Part shown: positions 1-41,289 of the stretch, piece after piece
Numbering within the stretch: position 1 is the first letter of the stretch
Layout of the letters: each line of letters begins with the position of its first letter
IMG/VR virus record: IMGVR_UViG_3300036791_000903
Location: 1-41,289 of that record
DNA length: 41,289 nt
Reading direction: 5' to 3' (one strand)
Origin: a virus
Made by a program: the position numbers and the translations under genes
The notes under the pieces: generated by a model
Told to the model about the DNA's origin: nothing
Database searches by the model: none
What the model saw: only the letters and a program-made list of their open reading frames with translations

Positions 1-172
1 CGGCCAGTGGGTAAAACCAGACGCAAGCTGCTGCGCCGACTCAGCCGCCTGAACTCTCAGAACCTCACGCTGCAGGAGCGGCTGGAAGAAGCCGAGAAGA
101 AACTGCGCGAAGGTGGCACCAAGCCATCGGCAGAACCTGCTTCCGCAGCCAAACCGAATCCCAAGGACTTCC
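1..172. repeat. Terminal redundancy: left copy of 172-bp direct repeat (right copy 41118-41289)
   Basis: Bases 1-172 equal 41118-41289 except T127 against C41244. The repeat lies inside the scaffold gene and keeps its reading frame across the join. This shows that the sequence is a closed circle or a circularly permuted phage genome. The repeat end is not visibly a true packaged terminus, and the single mismatch suggests strain variation in the source DNA. The mismatch changes Ser to Pro in the scaffold. Confidence 0.95.
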
Positions 173-714
173 GCGACTACGAGGATTACGTCGAGGCGCT
201 TGCTGATTGGAAAATCAAGCAGCGCGACAACGAGCGAGCGCAGGCCGCTCAAAACGAATACATCAAGTCGATCTTTGATGACTACAACCAGCAGGTAGAA
301 ACCGCACGCGAAACCCATGATGACTTCGATGAAGTTGTGGGTACAGCTGCGCAGGTGCCCATGATCGCTATCAACGCGATGTACGAAATGGATAACGGCG
401 CAGAGGTTGCGTACTTCCTGGGTCAGCATGCCGACGTGCGGGCCGAATTGCTGGAGTGGAATCAACCCGGCTTCAGGGGTGGCGTTCGCAAGATGCTCGC
501 CCGCCTCGACGCAATCTCGGAGCAACTAGGCAAGTCCCAACCTTCTTCACGCAGCAATGGCTCTTCCGGTAAACCGCGGCCTGCGACCACTGCCCCCGCC
601 CCGATCAGGCCGGTAGGCAGTGCGTCCTCGACCAGATCGACCGCGAATCCCGGTGAAATGTCCTACGCAGACTACAAGAAGTGGCATGCGCGGAAGTATC
701 CCGATTCCCGGTAG
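1..714 (+). CDS. P22 gp8-like scaffolding protein, C-terminal part (gene wraps around the window ends)
   Basis: The scaffold protein fills and shapes the procapsid and leaves before DNA packaging. The gene begins at ATG 40881, runs off the right end and continues in frame from base 1, giving 316 residues in all. A very acidic Glu-rich stretch near the N-terminus is followed by a basic KTRRKLLRRL segment, a coiled-coil stretch, and the FRDYEDYVEALADWK segment typical of podophage scaffolds. The C-terminus is basic (YKKWHARKYPDSR), like the coat-binding tail of P22 gp8. The position between portal and coat fits. An internal GTG at 7 is not a real start, because the upstream codons continue the protein. 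Function is inferred from composition, motif and position. Confidence 0.85.
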   Translation, partial: RPVGKTRRKLLRRLSRLNSQNLTLQERLEEAEKKLREGGTKPSAEPASAAKPNPKDFRDYEDYVEALADWKIKQRDNERAQAAQNEYIKSIFDDYNQQVETARETHDDFDEVVGTAAQVPMIAINAMYEMDNGAEVAYFLGQHADVRAELLEWNQPGFRGGVRKMLARLDAISEQLGKSQPSSRSNGSSGKPRPATTAPAPIRPVGSASSTRSTANPGEMSYADYKKWHARKYPDSR

Positions 715-739
715 CCGATCTAGAAACCGGACAACTTAG

Positions 740-1942
740 ATGGCCAATGCCCTTCTGACTATTCAGATGATCACGCGGGAAGCCTTGCGTGTGCTCGAAA
801 ATAGTCTGACCTTCACCAAGCAGATCGAGCGTCAGTACGATGACAAGTATGCCATCGCGGGCGCAAAAATCGGCACCACCCTTAACGTCAGAAAACCGCC
901 CCGCTATGCCGGTCGTAGTGGGCAGGCACTTGCCATTGAAGATGCGACCGAAACCAGCGTCCCGTTGGTACTCAGCAATCAGAGAGGCGTGGACATTGCG
1001 TTCACCTCGCAAGACCTCACCTTGTCTATCGATGACTTCTCAAAGCGTTTTCTGAAGCCAGCCGTTGCTGCAGTTGCCAACATGGTTGACGTCGATGGCA
1101 CGGCTTTAACTACCCAGGTCTGGAACATGGTGGGCACTCCAGGTGCCTTCCCTGCTACCGCTTTGCTCTACCTGCAGGCAGGACAACGGCTGAACGAAGA
1201 GGCCTGCCCGGTCGATGACCGCAAGCTGGTCATGGGGCCGGGATTCGTTCCGCCTATCGTGGATGCGTTGAAGGGACTGTTTCAAAGTTCCGAGCGGATT
1301 GCCGAGCAGTACGAAAAAGGCATGATGGGAGTTGGGCTTGGGTTCAAGTGGTTTATGGATCAGAACATGCGAACCCAGATAGCCGGTGCCGGTGGCGCTT
1401 TCACGGTTGCCGGTGCCGGCCAGACCGGATCAACTCTTTTGGTGGCAGCGTTGCCCGGTGGCTTGAATAAGGGTGACGTATTTACGATTGCGGGCGTCAA
1501 CGCCGTCAATCCACAAAACCACCTGTCTACCGGAGCTCCGCGGCAGTTTGTGGTAACCGCTACTGCGATTGCCGGTGCTACCTCGATTTCCATTGCACCT
1601 CCAATCCAGGTCTATGGCACAGTAGCTCCGTTTAATCCGTTTGCTACCGTGACCGCATTGCCGGGTGCCGGGGCTACCTGCACTCCAGCATTCACTGCAG
1701 CCCAGTCATCTGGTCAGGCCTGCGCTTTCCATCCTGAAGCCTTTGCCATGGCCTGCGCCGACTTGCTGCTGCCGGGTGGAGTAGACATGGCGGCACGGGT
1801 GAACGACGACCAGCTTGGCCTGAGCATCCGCGCCATCCGCGCCTACGACATTAACCAGGACAGGTTCCCCACCAGGTTAGACATCCTGTATGGCTTTTGC
1901 ATGCTGTATGGCGAGATGGCCTGCCGCATTGCGGGCGCGTAA
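740..1942 (+). CDS. Major coat protein, P22 gp5-like
   Basis: Builds the icosahedral capsid (HK97 fold with a telokin-like insertion domain in P22). The 400-residue length is close to P22 gp5 (430). The N-terminus (MANALLTIQMITREALRVLE), the segment RGVDIAFTSQDLTLSIDDFSKRFLKPA and the C-terminal IRAYDINQDRFPTRLDILYG are all recognisable gp5-family features. A Gly/Ala-rich middle, about residues 215-325, corresponds to the insertion-domain region. It follows the scaffold gene by 25 bp with no strong ribosome site. A strong intrinsic terminator comes straight after it, which would keep coat mRNA abundant relative to downstream tail genes. Family assignment is confident. Confidence 0.93.
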   Translation: MANALLTIQMITREALRVLENSLTFTKQIERQYDDKYAIAGAKIGTTLNVRKPPRYAGRSGQALAIEDATETSVPLVLSNQRGVDIAFTSQDLTLSIDDFSKRFLKPAVAAVANMVDVDGTALTTQVWNMVGTPGAFPATALLYLQAGQRLNEEACPVDDRKLVMGPGFVPPIVDALKGLFQSSERIAEQYEKGMMGVGLGFKWFMDQNMRTQIAGAGGAFTVAGAGQTGSTLLVAALPGGLNKGDVFTIAGVNAVNPQNHLSTGAPRQFVVTATAIAGATSISIAPPIQVYGTVAPFNPFATVTALPGAGATCTPAFTAAQSSGQACAFHPEAFAMACADLLLPGGVDMAARVNDDQLGLSIRAIRAYDINQDRFPTRLDILYGFCMLYGEMACRIAGA

Positions 1943-1957
1943 TCAGGCTTCCTTCAC

Positions 1958-2003
1958 CGGGCGCATCCTCCCTTGCTGATAGCCAGCGGTGCGCCCGTTT
2001 TTT
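1958..2003 (+). terminator. Intrinsic terminator after the coat gene
   Basis: A perfect 8-bp stem, CGGGCGCA (1958-1965) with TGCGCCCG (1990-1997), is followed by six T (1998-2003). The 24-base loop is longer than usual. It ends just before the ribosome site AAAGGAGAG of the next gene and probably acts as a partial terminator setting the coat-to-tail expression ratio. Confidence 0.75.
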
Positions 2004-2024
2004 CACCTCAAAAGGAGAGTAGGC

Positions 2025-2300
2025 ATGGCAGGAAAAACAGGAATGGCGGTCTTGTACACACCCACCGCGGAGCAGGCAGCTAACTTCAATAACTATAGCC
2101 GGCAGATTGCAGCCGTAATCACGTCATGGGATGAGGAAAGCGAGAAAGCTGCACTCGTTCTCTTTGTTCCCGGTGCCAGTTTCGTGACTGCTCTCAATGG
2201 CGTTATCGAGGGCGTCGATCCTGGTGAGTTCCAGCAATTTGCAACCGATGTGGCGAAGTCCTCCGGTCAGGGTGCCGCCCAGCACAAGGCCAAAGTCTAA
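2025..2300 (+). CDS. Small virion-region protein, first of two tandem paralogs
   Basis: A 91-residue protein of unknown function. ATG 2025 is preferred over an upstream in-frame start at 1989 because AAAGGAGAG lies at 2011-2019 and the upstream start would fall inside the terminator. Its core (QIAAVITSWDEESEKAALVL followed by FVTALNGVIEGVDPGEF) aligns with the core of the next gene, so the two look like a duplicated pair. Position directly after the coat gene suggests a head decoration or connector-related role, but this is only inference. No membrane segment or signal peptide is visible. Confidence 0.75.
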   Translation: MAGKTGMAVLYTPTAEQAANFNNYSRQIAAVITSWDEESEKAALVLFVPGASFVTALNGVIEGVDPGEFQQFATDVAKSSGQGAAQHKAKV

Positions 2301-2334
2301 CCAGTTCAAACAATTCCTCGAGGAGGTAACAAGA

Positions 2335-2742
2335 ATGCCGCTCGATATCCAGCATAGTCAGAAGTCCGATCCCAAGGCCGCGTCCAAGGCCATCACCGCA
2401 ACGCCGGGAACCATCGTTCAATACCAACCCACAGTCAGCGAGTCGTCCATGTCAAATGTGCCGATAGTGGCTATAGTGACCGCGGTTGACGAGGAACTCA
2501 GCACTGCCAGCCTGCTGCTCTTTGATGACGGCAAAGACTTTGTCGTCAGCAAGCGCGGCGTGTCCGAAGGCGACGAGGATGGCCAGTTTCTGGCGCTTGG
2601 CCAATTATCTCTGACCCAGAAGGCCACGGCGGAACAAAAGAAGGCCGAAGCAAAGGCTGAAGTCGAGAGGCAAAAAGCCCAGGCTGAACAACAAAAGGCC
2701 GATGAGCAGGCCAGGGCTGCGGCAGCAAAAAAGGTGGCGTGA
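2335..2742 (+). CDS. Small virion-region protein, second tandem paralog with charged C-terminal helix
   Basis: 135 residues, started at ATG 2335 behind a strong AGGAGG (2321-2326); the frame is open further upstream but overlaps the previous gene without a ribosome site. The core VPIVAIVTAVDEELSTASLL with FVVSKRGVSEGDEDGQF is a paralog of the preceding protein. Residues about 90-135 form a long Lys/Glu/Ala/Gln helix (repeated EQKKAEAKAE-like units) that should be a coiled coil; the first paralog lacks it. Function unknown. Confidence 0.8.
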   Translation: MPLDIQHSQKSDPKAASKAITATPGTIVQYQPTVSESSMSNVPIVAIVTAVDEELSTASLLLFDDGKDFVVSKRGVSEGDEDGQFLALGQLSLTQKATAEQKKAEAKAEVERQKAQAEQQKADEQARAAAAKKVA

Positions 2743-2921
2743 TGCCTTACGAGTACCAGGAATTTCCCAAGTGGAAGTACCACCCAGACCGCGAACCGAT
2801 CATGGTCGATGACGCGCAGCAGGAAACCGACCTTGGCCCTGATTGGTTCGACCGGCCTGATCAGGCCAGGGAAGCGTTGGCCAGGCTGCGGGAAGCGCTG
2901 CTGAAGAAGAAGGCAGTATGA
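2742..2921 (+). CDS. Small conserved phage protein
   Basis: 59 residues, starting at ATG 2742 that overlaps the previous stop (TGATG), so translation is probably coupled. The pattern PKWKYHPDREPIMVDDAQQE followed by a Leu-Gly-x-x-Trp segment is a recurrent short motif next to head genes in tailed phages. A helical Arg/Leu/Lys-rich end follows. It overlaps the gp4-like gene by 4 bp. No function is assigned; the coupling suggests a role near the head-tail connector. Confidence 0.7.
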   Translation: MPYEYQEFPKWKYHPDREPIMVDDAQQETDLGPDWFDRPDQAREALARLREALLKKKAV

Positions 2922-3646
2922 CCGGCAACGATGTAATCACTGCCGCCCTGCTGCGCATCAACGCCACCTCGCCGGGTGAGAACCCGAGCGCAGCAGAAGC
3001 CGCAACTGCGCTTGTGACCCTGAACGACATGCTGGATGCATGGCAGATCGAGCGCTTGATGATCTACTGCATCCAGCGGCTGCTGTTCTCACTGCAGCCT
3101 ACCAAGCAGGCCTACACCGTGGGGCCGGGCGGCGACTTCAACATTACTCGACCGGCTCGCATCGAGCGCATGGGCATCATCAACCTGCAGAACAGCAATC
3201 AGCCGCTGGAGTTGCCGCTGAGAATGTTGACTGAGGCGGAATGGCTGCTCACGCCGGTAAAGGCTATTACCAGCAGCCTGCCGGTAGCGGTGTGGGACGA
3301 CCAGGGATTTCCGTGGCGTACCCTGAACTTCTGGGCTTCTCCCAGCATGCCGGTTGCAACCTCGCTCTACGTGTGGGCGAACCTTGGCAGCTTTCAAGAT
3401 CTTGCCACCGACTACGAATTTCCACCCGGCTATGCCGAGGCCATCAAGTACAACCTGGCCTATCGCCTGTCGGATGAATTCGGTGGCTTCATGCCCCAGA
3501 CCTTGCCCCAGAAGGCGCTGGAAGCCAAAGCCCGCATCAAGGCACTAAACACCCCATCGCTCGACCTGCGCTGCGACGATGCGCTGGTGAGCAATGGCAA
3601 AAGGCAATACAACTGGTTGGTAGACCAGCCTGCAGGTACACGATAG
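2918..3646 (+). CDS. Head-to-tail connector, P22 gp4-like tail accessory factor
   Basis: 242 residues. In P22, gp4 is the first tail protein to add to the portal after DNA packaging. The N-terminal VITAALLRINATSPGENPSAAEAATALVTLNDMLDAW pattern (helical adaptor) and the later YAEAIKYNLAYRLSDEFG segment are typical of this family (P22 tail accessory factor gp4). The gene is larger than P22 gp4 (166 residues), mainly through the middle beta-rich part. The start ATGA overlaps the previous stop. It lies immediately before the gp10-like gene, as in P22. Confidence 0.88.
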   Translation: MTGNDVITAALLRINATSPGENPSAAEAATALVTLNDMLDAWQIERLMIYCIQRLLFSLQPTKQAYTVGPGGDFNITRPARIERMGIINLQNSNQPLELPLRMLTEAEWLLTPVKAITSSLPVAVWDDQGFPWRTLNFWASPSMPVATSLYVWANLGSFQDLATDYEFPPGYAEAIKYNLAYRLSDEFGGFMPQTLPQKALEAKARIKALNTPSLDLRCDDALVSNGKRQYNWLVDQPAGTR

Positions 3647-6361
3647 ATGGCACGCTTTGGATTTGTCGGCGGCGGCTATCAGTTGCGCAACGTCAACGCC
3701 AACTGCCAGCGCTGCCAGAACTTTATTCCCGAGACTGACGAAACCGGCAACGGTGTAAGTATGGCATCGCTCTCGCCTACCTGGGGAATGGCCAACTTTG
3801 CTCGGCTCCCTGGCGCAGAAGTGCGCGGCATGTACTTCTTTAATGGGCGCTTGTTCGTTGTCACCGACAAGTTCTACGAAGTATTCGCAAACGGCACGTT
3901 TACCGGCTATAGCTTTCTGCCAGACGACGGCCAGCCGGTAACCATGGCGGCAAACAATGCAGGCCAGCTGCTGATCTGCGCCGCCGGACAACTCTGGATG
4001 TTTCCCCTGGTGCAGCCGGTGAGTGCTCCCATCACCACAGTTGAGGGAATTACCAAACTGCATGGTGTTAATGTTATAGCGATTTCTTGCGGCACCGCCA
4101 CCATTACCGCGAGTTCTCCTGTTGCTATTGTGCAGGGCACGCCCAACCCTAACACTCTCGCCATCACTTGCGGCACCCTGACTCCCCAGGCCAGCGCTAA
4201 CATCACCACGGTTCAGGGAATTATCGCCATTTATAATAAAAGCGGTTACCTCGCCGTTACTTTGACTAGTATGCCCTTCGTTAAGGGGCAGCAGGTCTAC
4301 TTCGCAGGACTAACCAACGCAACCTGGCTCAATGGCTACTCTGCCATCATTACCTCGATTAGCGGCAACACCTTCTATTCAACCGGTGGAGGATGGCTGA
4401 ACAGTCCAACCATTCCACCCTGGCCTTTTGGCCCTACTGCCGACACTGGTACGGCTGCGCTACCGTCGGTGATCAACGGCACTATGCCTTTTGCGGTAGG
4501 GCAGACAGTTACCTTTTCGGGAATGAACAATTCAGCCTGGCTCAATGGGCATACCGCCGTTATCAGTTCCATTTCCGGCAACACCTTCTATTCAACCTCG
4601 GGAAGCTGGACGACCATGATGGCCGGTGGCGGTGGCTCAGTGCAGTTTCCCTATGGGCCTGCTCCCGACACTGGCACCGCTCAGTTACAGCAGATCACTA
4701 CCACCATGCCCTTCTCGGTGGGGCAAACGGTTTATTTGAATGGATTGACCAATGCAACGTGGACAACATGGCTGAACGGCTGTAGCGTAGTCATCAGTTC
4801 CATTTCCGGCGGTACGATTTATGGCCAAGCTGGATCATGGGTCAACAGTCCAATCAGGCCAGCCTTTCCTTTTAGTCCCATTGCCGACACCGGCACAGCC
4901 GCAACCGCTAGTACAGAACAGGTCACCAGCGGCATTATCGGGCCGGTTTCCTCCATCGCCTTTATCGACGGTTACTTCATGGCGCTGCTGGCCAACTCGC
5001 AGCAGGCGCAGTGGTCGGCGCTGGAAGATGCCCTGACGTGGGATAGCTCCAACACTTTCAAAGTCTCCTACTATCCCGACAACGTTGTAGCCATGATGGT
5101 AAACCAGCGCAATATCTGGTTTTTTGGCCCCAAACAAACGGTCATCTACTGGGATTCAGGCGACCTCCTCAACCCGTTCACTCCGATTGACGGCGCATTC
5201 TTCGAGTATGGCCTGGCCGCCCAGTGGTCGGTGGCCAAGCTCAACAACGGTTTGTTCTGGATTGGGCAGGACGAGCGTGGCTGGGCGGTGGCTTTTCGCT
5301 CAGTGGGCTGGACGCCGCAGCGCATTTCCACCCACGCCATCGAGCAGGAATGGAATGACTATCCCACAGTGTCGGATGCCATTGCATACTCGATGCAGAC
5401 TGATGGGCACGAGCTTTATCATGTCTACTTTCCTACCGCCAACAAAAGCTGGCGCTATGATGCGGTCAGCGGCCTGTGGCACGAACCGTGCTTCTGGAAC
5501 GGGACTAACAATGTGGCACACCACTCCCGCGTCTATGTGTTTGCATTCAATAAACATTTGCTGGGCGATACCCAGACCGGCCATCTGTATGTCACCGATC
5601 CCACGCTGCTAACCGACGACGTTATCGGTGCGCCTAACAACCCCATCCGTCGTCTGCGCCGTGCACCCCATATCGTTAACGGACTCGAGTGGCTGTTTCA
5701 TCATCGCTTGCGAGTGCATCTGGAAGCTGGCCTCGGCCCTATCCCTGCGCTGCTTGGTACGGCTAACGGCCAGCCATTCGTGGTGCTCACCGATGCCAAC
5801 GGGCAGCAGTGGATGGTGATGATTACCGACGCAGGAATCCAAAGCTCCAGCACGACCAGCAACATGGTGCCGTCAAGCTACATCTTCAAAGATTTGGTCA
5901 ATCCATCAACCACCTACGTCTTGGGCGTGTCGATTGCCGGGGCACTCACGCTGACTCCAACCATACCGCCAGCCGGCTTAAGCGGCTTTATCCAGCGCTT
6001 GCCAATGATGACCCAGCCGAGCGGCCTGCAGACGTCGGTGAGCGTGCAGAACGGTGCGCTGGTCGTCGATGCGCCCACCTCGCCCACACGCGAGCCACAG
6101 GTAATGCTGCGCTGGTCTGACGATGGCGGACACAGCTGGTCAAACGAGTATGCGGTAGGCGCAGGCTTTGCCGGTGAGTTCAGCAAGCGGGTTGAGTGGC
6201 GCAGACTGGGCCGCAGCCGCGATCGGGTATATGAGATCTCGGTAACTGATCCCATACCATGGCGCATCGTTGATGCCTACCTGGATGCGACCGACCCGAA
6301 GGGCTCCGGCAGTTATACCCCCAGACCGCGTTACGCTCACGAAATAGGGAAGACGCTGTAA
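3647..6361 (+). CDS. Packaged-DNA stabilisation / tail hub protein, P22 gp10-like, with repeat insertion
   Basis: 904 residues; P22 gp10 has 472. gp10 closes the tail channel below gp4. The N-terminus (GFVGGGYQLRNVNANCQRC with NFIPE) and the C-terminal part (MLRWSDDGGHSWSNEY, then VEWRRLGRSRDRVYEI) are family hallmarks. The extra length is mostly an insertion with three tandem units at about residues 209-279, 280-353 and 354-421. Each unit carries the pattern MPF-x2-GQ-x-V, then WLNG, then an I(S/T)SISG motif, and ends near DTGTA. Before them sit two shorter related units (CGT...ITTVQG). The repeats look like small beta domains displayed on the tail. Confidence 0.88.
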   Translation: MARFGFVGGGYQLRNVNANCQRCQNFIPETDETGNGVSMASLSPTWGMANFARLPGAEVRGMYFFNGRLFVVTDKFYEVFANGTFTGYSFLPDDGQPVTMAANNAGQLLICAAGQLWMFPLVQPVSAPITTVEGITKLHGVNVIAISCGTATITASSPVAIVQGTPNPNTLAITCGTLTPQASANITTVQGIIAIYNKSGYLAVTLTSMPFVKGQQVYFAGLTNATWLNGYSAIITSISGNTFYSTGGGWLNSPTIPPWPFGPTADTGTAALPSVINGTMPFAVGQTVTFSGMNNSAWLNGHTAVISSISGNTFYSTSGSWTTMMAGGGGSVQFPYGPAPDTGTAQLQQITTTMPFSVGQTVYLNGLTNATWTTWLNGCSVVISSISGGTIYGQAGSWVNSPIRPAFPFSPIADTGTAATASTEQVTSGIIGPVSSIAFIDGYFMALLANSQQAQWSALEDALTWDSSNTFKVSYYPDNVVAMMVNQRNIWFFGPKQTVIYWDSGDLLNPFTPIDGAFFEYGLAAQWSVAKLNNGLFWIGQDERGWAVAFRSVGWTPQRISTHAIEQEWNDYPTVSDAIAYSMQTDGHELYHVYFPTANKSWRYDAVSGLWHEPCFWNGTNNVAHHSRVYVFAFNKHLLGDTQTGHLYVTDPTLLTDDVIGAPNNPIRRLRRAPHIVNGLEWLFHHRLRVHLEAGLGPIPALLGTANGQPFVVLTDANGQQWMVMITDAGIQSSSTTSNMVPSSYIFKDLVNPSTTYVLGVSIAGALTLTPTIPPAGLSGFIQRLPMMTQPSGLQTSVSVQNGALVVDAPTSPTREPQVMLRWSDDGGHSWSNEYAVGAGFAGEFSKRVEWRRLGRSRDRVYEISVTDPIPWRIVDAYLDATDPKGSGSYTPRPRYAHEIGKTL

Positions 6362-6589
6362 ATGCCGCCAGTATCACCCCCGCCTGTTGCTACACCCTTT
6401 AGCGGTGACAGCGCTTCTGGTGTTTCCCTGCCGTGGGTCAGGTTTTTTCAGACAATGCAGGCCAAGCTCAACAGCCTGTCTCGGGTGCCAGGGCCGTACA
6501 CCAGTGATGCGGCAGCGGCGACTGGTGGAGTGCCCGTCGGTTCAGCATATTACCAGGCCAGCGGGGTCATGGTGGTCAGGTTAGTGTGA
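6362..6589 (+). CDS. Small tail-region protein at the gp26 (tail needle) position
   Basis: 75 residues, starting at ATG 6362 directly after the gp10-like stop. Pro-rich N-terminus, then PWVRFFQTMQAKLNSLSRV, a short amphipathic helix, then a Gly/Ala-rich end. In P22 this slot holds the tail needle gp26 (233 residues), but this protein is far too short to be one and no coiled-coil trimer is visible. It may be a small tail cap or chaperone. Function unknown. Confidence 0.6.
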   Translation: MPPVSPPPVATPFSGDSASGVSLPWVRFFQTMQAKLNSLSRVPGPYTSDAAAATGGVPVGSAYYQASGVMVVRLV

Positions 6590-7056
6590 CGGTCGAACGC
6601 ACCTTTGATTATGCACTGGTCAAGCAGATTGTGACTCACCCGAAAATCTATCCTCACATTGTAGACGATCACAGTCCCAAGGCTGACGAATGGAAACCAA
6701 TTGATAGCGATCTGGTCTGGTATGTGATGGTTCAAAACGGCAATGGTCATGCTGTAGGAGTGTTTGTCCTGGCTCCGCAAAACTGTGTTTGTTACGAGTT
6801 CCACACTTGCCTGCTGCCGGAAATTTGGGGGCCGCTTGCCCGCAAGGCAGCCAGGATGATGCTGGCATGGATGTTTGCTAATAGCCCCTGCCAGCGCATT
6901 GTGACCAACGTGCCAGAGTACAACCGTATCGCGTTGCGATTCGGCAGGAACATCGGACTGAAAGAGTTTGGAGTGAACCCCAAAAGCTATCTCAAGGGTG
7001 GCGTTCTCTACAACCAGATTCTGATGGGAATCAGCAAGGAGGATCTATGCCACTAA
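6586..7056 (+). CDS. GNAT-like protein, P22 gp14 / DUF2824-like
   Basis: 156 residues, started at GTG 6586 (GTGA overlap with the previous stop). The layout, with a strand block (GVFVLAPQNCVCYEFHTCLLPE) followed by a helix (ARKAARMMLAWMFANSPCQRIVTNVPEYN) and a late FGRNIGLKEFG segment, matches the GNAT acyltransferase fold as found in DUF2824 phage proteins. The place between gp10- and gp7-like genes is the P22 gene 14 slot. In P22 this protein is needed for producing infectious particles, but its chemistry is not established. No catalytic activity can be claimed. Confidence 0.7.
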   Translation: MTVERTFDYALVKQIVTHPKIYPHIVDDHSPKADEWKPIDSDLVWYVMVQNGNGHAVGVFVLAPQNCVCYEFHTCLLPEIWGPLARKAARMMLAWMFANSPCQRIVTNVPEYNRIALRFGRNIGLKEFGVNPKSYLKGGVLYNQILMGISKEDLCH

Positions 7057-7997
7057 TAGGAGGCTTGATTGGGGGTGGAATTAGCGCGATCACGGGCTTG
7101 TTTGGCGCGAACCAGCAGGCGAACGCTGCCAAAGCCGCCGCCGCGCAGCAGGCACAGGCCGCGCAGCAGGCGATGAACATTGCCGGGGTCAACAAGGCCG
7201 CGGCAGTTGGTGCCCAGACGGGTGCGACAAACCAGATTCAGGGTCTTTACTCGCCCTACCTGCAGGCTGGCCAACAGGGGATGGGCACTTTATCATCCAT
7301 GCTGGCGACACCTGGACAAGGTCTGCTGGCAGGATGGAATCAGAACTTTCAGGCACCCACGGCAGAGCAGGCAGCGCAAACACCGGGCTACCAATTCCAG
7401 TTACAGCAAGGCCAGAACGCCATCCAGTCCAGCGCCGCAGCCAAAGGTAACCTGCTGAGTGGCGGCACTGCCAAAGCGCTTGACCAGTACTCACAGGGTT
7501 TGGCTAGCACTAACTATCAGCAGACTTACAACAACGCTTTTCAAAACTACCTGCAAAACTACGGGCAGTTCCAACAAAACCAGCAAAACCAATATGCTCG
7601 CCTGATGGGTCTTACCGGCATTGGCACCGGCATGACCGGCCAGATGGGAGGGCTGGCGCAGACTGGCGCGGGCAACCTCGCTAGTATCTATGGCGGCAAC
7701 ACTGCCGCGATGTCAGGGTTGCTGGGTACACAGGGGGCAGCGCAGGCTTCAGGCACCATGGGCGCGGCCAATGCGTGGGCTGGTGGTATCAACAACATTG
7801 GCAACGCCGCGACGAACCTGGGCACATTGAGCATGCTGGGATACGGGCAGAACCAGAATGAGAAGTTGCCTCCTGCTGACATCACACTGGGCGCACCGGG
7901 CGGTAACTTTGGTTCCGGGGCCATGCCCAGCTTAGGTTCAGTGGGAGCGCTGTCCTCCAATATCTTGGGCGGTGGTACTGGCTTGCCCTGGAGCTAA
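7047..7997 (+). CDS. DNA ejection (internal virion) protein, P22 gp7-like
   Basis: 316 residues behind AAGGAGG (7036-7042), overlapping the previous gene by 10 bp. A hydrophobic Gly-rich N-terminus (PLIGGLIGGGISAITGLFGA) is followed by an Ala/Gln-rich helix and the recurrent segment LSGGTAKALDQYSQGLAST with NAFQNYL, typical of podophage ejection proteins that leave the capsid and enter the cell envelope with the DNA. The second half is low-complexity Gly/Ala/Asn. Position before two more ejection-type genes matches the P22 order 7-20-16. Confidence 0.82.
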   Translation: MPLIGGLIGGGISAITGLFGANQQANAAKAAAAQQAQAAQQAMNIAGVNKAAAVGAQTGATNQIQGLYSPYLQAGQQGMGTLSSMLATPGQGLLAGWNQNFQAPTAEQAAQTPGYQFQLQQGQNAIQSSAAAKGNLLSGGTAKALDQYSQGLASTNYQQTYNNAFQNYLQNYGQFQQNQQNQYARLMGLTGIGTGMTGQMGGLAQTGAGNLASIYGGNTAAMSGLLGTQGAAQASGTMGAANAWAGGINNIGNAATNLGTLSMLGYGQNQNEKLPPADITLGAPGGNFGSGAMPSLGSVGALSSNILGGGTGLPWS

Positions 7998-7999
7998 CT

Positions 8000-9517
8000 A
8001 TGGCAACTAATGTCTTTCCCGCACTGAATGTTCAACCGCTGCAGCAGGCTGATCCCATAGGCCAATTGGGCAAGGTGATGGCGCTGAAGACCATGATGCA
8101 GCAGCAGCAGTACCAGCAGCAGATGCAGCCGCTCGAACTGCAGAAAACGCAGCAAGAGGTGCAGCAGCAGCAAATGGCAATCGCCCAGCAAAAAGCCATG
8201 TTGGATGCCGCACCGCAATTCGTGCAACACGATGCCAATGGAAAGCCGACAGGCTTCGATAGTGCGGGATACTTCAACTCGCTACAAGGTAAGGTTAGCC
8301 CCAGTACCCTGTTCGCAGAGCAGAAGAGCATTGCCGATAGCACCCTCGCCACGGCAAATGCCGGTGCGGCACAGTTAAAGCTCCAAAAGGACAAGAACGA
8401 TAACGCTTACCAGATATTTGAGGGCGTCAGGCAGACCGCCAAGGACAATCCGCAGGCGGCGCAGCAGGTTTATCAAAACGCGATTCCCAAATTGCAAGAT
8501 TTGGGGGTTGACACCTCCAAATATCCAACCGATTTCACTCAGGTAGGCGATAAGGGTCTACAGCAGTTTGAAGTTCAGTTGGGCGTGCACGGTCAGATGC
8601 TGGCCGATGCGGAAACGATTGCCAAGACGCAGAAGGATGCAGCTGACACTGCCCTGACTAACATTAAAGTCAATCTCTCGCAGAACTCAAGGCCGGGAGA
8701 CTTTGATGCTGTGATTGATCAGGCGACCAATAACCCGCTCACCCGCGCTATGGGCCCGGTGTACAAGAATGAGGTCAACCTGGCCTTGTCAAAAGGCGAC
8801 TACGAAGGCGCACAGGGCATTGTCAAGCAGATGGGCGAATATGTTGGCGGCATGCGAAAGGAGCAGTACACGCAGCAGCAGGAATCTGTCCGTCAGAATT
8901 TGAACCGGCAGGCAATGACGGCTGACCGGCTGCAGACACAAGGCATCTCTGCTCTCGACACCATCTGGACTAATCCGCAGCACGGCTACGGGCAGTTCCT
9001 GTCACAAGCCCAGATGACCAAGAATGCCATAGCTGATTCTAAAAACGGCAATGAACTGGCAAGTTCCCTCATGCCGGTGATGACGGCTCAGGGCGTCAGT
9101 TCGTTTGCTGGCGTGAAGCGCATTCCCCCATCTGAAGTTGCTGCTGCCGGGCCTCAGTTGGGCAGCGCGTACCGTCGAATTAATGCCATCTTAGATAAGG
9201 TAGGTACTGGCAGCGTGCCTGCGGACACCTTAAACGAGGTCAACGGCCTGGTGGATCAAATGATTGCGACGCGCCACAACCAGGCATTGCAGTCATCACG
9301 CCAGATTGCTGCCAATACCGGCCTTGATCTCGACAAAACTTCGGTGATGGATCCGCAGGGCAACGTGGTTCCCCTGTCAAGAGCTGGCGCTACGCCAGCA
9401 CCGGCACCAACGCCGACACCAGGCGCAATGCCCCCTGGCGCAACTATGAGGGTTCCTGGCAGCGATGGCAAGATGCATTGGTCTGACGGTAAGAACGATT
9501 TAGGTGTAGTGCAATAG
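8000..9517 (+). CDS. DNA ejection protein, P22 gp20-like
   Basis: 505 residues, ATG two bases after the previous stop. The N-terminal 60 residues contain long Gln runs inside a predicted coiled coil (MMQQQQYQQQMQPLELQK). The middle is nearly all helical, and the C-terminus is Pro/Ala-rich with a short PGSDGKMHWSDGKNDLGV end. This helical, Gln-rich make-up plus the place between the gp7-like and the large protein identify it as the second ejection protein. The assignment rests on architecture and synteny rather than a catalytic motif. Confidence 0.78.
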   Translation: MATNVFPALNVQPLQQADPIGQLGKVMALKTMMQQQQYQQQMQPLELQKTQQEVQQQQMAIAQQKAMLDAAPQFVQHDANGKPTGFDSAGYFNSLQGKVSPSTLFAEQKSIADSTLATANAGAAQLKLQKDKNDNAYQIFEGVRQTAKDNPQAAQQVYQNAIPKLQDLGVDTSKYPTDFTQVGDKGLQQFEVQLGVHGQMLADAETIAKTQKDAADTALTNIKVNLSQNSRPGDFDAVIDQATNNPLTRAMGPVYKNEVNLALSKGDYEGAQGIVKQMGEYVGGMRKEQYTQQQESVRQNLNRQAMTADRLQTQGISALDTIWTNPQHGYGQFLSQAQMTKNAIADSKNGNELASSLMPVMTAQGVSSFAGVKRIPPSEVAAAGPQLGSAYRRINAILDKVGTGSVPADTLNEVNGLVDQMIATRHNQALQSSRQIAANTGLDLDKTSVMDPQGNVVPLSRAGATPAPAPTPTPGAMPPGATMRVPGSDGKMHWSDGKNDLGVVQ

Positions 9518-9519
9518 CA

Positions 9520-11610
9520 ATGGCAGATCCCGTCACCCTGGACTTCAGCAAGGCCCAGCCGATTGCGCCTCCTGTGCCTATGGATTTGGCATATGGGCCC
9601 TCCAACTTTACGCCTTCACCTCGAGCGGTCACGCCTGCTGGCTTGTCGTTTGGGGTTGAGGATGCCGTACCGCAAACAGCTGCGCCTCCATCAAATGCTG
9701 GGGTCACCCTGGACTTCAGCAAGGCCCAGCCGATACAAGGTCAGCCAGAAGGTTTCTGGAAATCTGTAAGTGAGCGCCTGCAGTATCCAGACTTGAGCAG
9801 TTCAAGCATGGTGGGCGGGCGTGGCGAGCTACAGCCACAGCCTCAATACGCACCGGGAAGCATTCCACCGCTTACCGCTGCTCAGACCGAGGCCACCATA
9901 CCGGATGAAATGAAGCAATCGCTCAAGGATGCGTTCAGCAGTGTGGTAGATACGGCCAAGCACCCATCCCAACTGTTGCCGGCGTTGAGCACAATCAAAG
10001 ATGCACTGACGCCCAAAGAATTTGAGCAGATCCTGCAAAAGAACTATAAGGGCGCAGCAGGCACGGCACTGGTTGACCTGATCAATCTTGGCATCGGGGT
10101 GGGCGTTTCGCCTGAAGCTGTACCAGCAGCGGTGGCGGCTGCACCTGCTGCTGCGGCTCCCATGGCTAGCGCCGCTGTACGAGCGGGGGCCAAGGCAACC
10201 AATGTAATGCTGCAAAAGGCTCCCGGTACGACGGGTGCAGCACTCGGTGCAGCGGCTGGTGCCGCAACCGGATTACCTGGAGCGGCTGAAATAGCTGGTG
10301 CGGGAGGCTATGCTCTTGGCAGAGAACTATTGCCGCAATTAAGAGTTCCAGGCGAACAATTCAGGTTTAGATCAGAACTTCCACCTCCCATAGAAACTCC
10401 CACTACGCCACCGACTGCGCCAAGAATGCCGCCTACGGCCGGGCAAGCACCCACTCTGCCGACACGCCCCGCAGGGGTGCCGATGACTCAGGAAGAATTT
10501 CAGGCGCAGCAGGCCGCCAAGCGTGCGGCGCTTCGGGCAACCCCGCCAGCGGCACCGGCAGTACCCGAGACACCCGCAACAGCTCCCGCAGCTGCGCCGC
10601 CAGAACCTGCCAAGCCCCCTGTCTCAGACGACGAGGTGGCGAGAATACTGGGCAGGAAAAACGCCAACGAGGCAATGAATGAATTGGGGGCTGACGAGTT
10701 CCGCAAGGCAGCTGACAACATCAATGCCTCTGTAGCCGCGAAGCAGACTGTCGATGCCGCCATCCCACCAACCGGCGATACTGCTGCGCTCAACAAGCTG
10801 ACCCAGTCCAAGGTCGCCTTCTCGCTCGCGAAAAACGATCCCGCCGCAGCGCAGGCAGCGCTCGATGCGGCCAAAGCCCAAGTCCAGCCGGAAGCCGCTG
10901 CTGCAGCGCCAGAGAAAACGCCAGAAATAACGGTTCACCCTGAGCGGATTCTTAATTCTCATCATGGGCAACAGGATGCAGTTATTTATGCAACGACCGG
11001 CCCTGAGCAGCTCGTTCAGGGCAAGCTCGAATACTCGCACTACGGTGGTGAAATCCATGTCAATAACATAGAAGTTGCGCCTGACATGCAACGGCAGGGA
11101 ATTGCAACGCAAATGTGGGGCCAGCTTAAAAGCGAAAACCCAGGAGTAAAGATTAACCCTGGCTATGCAACGGGCGAGGGCGCAGCTTTCCTTCAATCAG
11201 TTGGGCAAGAAAAGCCAACAACGTTCAAAGAAGCGCTCGCTGGCTCGCAGGCACCACCAGCGCCTGCACCACCTGCGGAAGCGCCTGTCGCGCCAACACC
11301 ACCAGAGGTCGCGACACCGGGAGCAAGGCCACCGAGGAGTGCATACCCCAGCCGCAATTGGGTTGCCCAAAACATTTATCACTTCAAGGATGTGGACGAT
11401 GCCATAGAAACCCTCGGGAAGGGCGTTTGGGATGAACACATCGACAGATACTATTCTGCAATTGATCGTGGGCGACAGGCTGACGTAACCGTAAATACAG
11501 TTCCCGAAACTGATCAGGTGCGACTGCGTGACAGGGGCTACTCGCAGGATGCAATCGACCAGTTGGACTATGCCGGCGCACAGAAAATTTTGCGAGCCCG
11601 CAAGAAGTAA
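9520..11610 (+). CDS. Large ejection-type virion protein (gp16 position) with embedded GNAT-like domain
   Basis: 696 residues, third in the ejection block. The N-terminus carries the motif VTLDFSKAQPI twice, from a perfect 32-bp DNA repeat. Residues about 180-275 contain hydrophobic Ala/Gly-rich helices suited to membrane insertion. Long Pro/Ala linkers follow. At about residues 468-565 lies a GNAT-like fold: a strand NNIEVAP, then the acetyl-CoA loop pattern RQGIATQMW, then ATGEGAAFLQSVG. The C-terminal 90 residues are a separate small domain. A GNAT domain inside an ejected protein could modify a host target on entry; that is inference. P22 gp16 (609 residues) is of similar size, but sequence kinship is not evident by eye. 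Confidence 0.72.
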   Translation: MADPVTLDFSKAQPIAPPVPMDLAYGPSNFTPSPRAVTPAGLSFGVEDAVPQTAAPPSNAGVTLDFSKAQPIQGQPEGFWKSVSERLQYPDLSSSSMVGGRGELQPQPQYAPGSIPPLTAAQTEATIPDEMKQSLKDAFSSVVDTAKHPSQLLPALSTIKDALTPKEFEQILQKNYKGAAGTALVDLINLGIGVGVSPEAVPAAVAAAPAAAAPMASAAVRAGAKATNVMLQKAPGTTGAALGAAAGAATGLPGAAEIAGAGGYALGRELLPQLRVPGEQFRFRSELPPPIETPTTPPTAPRMPPTAGQAPTLPTRPAGVPMTQEEFQAQQAAKRAALRATPPAAPAVPETPATAPAAAPPEPAKPPVSDDEVARILGRKNANEAMNELGADEFRKAADNINASVAAKQTVDAAIPPTGDTAALNKLTQSKVAFSLAKNDPAAAQAALDAAKAQVQPEAAAAAPEKTPEITVHPERILNSHHGQQDAVIYATTGPEQLVQGKLEYSHYGGEIHVNNIEVAPDMQRQGIATQMWGQLKSENPGVKINPGYATGEGAAFLQSVGQEKPTTFKEALAGSQAPPAPAPPAEAPVAPTPPEVATPGARPPRSAYPSRNWVAQNIYHFKDVDDAIETLGKGVWDEHIDRYYSAIDRGRQADVTVNTVPETDQVRLRDRGYSQDAIDQLDYAGAQKILRARKK
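9532..9734 (+). repeat. Two perfect 32-bp direct repeats (9532-9563 and 9703-9734)
   Basis: Both copies encode VTLDFSKAQPI in the N-terminal part of the large ejection protein. The copies are 171 bp apart and in frame. Identity extends through synonymous positions, so the duplication is recent or kept identical by conversion. Confidence 0.9.
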
Positions 11611-11698
11611 TCGGTCAGACCGCACCCCTTCGTAAAGCCCGCCGCGCCACCGTTCAGTAGTACCCGCTAACAACCCCTTGTAATTATCGGAGATGCTC

Positions 11699-13576
11699 AT
11701 GCGCATCCGCATACTCGCGTGCCTGCTCGCGCTCGTTCTCTTGCCTGTTTGCTGGGCGCAGACTTACGTGCTGTTCAATTCGCCGCACCAGCAGTTTCTC
11801 GACACCTCTGGCAGGCCTCTGGCCGGCGGGCGCATCTACACCTACATCGCAGGCACCACCACGCCCCAGGTGACCTACCAGGACTCGACCGGAACCACGC
11901 CCAACACCAACCCCATCGTGCTCGACTCGGGCGGCTTCGGCACCATCTACCTTAGTACCACACTGTCGTACAAGGTGGTGATGAAGAACGCGCAGAATGT
12001 CCAGCAATGGAGCGTGGATAACATTGCCGGAACCACGGGCACGCTCTCGACCGTGCCGCTGAATTCGATCTTGCCTGCGACGGGTGCCAGCACGATCGAC
12101 AACGGAACCAACCAGCAGGCATGGCGCTGGCAGTTGACCGGCAGCACGCCTGGGCCAGCCATGGCCTTTACCGAAAATACGGCTTCCACAAACACGGGCG
12201 CAAACTCTTCTCTGCTGAACGCACAGACTCTGGCTGGATCGACCATCTGGCCATTCCGAAGCGCGAACGCTGGCAACGGTTTTGGTGTCACACCCACCGG
12301 CAATGTTCAGACGTTTGGCACCGGCACGTTTATCGGCCCCCTGACCGGCAACGTGACCGGCAATATCACTGGTGTGGTTACGGGAACTGCTGGCTCGAGC
12401 CTGATTGGCAATGTGACCGGCAACGTGACTGGTACGGCTACCAATGTGACAGGCATCGTCGCCGTAGCCAACGGCGGAACTGGTACAGCTACGCCATCGC
12501 TGATTGCAGGCACCAACATCGCTATCACCGGCGCGTGGCCCAACCAGACGGTTGCCACGACGCCTGCAGCTACCTTTAGCGGTGCAGTGAGTGCCGCATC
12601 GCTCAAGGCTTCCAACCTGACGCCGAGCGCTTCGACCTGCTTGCAGGCCGACGCGACTGGCACCGTGCAGCTGGCTAGTGGCCCCTGCGGCATTGCCGGG
12701 CAGGGCACCCCACCATTGAGTAACATCGTTAGCGCGACCGCTACCAACACCATCAGCAACGGGTCGTTTCCGCAAATCTGGAACTGGAACCTGGGAGCCA
12801 CCGGCAACACGGCCATGACCATTGGCGAGGGCACGGCGGCGACTGGCAACAGTACGCTGCTTAAACTAAGTGCGCTGTCAGCTACAACCACGGCACTGGA
12901 TGTAATTAACCCTGCATTAGCTTCGCAGATTCATTTTGGAACTTCGACCTATGGTAATGGTGGCGGATACTTAAGTACTTCACCAACTCAGGCTGCCAAT
13001 CTATCTGCGAGTGGACATTATACTGGTACCGCGTGGATTGCAGATTCGACGTCCGCATCTTTGCTTATTGCCAATCCGACAAGTTCACCTGGCGGTTTTT
13101 ACTTTTATGCAGGTACAGGTTTAACCGCAGGTAATACTATTCCCTGGACGACGGTTGCAACCCTTAACTCGGCTGGCGTCTTTGCTCCTGCTTCAATAAG
13201 TGCTGCTGGCAACGTGACCGCAGGCTCGCTCAACGTGACTACCAACTCCACCGTGACCGGCACCGAGACGGCTGGCAGGCTGGCGGTGACTACGGGCGTT
13301 GGTCAAAATAATGGTGGCATTAAGCATCAGCGCTGGGCTGGATGTACTACAACATCAGGAGCTAATGGTAGCTGTAGTGGAACTGCAAGTTGGGCTACAG
13401 CATTTGCCGACATAAACTACACTATGTCTTGTATTCCTACTCAAATGTCGGGAGGATATATTTTGCTGCTGGTTGTATCAAAATCAGTAACTGGTTTTAA
13501 TTATATTTTGGAGAACCCGCCAACAACTACGGCAGCAGCATCGGCCCAATTAGAATGTATCGCCATGCACGACTGA
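11699..13576 (+). CDS. Tail fibre / spike protein with N-terminal signal peptide
   Basis: 625 residues from ATG 11699, chosen over ATG 11693 because GGAG ends at 11692 and needs about six bases of spacing. Residues 1-20 (MRIRILACLLALVLLPVCWA) form a clear Sec signal peptide with a likely cut before QTY. Next comes a head-binding-like domain (GRIYTYIAGTTTPQVTYQDS then NTNPIVLDSGGFGTIYLS) shared with podophage tailspikes. Then follow repeats GNVTGNITGVVTG typical of trimeric fibres, further beta-rich segments, and a Cys-containing C-terminal tip. Base composition becomes more AT-rich from about 12890 onward, suggesting an exchanged receptor-binding tip. An export signal on a virion fibre is odd: either the fibre is assembled unusually or it acts outside the cell. 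Confidence 0.8.
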   Translation: MRIRILACLLALVLLPVCWAQTYVLFNSPHQQFLDTSGRPLAGGRIYTYIAGTTTPQVTYQDSTGTTPNTNPIVLDSGGFGTIYLSTTLSYKVVMKNAQNVQQWSVDNIAGTTGTLSTVPLNSILPATGASTIDNGTNQQAWRWQLTGSTPGPAMAFTENTASTNTGANSSLLNAQTLAGSTIWPFRSANAGNGFGVTPTGNVQTFGTGTFIGPLTGNVTGNITGVVTGTAGSSLIGNVTGNVTGTATNVTGIVAVANGGTGTATPSLIAGTNIAITGAWPNQTVATTPAATFSGAVSAASLKASNLTPSASTCLQADATGTVQLASGPCGIAGQGTPPLSNIVSATATNTISNGSFPQIWNWNLGATGNTAMTIGEGTAATGNSTLLKLSALSATTTALDVINPALASQIHFGTSTYGNGGGYLSTSPTQAANLSASGHYTGTAWIADSTSASLLIANPTSSPGGFYFYAGTGLTAGNTIPWTTVATLNSAGVFAPASISAAGNVTAGSLNVTTNSTVTGTETAGRLAVTTGVGQNNGGIKHQRWAGCTTTSGANGSCSGTASWATAFADINYTMSCIPTQMSGGYILLLVVSKSVTGFNYILENPPTTTAAASAQLECIAMHD

Positions 13577-13620
13577 CCACTGGTGTTTTAGCGAGTAAGT
13601 AACGCCGAGAACAAACTACG

Positions 13621-14106
13621 ATGTCACGAAAAATAATGTTAACACAGAACCAAACCACGATCGTGACCAATAACGATTTCGAGTGGTTGTCAAAATGGAA
13701 GTGGCATGCGCTATGGAACAAAAAGACGCGCTCATTCTACGCGGTGCGATATGGACTGGTCAACGGAAAATATAAGACTATATATATGCATCGTGTCATT
13801 CTTGATGCTCCTACAGGGGTAGAATCCGACCATATTAATTGTTTGACCCATGACAATCGTCGTTCCAACTTACGTTTGGCGACTCACGCGGAGAACGGAT
13901 ACAACCGTTCAAGACAGCGTAATAACACTTCTGGTTATAAGGGTGTTTGCTGGGATAAAGCGCACCATAAATGGCTTGCCCAGATCAAATTAAACTATAA
14001 AAACATCTATCTTGGCTATTACGATGATTCTCGAGACGCTGCGCTGATCTATGACTGTGCGGCCAAGAAGTTGTATGGGAGATTTGCCAAGATAAACGGA
14101 GTGTGA
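13621..14106 (+). CDS. HNH homing endonuclease with AP2 DNA-binding domain
   Basis: 161 residues. The HNH core is HRVILDAPTGVESDHINCLT with DNRRSNLRLATHAEN (residues about 58-100). The C-terminal part SGYKGVCWDKAHHKWLAQI with LGYYDD and DAALIYDCAAKKLYG is an AP2-type DNA-binding domain. This HNH-AP2 architecture is standard for free-standing homing endonucleases. The gene is AT-richer than its neighbours, as expected of a mobile gene, and sits between the fibre gene and a secreted protein gene. It starts at ATG 13621 without an obvious ribosome site. Confidence 0.88.
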   Translation: MSRKIMLTQNQTTIVTNNDFEWLSKWKWHALWNKKTRSFYAVRYGLVNGKYKTIYMHRVILDAPTGVESDHINCLTHDNRRSNLRLATHAENGYNRSRQRNNTSGYKGVCWDKAHHKWLAQIKLNYKNIYLGYYDDSRDAALIYDCAAKKLYGRFAKINGV

Positions 14107-14111
14107 ACACT

Positions 14112-14675
14112 ATGACCAAACCAGCATATTTACTGCTTGCAACGATAGCTTTCTCAGGTGCCGCACTCTGCCAGACACCCGAGCCTCCCGCACCGGTAAG
14201 CGCCAACGGGCCTTGGGTAGTGACGGTTCACCCACAAAATAAGTACAAGTCAAAAACGGCCTACGCCATTTATGACTTGGTTGCCTACGAGAACAACTAC
14301 TACGTTTCGATGGTTGATCTAAACAAAGATAACACGCCGACTTCCTCCTCAAGCTACTGGCAGCTGTTGCCTAGCCAGGGCAACACGGAGCCAACTGTGG
14401 CCGGTTGGGGTGTGGCCACCGTGAACACAGAAGTGATCACTTTGCCAAAGGCCAGGCACTTCAAGACTGCTGACAGTTACACTTGTGCGGCAACTGAAGA
14501 CTTGCAGGAACCACCCCCAGGCGATCTGCCGCAAAGACCGGGCCTGGGAGGAGGAAAGCCGGAACCGCCCAAAGCTCCCATCAAGTTTACCAACCAGAGC
14601 GGCAGCCAGTTTTCTATCGCACCCAGGAAGAAACCGCCCTCGCAGCCCATAGGTTATGTCTGCTCCGGCCAGTGA
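14112..14675 (+). CDS. Secreted protein with carbohydrate-binding-like module
   Basis: 187 residues from ATG 14112; an in-frame GTG at 14103 is too close to the GGAG at 14098-14101. A signal peptide (MTKPAYLLLATIAFSGAALC) precedes a segment with the aromatic spacing of family 5/12 carbohydrate-binding modules: YDLVAYENNYYVSM, then a PTSSSSYWQLL end (about residues 45-85). The C-terminal half is Pro-rich with two Cys. It follows the fibre and HNH genes on the same strand. It could bind host surface glycans as a fibre-associated or host-modifying protein; this is inference. Confidence 0.65.
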   Translation: MTKPAYLLLATIAFSGAALCQTPEPPAPVSANGPWVVTVHPQNKYKSKTAYAIYDLVAYENNYYVSMVDLNKDNTPTSSSSYWQLLPSQGNTEPTVAGWGVATVNTEVITLPKARHFKTADSYTCAATEDLQEPPPGDLPQRPGLGGGKPEPPKAPIKFTNQSGSQFSIAPRKKPPSQPIGYVCSGQ

Positions 14676-14682
14676 AGATGGG

Positions 14683-15024
14683 TCATGGCATTTTCTCCAA
14701 TTGTTGAATCTCTTTCCACCGCTTCGTGACCAGTGCGACCGCTTCCGCGTGACCGGCCAGCGCGGCTTCGCGTGTGCAGTAGCGGTGCTGATACAGGTCG
14801 AACTCCTCGCCACCACCAAAGATCATCGTCTCCCACAAGACTGGCGGGTCAGACTCGATGAAGTTGTGGTCAATACCCAGAAAGACGGTCGAGACTTCAG
14901 CGTCGCCTATCGTGTCATGTGCCACGTGCCGGTCATGGGTTTCGTACCACTGCGCCCACTTGAGCAAGTCCGGTTCGACTTTTGGATTGCCGTCGTCATC
15001 GAGGATGTAGTTGTTGACGCTCAC
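14683..15024 (-). CDS. Conserved phage protein, convergent with the virion block
   Basis: 113 residues from GTG 15024, preceded by AAAGGTGG; the frame also opens upstream to 15081, but that part covers the integrase arm site and lacks a ribosome site. The pattern DDDGNPKVEPDLLKWAQWYE, then VSTVFLGIDHNF, then WETMIFGGG is a recurrent phage protein family of unknown role. Only 7 bp separate its stop from the stop of the plus-strand gene, so the two transcripts must overlap. It is the last gene of the minus-strand lysogeny block. Confidence 0.78.
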   Translation of the reverse strand: MSVNNYILDDDGNPKVEPDLLKWAQWYETHDRHVAHDTIGDAEVSTVFLGIDHNFIESDPPVLWETMIFGGGEEFDLYQHRYCTREAALAGHAEAVALVTKRWKEIQQLEKMP

Positions 15025-15048
15025 ATCGCCACCTTTCCAGTGGGCAGA

Positions 15049-15285
15049 TTTGCCTAATTTTTGCCTAATAGGGGGCAACAAACTGTAACATTAGGCAAAA
15101 CTTGGCAACAGTGAAAATTTGTTAACTCCTTATAGGTGTTGCATTTAAAGGACATAGAAAAACGGCTTTTTGGGTTCGAGACCCGTTGGACTGGGCGATC
15201 TATACCTACTTAACTGCCTTACTTACAACAACTTACCCAACACTGACTTTGGGCACCAAGGCCAGTTTGCCTACTTTTTGCCTAA
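15049..15285. other. Candidate attP: tRNA-like core flanked by integrase arm sites
   Basis: A 20-bp direct repeat (15049-15068 and 15266-15285, one mismatch) consists of two TTTGCCTAA-type units 11 bp apart. One inverted unit, TTAGGCAAA, lies at 15091-15099. Between them, at 15171-15184, is TGGGTTCGAGACCC, which looks like the T-arm of a tRNA gene; 15160-15200 is the probable core. Paired arm repeats on both sides of a tRNA-like core next to an integrase gene are the layout of a tyrosine-recombinase attP. The right arm lies inside the integrase 3' coding end. The core boundaries cannot be fixed without a host sequence. Confidence 0.65.
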
Positions 15286-16576
15286 ACTCAGGGTCACTTT
15301 GCCGCGCCAACTGCTTTGCCTTCAGCTCTGCTGCCTGCAGCCGCTCGCGCTCCTTGCCGGCCTGAACCTTCTCTGCGACCGACAACTGATCCTGCATATC
15401 CACGATGTTGTAGCGCGAAAAGGTGGACGCGGTTTTGTGCCCGCTGATCTTCATGGCGACCTCTTGCTGCACCCCGCGGCGCCGCATGTTCCGCACTGCC
15501 GACCGGCGCAGATCGTGGAACAGCAGACCCTCGTAGCCGATGTTGGTCGACTGGCAGACATCGCACCATGATGCTGACAGCGTCTCCTGCTCGCAGTCGC
15601 GGCAGTAGCACTTGCCGAGGTCAGCGGCCATGCACAGGTTCCGCCACGCCTTGGTGAAGTCCGCGACCGGCTGGCCGTCAGGGTAGGTGAACAGGGCGTC
15701 GTCGTCTGTTTTGCCCTGGCTGCACTGCCACAGGATGTCGTACATCTCAGGCGTCATGCTGGCCCAGCGGCCCTCGCCGTTCTTGGTGGTACCCGGCTGC
15801 AGGCAGATGGTGCCCTCGCCCGTGAAGTCGCACTGGCTGACCTTGAGCGAGCGTGCCTCTTCGCGCCGGTTGCCCAGCTCATAACCGACACTCAGCAGGC
15901 CGCGCAGGTACAAGCCCTCGGCACCCATGGCCGAGGCCAGATCGTCCAGCTGGTCGTACTCGGCCTGCTCGATGAACCCGAGACGTACATTGTCTTCGGC
16001 AAACTTGCGGATGAAAGGCCGGTCAGCCAGCCTGATCTTCCCGGCTTCGATGCCGGTGGTGTACGCGCTCGACAACATCTGCAAATCACGGTTGCAGGTA
16101 GTCTTCGCGACCACCCGCGCAATCGGCTTCCAGCTGCGCAACTGCGGGCTGGCGTCGCCGTCCAGCTCTTCGCCGGTCGCCCACTTCTTGTAGTCGGCAA
16201 TGTCGTCCGGGGTCAGCTCCGAGGCCCGGAAGCTGCCAAATTTGTCACGCAGCCGGATGTTCCAGCGCTGGGTGGCTTCAATCGCCTCGCGCAAATTGTC
16301 GGACTTGTAGCGATCGAGCAACAGCTTCATCAGGTCAGCCACCGTGACCGTTTTGGTGGACTGGCCAGGAGTGTAGTTGGCAAAGTACGTATGAGCGAAA
16401 GCCCAGGCGTAGGAGAGGTCGTCGCAGCCGGTGGCAATGCGCTGCTGCTTGTGGCTGCGAGGGTCGGTGAAGCGCATGAACCAGTTGGGGCCAGCGCCCA
16501 CATGCCGCATCGTTACGCTGATGCCGTTGATGACCTGCTTGGTGTTGTCGGTGGTTTTTGCGGTTGCCATGCTCAT
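15233..16576 (-). CDS. Tyrosine recombinase integrase with a Cys-rich insertion
   Basis: 447 residues from ATG 16576 (GGAGG about 11 bases upstream; a TTG at 16600 is a weaker choice). It catalyses phage integration and, with an accessory factor, excision. Catalytic residues are visible: Arg about 237 in ELGNRREEARSL, His-x-x-Arg about 354-357 in FHDLRRSAVRN, His about 380 in ISGHKT, and the Tyr nucleophile about 389 in FSRYNI. An arm-binding region and a SAM-like core-binding domain precede. Between the first Arg and the His-x-x-Arg box sits CYCRDC...CDVC (about 323-341), a zinc-ribbon-like insertion unusual for integrases. It is transcribed from the operator/promoter at 16599-16629. Confidence 0.93.
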   Translation of the reverse strand: MSMATAKTTDNTKQVINGISVTMRHVGAGPNWFMRFTDPRSHKQQRIATGCDDLSYAWAFAHTYFANYTPGQSTKTVTVADLMKLLLDRYKSDNLREAIEATQRWNIRLRDKFGSFRASELTPDDIADYKKWATGEELDGDASPQLRSWKPIARVVAKTTCNRDLQMLSSAYTTGIEAGKIRLADRPFIRKFAEDNVRLGFIEQAEYDQLDDLASAMGAEGLYLRGLLSVGYELGNRREEARSLKVSQCDFTGEGTICLQPGTTKNGEGRWASMTPEMYDILWQCSQGKTDDDALFTYPDGQPVADFTKAWRNLCMAADLGKCYCRDCEQETLSASWCDVCQSTNIGYEGLLFHDLRRSAVRNMRRRGVQQEVAMKISGHKTASTFSRYNIVDMQDQLSVAEKVQAGKERERLQAAELKAKQLARQSDPEFRQKVGKLALVPKVSVG

Positions 16577-16598
16577 TTTCTCTTTCGCCTCCAAGAAC

Positions 16599-16629
16599 AA
16601 TACTAACCGGGTAAGTATGCTTTTGGCAA
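16599..16629 (-). promoter_or_regulatory. Promoter with palindromic operator, upstream of the integrase
   Basis: On the minus strand a -35 TTGCCA (16624-16629), an 18-bp spacer and a -10 TAGTAT (16600-16605) precede the integrase. The palindrome ATACTAACCGGGTAAGTAT (16600-16618) overlaps the -10 and spacer. The same 23-bp block (16599-16621) recurs exactly at 17969-17991, so one repressor probably controls both. The repressor is not identified. Confidence 0.75.
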
Positions 16630-16642
16630 GTATTATTGGGTG

Positions 16643-16867
16643 CTACTTTTGGGGGATAACATCGTGCTGGCCGAGCGTTGCATTAATGGGGTCTGTCTTT
16701 AAATCGATCTGCAAGTTGGTGGAATCGAACCGCGCATTCATGGAATCGAATCGCAAGTTGATGGCGTCTACCTTGGCATCCAGATAAAGCTTGAATGCCG
16801 TGGCCAGTGCGCCCGTCTGGGCTACCACCACCGCCAGGATGGCAAAGAACAGTTGGGTGGTGCTCAT
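16643..16867 (-). CDS. Small membrane-anchored coiled-coil protein
   Basis: 74 residues from ATG 16867 (ATGA overlap with the previous gene). Residues 5-28 are a transmembrane helix (LFFAILAVVVAQTGALATAF). After it, heptad-like repeats INLRFDSMNARFDSTNLQIDL suggest a short coiled coil or beta-helix-like repeat. It is the last gene of the minus-strand small-gene operon before the integrase promoter. Function unknown. Confidence 0.68.
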   Translation of the reverse strand: MSTTQLFFAILAVVVAQTGALATAFKLYLDAKVDAINLRFDSMNARFDSTNLQIDLKTDPINATLGQHDVIPQK

Positions 16868-17040
16868 CGTGCGGCCTCTTTCCTGACCTTGGCCCAGCGG
16901 GTCATGATGGCCTTCTTTGCCCGCGCCTTGCGGGCCTTCTTGGTCATGTTGGCCGCAGCTATGCTGCCACCCTTTTCCCCCTGCGCCCGAAACCACTCGC
17001 GCATTTCATCCGTCAGTTGCAGTTTCTTAGTTGGCGTCAT
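16864..17040 (-). CDS. Small basic protein
   Basis: 58 residues from ATG 17040, overlapping neighbours by a few bases at each end. The Gly-Gly followed by a basic Ala/Lys/Arg stretch (EKGGSIAAANMTKKARKAR ending in RWAKVRK) resembles the common short GGxxR...AAxARW proteins of bacteria and phages, which may bind nucleic acid. No function is established. Confidence 0.62.
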   Translation of the reverse strand: MTPTKKLQLTDEMREWFRAQGEKGGSIAAANMTKKARKARAKKAIMTRWAKVRKEAAR

Positions 17041-17249
17041 TACTTTCCTCCCAGAAAGAGTCGCAGAAAGATTGGGATCAGCAGTGCGTAGATACCACCA
17101 ACCATCCACTGCAAGAGCCTGATTTCGTGCTCCATTTTAGTGAAGCGGTTATCGTAACCAGCAACCGATTCTGCTGCGGCTCGCGCCTTCGCTTCCGCAG
17201 TGCCAGCATCCTTGAGCGCATCGTAGATTTCCGAGTTCAGAATGGTCAT
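17040..17249 (-). CDS. Small coiled-coil protein with C-terminal membrane helix (DUF1640-like)
   Basis: 69 residues from ATG 17249. An amphipathic helix (AEAKARAAAESVAGYDNRF) leads into a C-terminal transmembrane segment LLQWMVGGIYALLIPIFLRLF. The same LLxWMVG...LxxLF pattern occurs in the protein at 35719-35922 in the other minus-strand cluster, so the two are probably related. This layout resembles the DUF1640 type of coiled-coil membrane protein. Role unknown. Confidence 0.65.
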   Translation of the reverse strand: MTILNSEIYDALKDAGTAEAKARAAAESVAGYDNRFTKMEHEIRLLQWMVGGIYALLIPIFLRLFLGGK

Positions 17250-17350
17250 TTCCTGCCCCCTTTTCCTGCTATGACTGCCTTCCAAATGACTAATACAAGA
17301 ATGGGTAGCGTGCCAACAAAGATAGTGAGTGCGAGTTTAACGTCAATCAT
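17246..17350 (-). CDS. Very small single-span membrane protein
   Basis: 34 residues (MIDVKLALTIFVGTLPILVL then VIWKAVIAGKGGRK), start at 17350. It overlaps both neighbours through ATGA junctions, so it is translationally coupled on both sides, which is the main evidence that it is real. Residues 4-28 span a membrane and the end is basic. No function is known. Confidence 0.6.
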   Translation of the reverse strand: MIDVKLALTIFVGTLPILVLVIWKAVIAGKGGRK

Positions 17351-17562
17351 TGACCACTCTCCTTTTGGGCGAGGAGGCGAAATGCAGCGGCGAGATGCGA
17401 ACGTGTAAAGGGATAAAAATCCGCTTCATCGCATTCTCCCAGAACCCATCCTTCTGGCAGGAAGTTTTCGACGGTTCTGAGGTTCCACTGTTGGTTGCGC
17501 TCGATCATGTCCCACAACCTGCTGGCGGCGATATTGGCATCTTTGGTCGATAGCTTGCCCAT
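17347..17562 (-). CDS. Small hypothetical protein
   Basis: 71 residues from ATG 17562 behind GGAGGTGCGGTA. It is soluble and mixed helical (MGKLSTKDANIAASRLWDMI, then LPEGWVLGECDEADFYPFTR). Its leader is identical to that of the next gene upstream over 15 bases, including the start codon. Function unknown. Confidence 0.65.
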   Translation of the reverse strand: MGKLSTKDANIAASRLWDMIERNQQWNLRTVENFLPEGWVLGECDEADFYPFTRSHLAAAFRLLAQKESGQ

Positions 17563-17744
17563 TACCGCACCTCCAGTCGGACGCTGACTTCACCGCTTTT
17601 AGCGACGTGCAAGCCATGATGCCGGGCTGCGGTGACCGCATTCTGACGCTTGGTGTAGAACATCTCGTAGTTACCTAGGCGGATCAGCGAATCACCAAAG
17701 GTGAACACCCAAGCCATGTTGGTGATCGGATATTGCAGCTGCAT
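17562..17744 (-). CDS. Small hypothetical protein
   Basis: 60 residues from ATG 17744, with AGGAGGTGCGGTA directly upstream, the same leader as the following gene. The segment FYTKRQNAVTAARHHGLHV resembles the short phage proteins in which residues are renumbered into a beta-alpha unit ending in GLxV. Function unknown. Confidence 0.62.
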   Translation of the reverse strand: MQLQYPITNMAWVFTFGDSLIRLGNYEMFYTKRQNAVTAARHHGLHVAKSGEVSVRLEVR

Positions 17745-17935
17745 TACCGCACCTCCTGCTGGTCAACGGAATGCATGGAGCACGTTCTTGGACGGATACC
17801 GTTAGGGATATCCATGTGATTGTGACAAACGCAGTAGTCGCCATTGCGAAAATCGCCAGAGCCGTCACCTGTGCAGCATCCGCAAGATACTCTCATCTGT
17901 TCGCCAATTCTTGAGTCCGTCATTTTGGTTTCCAT
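17744..17935 (-). CDS. Small Cys/His-rich protein
   Basis: 63 residues from ATG 17935 behind AAAGGAGAC; first gene of the minus-strand operon driven by the promoter at 17969-17998. Six Cys and three His (VSCGCCTGDG, YCVCHNH, TCSMH) suggest one zinc site. Function unknown; being first after the operator, it could be a regulator of the lysogeny switch, but nothing more specific is visible. Confidence 0.55.
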   Translation of the reverse strand: METKMTDSRIGEQMRVSCGCCTGDGSGDFRNGDYCVCHNHMDIPNGIRPRTCSMHSVDQQEVR

Positions 17936-17968
17936 TTTCTTGTCTCCTTTGATCTATCGATCTTTAGT

Positions 17969-17998
17969 AATACTAACCGGGTAAGTATGCTGGGTCAA
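17969..17998 (-). promoter_or_regulatory. Promoter with palindromic operator for the small-gene operon
   Basis: On the minus strand a -35 TTGACC (17993-17998), a 17-bp spacer and a -10 TAGTAT (17970-17975) lie about 35 bases before the first gene. The 19-bp palindrome at 17970-17988 is identical to the copy at 16600-16618 and sits between and over the promoter boxes, as a repressor site would. Confidence 0.78.
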
Positions 17999-18038
17999 GT
18001 CTTTTCTCTCATGTTTTTTAAATTATCTTCAGGGGGGG

Positions 18039-18212
18039 TTACTTGGGGCCGGTTTGGGAGAGGACTTCCTGTACCCGCTGGCGAAGCAGCTCCCGCACCT
18101 TGGCGGAAAACGAAAAGGACGACGCATCCGGCCAGAGCCGATTGGCAGCTTTTTTGATGTCCTGCAGTTCTTCTTGGCTGATTCGCAGGGTAATGGAAGT
18201 GTCCCGTTTCAC
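18039..18212 (-). CDS. Ribbon-helix-helix DNA-binding protein
   Basis: 57 residues from GTG 18212; the frame stays open to a TTG at 18278, but that part overlaps the direct repeats and promoter. The pattern DTSITLRISQEELQDIKKAA (strand plus first helix) followed by SFSAKVRELLRQRVQEVL (second helix) matches the Arc/CopG ribbon-helix-helix fold, which binds DNA as a dimer. It lies between the two lysogeny-block transcription units and is probably autoregulated through the repeats just upstream. It is a candidate for the protein acting at these repeats or at the palindromic operators. Confidence 0.72.
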   Translation of the reverse strand: MKRDTSITLRISQEELQDIKKAANRLWPDASSFSFSAKVRELLRQRVQEVLSQTGPK

Positions 18213-18229
18213 TTGATGGCTTGATGCGA

Positions 18230-18285
18230 AGTGTACTGGGATTTGACATTGCCTGACAACGATTGCATTGCCTGACAACGGTTAC
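18230..18285 (-). promoter_or_regulatory. Promoter overlapped by two direct repeats, upstream of the RHH gene
   Basis: The block ATTGCCTGACAACG occurs twice, 21 bp (two helical turns) apart, in 18247-18281. On the minus strand a -35 TTGTCA (18254-18259) inside one repeat, an 18-bp spacer and a -10 TACACT (18230-18235) form a plausible promoter. Tandem repeats of this kind are typical operators of ribbon-helix-helix dimers. Confidence 0.6.
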
Positions 18286-18309
18286 GAATGCAATCAAGGC
18301 GCTTGAGGC

Positions 18310-18564
18310 TTAACGAAATTTCCGCTGGTAGCTGGTCAGGCTATCGGCGTATCGATCCAGCTCCCGCAGGTCGAACCGCCAGGCAGAGTGCTTCCATTTG
18401 CCAAAGATGGCCCTGACGTGGCCCTCTGCCACCAACTCGCGCAGCGACCGCTGGGAGATGCCGAGGTAAGCGGCAGCAGCCTTGACCTTTACAAGTCTGG
18501 CCGCTGGCGGTTTTAGCGGTTCAGAACTGTGCCCAGACATCGAAGGAGTACTCGTGGTCATCAT
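18310..18564 (-). CDS. Small HTH protein, excisionase / MerR-like
   Basis: 84 residues from ATG 18564 (AGGAG 11 bases upstream; ATG 18561 is equally possible). The segment LVKVKAAAAYLGISQRSLRE followed by LVAEGHVRAIFGKWKHSAWRF and DLRELDRYADSL is the excisionase-type winged HTH (helix, wing, then anchoring helix). Such proteins direct excision or repress early genes. It is the first minus-strand gene of the control region, divergent from the LexA-like gene. The frame extends further upstream, but without a better start. Confidence 0.75.
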   Translation of the reverse strand: MMTTSTPSMSGHSSEPLKPPAARLVKVKAAAAYLGISQRSLRELVAEGHVRAIFGKWKHSAWRFDLRELDRYADSLTSYQRKFR

Positions 18565-18792
18565 TGTAGGTAACACTCCTGTCAACAGAAATGGCATTAA
18601 GGTGCCCACTTGGACGGTAACCTTGGTTTTTTTGCCAAGGTGCCGTGTCATAGAAGGCAACAGGTCGCCATACTTTGCAACACTTTGCAAGACGATTCTC
18701 CCCAACTCCATGCAAAGAATGTAAATAAATTTCCTTGCCAAGAAAATTCATTCTCTGTAGACCTGTTGGCTATTGACCGGGAAGCGGAAATT
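18565..18792. promoter_or_regulatory. Divergent control region between the HTH gene and the LexA-like gene
   Basis: 228 bp without a gene, between divergent regulators. It holds an inverted repeat CCTTGG-N8-CCAAGG with a T-rich loop (18621-18640), two direct ACTTTGCAA units near 18671-18687 with a related inverted TGCAAAG near 18713, and a second TTGCCAAG near 18737. These are probable operators. No promoter pair is strong enough to name. Confidence 0.5.
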
Positions 18793-19092
18793 ATGGTTGA
18801 CGGGTACTTCACGGTGGCGTTACCAGCACCACCAAGGCGCAAGCCCAAACCGCTAATCGAAGACTTGACGGCGACCCAGTATGAGTGCCTGCGAGCGCTG
18901 GATGAGGCTATCCGGCGGCATGGTAACCCTTCACTGCTGGAGATTGCGGCCTGCTCGGCCACCTGTCGCTACGGCTCGATGGTGCACAAATATTTGCGCC
19001 AGCTCGCCCTCAAGGGCTGGGTGGCACTTCCCGAGCGGCAGCGCTCGCGGGGCATCAGGATGCTGCGCGACCTGCCGGACAAGGCCGCATGA
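18793..19092 (+). CDS. LexA-like winged-helix DNA-binding protein
   Basis: 99 residues from ATG 18793; the frame is open upstream but no better start is visible. After a Pro/Lys-rich arm, LTATQYECLRALDEAIRRHG then SLLEIAACSATCRYGSMVHK, YLRQLALKGWV and SRGIRML follow the LexA DNA-binding domain closely. No peptidase domain is present, so it cannot self-cleave like full LexA. It is the first gene of the long plus-strand early operon and probably controls the lysis-lysogeny switch or its own operon. Confidence 0.75.
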   Translation: MVDGYFTVALPAPPRRKPKPLIEDLTATQYECLRALDEAIRRHGNPSLLEIAACSATCRYGSMVHKYLRQLALKGWVALPERQRSRGIRMLRDLPDKAA

Positions 19093-19253
19093 GTCGCTAC
19101 CTCGAGGTGCTTTACCGGGCGCTGCTGCAGGATCTGGTGGAGATCGTGATGCAGGATGTCGAGCAGCAGAGTGACCGGCTGGTGGAAACCATTCACCGCG
19201 CCAAGCTGCTTCTGGCCGAGGAGCAAGTCGATGCCAGAGACGGCGATTCGTGA
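19089..19253 (+). CDS. Small helical protein
   Basis: 54 residues, ATG 19089 overlapping the previous stop (ATGA) and reaching 23 bp into the next gene. The sequence is a single long amphipathic helix (LYRALLQDLVEIVMQDVEQQ and onward) rich in Glu/Gln/Leu. Coupled translation supports it. Function unknown. Confidence 0.6.
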   Translation: MSRYLEVLYRALLQDLVEIVMQDVEQQSDRLVETIHRAKLLLAEEQVDARDGDS

Positions 19254-19479
19254 CTACCTGGGCAGAGTGCTCTGCTCGCACTGCTGGAACAACTGCCACT
19301 ACCTCTACAAGCGCGACCAGCGGGGCCGCGCTACTTCCATAATCATCGGCTCGGCCTGCGAGGTGCGCCTGCCTGACGACACCCCATGCGAATGCCCGTG
19401 CAGGGCACGGCTGGAAGACATCAGGGCGGCTGAGAAACGCAGGCGGCTGGCACGGCAAGGAAGGATGCTCAGTGAATGA
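19231..19479 (+). CDS. Small zinc-ribbon-like protein
   Basis: 82 residues from ATG 19231 behind GAGGAGC. Two Cys clusters (LCSHCWNNCHY near residue 13 and PCECPCRARLE near residue 55) with a basic C-terminal helix suggest a zinc-binding nucleic-acid protein. It overlaps the methyltransferase start by 4 bp. Function unknown. Confidence 0.6.
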   Translation: MPETAIRDYLGRVLCSHCWNNCHYLYKRDQRGRATSIIIGSACEVRLPDDTPCECPCRARLEDIRAAEKRRRLARQGRMLSE

Positions 19480-20195
19480 CCTGTGGCTCACTGTTTGCCG
19501 GTATTGGCGGCTTTGACCTGGGTTTCGAGCGGGCAGGAATCAAAACTGTCTGGCAGGTAGAGATCAATGAATATTGCAGGCGAGTCCTTGCAAGACACTT
19601 TCCCGATGCAGAACGATTCGGAGACATCCGCGAATGCGGAGTCCATAACCTCAAGCCCGTTGACATCATTTGTGGCGGCGATCCCTGCCAGCGAAACAGC
19701 AACGCATGGCGTCATGGCAGCGGTGCCGAATCACCCGCTCCTGAGTTCCTCCGCATTATTGCGGAACTTCGCCCACGCATTGTGGTCAGAGAGAATCCAC
19801 GCGCACTCCGGGCAGATGCTCCTTGGCCCTGGTGGCGCTTCCGCAACGGACTTGAGCAGCTTGGATATGCTGTGCTCCCCTTCCGATTCCGGGCGTGTTG
19901 CCTTGGCCTTGACCACCGGCGGGAACGAATGTTTCTGCTTGCCGGATTACCGGACTCCTACGGCCCGGGACTGGAAGGGCATGAGTGCAAAGTCATGGCG
20001 GGAACGCAAGGTTGGCGATACCACTCCGACCCTGGCAGACCAGATAGGCGGCGTCCCGCATCCAGAATTTGTGGAAGAGCTGATGGGATTTCCCATCGGG
20101 TGGACGATCGACTTAAATGCCTCGGAAACGCCGTTGTCCCGCAAATTGCGGAGTGGATTGGCAGAAGGATTGTAGAGGCAGCACTATATGGCTAG
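19476..20195 (+). CDS. DNA (cytosine-5) methyltransferase
   Basis: 239 residues, compact for the family (usually over 300). Visible motifs: I, SLFAGIGGFDLGFERAG (5-21); IV with the catalytic Cys71 in GGDPCQ; the EN dipeptide of motif VI at 106-107; VIII, DHRRERMFLLA (146-156); X, RLKCLGNAVVPQIAEWIG (212-229). The target-recognition region (about 160-205) is very short. It methylates cytosine in DNA, probably protecting phage DNA from restriction. The start overlaps the preceding stop (ATGA). A 202-residue overlapping frame inside it is described separately. Confidence 0.9.
   Translation: MTCGSLFAGIGGFDLGFERAGIKTVWQVEINEYCRRVLARHFPDAERFGDIRECGVHNLKPVDIICGGDPCQRNSNAWRHGSGAESPAPEFLRIIAELRPRIVVRENPRALRADAPWPWWRFRNGLEQLGYAVLPFRFRACCLGLDHRRERMFLLAGLPDSYGPGLEGHECKVMAGTQGWRYHSDPGRPDRRRPASRICGRADGISHRVDDRLKCLGNAVVPQIAEWIGRRIVEAALYG
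19567..20175 (+). CDS. Overlapping frame inside the methyltransferase gene
   Basis: A 202-residue frame, shifted by +1, lies wholly inside the methyltransferase gene. Its C-terminal part (residues about 125-190) contains TPTARDWKGMSAKSW, then HPEFVEELMGFPIGWT, then ASETPLSRK, which I recognise as segments seen at the C-terminus of phage methyltransferase-associated proteins. The same bases in the main frame encode methyltransferase motif X, so both frames carry meaningful motifs. No ribosome site is evident at its ATG. It may be expressed by internal initiation or frameshifting, or may be a conserved shadow frame. Confidence 0.4.
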   Translation: MNIAGESLQDTFPMQNDSETSANAESITSSPLTSFVAAIPASETATHGVMAAVPNHPLLSSSALLRNFAHALWSERIHAHSGQMLLGPGGASATDLSSLDMLCSPSDSGRVALALTTGGNECFCLPDYRTPTARDWKGMSAKSWRERKVGDTTPTLADQIGGVPHPEFVEELMGFPIGWTIDLNASETPLSRKLRSGLAEGL

Positions 20196-20550
20196 CTTTA
20201 AATTCATTCCCGCCCAACCGGGCTACCAGCTTTGCACCCCTATCACTGGAAGGATCATCGATGGCGTTGCCCGCGAACCAGTGATCGCCTGGCGTATTCA
20301 CGCCAGTGACAGTCCAGACTATTCAGAGCTAAATAACAAGGACTTTATTTCGGCAGACCCGATTGTTCCAGGCGACGATCAACTGAGGTTGAGAACCAGC
20401 ATGTGGGCAATCGAAACTCCCAACGGCGTGCTATCGATTCCTGGAGACAGGGATTTTACCGATGACGCCGCGTTAATCGCTTATTGGCAGGAACAGGAAG
20501 CCTGCCACAAGGAACTTAAACGTCAGCGAGTGACGACACCCGGCAGCTGA
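20188..20550 (+). CDS. Hypothetical early protein
   Basis: 120 residues from ATG 20188, overlapping the methyltransferase stop by 8 bp. Beta-rich N-terminus (FKFIPAQPGYQLCTPI, VIAWRIH) and a helical charged end (YWQEQEACHKELKRQR). No recognised domain, no signal or membrane segment. Position between a methyltransferase and a recombination exonuclease suggests an early function; nothing more can be said. Confidence 0.65.
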   Translation: MASFKFIPAQPGYQLCTPITGRIIDGVAREPVIAWRIHASDSPDYSELNNKDFISADPIVPGDDQLRLRTSMWAIETPNGVLSIPGDRDFTDDAALIAYWQEQEACHKELKRQRVTTPGS

Positions 20551-20606
20551 TGAGGTTGAGACGAGCGCCTTCAAGCCCAGGGGCAAGACGCAGAAAACGG
20601 TGACCA

Positions 20607-21701
20607 ATGGCTGAGATCAAGCTGGAGATGGATGGGCAGCTGACCGAAGAGGAAGCGTATACGCAGCAACGGCGCTCCTATGTCGGTGGCTCGGAAGTCT
20701 TCGAACTGTTGAACGAACCCCAGTACGCCCGTGGGTGCCACACTGCGCTGGCCTACAGGAAACTGGGGGTTGAGCCGGACTTCGAAATCGAGCTGGACGA
20801 TGCCCTGATGAAGCGCGGCAATGTGCTGGAACCCATCGCCGCTTCCATTTATGAGCAGATGACCGGGCGCAAGGTGCGTCGGCCTCCCATGGACGAACAC
20901 GGGCACGCCCAGACGCGACGTCATCCCATGTACCCCTGGGCGGCAGTGGCCACCGACCGTCTGATCCTGACCGGCCATGGGGGGGTCACCGAAGTAGGCG
21001 ATTTGGAGATCAAAACCAGGGATCAAGGCCCGTACGTTCGCGTGCTGCGCCAGGGCCCGTACAAGGGCGATCTGCTGCAGCCGCAGTGGAGCATGTTTGT
21101 TACCGGCCACCGCTGGGCTTCGCTCGCCATCCTGGGTGTCTTTGGGACGCTGCCCATGACTTACATCGACACCCTGCGCGATGAAGAGCTGATGACGATA
21201 TTCCAGCGGGAAGGCGAGAAATTTTCTAACACGGTGTGGGGCAAAGGCGAACTGCCTGACCCGGTCTTCCCGGCCTCCGATGCACGCTGCAAGGTGTGCC
21301 CATGGCGCATGACCTGCCGGGGCCAGCAGATCGACCAGGACGAGCTGCGCGAGGTGCGCGACATGGCCAGGGCGGCGCGTGAGCTGGTGCAGATCAGCAA
21401 TGCCGACCTCTCGCGCACGCTCAACGATCTCGACCTGCTGAAGGCCGAGAAGAAGTCCATCGAAGTCTCCATCGACATGGCCAGCCAGCATGCCCTGATG
21501 ATGCTGGCGGATGCTGATGCAGCTTTAGTGCGTGGCTACGGCAAGGTCTACAAGATGGCTAGTCAAGCCAACTACCTTGATAGCTTCGCGCTGAAAGCCC
21601 AGGAGCCGGACATCTATGAGCGGTTCTTTGTTCGCCGCGCTACCGGCGGGTCTTACCTTCGTACCTATCCCAGCAACAAAGGAACAAAAGAATGTCAATG
21701 A
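20607..21701 (+). CDS. YqaJ-like phage recombination exonuclease
   Basis: 364 residues. PD-(D/E)xK nuclease signature: RSYVGGSEVFELL, GNVLEPIAASIYEQMTG (Glu75), Asp117 in ATDRLI and Glu134-x-Lys136 in GDLEIKTR, then QPQWSMFVTG. Cys44 plus Cys228, Cys231 and Cys237 (CKVCPWRMTC) are arranged like the Cas4/AddB iron-sulfur cluster. The C-terminal 100 residues are a coiled coil. It would resect DNA ends to leave single strands for the annealing protein encoded next, with which it overlaps by 10 bp. Confidence 0.87.
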   Translation: MAEIKLEMDGQLTEEEAYTQQRRSYVGGSEVFELLNEPQYARGCHTALAYRKLGVEPDFEIELDDALMKRGNVLEPIAASIYEQMTGRKVRRPPMDEHGHAQTRRHPMYPWAAVATDRLILTGHGGVTEVGDLEIKTRDQGPYVRVLRQGPYKGDLLQPQWSMFVTGHRWASLAILGVFGTLPMTYIDTLRDEELMTIFQREGEKFSNTVWGKGELPDPVFPASDARCKVCPWRMTCRGQQIDQDELREVRDMARAARELVQISNADLSRTLNDLDLLKAEKKSIEVSIDMASQHALMMLADADAALVRGYGKVYKMASQANYLDSFALKAQEPDIYERFFVRRATGGSYLRTYPSNKGTKECQ

Positions 21702-22735
21702 CTGAAGAAGCTATCGATCTGGAAACCGGCGAAGTACTTTCGGGCGATGCCATGGTTACGGGCGCAATCGCGCAACTCAACGCCAGCGAGATCGACCGGC
21801 AAATTGCCACCGCTCGCGCCTTCCCGCGGGAGCTTAGTAAGGTGCGCAGGGAAATCATGGGACTGGTGATACAGGACGATGAGACTGCCGCATCCATGAT
21901 CTATGCCCTGCCGCGGGGCAAGGAAAAGAATGCGGCAACCGGCAACTGGGAACAAAAGATTGTGAAAGGCCCAACCGCACGCTTTGCGGAGATCGTGGCC
22001 TATGGCTGGGGCAACAATCGTTATGGTGCCCGCATTATCAGCGAGGAAGAACAGTTCATTACCGCGCAGGGCGTCTTCTTCGACCTGGAGAAGAACGTTT
22101 CGGTCACGGTGGAAATCAAGCGCCGGGTCACCGACAAGGATGGCCGCCGCTACAACCCTGACATGATCGCCATGACCTGCAATGCGGCCCTCTCCATCGC
22201 CGGACGCAACGCCATCTTGAAGGCAGTGCCCAAGGCGCTGTGGAAGGGCCTCTATGCGGCCGCCGAGCAAACCATCAAGGGTGACATCCAGACCCTCAAT
22301 GACCGGCGCTTCAAGCTGACTGACCAGTTCAAGGCCTTCGGCATGACCCCGGCCATGGTATGTCAGGTGCTGGGCGTGGGCGGATCAAGCGAGATCACCC
22401 TCGACCACCTCGGCACCCTGCAGGGCATTCTCACATCGTTGAAGGACGGCGAGACAACGGTGGAACGGCTCATGTCCGACAGTGTGGGAGGTGATGCCGC
22501 GGTTGCCGCCAGGGGCAAGGAGACGGTCGAAGGCATCAAGCGCAAGTACACGGCAGCGCCTGCTGCCTCTCCTGCAGCCTCACCCGAAGTCAAGGCCGCG
22601 GCAGCGGCTGCGCAGGCCAAGCTCGAGGCCAAGCGTGCCAGGCAGCCAGTAGCAGCAATGAAGCCGCTGATCGAGAACCCTGATGCCGAGCCACCGGAAC
22701 AGCATGGATTGCCCATGGACAAGGAAAGTTGGTAG
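21692..22735 (+). CDS. Probable single-strand annealing protein (conserved phage family)
   Basis: 347 residues. The core (IATARAFPRELSKVRREIMG, IYALPRGKEKN, GPTARFAEIVAYGWGNNRYG, FFDLEKNVSVTVEIKRRVT, AMTCNAALSIAGRNAILKAV) is a widespread phage family usually left unnamed. Its place directly behind the YqaJ exonuclease, overlapping it, is where RecT/Erf-type annealing proteins sit. The C-terminus is an Ala/Pro-rich tail like that of annealing proteins that recruit partners. The family is recognised; the annealing function is inferred from the exonuclease pairing. Confidence 0.65.
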   Translation: MSMTEEAIDLETGEVLSGDAMVTGAIAQLNASEIDRQIATARAFPRELSKVRREIMGLVIQDDETAASMIYALPRGKEKNAATGNWEQKIVKGPTARFAEIVAYGWGNNRYGARIISEEEQFITAQGVFFDLEKNVSVTVEIKRRVTDKDGRRYNPDMIAMTCNAALSIAGRNAILKAVPKALWKGLYAAAEQTIKGDIQTLNDRRFKLTDQFKAFGMTPAMVCQVLGVGGSSEITLDHLGTLQGILTSLKDGETTVERLMSDSVGGDAAVAARGKETVEGIKRKYTAAPAASPAASPEVKAAAAAAQAKLEAKRARQPVAAMKPLIENPDAEPPEQHGLPMDKESW

Positions 22736-22739
22736 AGAA

Positions 22740-22958
22740 ATGACAGAAGAATTAGCAGACGCTGAACTACCAGTGCCGCCGGAAGACGACCCGAATCGGG
22801 AGCTTACGGCCAGCGAAATCAGGCAGTGGAAGCGCGACCTGTTTGAAGTGCTCTTCAGCATGCATGGCGAGCTGCATGACCTTCGCGCCGCCCTGCGGGA
22901 GACTGCCAGGCCCAAGGCAAAACCAAAGGCTGGACAGGCAGTGCGGCGGAAAAGATAA
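22740..22958 (+). CDS. Small charged helical protein
   Basis: 72 residues from ATG 22740, four bases after the previous stop. Acidic N-terminus, helix EIRQWKRDLFEVLFSMHGEL, and a basic Lys/Pro/Arg tail. It may accompany the recombination pair. Function unknown. Confidence 0.6.
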   Translation: MTEELADAELPVPPEDDPNRELTASEIRQWKRDLFEVLFSMHGELHDLRAALRETARPKAKPKAGQAVRRKR

Positions 22959-22963
22959 CCAGC

Positions 22964-22989
22964 TTCGCCCGTCTGCCGTGGCGGGCGAA
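22964..22989 (+). other. Intercistronic hairpin
   Basis: An 8-bp perfect inverted repeat, TTCGCCCG (22964-22971) and CGGGCGAA (22982-22989), with a 10-base loop, lies in the gap before the TcmP-like gene. No T-run follows, so it is more likely an RNA-processing or stability hairpin than a full terminator. Confidence 0.5.
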
Positions 22990-23063
22990 AGCAGGCCCGG
23001 TGACTGCCGCTACCCTTACTTCCGCGAGGGGTGGCGCAGGTTCTGAAAGGATTTCTGCTGATT

Positions 23064-23888
23064 ATGCAAGGGCAGGGAGACACTACTGAGTTCAAGCAGC
23101 GTGGTTTTCAGCGCACCTTGGAGAAAAATCTATGGGCTGTATGCGCTAATCCCACAAAGTATGTAAGCCGCTTCACGTATTTCCACCTTGATCTGAATTG
23201 CGGTGGCGGCTGGAATTCGCGATCACAGTGCATCGGGTCGCCATTAACGGCAGTGCGGGCACTTGCCAGTCAGGGGAAAAAGAACTATACAGCATGGTTT
23301 TGCGATCACAACCAAGAAGCTGTCAAGCAATTGGTTCGGGTATCGGAAATAGCCGACGATCAACGCTGCTTCATCATTCATGGAGATAACCATGAAGTAT
23401 TGAAGAACTTCGGCTTATACATCGCAAGTAAAGACAAACCTATGTATGCGATGGGCACCGTTCTGTGCGATCCAAATGGTTGCTTTTACGACAATGCCGT
23501 GCCGATTAAAGAGCTGCATGAATTCAGTCAGCGATTTCCCCGTATCGATTTAATCCTCAATTTAAACGTGCGTATCAACCGTTTAATCCGGGGGCATGTT
23601 CGTGAAAACAACGGCCAGTGGCAGGCGTATATCGATATTCCCGATCTGCCAGCCTATCTCAATCGCAACCATTGGCTTATTCGCGAACCTCTTCAAAAAA
23701 AGGGTAACCCATTCGTAATGCTAATAGGCAGGAACATGCATATGGGCGATGACCAGCCTTTTGGCCTGTATCACCTCGATTCGGCGGATGGTCAACGCAT
23801 TATGAATCGAATCAGGGAGGATTCATGCGTTATACAACCTACGAACAATACCGCCTTGAACCTTTGTTTAGATTTTTCCGAGCCGTAG
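23064..23888 (+). CDS. TcmP-like (three-Cys-motif partner) protein
   Basis: 274 residues from ATG 23064 (AAAGGA about 12 bases upstream); GTG 23031 is the alternative. The segment YFHLDLNCGGGWN followed by GSPLTAVRAL and, later, AWFCDHNQEAVKQLVRV resembles the Rossmann-like core of TcmP proteins (pattern D-x-F-A-G-x-G, G-S-P-L), a family found beside Gp37/Gp68-type three-Cys proteins. Exactly such a partner follows two genes downstream. TcmP proteins look like SAM-dependent methyltransferases, but their reaction is not established. The gene overlaps the next by 64 bp. Confidence 0.6.
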   Translation: MQGQGDTTEFKQRGFQRTLEKNLWAVCANPTKYVSRFTYFHLDLNCGGGWNSRSQCIGSPLTAVRALASQGKKNYTAWFCDHNQEAVKQLVRVSEIADDQRCFIIHGDNHEVLKNFGLYIASKDKPMYAMGTVLCDPNGCFYDNAVPIKELHEFSQRFPRIDLILNLNVRINRLIRGHVRENNGQWQAYIDIPDLPAYLNRNHWLIREPLQKKGNPFVMLIGRNMHMGDDQPFGLYHLDSADGQRIMNRIREDSCVIQPTNNTALNLCLDFSEP

Positions 23889-24070
23889 CTATGAAGAGGA
23901 CAGAAGGAAAGTGCGAATGCTGTGGAGCAGCCGCATCTGAAGTCCACCACAAGCAGTATCCGCCTTGGGGGGCATTCGATGTTCCGTCAAATTTGATGCC
24001 GGTATGCCATGAATGCCACTGCGAGCTGGAACGGAAGGTGGGCAGAAAGATTCGAGAGGACTATGAGTAA
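23825..24070 (+). CDS. Small HNH nuclease
   Basis: 81 residues from ATG 23825 behind GGGAGG. Cys pair CECCG, then EVHHKQYPPWGAFDVPSNLM and PVCHECHCELE form a zinc-held HNH domain of minimal length. It overlaps the upstream gene by 64 bp and the downstream gene by 8 bp, so it is translated as part of the TcmP/ParB cluster. It could be a partner nuclease of the cluster or a mobile gene; the tight overlaps favour the former. Confidence 0.75.
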   Translation: MRYTTYEQYRLEPLFRFFRAVAMKRTEGKCECCGAAASEVHHKQYPPWGAFDVPSNLMPVCHECHCELERKVGRKIREDYE

Positions 24071-25520
24071 AGAGCAAAATGCAGAGGGCTTAAGGAAAGT
24101 GCCTTTGGGCTTGCTTGATCCGCACCCGCAGAACCCGCGACGGATCGCACGACCTGATGTGGTAGATGCTATTGCTCATCAATTGCAGGTATCAGGCACG
24201 TTCGATCCGAGCCATGCCATCCTGGTGCGTCCATCGGGAGATGATCGTTTTCAGATTATTAGTGGGCACCATCGGGTCGCAGCAGCAAGGCTGGCAGGGC
24301 TGGAAGAGATTCCGGCGTGGGTGCGCGAGTTAGGCGACCACGAGGCGCTGATGCAGTTGGTGCTGTCCAACGAGCAAGGGCAGCTTTATCCGCTGGAGCG
24401 AGGATTGCACGCCCTTGAAGCCACCACGCCGAACGGCGTAACGCCGAATGGCCTAACGCTGCGGGCGTATGCCAAGCAGATTGGCCAGAAGGAAGACACC
24501 GTCGCACATTGGGCAGAAGCAGCAGAAGTAGCAGTTGGTCTTGAAACCAACTGGAAAAACCTGCTTCCTTACATGACCCACTTGCGCTTCATCCACGCCG
24601 CGCTGCCAGAAGAGCGGGCGGACTGGGTGGCACGACTCCTCGAGCACGAGTGGAGCGTGGAAGAGTTGCGCGAGGCGATGAAGCAGAAGAAGCCGAAGCA
24701 GCAGCGGAAGTTCATCACCCTAACGAACTGGAAGACGCTGACCAAAGGTGAGCGGGATGCCGCACTCAAAGTTGGTGGTGAACTAAAGTTCAATCGTCAG
24801 GACACGACTTCGATCGAGTGGGCACGCTGGTCGTGGAACCCGGTGACAGGTTGCGAGCATAATTGCCCATACTGCTATGCCCGCGACATTGCCGAGAGGA
24901 TCTATCCGCAGAAGTTTGAACCTAGCCTGATTCTGGAAAGTCTGAATGCGCCGCGTCTGACGCTGGTGCCGGAAGAAGCCAGTGAAGATCTTGGCCATCA
25001 GAACGTCTTTGTCTGCTCCATGGCTGATCTATTCGGCAAATGGGTTCCTACCGAATGGATCGAGGCAGTCTTACAGCAGGCAGCCGACAACCCACAATGG
25101 AATTTCCTGTTGCTTACGAAATTTCCTATTCGCATGAGCGAGTTTGAATATCCGAAGAACGCTTGGCTAGGGACAACCGTTGACCTGCAGGCACGAGTGC
25201 CAAACGCTGAGCGTGCAATGGCAAAGGTTCAAGCATCGATCCGCTGGCTTAGCCTCGAACCGTTACTTGAGCCAATCAAGATGGACTGGTCGATATTCCA
25301 GTGGGTGGTAATCGGTGGAGCAACACGCAGCACGCAGACGCCGGACTGGCATCCGCCGCGAAGTTGGCTATGGGACATTACCTTTGCGGCACAGAGTGCA
25401 GGATGCGCGGTTTATCACAAAGACAATCTGGCGAATCGCTTGCGGGACTATCCCGGTGCCGTCGAGCCGGAGCTTAGCAAACTGCCAAGTCAATTTCGAT
25501 ACTTGAAGACTTTGACTTGA
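24063..25520 (+). CDS. ParB-like domain fused to a Gp37/Gp68 (DUF5131) radical-SAM-like domain
   Basis: 485 residues from ATG 24063 (8-bp overlap with the HNH gene). Residues about 10-110 are a ParB/Srx-type domain with VPLGLLDPHPQNPR and the box SGHHRVAAARLAG (67-79). A helical linker, including an HTH-like LTLRAYAKQIGQKEDTVAHW, follows. Residues about 250-460 match phage Gp37/Gp68 proteins: WNPVTGCEHNCPYCYARD with Cys264-x3-Cys268-x2-Cys271, the radical-SAM cluster spacing, then LLLTKFPIRM, WLGTTVDLQ, WLSLEPLLEPI and VVIGGATRSTQTPDWHPPR. ParB domains use nucleotides or bind DNA, and radical SAM enzymes modify inert carbons, so a nucleic-acid modification role is plausible. The reaction is unknown. 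Confidence 0.85.
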   Translation: MSKEQNAEGLRKVPLGLLDPHPQNPRRIARPDVVDAIAHQLQVSGTFDPSHAILVRPSGDDRFQIISGHHRVAAARLAGLEEIPAWVRELGDHEALMQLVLSNEQGQLYPLERGLHALEATTPNGVTPNGLTLRAYAKQIGQKEDTVAHWAEAAEVAVGLETNWKNLLPYMTHLRFIHAALPEERADWVARLLEHEWSVEELREAMKQKKPKQQRKFITLTNWKTLTKGERDAALKVGGELKFNRQDTTSIEWARWSWNPVTGCEHNCPYCYARDIAERIYPQKFEPSLILESLNAPRLTLVPEEASEDLGHQNVFVCSMADLFGKWVPTEWIEAVLQQAADNPQWNFLLLTKFPIRMSEFEYPKNAWLGTTVDLQARVPNAERAMAKVQASIRWLSLEPLLEPIKMDWSIFQWVVIGGATRSTQTPDWHPPRSWLWDITFAAQSAGCAVYHKDNLANRLRDYPGAVEPELSKLPSQFRYLKTLT

Positions 25521-25531
25521 GCGGAGTAGTT

Positions 25532-25849
25532 ATGAGACAAGCGAACCTCTTCGGACTTGACGACGAACTGCACGAGCCCGCGCGGGCTCGCAACTCCGAT
25601 CCTCCCACCAGCCACGAGGCAGCGGAAAAGGTGGACGCCAATCGGCTGGAGCACCTGGTCTGGGAGTGCCTGATCGAGCGCGGCCCCATGATGACCGAGC
25701 AGATTTGCGTGCTTATGCGCATGCCGTGGAAAACGGTCAGCCCCAGGTTACGTCCGCTGTGCAACAAGGGCTGGATACAGGAAGCGGGCACCGCTCGGGC
25801 CTCAACTGGTCGGCGCGTCATCGTCTGGGAAGCGAAATTGGGCAGGTAG
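25532..25849 (+). CDS. Winged-helix DNA-binding protein
   Basis: 105 residues from ATG 25532 behind GCGGAG. The N-terminus RNSDPPTSHEAAEKV is a frequent opening of small phage DNA-binding proteins. LEHLVWECLIERGPMMTEQI, MPWKTVSPRLRPLCNKGWI and TGRRVIVWEA are helices and wing of a winged-helix domain. It precedes the replication protein and may be a replication accessory or transcription factor. Confidence 0.72.
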   Translation: MRQANLFGLDDELHEPARARNSDPPTSHEAAEKVDANRLEHLVWECLIERGPMMTEQICVLMRMPWKTVSPRLRPLCNKGWIQEAGTARASTGRRVIVWEAKLGR

Positions 25850-25851
25850 TC

Positions 25852-26679
25852 ATGGGCGTTCTAAAGGTCAAAAACTGGGCAAAGTTCCAGCACTACAAAC
25901 ATCGTCGTCCGCCATGGATCAAGCTGGTCACTGATACCTTCCAAAATTACGAGTTTTCTTGCTTGCAAGATGCTAGCAAGTTGCTAGCAATAGGCATCTG
26001 GACACTCGCCAGCAGATCGAAATTAGGCGATGGTAGCGTTCCAGAAGACTTTTTATGGATTAAAGAGCAATTGCTTATCGGCAGCGATAAAGAATTCGCG
26101 GTCACTGAAGAAAACCTGCAAGAGTTAATAAATAAAGGCTTTATCGTTCGCCGCTCACGCAAGCAAGATGCTAGCACAATGCTAGCACCGTGCAAGCAAA
26201 AGGGGGTTACAGAGACAGAGACAGAGACAGATAGAGATTTACTTCGTAAATCTCTTGTACGTGATTTGCAAAAACGTGCATTTGTGACGCTCTGGAATGC
26301 ATGGCCTCGACACGATAAACGCCAGAACACCTACCAGAAATTCCTGCAGGTTTCGAACGGCAGCGTCGAGCTGGTGCTCGCTCGCGGATTGCAGCAGGTC
26401 AAACTCTGGGAAATCGAAAAGCGCGAAAAGCGTTTTGTTCCCATGCTGGCTACCTGGCTTCACCAGAAACGCTTTGACACTGAACCGGAAGAATTCGCGC
26501 CCGTGGCTGCCAGGTCCTCGAAACCTCGAGACGCCGAGGTGGGCCGCTGGGATGGCACGTTTTCCAAAACTTCTGAATGCTACCGCTGCCGCCGCACCTT
26601 CAAGCTGACCGAAGCCGTCGAGGAAATCTTCTGTTCCCAGCAATGCGCCGATGCCCAGCCCGGCAAGCAGGCTTCGTGA
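25852..26679 (+). CDS. Replication initiation protein (O-like) with C-terminal zinc finger
   Basis: 275 residues from ATG 25852. The N-terminal winged-helix (residues about 5-100, KNWAKFQHYKHRRPPWIKLV then LASRSKLGDGSVPEDFLWIK) is the domain type of phage replisome organisers. The linker at about 105-130 carries an acidic repeat (TETETETDR, from a six-base DNA repeat) as is common in such proteins. A helical C-terminal domain follows, ending in a zinc finger CYRCRRTF...FCSQQC. Iteron-like DNA repeats lie within the N-terminal coding part, as the lambda origin lies in O. No helicase is seen nearby, so the host helicase is probably recruited. Confidence 0.75.
   Translation: MGVLKVKNWAKFQHYKHRRPPWIKLVTDTFQNYEFSCLQDASKLLAIGIWTLASRSKLGDGSVPEDFLWIKEQLLIGSDKEFAVTEENLQELINKGFIVRRSRKQDASTMLAPCKQKGVTETETETDRDLLRKSLVRDLQKRAFVTLWNAWPRHDKRQNTYQKFLQVSNGSVELVLARGLQQVKLWEIEKREKRFVPMLATWLHQKRFDTEPEEFAPVAARSSKPRDAEVGRWDGTFSKTSECYRCRRTFKLTEAVEEIFCSQQCADAQPGKQAS
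25959..26199 (+). repeat. Iteron-like repeats: candidate replication origin inside the replication gene
   Basis: The palindrome TGCTAGCA occurs four times: 25971-25978 and 25982-25989, then 26169-26176 and 26180-26187. Each pair is spaced exactly 11 bp, one helical turn, and each pair is preceded by AAGA. Both pairs are enclosed by a perfect inverted repeat, TTGCTTGCA (25959-25967) and TGCAAGCAA (26191-26199). The region between is AT-rich. This arrangement resembles the iterons of lambda-type origins located in the initiator gene. Confidence 0.6.
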
Positions 26680-26969
26680 TGCACTGCAACGAGCTGATCG
26701 AGATCGTGCGAAAATCCGAGGACGTGTTCGCTGAACTCGGCCTGACCAATGCGCCCGCACTCACGGTCGCCGCTTCCGCATACGCTCGCATCCTGCCCGA
26801 TCCGGACATGACGTTTTACGAGCAGTGCGCCAAGTTCCTGCGCGTGATTGAAATACTCGGGCAACTGCGCCGCGGCCTCGATCCACGCTGCGACAGTTGC
26901 AAGGCCGAGGCCGAGCTTGAAGCAGCGCTGCGAGCCGGTCGGCAGAAGTTTGCGGAGCGCATGCAGTGA
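26679..26969 (+). CDS. Hypothetical protein
   Basis: 96 residues from ATG 26679 overlapping the previous stop (TGATG). Mostly helical, with a CDSCKAEAE pair of Cys near residue 73. It is translationally coupled to the replication protein gene and to the HNH gene after it (GTGA overlap). Function unknown. Confidence 0.65.
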   Translation: MHCNELIEIVRKSEDVFAELGLTNAPALTVAASAYARILPDPDMTFYEQCAKFLRVIEILGQLRRGLDPRCDSCKAEAELEAALRAGRQKFAERMQ

Positions 26970-27547
26970 GCGATCGATCGCAAGGCAGTTTGTTCCGCGA
27001 TCGCGCTCGCCTGGTCAATGCCCGCTCGGAGTTTTTGCAGATCACCTGCGATCGCTACCACGCCATGCAGCAACGGGTCGGAGAAAAGCGTGATTCCCGC
27101 AATCGCCTGATTCGGGTTGGCCAACAACTGCCCTTCACACTTGAGCAATTTCGCGTCTGGATCCGCAAGCAGCTGGGACGCGACGAACAAGGCCTCGCCC
27201 GCTGTTTGTATTGCAATCGCCCGCTCAATCTGCGCACCCTGCAGATCGACCACCACATTCCGCTTGCCCAAGCCGGCACGCTCAACCTCGGCAATCTGCG
27301 AGTGATCTGCAAGCCTTGCAACGACCAGAAAGGCGCTCTGCGACCGCAGGCTTTTATCGCGTTGCTTCACCTGGTCAATAACCATTCGCTCTTCACCGAA
27401 ATCGACCGCGCCGATTGCCTTGAACGCCTGCAGATGGCCCTCAAACTGGCCTTGCGGTCGCGTTACAAGCCTGCAGGAGCGACCGGCGAGCAAGCGCCCA
27501 GGGTTCGCGTCCTGCCCCATGTTCGCCTGCCCCAGAGGCCCGTGTGA
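26966..27547 (+). CDS. HNH endonuclease
   Basis: 193 residues from GTG 26966 (overlap with the previous stop). A helical DNA-binding-like N-terminal part is followed by the HNH domain: RCLYCNRPLNLRTLQIDHHI, PLAQAGTLNLGNLRVICKPC and NDQKG (about residues 80-125), with both zinc Cys pairs and the DHH catalytic motif intact. GC content and overlaps match the neighbours, so this one looks like a resident early-operon gene rather than a recent homing insertion. Role could be recombination or degradation of host DNA. Confidence 0.85.
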   Translation: MSDRSQGSLFRDRARLVNARSEFLQITCDRYHAMQQRVGEKRDSRNRLIRVGQQLPFTLEQFRVWIRKQLGRDEQGLARCLYCNRPLNLRTLQIDHHIPLAQAGTLNLGNLRVICKPCNDQKGALRPQAFIALLHLVNNHSLFTEIDRADCLERLQMALKLALRSRYKPAGATGEQAPRVRVLPHVRLPQRPV

Positions 27548-27801
27548 AGCCCGCAACCCGGCGCATGTGGGAAGGTGGCCCGCTGCGGCAGTGGGCCGAG
27601 CGCGACGACGGCAGGCAAGCCACAAGCTGGACACGCTATCAAAATCCGACTTCGGACGGCTATGCGGGTTGCTACGTCTGCGATGAGTGCCAGGAACCTG
27701 TGGGCGGCGTCTATCGCCATATGTCGCCCGTTAGGTGGATTTGCGCTGCCTGCCGCGAAGCGTTGCCATCCCGCGGAAAGCGGCAGAAAGGCAGCACTTG
27801 A
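27544..27801 (+). CDS. Small zinc-ribbon protein
   Basis: 85 residues from GTG 27544 (GTGA overlap). Four Cys in CYVCDEC and ICAACRE (with spacing of about 25) form a probable zinc ribbon, in a basic context. It continues the coupled early operon. Function unknown. Confidence 0.62.
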   Translation: MKPATRRMWEGGPLRQWAERDDGRQATSWTRYQNPTSDGYAGCYVCDECQEPVGGVYRHMSPVRWICAACREALPSRGKRQKGST

Positions 27802-27865
27802 CAGGCGTGTTATACAACTGGTTAACAAGCCCCCGCCTCCGCGCAGCGCATTGCGTCTGGTCTTC

Positions 27866-28144
27866 ATGTCGAGAAACATCTGCGTTTACACGCACGATTC
27901 CGATCCCGCCCGCGATTCCTACGCCTTCCGCATTTCCCGTGACGATGCCGCTGCCCGCTTGGCTGCGGGTTATGCTTGCTACCTTTCACCTACCGCAGTA
28001 CAACTCAAGCCACCACCGGACTGGACGCCAGAAATAGACCAGCGCGGGTTGTTCGATAAAGTGTGGCAACCCAGACCCAGCGCACACTACATAGTCTGGC
28101 AGATGCGTCCCACAACGTCAGACTTAGACCCAGAGGCCAAATGA
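27866..28144 (+). CDS. Hypothetical protein preceding the terminase genes
   Basis: 92 residues from ATG 27866; the frame is open far upstream but lacks a convincing start. It is rich in Arg/Asp/Pro (MSRNICVYTHDSDPARDSYA) with a Trp-containing end. A TTGACA at 27798-27803, with a weak TTAACA 18 bases on, may be a promoter for this gene and the terminase genes. Function unknown. Confidence 0.55.
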   Translation: MSRNICVYTHDSDPARDSYAFRISRDDAAARLAAGYACYLSPTAVQLKPPPDWTPEIDQRGLFDKVWQPRPSAHYIVWQMRPTTSDLDPEAK

Positions 28145-28653
28145 AGACTGCACAATCTATAGAAACGTCTGAAGAGCGCAAGAAACAAGCGCAGCCAAAG
28201 GTAGAGCCAAAAGTAGATGGGCGAGGTCATCATCCCAACTCGCATACTAAGGTTGGCAAGCGCTACAATCCCGCCGAGCACCTCAATCCTACCAAGTGGA
28301 AACCCGGCCAGAGCGGCAATCCCAGCGGCATGATCAAGAATGATGTAGCCCGCCAGATTGCCAAGGCAGTGTTCGAGAACAATCGCGAGAAGCTCTACAA
28401 GGCTTATGCCAAGGCCGCACTCAAAGGTAATGCATATGCCTTCCAGCAATTGGCCGATCGCGCTTACGGAAAGCTCAAAGAGCGCGTCGAATACGAAGTT
28501 AGTGAGTACCGCGAAGTCTCGGAGAAGGCACTAATTGAACGCATCTCAGACCTCGAACGCGAACTCGGACTTACAGCCGCGATTGACGAGGCTGGAGGAA
28601 CTCCGAGCCTTAAAGCGGGAACTGTACTCCCGCCGCGCACGCCGGAAGATTGA
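28141..28653 (+). CDS. Terminase small subunit-like protein (DUF5681 type)
   Basis: 170 residues from ATG 28141 (ATGA overlap). The motif KWKPGQSGNPSG is the DUF5681 signature. It is followed by a helical region KAALKGNAYAFQQLADRAYG and a coiled coil ending in LERELGLTAAIDEAG. Proteins with this domain regularly sit in front of large terminase genes and serve as the DNA-recognition subunit. It overlaps the large terminase frame by 119 bp. Confidence 0.78.
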   Translation: MKTAQSIETSEERKKQAQPKVEPKVDGRGHHPNSHTKVGKRYNPAEHLNPTKWKPGQSGNPSGMIKNDVARQIAKAVFENNREKLYKAYAKAALKGNAYAFQQLADRAYGKLKERVEYEVSEYREVSEKALIERISDLERELGLTAAIDEAGGTPSLKAGTVLPPRTPED

Positions 28654-29272
28654 CACCTTCTACCCTGATTCCGGCCCGCTGCGACGTGAACTCTATCCAA
28701 AGCATGTCGAGTTTTTCGCTGCCGGAAAGATGCATAGGGAAAGGTGTTTTCTGGCTGCTAATCGCATCGGTAAAAGTGAGGGCGTGGGTGCTTACGAAAC
28801 TACGCTCCATCTAACTGGTGACTATCCGCACTGGTGGGTCGGTCGTAGGTTCAACTATGGGATCACTGCATGGGCTGCCGGCAAGGACAGTAAGACTACT
28901 CGCGAAATCATCCAGTTAAAACTACTCGGCCAGATAGGCGAACACGGCACCGGCATGATTCCCGGCGATACCATCATTAGTACTACCCCAAAACCCGGCG
29001 TACCGGATGCGGTCGAGAGCATCGTGGTACAGCATATGTCCGGCACCAAGTCCAGGCTGGTACTCAAGTCTTATGACCAGGGCCGCGAATCATTTCAAGG
29101 TACGGAGCAGCACATGGTCTGGCTCGATGAGGAGTGTACCCGCGACATCTATATAGAATGCCTCACGCGAACTATGACCACCAATGGCATCATGTTGATG
29201 ACCTTCACACCTTTGCTCGGAATGACCGACATTGTGAGAGATTTCCTGGGCCTCGACCTCGACTCAAAGTAA
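28535..29272 (+). CDS. Terminase large subunit, ATPase half (split gene, part 1)
   Basis: 245 residues in the longest frame (TTG 28535; TTG 28583, behind no better ribosome site, is an alternative). It is the packaging motor ATPase: LRRELYPKHVEFFAAG, Walker A AANRIGKS, ITAWAAGKDSKTTREI, Walker B HMVWLDEEC with the catalytic Glu, and coupling motif MTFTPLLGM. Translation stops at TAA 29270-29272 right after LDLDSK. The normal continuation, (K)YLVQATWDDVPHL, appears 2.8 kb downstream in a separate gene. The split falls in the linker between ATPase and nuclease domains and loses no recognisable motif. Confidence 0.9.
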   Translation: MNASQTSNANSDLQPRLTRLEELRALKRELYSRRARRKIDTFYPDSGPLRRELYPKHVEFFAAGKMHRERCFLAANRIGKSEGVGAYETTLHLTGDYPHWWVGRRFNYGITAWAAGKDSKTTREIIQLKLLGQIGEHGTGMIPGDTIISTTPKPGVPDAVESIVVQHMSGTKSRLVLKSYDQGRESFQGTEQHMVWLDEECTRDIYIECLTRTMTTNGIMLMTFTPLLGMTDIVRDFLGLDLDSK

Positions 29273-29699
29273 GGCTAGGCGATATTTAATAAAGGTAGTT
29301 AGCCGGTAGTAGCGGATAGACGCCCCGTTCCAAGCGTGTGGGCAAGGCCTAGTTTGGCATAATGAAATTGCGTAGGCGCTGGTCTATGAGATTACGTAGC
29401 AGTTCGCAGCCTACCGGATACATGAACCGTTGCGCTAACTGCTTAAGTGCCCTGTTCATGCGGGTTTGCGTGTAGTCTGGTGTCTAGTTTGCCTGGTTAT
29501 TGCCTAACTGCCGGCGCTAACCGGCCCCACCACCCCAGACCACCCCTGAACCATCCCGTTTTTCATAGGCAATCTTCGATCTTAATCGGACTTTCGGCCA
29601 AACTTTGGGGGTTAGACCACCGGTGTATTCACCCTGATTCTAAGCCGTTAAGTATGCGCGAGGTTCGCGGGGGGGCGTTGCAGGCGAAGTCGTATTGAC
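29273..29699 (+). ncRNA. Non-coding, inverted-repeat-rich stretch at the terminase break
   Basis: 427 bp without a credible gene. It holds several inverted repeats: CTAGGC (29275-29280)/GCCTAG (29347-29352), GTAGGC (29372-29377)/GCCTAC (29409-29414), CATGAAC (29421-29427)/GTTCATG (29454-29460). AGTTAGC (29297-29303) can pair with GCTAACT (29434-29440) inside the last loop, a pseudoknot-like arrangement. It starts exactly where the terminase frame is broken. It may be a relic of a self-splicing intron or another structured RNA; I could not identify intron core sequences. Confidence 0.4.
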
Positions 29700-29801
29700 A
29701 TGAACGTCACTCACATCAGCATGGCCATACTGATATTGGCATTGCTAAATCTGTGTATCGCGATTTACCTTGTGCGGCGATTGCTAAAGGCGGGAGGGTA
29801 G
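29700..29801 (+). CDS. Very small membrane protein
   Basis: 33 residues from ATG 29700. Nearly the whole chain is one membrane span (MAILILALLNLCIAIYLVRR) ending in basic residues. It is followed three bases later by another small membrane protein gene. Function unknown; too short for certainty. Confidence 0.5.
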   Translation: MNVTHISMAILILALLNLCIAIYLVRRLLKAGG

Positions 29802-29804
29802 CTT

Positions 29805-29966
29805 ATGAATGAGAAGAATATGGCTCCACTGCACCTGATATTGGTGGTGCTGGCGATGGTGTTGTTTGCCATTGCGGGGTTTGGATGGCCGGTGCCGATT
29901 GAGCCCTATCGTACGAAGCTGATCGGGGCGGGGCTGTTCTTCTGGGTGCTTTCCAGCTTCTTTTAG
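29805..29966 (+). CDS. Small two-span membrane protein
   Basis: 53 residues from ATG 29805 behind GGGAGGG. Two hydrophobic segments, LHLILVVLAMVLFAIAGF and LIGAGLFFWVLSSFF, are joined by a Pro-rich turn. This short alternating pattern is common in phage genomes; a holin or holin-accessory role is possible but the three-span protein at 34363 is the better holin candidate. Confidence 0.65.
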   Translation: MNEKNMAPLHLILVVLAMVLFAIAGFGWPVPIEPYRTKLIGAGLFFWVLSSFF

Positions 29967-30134
29967 ATGGATTACCAGTGGCTGAGTGACGATGAGCGGG
30001 CGCTGGCTGATCTTCATGCTCAGGGAACGACTATTTACCGGCTGCTGTACCGGCTGGCAACGGAGCGGGAGACGGTAGCGGAGCTGGAGCATGAACTAGC
30101 CGAGTTGCGACCTCTAATAAAGGATAGGGCATGA
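29967..30134 (+). CDS. Small coiled-coil protein
   Basis: 55 residues, ATG directly after the previous stop; its own stop overlaps the next start (ATGA). Helical throughout with a Leu/Glu heptad end (TVAELEHELAELRPL). Function unknown. Coupling on both sides supports it. Confidence 0.62.
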   Translation: MDYQWLSDDERALADLHAQGTTIYRLLYRLATERETVAELEHELAELRPLIKDRA

Positions 30135-31447
30135 TACAGGCGGCAGTGATACCGGATGTGGAGACGTTTGAGCAGCAGGGGCTGGTGCTGGGCGCGAAGT
30201 GGGCACGATGGATGGATGAGAACCCGGTGCTGGGGTTTGGGGTGGAGTCGCAGGTCTGGTACTACGACGGGGCCAGGGTCTACCTGCAGTTAGGGGATGC
30301 GCTGGGGGACAGCTGGGAGGCTTTGGCGGGGCTGGAGGGGCAGCCGCAGGCAGTGCCGCAGCATGAGCCGAGCTGGTATGGGTATGAGATTCTGCGGCAG
30401 TACGAGGCCTACATTTACAGCCAGACGGGGCCGCCGACTGGGGGGATAGGGCCGGGATACCGGATGTTTCCTTATGGGGTAACGATGGCGTGGTGGAGGA
30501 CGGGGGACGCCAGGTGGAAAGCGTTGCTGGAGTACATGGTGACGTACTCGTCTTACATCATGACCAATTTGCGGTATTTGAGGAAGCATCCCATTGAGAA
30601 GGGGACGAACTGGTGTCCCTGGTCGATCAGGGAAGCCTCGTATGTGGTGGACATCCTGGTGAGCTGGCTGGCGGTGACGGGGGAAACCCATGGGCTGTTG
30701 CACGATGCGATCTACGACTGTGTGTTGGAGGACTTGCGGGAGTACATGACGCCGCGGGGGCTGGTGTATGTGGGAACGAGTTGCGGGCGTGATCCGGCGG
30801 CCTACACGTACATCAATAATTTCATGGTAGGGCTGGCGCTGGAGTCATTGATTCACTACTACGGTGAGACGGCGGATGAGGCCATGCCGGGGTTCATCAA
30901 GCAAGTGCTGGACTTTTTCTGGGAAGTTTCAGTGGAGAAGGAAGACCCATTTACCTTGGAGCCGAGTTACGCGCAGTACTACAACAATGATCCGGTGAAT
31001 GGGAAGAATAAGGATGGGGTGCTGGTGCCGGGGACGCTGACGCCGGTTTGCTATACCGGCAGTTCGCTGAACCTGCTGGTGGCGCCGGCTTATGCGTGGT
31101 ACTGGTCGCGCAGCGGGGAGGCTGAATACCAGGACATGGGGGACAAGCTGTTCAGTGCCGGGGTGATGGGAGCAGGCAAGAGCTGTCCGGCAAGCGTGAA
31201 CTGCCAGGATTACACCTACCATGGCAAGCAGTACAGCCAGCAGTATAAGTGGGGGTTTGATTACGTTGCCTTCCGTCGTCTGCCGGTTTCATCGACCGCG
31301 GAGATCAATAACCAGGGGGAAGGGACGGCGGGCAAGGCGGGAAAGGGAAAGCCCCCAAAGCTGATGGCGGAAGCGGAAGTGCCGCCGGCTTACGACGAGG
31401 AGCAGGAAGCGATGGATTCGGTGGTGGTTGAAGTAGAACGTGTATGA
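30131..31447 (+). CDS. Large protein of unknown function lying inside the split terminase
   Basis: 438 residues from ATG 30131. Rich in Trp and Tyr with helix pairs (WKALLEYMVTYSSYIM, LVSWLAVTGETHGLLHDAIY, NFMVGLALESLIHYYGET, APAYAWYWSRSGEAEYQDMG) spaced like an alpha/alpha toroid, the fold of many glycan lyases and hydrolases. No catalytic motif could be named, and there is no signal peptide. The C-terminal 60 residues are a charged linker. Its stop overlaps the start of the endonuclease-VII gene (ATGA), the position where the terminase nuclease half formerly began. It may be a virion or glycan-acting protein. Confidence 0.75.
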   Translation: MIQAAVIPDVETFEQQGLVLGAKWARWMDENPVLGFGVESQVWYYDGARVYLQLGDALGDSWEALAGLEGQPQAVPQHEPSWYGYEILRQYEAYIYSQTGPPTGGIGPGYRMFPYGVTMAWWRTGDARWKALLEYMVTYSSYIMTNLRYLRKHPIEKGTNWCPWSIREASYVVDILVSWLAVTGETHGLLHDAIYDCVLEDLREYMTPRGLVYVGTSCGRDPAAYTYINNFMVGLALESLIHYYGETADEAMPGFIKQVLDFFWEVSVEKEDPFTLEPSYAQYYNNDPVNGKNKDGVLVPGTLTPVCYTGSSLNLLVAPAYAWYWSRSGEAEYQDMGDKLFSAGVMGAGKSCPASVNCQDYTYHGKQYSQQYKWGFDYVAFRRLPVSSTAEINNQGEGTAGKAGKGKPPKLMAEAEVPPAYDEEQEAMDSVVVEVERV

Positions 31448-32115
31448 GCAAGTACCTGGTTCAGGCAGGAAAAGCGAACTCGCGCACTCCTGCCGAGAAA
31501 ACATGCATACTCTGTCGTATCAGAAAACCGGCAGCGGAATTTCAGCAATACCCTCATAAAACGAAAGGTGGCAATGATGCTATACGGCTCAAGCCGCGTT
31601 GCAATCCATGCATGAAAGCGTATCAACCGCGCACGCCTTCAGAAAAGACCTGCATACTTTGCCGTATCAGAAAGCCAGCGGCAGAATTCTTAAAGTACGC
31701 ATACAAGACTACACAAGGCAAGAACGGTGTGCGACTGGACTCTCGCTGCACTGTATGTTTAACGGCGCGATATAGAGAACGTGCTAAAGAATGGGCGGGG
31801 AAGTATCCAGAAAAGATCAGGGAATATCAGGCGCGTTATCGCGCTAAGCCAGAAACCAAACGATGGAGGCGCGATCATCACTTGTCTATTCGTTATGGCA
31901 TCACGTTAGAGCAGTACGAATCAGATTACAAGAAGCAGACAGGCAAGTGCCTGATTTGCTCACAGGAATTCGGAAAGCTTTGCGTTGACCATTGCCATGC
32001 TACTGGGAAATATCGCGGACTCTTGTGTGATGCATGTAACCAAGCTGTTGGAAAGCTGCAAGACAGTCCTGAACTCTGCGAGAAGGCAGCAGAATATTTA
32101 AGACAGGGCATGTGA
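31444..32115 (+). CDS. Endonuclease-VII-family homing nuclease beginning with terminase codons
   Basis: 223 residues from ATG 31444. The first eight residues, MSKYLVQA, copy the start of the downstream terminase half (MSKFLIQA). Two tandem zinc modules of 49 residues follow (each TPxEKTCILCRIRKPAAEF ... RCxxC; DNA units 31481-31627 and 31628-31774), then a basic helix. The nuclease domain is YGITLEQYESDYKKQTGKC, LICSQEFGKLCVDHCHATGK, YRGLLCDACNQAVGK, the recombination endonuclease VII pattern with four zinc Cys and DHCH. It is AT-richer than its neighbours. It starts in the overlap with the 438-residue gene and ends in a GTGA overlap with the terminase gene. Confidence 0.88.
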   Translation: MSKYLVQAGKANSRTPAEKTCILCRIRKPAAEFQQYPHKTKGGNDAIRLKPRCNPCMKAYQPRTPSEKTCILCRIRKPAAEFLKYAYKTTQGKNGVRLDSRCTVCLTARYRERAKEWAGKYPEKIREYQARYRAKPETKRWRRDHHLSIRYGITLEQYESDYKKQTGKCLICSQEFGKLCVDHCHATGKYRGLLCDACNQAVGKLQDSPELCEKAAEYLRQGM

Positions 32116-33824
32116 GCAAATTTTTAATTCAGGCGACTTGGGATGATGTCCCTCATCTTGATCCGCAGGCCAAGGCCGAGCTGCTGGCGGCCTATCCGCC
32201 TTACCAGCGTGATGCCCGCACCAAGGGCATACCGCAGTTGGGCAGTGGGGCCATTTATCAGGTGCCTGAGTCGGACGTGGTGGTGCCGGACTTCGAAATC
32301 CCTGACTACTACCCGCGGTGCTACGGGATGGACGTAGGCTGGAACCGGACGGCAGTGGTGTGGGGGGCAAAAGATCCGGCCAGTAACACCATTTATCTTT
32401 ATTCGGAGCACTACCGCGGGCAGGCTGAACCGATCGTGCATGCCCTGGCCATCCAGTCGCGCGGGAAGTGGATTCCGGGCGTAATTGACCCGGCGTCTGC
32501 CGGTCGCAGCCAGAAGGATGGCATGCAGCTGCTGATGCAGTACAAGGAGATGGGCCTTGACCTGGAACCGGCGTCCAATACCGTGGAAAGCGGCATTCAG
32601 GAAGTGTGGCAGCTGCTGAGTGCGCTGAAATTGCGGGTGTTTCGGTCGCTGGGCAACTGGATTACCGAGTTCAGGCTGTACCAGCGGGATACGGACGGGC
32701 GGATCGTGAAGCAGCACGACCACCTGATGGATGCATGTTTGGCACCTGACACGTTGATTCAGACTAACTTAGGGCACATTGCTATAAAAGACCTCATAAC
32801 CGTTAAAGGCTGGGTATTGTCCCGCAGCGGCAGCTGGGCCAGGTTTCACGGGGCCCGCAAGACGATCGAAAACGCTCGCGTTGTGCGGGTGAAGTTTGCT
32901 GATGATTCTGAAGTGCTATGCACTCCCGATCACCCGTTTCTGACGCCTGATGGATGGATGCCGGCTATGGAGATGCCGGGCCGATACGTTTATAACGGGC
33001 TATCGCAATGCCAAACCAAAGAACAATTCTCTGGAACGATCCAGTCGTGGTTTCGCCAACCTGCCAAATGTTTCAGGGAAAGCGCTTCTATCTTTGCGGA
33101 AAGTATTATCAGCATGGGAAGTGGGGCGTACGCCTGCATCGACGGGTGTGGGAAGCCTGGCATGGCAAACCTGTTCCAGCTGGCCTCGACGTACATCACA
33201 CCGACCACTGCCGTGACCACAACGGGCACGACAACCTCGAGCTTATGGCAAGAGCCCGGCATGTGGCGCACCATCATAAAGGTGTTAGCAAGATCCTTCC
33301 AGCAGCAGCGCTTTCAGCCGCAGCCATCTGGCATGGCAGCGATGCTGGGCGAAAGTGGCACAAAGCCCACTACGACGAAATGGGAGCCAGGCTGCACGTT
33401 AGCGCAGAATTCACTTGCGAGCACTGCGGTAAGCCCTACCTCACCAGAGTCACCGGAGCAAATCGATTCTGTTCCAGCAACTGCAGAACTCGGTTTCGCA
33501 AAGCGTCTGGCGTGGACGATCAGGAATATAGCTGCGTGGAGTGTGGCACACGTTTTGTGGCGAATCGCTACGTCAGGAAACTCTGCTGCTCGCGCAAGTG
33601 CGCTACTCAACGTACTATCCGTCGAAGAAGCCGGGAAAAGTGACGTCTACTGTCTAACCGTTCCTGGTACTTCTGCCTTCTGCCTCTCGAACGGAGCCGT
33701 GGTTCACAATACTCGGTATCTGATCGTGAGTGGGCGCGACCGCATGCGGCAGGCGCCGGCCAAGGCCAAGCATGAGAGCCGCTATGTGTATCCCGGCCAG
33801 CAGTCGCAGGCGTGGATGGAATGA
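32112..33824 (+). CDS. Terminase large subunit, nuclease half (split gene, part 2), interrupted by an intein
   Basis: 570 residues from GTG 32112 before splicing, about 245 after. It begins MSKFLIQATWDDVPHLDPQA, the segment that normally follows the ATPase domain. RNase-H-type nuclease motifs: RCYGMDVGWNRTAVVW (Asp73), IPGVIDPASAGRSQKDG (Asp126), and HDHLMDA^TRYLIVSGRDRM with the third acidic residue directly before the intein site. Intein residues 209-533 separate Ala208 from Thr534. The two terminase halves must assemble as separate chains, and the nuclease should be complete only after splicing. It cuts concatemeric DNA during packaging. Confidence 0.9.
   Translation: MSKFLIQATWDDVPHLDPQAKAELLAAYPPYQRDARTKGIPQLGSGAIYQVPESDVVVPDFEIPDYYPRCYGMDVGWNRTAVVWGAKDPASNTIYLYSEHYRGQAEPIVHALAIQSRGKWIPGVIDPASAGRSQKDGMQLLMQYKEMGLDLEPASNTVESGIQEVWQLLSALKLRVFRSLGNWITEFRLYQRDTDGRIVKQHDHLMDACLAPDTLIQTNLGHIAIKDLITVKGWVLSRSGSWARFHGARKTIENARVVRVKFADDSEVLCTPDHPFLTPDGWMPAMEMPGRYVYNGLSQCQTKEQFSGTIQSWFRQPAKCFRESASIFAESIISMGSGAYACIDGCGKPGMANLFQLASTYITPTTAVTTTGTTTSSLWQEPGMWRTIIKVLARSFQQQRFQPQPSGMAAMLGESGTKPTTTKWEPGCTLAQNSLASTAVSPTSPESPEQIDSVPATAELGFAKRLAWTIRNIAAWSVAHVLWRIATSGNSAARASALLNVLSVEEAGKSDVYCLTVPGTSAFCLSNGAVVHNTRYLIVSGRDRMRQAPAKAKHESRYVYPGQQSQAWME
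32736..33710 (+). other. Intein in the terminase nuclease active site
   Basis: 325 residues: N-terminal Cys (CLAPDTLIQT, block A), block B with SEVLCTPDHPFLTPDGWMPA (the TxxH motif), and C-terminal blocks F/G VYCLTVPGTSAFCLSNGAVV ending in His-Asn, followed by Thr in the extein. All residues for protein splicing are present. The middle carries no endonuclease in the intein frame; instead an HNH gene lies there in another frame. Confidence 0.9.
33008..33643 (+). CDS. HNH homing endonuclease nested out of frame inside the intein
   Basis: 211 residues from ATG 33008 (ATG 33068 is an alternative). The HNH core is LHRRVWEAWHGKPVPAGLDV, HHTDHCRDHNGHDNLELM and ARARHVAHHH. Two Cys2-Cys2-like fingers follow: CEHCGK...CSSNCRTRF and CVECGT...CSRKCATQR, with a basic end. 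Its frame is shifted by one base relative to the intein, and both frames stay open over 636 bases. Protein-like motifs in this frame leave little doubt that it is expressed or recently was. No clear ribosome site is visible. Confidence 0.82.
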   Translation: MPNQRTILWNDPVVVSPTCQMFQGKRFYLCGKYYQHGKWGVRLHRRVWEAWHGKPVPAGLDVHHTDHCRDHNGHDNLELMARARHVAHHHKGVSKILPAAALSAAAIWHGSDAGRKWHKAHYDEMGARLHVSAEFTCEHCGKPYLTRVTGANRFCSSNCRTRFRKASGVDDQEYSCVECGTRFVANRYVRKLCCSRKCATQRTIRRRSREK

Positions 33825-33831
33825 AGCGGGT

Positions 33832-34200
33832 ATGACATTTCTCGAGGCCGTGGCCAGCTTTGAAGGATTCGGTAAAGACCCAAAGAACCGGCCTACCAGA
33901 AACAACAACCCAGGCAACGTGAGCTGGGGTGAGTTTGCCCGCCGGCACGGTGCAACCAGGATTGAGGACATACCTGAGGGCTATAAGACCACGCCACGCT
34001 ATGCCTATTTTCCCGATGCCAAAACCGGCTTTGCGGCCATGAAGGCGCGTTTCTCGAGTGGGATGTACCAGGGCTTGAGTGTCCACGATGCGCTTCACAA
34101 GTGGGCCCCACCGGTCGAGAACGATACTGCCGCCTATGTGCGCTACGTCTGCCAGCAGGTGGGCTGCTCCCCGGATACGGTCATTGATGAACTGCTCTGA
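33832..34200 (+). CDS. Endolysin candidate (muramidase / transglycosylase-like)
   Basis: 122 residues from ATG 33832, seven bases after the terminase stop. The sequence FLEAVASFEGFGKDP, RNNNPGNVSWGEFARRHGA, YFPDAKTGFAAMKARF, APPVENDTAAYVRYVC follows the short phage lysin-like family with the RNNNPGN motif (PRD1 P5-like / lytic transglycosylase-like annotations). The early Glu in FEGFG is a possible catalytic acid. No signal peptide, so it would need the holin encoded just downstream. Confidence 0.65.
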   Translation: MTFLEAVASFEGFGKDPKNRPTRNNNPGNVSWGEFARRHGATRIEDIPEGYKTTPRYAYFPDAKTGFAAMKARFSSGMYQGLSVHDALHKWAPPVENDTAAYVRYVCQQVGCSPDTVIDELL

Positions 34201-34366
34201 AGAGGAGTTGCGCGGGGTGCTGGAGGATGTACTGCTGCAGTTGCAGATGAGCGATGGTTTGACCGGCACCGATGAGGCGCTTACCGCCGATCAGGCCAGG
34301 CAGCTGAATGCGTTTGTGATCGACAACAGCAAACAGATCGTGGCGCTGAAAGCGATACTGCGATGA
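34187..34366 (+). CDS. Small helical lysis-cassette protein
   Basis: 59 residues from ATG 34187, overlapping the endolysin gene by 14 bp and the holin gene by 4 bp. Soluble and helical (LRGVLEDVLLQLQMSDGL, ADQARQLNAFVIDN). No membrane segment. Function unknown. Confidence 0.6.
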   Translation: MNCSEEELRGVLEDVLLQLQMSDGLTGTDEALTADQARQLNAFVIDNSKQIVALKAILR

Positions 34367-34713
34367 TGGTGTCAATCCTGACCCGGATAGCGTGGATGCT
34401 CGCGGCAGCCGGGGTTGCCTACCTTATTTATAGGGGTGGCGGGTTCAATACCGTCAACCTGGCAAAGGTAGGAGAGATCCTGGCCACCCATGGGGGCCGC
34501 ATCCTTATTCTGTTCAGCCTGACGGTGTTGTTTTTTGGGGTGGCCATGGGCCTGGGGTATCACATGCTGGCCATGATTGAGCAGAAGACGCTGACCTCGG
34601 ACAACACCATAGCCACCATGCTGCTGCAGTTTGTTTTCTCGACTGCCTTTGGAACCTGCCTGGGGGCACTGATTCAGTTGCTGGGCGGGTCATCGCCGGA
34701 TAAGCCAGTGTGA
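34363..34713 (+). CDS. Holin candidate
   Basis: 116 residues from ATG 34363 (ATG 34366 also possible, a dual-start arrangement as in lambda S). Three hydrophobic segments: IAWMLAAAGVAYLIYRGG, ILILFSLTVLFFGVAMGLGY and MLLQFVFSTAFGTCLGALIQ, with a short polar C-terminus. Position after the endolysin candidate supports a holin that releases it. Assignment is by topology and context only. Confidence 0.65.
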   Translation: MMVSILTRIAWMLAAAGVAYLIYRGGGFNTVNLAKVGEILATHGGRILILFSLTVLFFGVAMGLGYHMLAMIEQKTLTSDNTIATMLLQFVFSTAFGTCLGALIQLLGGSSPDKPV

Positions 34714-34720
34714 TCAAAGT

Positions 34721-34832
34721 CCTGTCTCCCAGAAAGCGTTACTTGTTGACCTTGGGGGCTGCCCGGGAACGCTTCCTAGACGCGTCGCGTTCTGACAGAA
34801 ATGCGGACGCTGAGACGGCGCTGGGAGACAGG
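34721..34832 (+). ncRNA. Candidate structured RNA closed by a 12-bp stem
   Basis: A perfect 12-bp inverted repeat, CCTGTCTCCCAG (34721-34732) and CTGGGAGACAGG (34821-34832), encloses two arms. Arm 1 is AAGCGTT (34734-34740)/AACGCTT (34768-34774) with an inner CTTGGG/CCCGGG stem. Arm 2 is GCGTCGC/GCGGACGC with one bulge and an inner TTCT/AGAA. The stretch 34714-34940 has no gene. The branched form is typical of a structured RNA; transcription and role are unknown. Confidence 0.5.
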
Positions 34833-34870
34833 GAGCCCCCCTCCCCTTGAGGATGGGATGAAAGAAGAAG

Positions 34871-34939
34871 GCCGGGTTACGTACCGGCTCCTGCTACGAC
34901 GCAGGACGCTCCGCTTACGGGGAGTCCGCACGGCGGAGC
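34871..34939 (-). other. Three-hairpin 3' element, copy 1
   Basis: Directly after the stop of the minus-strand secreted-protein gene come three hairpins: GCTCCGC/GCGGAGC (34908-34939), TCCTGC/GCAGGA (34889-34906) and GCCGG/CCGGC around TTACGTA (34871-34888). The outer two share sequence with the copy at 35432-35500. It may be a terminator array or an RNA-stabilising end; it lacks a T-run. Confidence 0.6.
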
Positions 34940-34940
34940 T

Positions 34941-35312
34941 TTACCAGGGTGACGGTATAGCTGGTATAGCCGGGATCGACGGGATCGACGGAATGGCCGG
35001 GATCGGGGCCCAGGTAGCGGGTGGGCTGGTGGCATAGGGATTGTTAGGACTCATGGTCGAGTAAGGGCTGCCGTAGACGCTGTAAGGGTTGTTGATGGAA
35101 GTAGGCGAATAAGGCGAGCCATAAGTCCCGTAGGGATTGGAAGTCGACTGGGGATCATAGGGGTTGGACGACAGTCTTCCCAGGTAGGTGCCATCGGCGG
35201 CGTAGATGCCAGGGGCCCCGGCAGCGTTAGGATTCGCAGGCCGGTAAGTGGTCTGGGCCACGACGGGCAGAGCCACGACGGCGAACAACAGGGTAATGAC
35301 GAAGGTTTTCAA
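34941..35312 (-). CDS. Secreted NPY-repeat protein (host-derived type)
   Basis: 123 residues from TTG 35312, behind AGGAG with 8-base spacing; no ATG is available. Signal peptide MKTFVITLLFAVVALPVVAQ. The repeats SNPYDPQSTSNPYGTYGSPY, INNPYSVYGSPY and NNPYATSP belong to a small exported protein type widespread in bacterial chromosomes. The C-terminus is a Pro/Ile/Ala low-complexity tail from short DNA repeats near 34953-35008. It is probably a moron acquired from a host and expressed in the lysogen; role unknown. Confidence 0.7.
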   Translation of the reverse strand: MKTFVITLLFAVVALPVVAQTTYRPANPNAAGAPGIYAADGTYLGRLSSNPYDPQSTSNPYGTYGSPYSPTSINNPYSVYGSPYSTMSPNNPYATSPPATWAPIPAIPSIPSIPAIPAIPSPW

Positions 35313-35317
35313 GTTGT

Positions 35318-35342
35318 TTTCTCCTGCCCGTTGGTTACGGGC
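35318..35342 (-). promoter_or_regulatory. 5' leader module, copy 1: hairpin plus ribosome site before a UUG start
   Basis: Hairpin GCCCGT (35326-35331)/ACGGGC (35337-35342), loop of five, directly followed on the minus strand by AGGAG (35321-35325) and TTG 35312. Same module as at 35928-35950 and 36189-36211. Confidence 0.7.
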
Positions 35343-35431
35343 TTTGAAATGTGATGATTTAAGGCTAACTCAGCCTCCCAACAAGGAAAATGCTACTTTG
35401 GGGCGTTTCAGTACAACTTCCAGGTGAGTAA

Positions 35432-35500
35432 GGCCGGTTACGTACGGCCACCCGGTTACAAACCGGACGCTCCGCTTACGCAGAGAGGCGCACGGCGGAG
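35432..35500 (-). other. Three-hairpin 3' element, copy 2
   Basis: Directly after the stop of the gene at 35502 come CTCCGC/GCGGAG (35470-35500), CCGGTT/AACCGG (35452-35466) and GGCCG/CGGCC around TTACGTA (35432-35449). The middle stem differs in sequence from copy 1 but keeps its length and pairing, so structure rather than sequence is conserved. Confidence 0.6.
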
Positions 35501-35501
35501 G

Positions 35502-35711
35502 TTATTTGAGCAATAGCGCAATCGAGTCCAGCAGATCGGCTTCCCGCAACTGCTTCTTGGCGTTCCCTCGGATGCGTTCAGCCGATTTGTGCAGATCATC
35601 GTCCCAAGCAACGTAAGCAACGATGCCCTTCAAGACTTCTCTGAGTTGCGAGTTGTCGCGTTCCAGTTGGGCGATGCGAGCTTGGTCGTCAGAGGACATT
35701 GGTTTCTCCAT
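35502..35711 (-). CDS. Small coiled-coil protein
   Basis: 69 residues from ATG 35711; ATG 35699 with GGAGA upstream is equally good and gives 65. Heptad-like DDQARIAQLERDNSQLREVL at the N-terminus, then a helical charged C-terminus. It is the third gene of the right minus-strand operon, 7 bp behind the previous one and without the hairpin leader. Function unknown. Confidence 0.65.
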   Translation of the reverse strand: MEKPMSSDDQARIAQLERDNSQLREVLKGIVAYVAWDDDLHKSAERIRGNAKKQLREADLLDSIALLLK

Positions 35712-35718
35712 GGGCTTC

Positions 35719-35922
35719 CTATTTCACGAAGAGCCTGGCAAGGATTGCGATGGTAAGCACGATGTTGGTTCCGACCATCCAACGCAGCAGGTTGATGTCG
35801 GTCTTGGTCGCTAAATCGGCGGATTCTGGAATGTGCAACAACGCTTGTGCAATCGCTTCTGCCTGCGGTTGTGGCAATCCAGATGCTTTTAGGTTTTGAG
35901 CAATTTGAATGGTGTCGATCAA
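35719..35922 (-). CDS. Small membrane protein (DUF1640-like)
   Basis: 67 residues from TTG 35922, with AGGAGG (35928-35933) five bases upstream; no other start is in range. A soluble helix (KASGLPQPQAEAIAQALLHI) leads to a C-terminal span LLRWMVGTNIVLTIAILARLF. The LLxWMVG...LxxLF part matches the protein at 17040-17249 in the left minus-strand cluster. The layout is that of DUF1640-type coiled-coil membrane proteins. Function unknown; probably expressed in the lysogen. Confidence 0.7.
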   Translation of the reverse strand: MIDTIQIAQNLKASGLPQPQAEAIAQALLHIPESADLATKTDINLLRWMVGTNIVLTIAILARLFVK

Positions 35923-35927
35923 AGTTT

Positions 35928-35950
35928 CCTCCTGCCCGTTTGTTACGGGC
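35928..35950 (-). promoter_or_regulatory. 5' leader module, copy 2: hairpin plus ribosome site before a UUG start
   Basis: Hairpin GCCCGT (35934-35939)/ACGGGC (35945-35950) with loop TTGTT, then AGGAGG (35928-35933) and TTG 35922. It abuts the stop of the upstream gene. Confidence 0.7.
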
Positions 35951-36183
35951 TATGGTCGATAAGTTCGCTTGTCAATTTCGTTGACCACCCCAATCAGCGT
36001 GTCCATGCGCGTGCTCAGATGCATCACGTCGGCTTTCAGGTCGGAAATTCTGGAATTTAAAACGACCATCGCGGAACTGTTATTCAGCACGGAGACGATG
36101 GAAACGGTGAGTCCGGCCAGAGATAACACCGCTGGAAAGGCAATTGCTGCCCAAAGTTGCGGGAGAGTAATCGGGTTGTTCAA
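35950..36183 (-). CDS. Small membrane protein with coiled-coil tail
   Basis: 77 residues from TTG 36183 behind AGGAGG (36189-36194), spacing five. Membrane span LWAAIAFPAVLSLAGLTVSIV near the N-terminus, then a coiled coil MVVLNSRISDLKADVMHLST with RMDTLIGVVNEIDKR. First gene of the right minus-strand operon. Function unknown. Confidence 0.68.
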   Translation of the reverse strand: MNNPITLPQLWAAIAFPAVLSLAGLTVSIVSVLNNSSAMVVLNSRISDLKADVMHLSTRMDTLIGVVNEIDKRTYRP

Positions 36184-36188
36184 AGTTG

Positions 36189-36211
36189 CCTCCTGCCCGT
36201 TTGTAGCGGAC
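36189..36211 (-). promoter_or_regulatory. 5' leader module, copy 3: hairpin plus ribosome site before a UUG start
   Basis: AGGAGG (36189-36194) five bases before TTG 36183, preceded by a stem GTCCG/CGGGC (36195-36199 with 36207-36211). One position has changed from C-G to a G-U pair, so the stem is kept although the sequence differs from copies 1 and 2. Confidence 0.62.
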
Positions 36212-36237
36212 TTTGATGTAGTGCCTTAAATCATACC

Positions 36238-36735
36238 ATGCCAGCCGAATCCAAGGCCCAGCAGACCGTGAGTCCGCAGTACATAGCCGGATTCCTTGAC
36301 GGAGAAGGCAATATCTCGATTTTGCAGTGCAACCGTTATATTCGGCAATGCTCCTATCAATTACATGTTGGTTTTACTAATCGCGATTTGCGCCCGCTTC
36401 AGCTTATTCAGGCTGCATACGGTGGATGCCTTTGGCAGAAACGTCGTTACAGCTCAAAACATTCACAAACCTATGAACTCCGTATCGGTAAACGAGTAGA
36501 TGTTGGCAGGCTGCTGACCAACCTGTTGCCGTATTTGATTTGCAAGCGTGATCAGGCAGAGCTTGGCCTCGCCTTCCTTGCTCTTGGCAAGGTAAAAGTA
36601 CAGATGGTTGGCACGCGGAAAATTCACCCGACAAAGGGTGGGGTTTATCCGATTATGAAAGCTGTGCCGGGTGAACAAGAAAAAAGAGCCGAAATAAAAT
36701 CCAAGCTCACTGTACTCAATGCCAGAGGTGCATAA
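36238..36735 (+). CDS. LAGLIDADG homing endonuclease beginning with DUF3008-like codons
   Basis: 165 residues from ATG 36238. The first nine residues, MPAESKAQQ, repeat the start of the DUF3008-like copies at 36736 (MPATSKAQ) and 37347 (MPAKSEAQ). After that SPQYIAGFLDGEGNISI gives the LAGLIDADG helix with its acidic catalytic end, and the rest (CSYQLHVGFTNRDLRPLQLI, SQTYELRIGKRVDVGRLL) follows the single-motif family, which acts as a dimer. AT-richer than neighbours. It reads towards the portal region, divergent from the minus-strand cassettes. Confidence 0.88.
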   Translation: MPAESKAQQTVSPQYIAGFLDGEGNISILQCNRYIRQCSYQLHVGFTNRDLRPLQLIQAAYGGCLWQKRRYSSKHSQTYELRIGKRVDVGRLLTNLLPYLICKRDQAELGLAFLALGKVKVQMVGTRKIHPTKGGVYPIMKAVPGEQEKRAEIKSKLTVLNARGA

Positions 36736-36858
36736 ATGCCAGCTACATCCAAGGCACAAGCCATAGCCACGGCCATTGCCGAGCATGCACCAGAAAAGCT
36801 ATACGCCCGCAACCAGGGTCTGCTGAAGATGTCGAAGCAGCATGGCTACCAATATTGA
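36736..36858 (+). pseudogene. Truncated DUF3008-like copy
   Basis: 40 residues from ATG 36736: MPATSKAQAIATAIAEHAPE, KLYARNQGLLKMSKQ, then an unrelated HGYQY and stop. It matches the N-terminal two thirds of the DUF3008-type protein and breaks off exactly at KMSKQ, where intact members continue with a LHDFA(A/S)T segment. The endonuclease-VII gene begins inside its last codons. It is probably the 5' remnant left by that insertion, though it may still be translated. Confidence 0.7.
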
Positions 36859-37357
36859 ACTACTTTCTGCTACCAAATCCAAAGCTAAACGTCAACGAAA
36901 AGAGTACATCCAGCAATGGCGGGATCAAAACCGGGAAAAACTGCGGCAGCAAGGCAGAGATCGTTACGCCAAAAATCCCGACAAATTCAGGGAAGAGGCA
37001 TTGCGACGTTATCATGCCAATCCTGAATTGCATCGCGAAATCTCACGCCGCTGGAAGAGCAGAAACAAAGACAAGGTTGCCCTATACGTAAGGCGAAAGG
37101 CATTGCTGCGACTGTACGGCATAACGCCGGAGGAATACGGGCGCATGCTGAAGGAACAGAAGCATCGCTGCCAAATCTGCAAGGTAAAAGACGTCGATGC
37201 CAGATACGGGCTTTTGGATGTCGATCATTGCCATGAAACGGGCAAGGTGAGAGCTTTGCTTTGTAATCGCTGCAATCGGTTAGTTGCTCAAATAGAAGTT
37301 AGTGGGCGCGAGATTTTCAATCGAACACTGGAATACATAGACCAGCATGCCGGCTAA
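36842..37357 (+). CDS. Endonuclease-VII-family homing nuclease
   Basis: 171 residues from ATG 36842, overlapping the truncated DUF3008-like copy by 17 bp and the intact copy by 11 bp. A basic helical N-terminal half (KRQRKEYIQQWRDQNREKLR onward) is followed by LYGITPEEYGRMLKEQKHRC, QICKVKDVDARYGLLDVDHC, HETGKVRALLCNRCNRLVA, the recombination endonuclease VII pattern with its four zinc Cys and DHCH. It is related to the nuclease at 31444-32115 in its C-terminal domain. Confidence 0.88.
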   Translation: MATNIELLSATKSKAKRQRKEYIQQWRDQNREKLRQQGRDRYAKNPDKFREEALRRYHANPELHREISRRWKSRNKDKVALYVRRKALLRLYGITPEEYGRMLKEQKHRCQICKVKDVDARYGLLDVDHCHETGKVRALLCNRCNRLVAQIEVSGREIFNRTLEYIDQHAG

Positions 37358-37556
37358 ATCAGAGGCTCAACGCAGGCTGTTTGCCATTGCTGAGCATCAT
37401 CCAAGCATTCTTTATAAGGCTAACAAGAATCTGGCGAATTTGCCGCATCAAACGCTGCACGACTTCGCTGCCACCAAGCGCAAGGGACTCCCACAACGTA
37501 AGACCAAGCAGCAAGGCCCAACCGCGCCGCTGTCGCACGCGCTGCGGGCCAGGTGA
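37347..37556 (+). CDS. DUF3008-like small protein (intact copy)
   Basis: 69 residues from ATG 37347. MPAKSEAQRRLFAIAEHHPS, ILYKANKNLANLPHQTLHDF, AATKRKGLP is the DUF3008-type layout (MPAKSKAQQR... DFA(S/A)TKxKGLP). Its N-terminal codons differ from the two partial copies upstream while its C-terminal part is the one they lack. Function of the family is unknown. Confidence 0.75.
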   Translation: MPAKSEAQRRLFAIAEHHPSILYKANKNLANLPHQTLHDFAATKRKGLPQRKTKQQGPTAPLSHALRAR

Positions 37557-37561
37557 TAAGT

Positions 37562-37702
37562 ATGAAGTGGGCAAAATTTGAAAGATTCGTGTTGGATGGT
37601 TCTGAAAGAGAATGGGTTAATTTTCTGTTTTGGCCGCAATTTCTCGCCACATTGGTATATCTGCCGCTTTCAGCAATCCGTAACAGATGCCAGAGAGCAT
37701 AA
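37562..37702 (+). CDS. Very small hypothetical protein
   Basis: 46 residues from ATG 37562: KWAKFERFVLDGSEREWVNF then LFWPQFLATLVYLPLSAI, a possible membrane-interacting helix, and a basic end. Its stop directly precedes the co-chaperonin start. The tight spacing is the main support. Confidence 0.5.
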   Translation: MKWAKFERFVLDGSEREWVNFLFWPQFLATLVYLPLSAIRNRCQRA

Positions 37703-38041
37703 ATGAACGTTACCGACAGCGATCCCGCGGCCGAGCGGCTGCAGCCGATTCAGACGCCACGCAAGTTCCGCCCGCTCCATGACCGCATCCTGGTGCGGCG
37801 GCTCGAGGATGCGCCCTCGAGTGCCTTGTTCATGCCGGAATGCGCTCAGAAGCCTTCCATGCGCGGCGAAGTGGTGGCAGTTGGGCCGGGCAAGCGCCAC
37901 AGCGATGGTTTCAGATGCCCGCTGGACGTCCAGCCGGGCGACGTCATCTATTTCGGGCGTTTCACCGACTTTGACGATGGCGAGCTGGTGCTGATTCAGG
38001 AAGCCGATGTGGTGGGAATAGTAACCAGAAATGGCAGATAA
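37703..38041 (+). CDS. GroES-like co-chaperonin
   Basis: 112 residues from ATG 37703. KFRPLHDRILVRRLEDAPSS, then MRGEVVAVGPGKRHSDG, PLDVQPGDVIYFGRFTDFDD and GELVLIQEADVVGIV follow the Cpn10 fold. The mobile-loop region (about residues 40-52, SALFMPECAQKPS) differs from host GroES, as in T4 gp31. It would cap host GroEL for folding of phage proteins, most likely the coat protein, whose P22 relative can depend on GroEL/ES. It stands close before the portal and coat genes. Confidence 0.88.
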   Translation: MNVTDSDPAAERLQPIQTPRKFRPLHDRILVRRLEDAPSSALFMPECAQKPSMRGEVVAVGPGKRHSDGFRCPLDVQPGDVIYFGRFTDFDDGELVLIQEADVVGIVTRNGR

Positions 38042-38046
38042 AAGAG

Positions 38047-38115
38047 GCGAGTGTCATTTCACTCACAATTTGGTTACCTCACCAGGTAATCAAATTACAT
38101 CACAAATGACACACG
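38047..38115. other. Large nested inverted repeat upstream of the portal gene
   Basis: Outer arms GCGAGTGTCATTT (38047-38059) and AAATGACACACGC (38104-38116) pair with one mismatch. Inside them is a 13-bp hairpin, AATTTGGTTACCT (38067-38079) and AGGTAATCAAATT (38084-38096), with one G-T pair and loop CACC. The 7-base internal loops on both sides are similar (CACTCAC, ACATCAC). No T-run follows. It lies in the 198-bp gene-free stretch 38042-38239 and could be a late-promoter regulatory element, an RNA structure or a DNA cruciform. Confidence 0.6.
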
Positions 38116-38152
38116 CTGTCATGAAGCGCATCCAGCTTAAGTCTTTGGCATA

Positions 38153-38183
38153 AAAAACGACCCGCTTAGGCAGGAAGCGGGTC
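38153..38183 (-). terminator. Intrinsic terminator on the minus strand
   Basis: A 9-bp perfect stem GACCCGCTT (38159-38167)/AAGCGGGTC (38175-38183) with a 7-base loop. On the minus strand the stem is followed by G and six T. It would stop transcripts entering from the portal side on the minus strand; no minus-strand gene lies there, so it may guard against antisense transcription or work poorly in both directions. Confidence 0.65.
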
Positions 38184-38239
38184 AGCTCTATTGAATTCGA
38201 AGTGAGTCTAGCGCCAGCTATAGCACACCAGCTTTCACA

Positions 38240-38434
38240 ATGCAACCGGAATCTTATCCAGCCAGCGAACTCGAGTTGGAGCGCATCCAGATCCTGGCTG
38301 CACTGATTGCCAACAACCAGCAGCTGCGGCACATTATTCGCAAAGCCAAACCACACATGCGCGAAGCGGTCTATAACGCTATCCTGCCCTACCTGAAATT
38401 CAAAGCAACACCTTATTCCCTGCTGAAACCCTGA
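38240..38434 (+). CDS. Small helical protein before the portal gene
   Basis: 64 residues from ATG 38240, one base before the portal start. Helical (ELELERIQILAALIANNQQL, MREAVYNAILPYLKF). Tight spacing to the portal gene suggests a virion-assembly role. Function unknown. Confidence 0.62.
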   Translation: MQPESYPASELELERIQILAALIANNQQLRHIIRKAKPHMREAVYNAILPYLKFKATPYSLLKP

Positions 38435-38435
38435 G

Positions 38436-40598
38436 ATGGCTACCTTTGCCTCAGCCACGTCCTCGACTGTCTCTGAGAAGACTGCTTCGTTGAACGAAGA
38501 AGACTTCATCAAGCAGGCGCTGGACAGGTTCCAGTTGGCGGCAGAAGCGGAAGCCGAGCTGCGCCGGGACGCACTTAACGACTTTCAGTTTCTGACCGGC
38601 GAGCAGTGGGACAACCAGAACGTTGATAGCCGCACCCGTGATGGCAGGCCTTGCCTGACCATGAACCGGCTGCGGTCGTTCCGGCGCATGGTGACCAACG
38701 AGCAGCGCCAGCAGCGTCCCTCGATTCAGATCAACCCGGTAGGCGATGGTTCGGACGTGGAAACCGCGGAAGTGATTCAGGGACTGTGTCGGCACATTGA
38801 GGTGAATTCAGACGCCGAGATTGCCTACGACACCGGCTTTGAGAACATGGCCACCGGCGGTTTCGGTTTCTGGCGCGTTGTCACTGAATACGTGGACGAC
38901 GACAGCGACGAGCAGGATATTTTCATCAAGCGGGTACGAAACGCATTCAGCGTCTACTTCGATCCGCGAGCCCAGGAGCCTGATTATGCGGATGCGTTGT
39001 GGTGCTTCATCGTTGAGGACATACCGACCGAGGTGTACCGCGAGGAGTATGGCGATAAGGAACTGGCGGCGCTGGAAGACTTTCACTCGACCGGCGACCG
39101 CAGCGCGGAGTGGATCACCAGGGAAACCATCCGCGTAGCGGAATACTTTTACGTGGAGCTGGAGAAGAACAAGAAGGGTCGCAACCCCAGGAAAAAGGTG
39201 AAGTGGGCGAAGATCAATGCGGTAAAGATCCTCGACCAGCGTGATGTGCCCTGCAAGTTTATCCCGGTGGTGCCGGTGCTGGGCGACGACACCATCATCG
39301 ATGGCAAGCGCAATCTGGTGGGCATGATCAGGGACGCGAAAGACCCGCAGAGATTTTATAACTACCAGATCAGCGCTGCCGCGGAAGCGATCGCACTTGC
39401 GCCCAAGGCTCCCTGGACGGCAGCCGAAGGCCAGCTGGAAGGGCATGAGTCGGAGTGGGAGCAGTCCAACCGGCGCAACCTTGCAGTACTGACCTATAAG
39501 CCCCTGTCGAGTGCCAACGGTGCGCCCATGCCGCGACCGGAACGCAACGTGAGTGAGCCCCCCATTCAGGCCATGGCGCTGATGATCCGCCAGGCTGACA
39601 ACGATCTCAAGGCTATAACCGGAATCTACGATGCGAGTCTTGGCCAGCAAGGGCCAGAGCAGAGTGGCAAGGCAGTGTTACTGCGCCAGAAGCAGAGTGA
39701 CATTGCCAACCTGAACTACACCGACAATCTGGCGCGGTCAATTCGTCATACCGGGCGCATTCTGCTTTCGATGATTCCGCAGGTATACGACGTCCCCCAG
39801 GTGCGGCGAATCATTGATACGGAAGAGAAGCCGCGCATGGTTGCGGCCTTCAACTCCCAGACCCAGACTGAACCGGAGCAGGATGAGCTGACGGAGATGG
39901 GAGTTGAAAAGGTATATGACCTTGGACTTGGGCGCTACGACGTGACGGTAAGTGTTGGCCCAAGCTACCAAAGCAAGCGCCAGGAAGCGGTCGCATCCCA
40001 GATGGCCCTGATTTCGAACTATCCGCAGATCATGCCCATTGCGGGCGACCTGCTGGTCAGGAACATGGATATACCGGGGGCCACCAAGATTGCCGATCGG
40101 ATGCAGAAGATGTTGCCACCGCAGTTGCAGGAGCAGGCCGGTGATCCTGCCGGCCAGCTGCAGCAGTTGCAGGGTCACGCCGCGCAACTGGCGCAGCAGA
40201 ACCAGGTGCTGGTGCAGGCGCTGCAGCACTCCCAGCAAATCATCAGCCAGAAGCTGGTGGAGAACCAGTCGAGGGAGAATACCGCACTCATCGATGCCAT
40301 GACCAAGATCAACGTGGCCAAGATCACGGCATCGAAAGACCAGGACACGGCGGCTGCCGACCGCGAGCTGGAGATGCTGGGCATGGCCCACGATTCCGCG
40401 CACGAAGTTGCCAGCCAGCAGATGGATCAGACCCATGAAGCGGCCATGCAGCAAATGCAGCAACCGCCGCAGGGAAATCAACCGGGAACGCAACCCGCGG
40501 CCCAGCCGCCGCAGGGGCCGCAACCTTCTGCGCCTGCGCCACCGCTGCCCGGTGGGCCTACTCCTCCTGCAGGCCCGCCGGGACAGGGTGGCGGTTAG
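38436..40598 (+). CDS. Portal protein, P22 gp1-like
   Basis: 720 residues, close to P22 gp1 (725). The dodecameric portal is the DNA channel at the capsid vertex. Visible family features: ALNDFQFLTGEQWD, RPCLTMNRLRSFRRMVTNEQ, RQQRPSIQINPVGDGSDVET, AYDTGFENMATGGFGFWRVV, VYFDPRAQEPDYADA, and the stem/crown region KQSDIANLNYTDNLARSIRH. The last 180 residues are a Gln-rich coiled coil and Pro-rich tail, matching the long barrel of P22-type portals. It begins the virion operon. Confidence 0.93.
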   Translation: MATFASATSSTVSEKTASLNEEDFIKQALDRFQLAAEAEAELRRDALNDFQFLTGEQWDNQNVDSRTRDGRPCLTMNRLRSFRRMVTNEQRQQRPSIQINPVGDGSDVETAEVIQGLCRHIEVNSDAEIAYDTGFENMATGGFGFWRVVTEYVDDDSDEQDIFIKRVRNAFSVYFDPRAQEPDYADALWCFIVEDIPTEVYREEYGDKELAALEDFHSTGDRSAEWITRETIRVAEYFYVELEKNKKGRNPRKKVKWAKINAVKILDQRDVPCKFIPVVPVLGDDTIIDGKRNLVGMIRDAKDPQRFYNYQISAAAEAIALAPKAPWTAAEGQLEGHESEWEQSNRRNLAVLTYKPLSSANGAPMPRPERNVSEPPIQAMALMIRQADNDLKAITGIYDASLGQQGPEQSGKAVLLRQKQSDIANLNYTDNLARSIRHTGRILLSMIPQVYDVPQVRRIIDTEEKPRMVAAFNSQTQTEPEQDELTEMGVEKVYDLGLGRYDVTVSVGPSYQSKRQEAVASQMALISNYPQIMPIAGDLLVRNMDIPGATKIADRMQKMLPPQLQEQAGDPAGQLQQLQGHAAQLAQQNQVLVQALQHSQQIISQKLVENQSRENTALIDAMTKINVAKITASKDQDTAAADRELEMLGMAHDSAHEVASQQMDQTHEAAMQQMQQPPQGNQPGTQPAAQPPQGPQPSAPAPPLPGGPTPPAGPPGQGGG

Positions 40599-40624
40599 TC
40601 TCTTTACAAATGGGGTATGCATAA

Positions 40625-40867
40625 ATGGCACAATTAACAGCGAAAACTCGCAAGGCGCTTCCGACCTCAACCTTTGCCTTGCCGGGTAGAAGATATCCCC
40701 TGAATAACGCCTCACATGCCAGAAACGCACTGGGGCGTGTCTCACAACATGGGACGCCCGCAGAGAAGGCCACGGTGCGGGCCAAGGTCAAAGCCAGGTT
40801 TCCCGGCATCGGCAAAGGCAGTAACACCGGCAAGTTGTCGGCCATGTTGCGTGCTCGCCCTGCCTGA
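40625..40867 (+). CDS. Small conserved protein between portal and scaffold
   Basis: 80 residues from ATG 40625. The pattern TAKTRKALPTSTFALPGRRY, PLNNASHARNALGRVSQHGT, PAEKATVRAKVKARFPGI belongs to a small family common in phages and bacterial chromosomes (FAxPxRRYPIxDxxHARNALARV type). Basic; function unknown. Its place in the head operon is typical. Confidence 0.8.
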   Translation: MAQLTAKTRKALPTSTFALPGRRYPLNNASHARNALGRVSQHGTPAEKATVRAKVKARFPGIGKGSNTGKLSAMLRARPA

Positions 40868-40880
40868 CCAAGGAGTCAAT

Positions 40881-41289
40881 ATGACCATCACGGTTAGCTC
40901 TACGACCGGCACTCTGGAAGAGTCGCAGAAAGCTGCCGACTACGGTCTAAAGACCGCGCGGGAGTCCACTGCCGCCTCACCTGAAGTAGAAACCGAAGAG
41001 CATCCCGAGGCGGGCGAGAGCCACGCCGAAAGTGGCGCTGAACCGGAACCAGCGCAAGACGAGGAAGAGCAACCCAAACCTGAAGAAGAAGAGGACGAGG
41101 AAGAAGAAGAGCCAGAGCGGCCAGTGGGTAAAACCAGACGCAAGCTGCTGCGCCGACTCAGCCGCCTGAACTCTCAGAACCTCACGCTGCAGGAGCGGCT
41201 GGAAGAAGCCGAGAAGAAACTGCGCGAAGGTGGCACCAAGCCACCGGCAGAACCTGCTTCCGCAGCCAAACCGAATCCCAAGGACTTCC
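40881..41289 (+). CDS. Scaffolding protein, N-terminal part (continues at base 1)
   Basis: Starts at ATG 40881 behind AAGGAG (40870-40875) and is open to the window end. Residues about 30-80 are extremely acidic (runs of Glu/Asp such as EEEEDEEEEEPE). The basic KTRRKLLRRL segment begins at residue 83. Joined with 1-714 it gives a complete 316-residue protein. See the entry at 1-714 for function. Confidence 0.85.
   Translation, partial: MTITVSSTTGTLEESQKAADYGLKTARESTAASPEVETEEHPEAGESHAESGAEPEPAQDEEEQPKPEEEEDEEEEEPERPVGKTRRKLLRRLSRLNSQNLTLQERLEEAEKKLREGGTKPPAEPASAAKPNPKDF
41118..41289. repeat. Terminal redundancy: right copy of 172-bp direct repeat
   Basis: Same sequence as bases 1-172 with one difference (C41244 against T127). 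Closing the circle here gives a unit genome of 41,117 bp. Confidence 0.95.

What the first reader, a model, noticed from the sequence alone, without database searches (positions are those of the whole stretch)
32736..33710. Intein in the terminase nuclease motif with an HNH endonuclease encoded out of frame inside it
Splicing blocks A, B, F and G are intact in one frame, while the centre has no endonuclease in that frame. Instead a 211-residue HNH plus double zinc-finger protein is encoded one base out of frame, and both frames stay open for 636 bases. Normal large inteins carry the endonuclease in frame. This arrangement lets the nuclease be made without splicing and uncouples its expression from the host protein. 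The insertion splits the third catalytic motif, HDHLMDA^TRY.
Basis: seen in the sequence. Interest (0 to 1): 0.82.

Follow-up and report, generated by a model that had tools for sequence, protein, structure and literature searches.

The report
Phage intein hiding an out-of-frame endonuclease
A phage DNA-packaging gene carries a self-removing protein insert (intein), and a second complete DNA-cutting gene is written inside that insert in a shifted reading frame; about 155 other phage and prophage contigs show the same double coding, so it is a widespread, hidden way for two selfish elements to share one stretch of DNA.

Summary
The C-terminal (nuclease) half of a phage large terminase holds a 325-residue intein (32736-33710). 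A 211-residue HNH/double-zinc-ribbon gene (33008-33643) is nested in it in the -1 frame. It is not an oddity. In searches seeded only with the HNH protein, 160 loci (156 contigs) have an open intein frame and an HNH out of frame with it: 152 at -1, 8 at +1, none in frame. Nearly all N-exteins tested are terminases, and about 146 of 159 inteins sit at the same nuclease-motif site. Both frames are constrained differently. The HNH frame is under purifying selection (omega about 0.45). The intein-frame reading of the same DNA evolves neutrally but has no stops (0 observed, 2.1 expected per locus; window alone P=0.005). AlphaFold folds both splicing halves (pLDDT 93-98) and leaves the middle disordered; the HNH frame folds well (92). 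Best mechanism: the intein is read through as a disordered linker and splices, while HNH starts internally (weak ribosome-site support) and drives homing. Splicing, cutting and HNH translation are inferred. Related out-of-frame HNH insertions without splicing domains are published (ShiLan); a preprint on non-canonical phage inteins could not be read.

The parts
32112..33824 (+). Terminase large subunit, nuclease-domain half (GTG start overlapping the stop of the upstream HNH gene), interrupted by the intein
   Evidence: Terminase_6C 2.5e-8; phrog_5653 terminase 1.5e-21; 80 relatives at 58-70% identity
32112..32735 (+). N-extein (208 aa) ending KQHDHLMDA
32736..33710 (+). Intein, 325 aa, C1 to terminal N325, +1 residue Thr
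   Evidence: invariant C1, H66 (block B TxxH) and N325 across 44 inteins
32736..33014 (+). N-terminal splicing domain (intein residues 1-93), blocks A and B
   Evidence: AlphaFold pLDDT 93-98; matches gp41-1 and DnaB inteins
33015..33602 (+). Intein-frame reading of the HNH region: unconserved stop-free linker (residues 94-289)
   Evidence: pLDDT 35-55, almost no secondary structure; omega ~1 in relatives
33603..33710 (+). C-terminal splicing domain (residues 290-325), blocks F and G, ...VVHN
   Evidence: pLDDT 95-98; TIGR01443
33008..33643 (+). Nested HNH endonuclease gene, 211 aa, -1 frame relative to the intein (alternative start GTG 33047)
   Evidence: HNH_3 and PHROG 15471; pLDDT 92; 27-45% identity to 37 aligned relatives
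33131..33265 (+). HNH_3 catalytic region (residues 42-86; conserved H63 H64 N72 H85)
33416..33601 (+). Two CxxC...CxxxC zinc ribbons (residues 137-159 and 176-198)
   Evidence: conserved Cys columns
33603..33643 (+). Last codons of the HNH gene lie on the C-splicing domain: with the first few HNH codons, the stretch where both frames encode functional protein
   Evidence: HNH stop lies past the start of the C-block match in 98% of nested loci (median 20 nt)
33711..33824 (+). C-extein (37 aa, TRYLIVSG...) and stop
   Evidence: uninterrupted in intein-free relatives
28535..29272 (+). Terminase ATPase half, separate upstream gene
   Evidence: Terminase_6N 7e-14
31444..32115 (+). Second, free-standing endonuclease VII-type HNH gene directly before the terminase nuclease half; its N-terminus MSKYLVQA resembles that of the nuclease half (MSKFLIQA). 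Neighbour, not part of the intein
   Evidence: Endonuclease_7 1.8e-21

Best explanation
A complete HNH homing-endonuclease gene with its own start and stop sits inside a TerL mini-intein in the -1 frame. Ribosomes translating TerL read straight through the HNH gene in the intein frame, giving a long disordered linker between two folded splicing halves. The intein then excises itself and joins the two exteins, restoring the nuclease motif. Other ribosomes start inside the intein at the HNH start codon and make the nuclease, which would cut intein-free terL genes so that the whole intein-plus-HNH cassette is copied in. An in-frame position is closed to a gene that keeps its own stop, because that stop would truncate TerL. 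The -1 position is favoured because that reading of this HNH family holds the fewest stops. Shown: both coding frames, the frame rule, the selection pattern in relatives, the predicted folds and a patchy distribution. Inferred: splicing, internal initiation, DNA cutting and homing.
For: Frames and domains. The same arrangement in TerL of Tetrasphaera phage TJE1, Acinetobacter phage Highwayman, Rhodobacteraceae phage LS06 and a gut phage. Survey: 160 loci with open intein frame, 152 at -1, 8 at +1, 0 in frame. Hosts are terminases. Synonymous shuffles: 58 open -1 loci against 8.5 expected; 7 open +1 loci against 0.0 expected; free-standing HNH genes 6.4 stops observed, 6.2 expected. Selection in 20 independent pairs: HNH-frame omega 0.31-0.45; intein-frame reading of the same DNA 0.92-1.34; C-splicing block 0.20, N block 0.57. 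C1 and terminal Asn found in all 160. AlphaFold contrast and intein fold hits. Close TerL relatives lack the intein.
Against: No experiment shows splicing, HNH translation or DNA cutting. The window's candidate HNH starts have weak Shine-Dalgarno sites (-2.5 and -3.3 kcal/mol). Block F lacks the usual His. The window has no close nested relative, so selection was measured in other members of the class. The frame bias may partly reflect shared ancestry, not only stop avoidance.
Confidence: 0.85

Rival explanations
1. The HNH is made as an N-intein/HNH fusion by programmed -1 ribosomal frameshifting rather than by internal initiation.
For: The dominant offset (-1) is the one classical -1 frameshifting would give.
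Against: In-phase slippery heptamers are not enriched: 10 of 75 loci, 10.8 expected, none in the window region. Eight loci use the +1 frame. Free-standing homologues have their own starts. Class-level Shine-Dalgarno strength is above background (-4.3 against -2.2).
Confidence: 0.08
2. The nested HNH is not a homing enzyme but a packaging partner of terminase (like HNH proteins next to terL in HK97-type phages), kept at terL for co-expression.
For: Free-standing relatives lie between terL and portal; HNH proteins of some phages act in packaging (Kala et al. 2014, cited in PMC12613952; see also PMC10448857).
Against: Patchy presence: the closest TerL relatives match without interruption. The only PDB sequence match is a homing enzyme (I-HmuI, E 5.7e-5). 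Nested, free and split forms are intermixed in the HNH tree.
Confidence: 0.1
3. Decaying remnant: the intein is a dead mini-intein and the HNH a fossil, both open by chance or by sequencing error.
For: Decayed copies exist, such as Brochothrix BL3 with only a zinc-ribbon remnant.
Against: 0 stops against 2-3 expected in the intein frame; purifying selection on HNH and splicing blocks; catalytic residues kept.
Confidence: 0.03

Closest known systems
[quoted passage not shown]
   Same: HNH plus zinc fingers in the third frame of the host gene, host frame kept open, patchy homing-like distribution
   Different: ShiLan lacks splicing domains and is thought to stay in the methylase; here the HNH is inside a real intein with intact splicing residues, in terminase
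Canonical large intein with in-frame homing endonuclease (LAGLIDADG inteins; in-frame HNH inteins such as Synechocystis GyrB, from general knowledge)
   Same: HINT splicing domain, same role of a mobile cassette
   Different: Endonuclease is a separate out-of-frame gene, not a domain; the intein frame reads it as a disordered linker
TerL inteins of mycobacteriophages (Kelley et al. 2016, PMC5050341)
   Same: Inteins in terminase large subunit
   Different: No nested out-of-frame HNH is mentioned in the passages read
Fractured genes / split inteins with a free-standing endonuclease between the halves (Dassa et al. 2009, from memory)
   Same: Related loci L103, L106, L108, L121, L132 have TerL-IntN, HNH, IntC-TerL as separate ORFs
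   Different: In the window the intein stays in one open frame
Gosselin, Arsenault, Gogarten 2025 preprint on actinobacteriophage inteins with non-canonical architecture (doi 10.1101/2025.01.02.630785)
   Same: May describe out-of-frame endonucleases inside inteins; cited in PMC11855218 for overlapping frames
   Different: Could not be read; overlap with this class is unknown
PHROG 15471 HNH endonucleases (e.g. Pseudomonas phage PAE1, Salmonella phage PhiSTP1)
   Same: Same HNH family, 42-45% identical to the window protein
   Different: Free-standing genes beside terL with stops in both other frames

Membership tests
Intein (protein-splicing element) | Nucleophile at position 1, block B TxxH, terminal Asn, C/S/T at +1 | tested here: met
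   C1, T63-P-D-H66, H324-N325, +1 Thr in the window; C1, H66 and N325 invariant in 44 inteins; end pattern in all 160
Intein (protein-splicing element) | HINT fold of the splicing halves | tested here: met
   AlphaFold pLDDT 93-98 on both halves; Foldseek best hits NpuDnaB, MchDnaB, gp41-1 and RecA inteins
Intein (protein-splicing element) | Inserted in frame at a conserved site of a host protein whose relatives lack it | tested here: met
   HDHLMDA^TRY; relatives uninterrupted
Intein (protein-splicing element) | Actual splicing | not testable with these tools
   needs expression
Canonical endonuclease-containing intein | Endonuclease domain in the intein reading frame | tested here: not met
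   HNH is in the -1 frame; 0 of 160 loci with open intein frame have it in frame
HNH homing endonuclease | HNH motif with DNA-binding zinc ribbons | tested here: met
   HNH_3 1.9e-8, PHROG 15471 1.7e-42, conserved His/Asn/Cys
HNH homing endonuclease | Cuts the empty target site and homes | not testable with these tools
   only a patchy distribution is seen
ShiLan-type out-of-frame HNH insertion | Out-of-frame HNH with host frame kept open | tested here: met
   paper
ShiLan-type out-of-frame HNH insertion | No splicing domains in the host frame | tested here: not met
   splicing domains present
Split intein / fractured gene | Stops separate IntN and IntC into different polypeptides | tested here: not met
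   no stop between N and C in the window; met in relatives such as L106, L108 and L132

The most novel reading that the evidence does not exclude
Out-of-frame nesting is the standard architecture of a large class of terminase inteins across phages of very different base composition. The endonuclease is never fused in frame; it is a translationally autonomous gene inside the intein. The intein frame is kept open only by selection against stops, and loss of that frame yields naturally split inteins with the HNH between the halves. This would make nested HNH inteins a stage on the path from continuous to split inteins, and mean that many phage terL annotations hide an endonuclease gene.
Probability: 0.55. 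Interest if true: 0.88.

Novelty: new variant of a known kind. Interest (0 to 1): 0.77.

Why it matters
It shows a second way for an intein and an endonuclease to share one locus: overprinting instead of domain fusion. It makes two old questions testable, namely how endonucleases and splicing elements come together and how split inteins arise, because the same HNH family occurs free beside terL, nested out of frame, and between split halves. It also means that standard annotation misses a set of phage endonucleases: the TJE1, Highwayman and LS06 records list only the terminase at this spot. It offers natural inteins that tolerate ~200-residue unconserved linkers, of possible use in protein engineering.

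Tried and rejected
Scan of viral contigs with the single window HNH gave no relative, so alignments were used. Slippery-site frameshifting was tested and not supported. Sequencing frameshift rejected: both frames are intact and the arrangement recurs. Group I intron not pursued: the intein frame is open and encodes conserved splicing residues. Foldseek of the HNH model gave no significant PDB match (best I-HmuI, E 0.096), so the HNH call rests on sequence. The HNH tree is poorly resolved (63 of 115 inner branches open); it shows only that nested, free and split forms are intermixed (at least 22 changes on that tree). A correlation of HNH, intein and extein distances is weak though above shuffles (0.15-0.26), so whether HNH and intein travel together is unsettled. 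Literature searches for overlapping or different-frame endonucleases in inteins returned nothing beyond ShiLan and a phage announcement that also reports a methylase case; Gorbalenya 1998 and the Gosselin 2025 preprint are not held.

Full report
CHECK. The terminase nuclease gene 32112-33824 is open and its product carries an intein of 325 residues at HDHLMDA^TRY. NCBIfam N- and C-terminal intein models pass their cut-offs; Pfam Intein_splicing matches at 1e-7, slightly under its gathering score. The 211-aa ORF at 33008-33643 is in the -1 frame of the intein and is an HNH endonuclease with two zinc ribbons.

INTEIN-FREE RELATIVES. The 80 fetched relatives of the nuclease half (58-70% identical) match without an insert at this point as far as their matches run, most of them across it. 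The element is therefore patchy at this site.

THE SAME HNH ELSEWHERE. tblastn with the nested protein hit 21 phage records. Some are free-standing genes next to terL (PAE1, FBPa53, SN1, EauM-23, Poludnitsa, PhiSTP1). In TJE1, Highwayman, LS06 and a human-gut scaffold the HNH lies inside a TerL intein, out of frame, with the intein frame fully open. In the three annotated records only the terminase is listed at that place. In the AT-rich gut scaffold the intein frame has 0 stops while the third frame has 30.

SURVEY. Scans seeded with HNH alignments gave loci L101-L329. Each frame was searched independently for N-splicing, C-splicing and HNH profiles, so an in-frame HNH of this family would have been seen. 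Result: 160 loci with an open intein frame (about 156 contigs, since four contigs were fetched twice), 152 with HNH at -1, 8 at +1 and 0 in frame. All 160 have C1 and a terminal Asn followed by C, S or T. Of 64 N-exteins scanned, 51 match the PHROG 2 terminase and others match further terminase families. About 146 of 159 inteins sit just before or just after the nuclease motif III Asp. GC content of the loci spans 27-68%. These counts describe this HNH family and do not measure how common in-frame HNH inteins are in general.

NOT CHANCE. Synonymous codon shuffling of each HNH gene: 58 open -1 loci, 8.5 expected; 7 open +1 loci, 0.0 expected; mean 2.1 expected stops against 0. Window: 3.0 expected, P(0)=0.005. 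Free-standing HNH genes behave as expected (6.4 observed, 6.2 expected). In free-standing genes the frame that becomes the intein frame at -1 nesting has far fewer stops than the other (6.4 against 18.8), which offers a simple reason for the -1 bias; shared ancestry may also contribute. Nested genes have fewer expected stops than free ones even after shuffling (2.1 against 6.2), which suggests that codon and amino-acid choice have adapted too.

SELECTION. In 20 independent pairs at 75-99% DNA identity, substitutions were sorted by effect in both frames. Omega in the HNH frame is 0.45 or 0.31 (conditioned on intein-nonsynonymous or synonymous); in the intein frame over the same DNA it is 1.34 or 0.92. 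The C-splicing block is at 0.20, the N block at 0.57 and the N-extein at 0.43. So HNH protein and splicing domains are maintained, and the intein-frame reading of the HNH is an unconstrained but stop-free linker. All pairs come from the -1 class, not from the window's own branch.

STRUCTURE. Intein: residues 1-93 and 290-325 fold with pLDDT 93-98, residues 94-289 are disordered. Top matches are solved inteins. The HNH frame of the same DNA folds at mean pLDDT 92; its only sequence match in the PDB is the homing enzyme I-HmuI, and the fold search was not significant.

EXPRESSION. A start codon precedes the HNH domain in 74 of 75 dereplicated -1 loci. Best Shine-Dalgarno energy averages -4.3 kcal/mol against -2.2 for interior start codons, and -5.6 in free-standing genes. 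The window's sites are weak (-2.5, -3.3), and the six +1 loci tested do not exceed background. In-phase slippery heptamers are not enriched (10 of 75 against 10.8). Internal initiation is therefore the best-supported route, but not shown.

OTHER STATES. In about 17 loci stops separate the intein halves. In L103, L106, L108, L121 and L132 the C-half begins at its own ATG or GTG at or near the HNH stop, and L132 has a clear AAGGAG site; these look like split inteins with the HNH between the halves. BL3 keeps only an HNH remnant, and Vibrio phage 1.238.A has a broken intein frame. An HNH tree intermixes nested, free and split forms with at least 22 changes, but is poorly resolved. ctRVW222 has a TerL mini-intein without HNH.

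KNOWN WORK. PMC11855218 describes an out-of-frame HNH in the third frame of a phage methylase, without splicing domains, and finds similar insertions elsewhere. PMC5050341 describes TerL inteins in mycobacteriophages. A 2025 preprint on actinobacteriophage inteins of non-canonical architecture is not held and may overlap. Hence 'new variant of a known kind', with priority unsettled.

Noticed in passing
28535-29272 and 32112-33824; L063, L067, L079-L081: The terminase is encoded as separate ATPase and nuclease genes; some relatives show the same split with gaps from ~0.1 to ~5.6 kb, the nuclease half starting MSK(F/W/L) before ATWDDVPHL.
   Followed up: partly
31444-32115: A free-standing endonuclease VII-type HNH gene overlaps the stop/start of its neighbours (ATGA, GTGA) and begins MSKYLVQA, like a recoded copy of the nuclease half's MSKFLIQA, as if it had captured the original start of the terminase half.
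   Followed up: partly
1-172 and 41118-41289: The window ends overlap by 172 bases at 99.4% identity (one mismatch), so this looks like a complete circular or circularly permuted genome of ~41.1 kb rather than a fragment.
   Followed up: partly
13621-14106, 26966-27547, 36238-36735, 36842-37357: Four further endonuclease-type genes (AP2/HNH_3, HNH, LAGLIDADG, endonuclease VII); with the two at terL this small genome is heavily loaded with homing-type nucleases.
   Followed up: no
30131-31447: A 438-aa ORF between the terminase halves with no Pfam, NCBIfam or PHROG match and no tblastn match in the phage records.
   Followed up: no
L103, L106, L108, L121, L132: Candidate naturally split terminase inteins with a short (~36-45 aa) IntC and the HNH gene between the halves.
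   Followed up: partly
L090, L088: Phages Highwayman and TJE1 carry unannotated HNH genes inside their annotated terL.
   Followed up: yes
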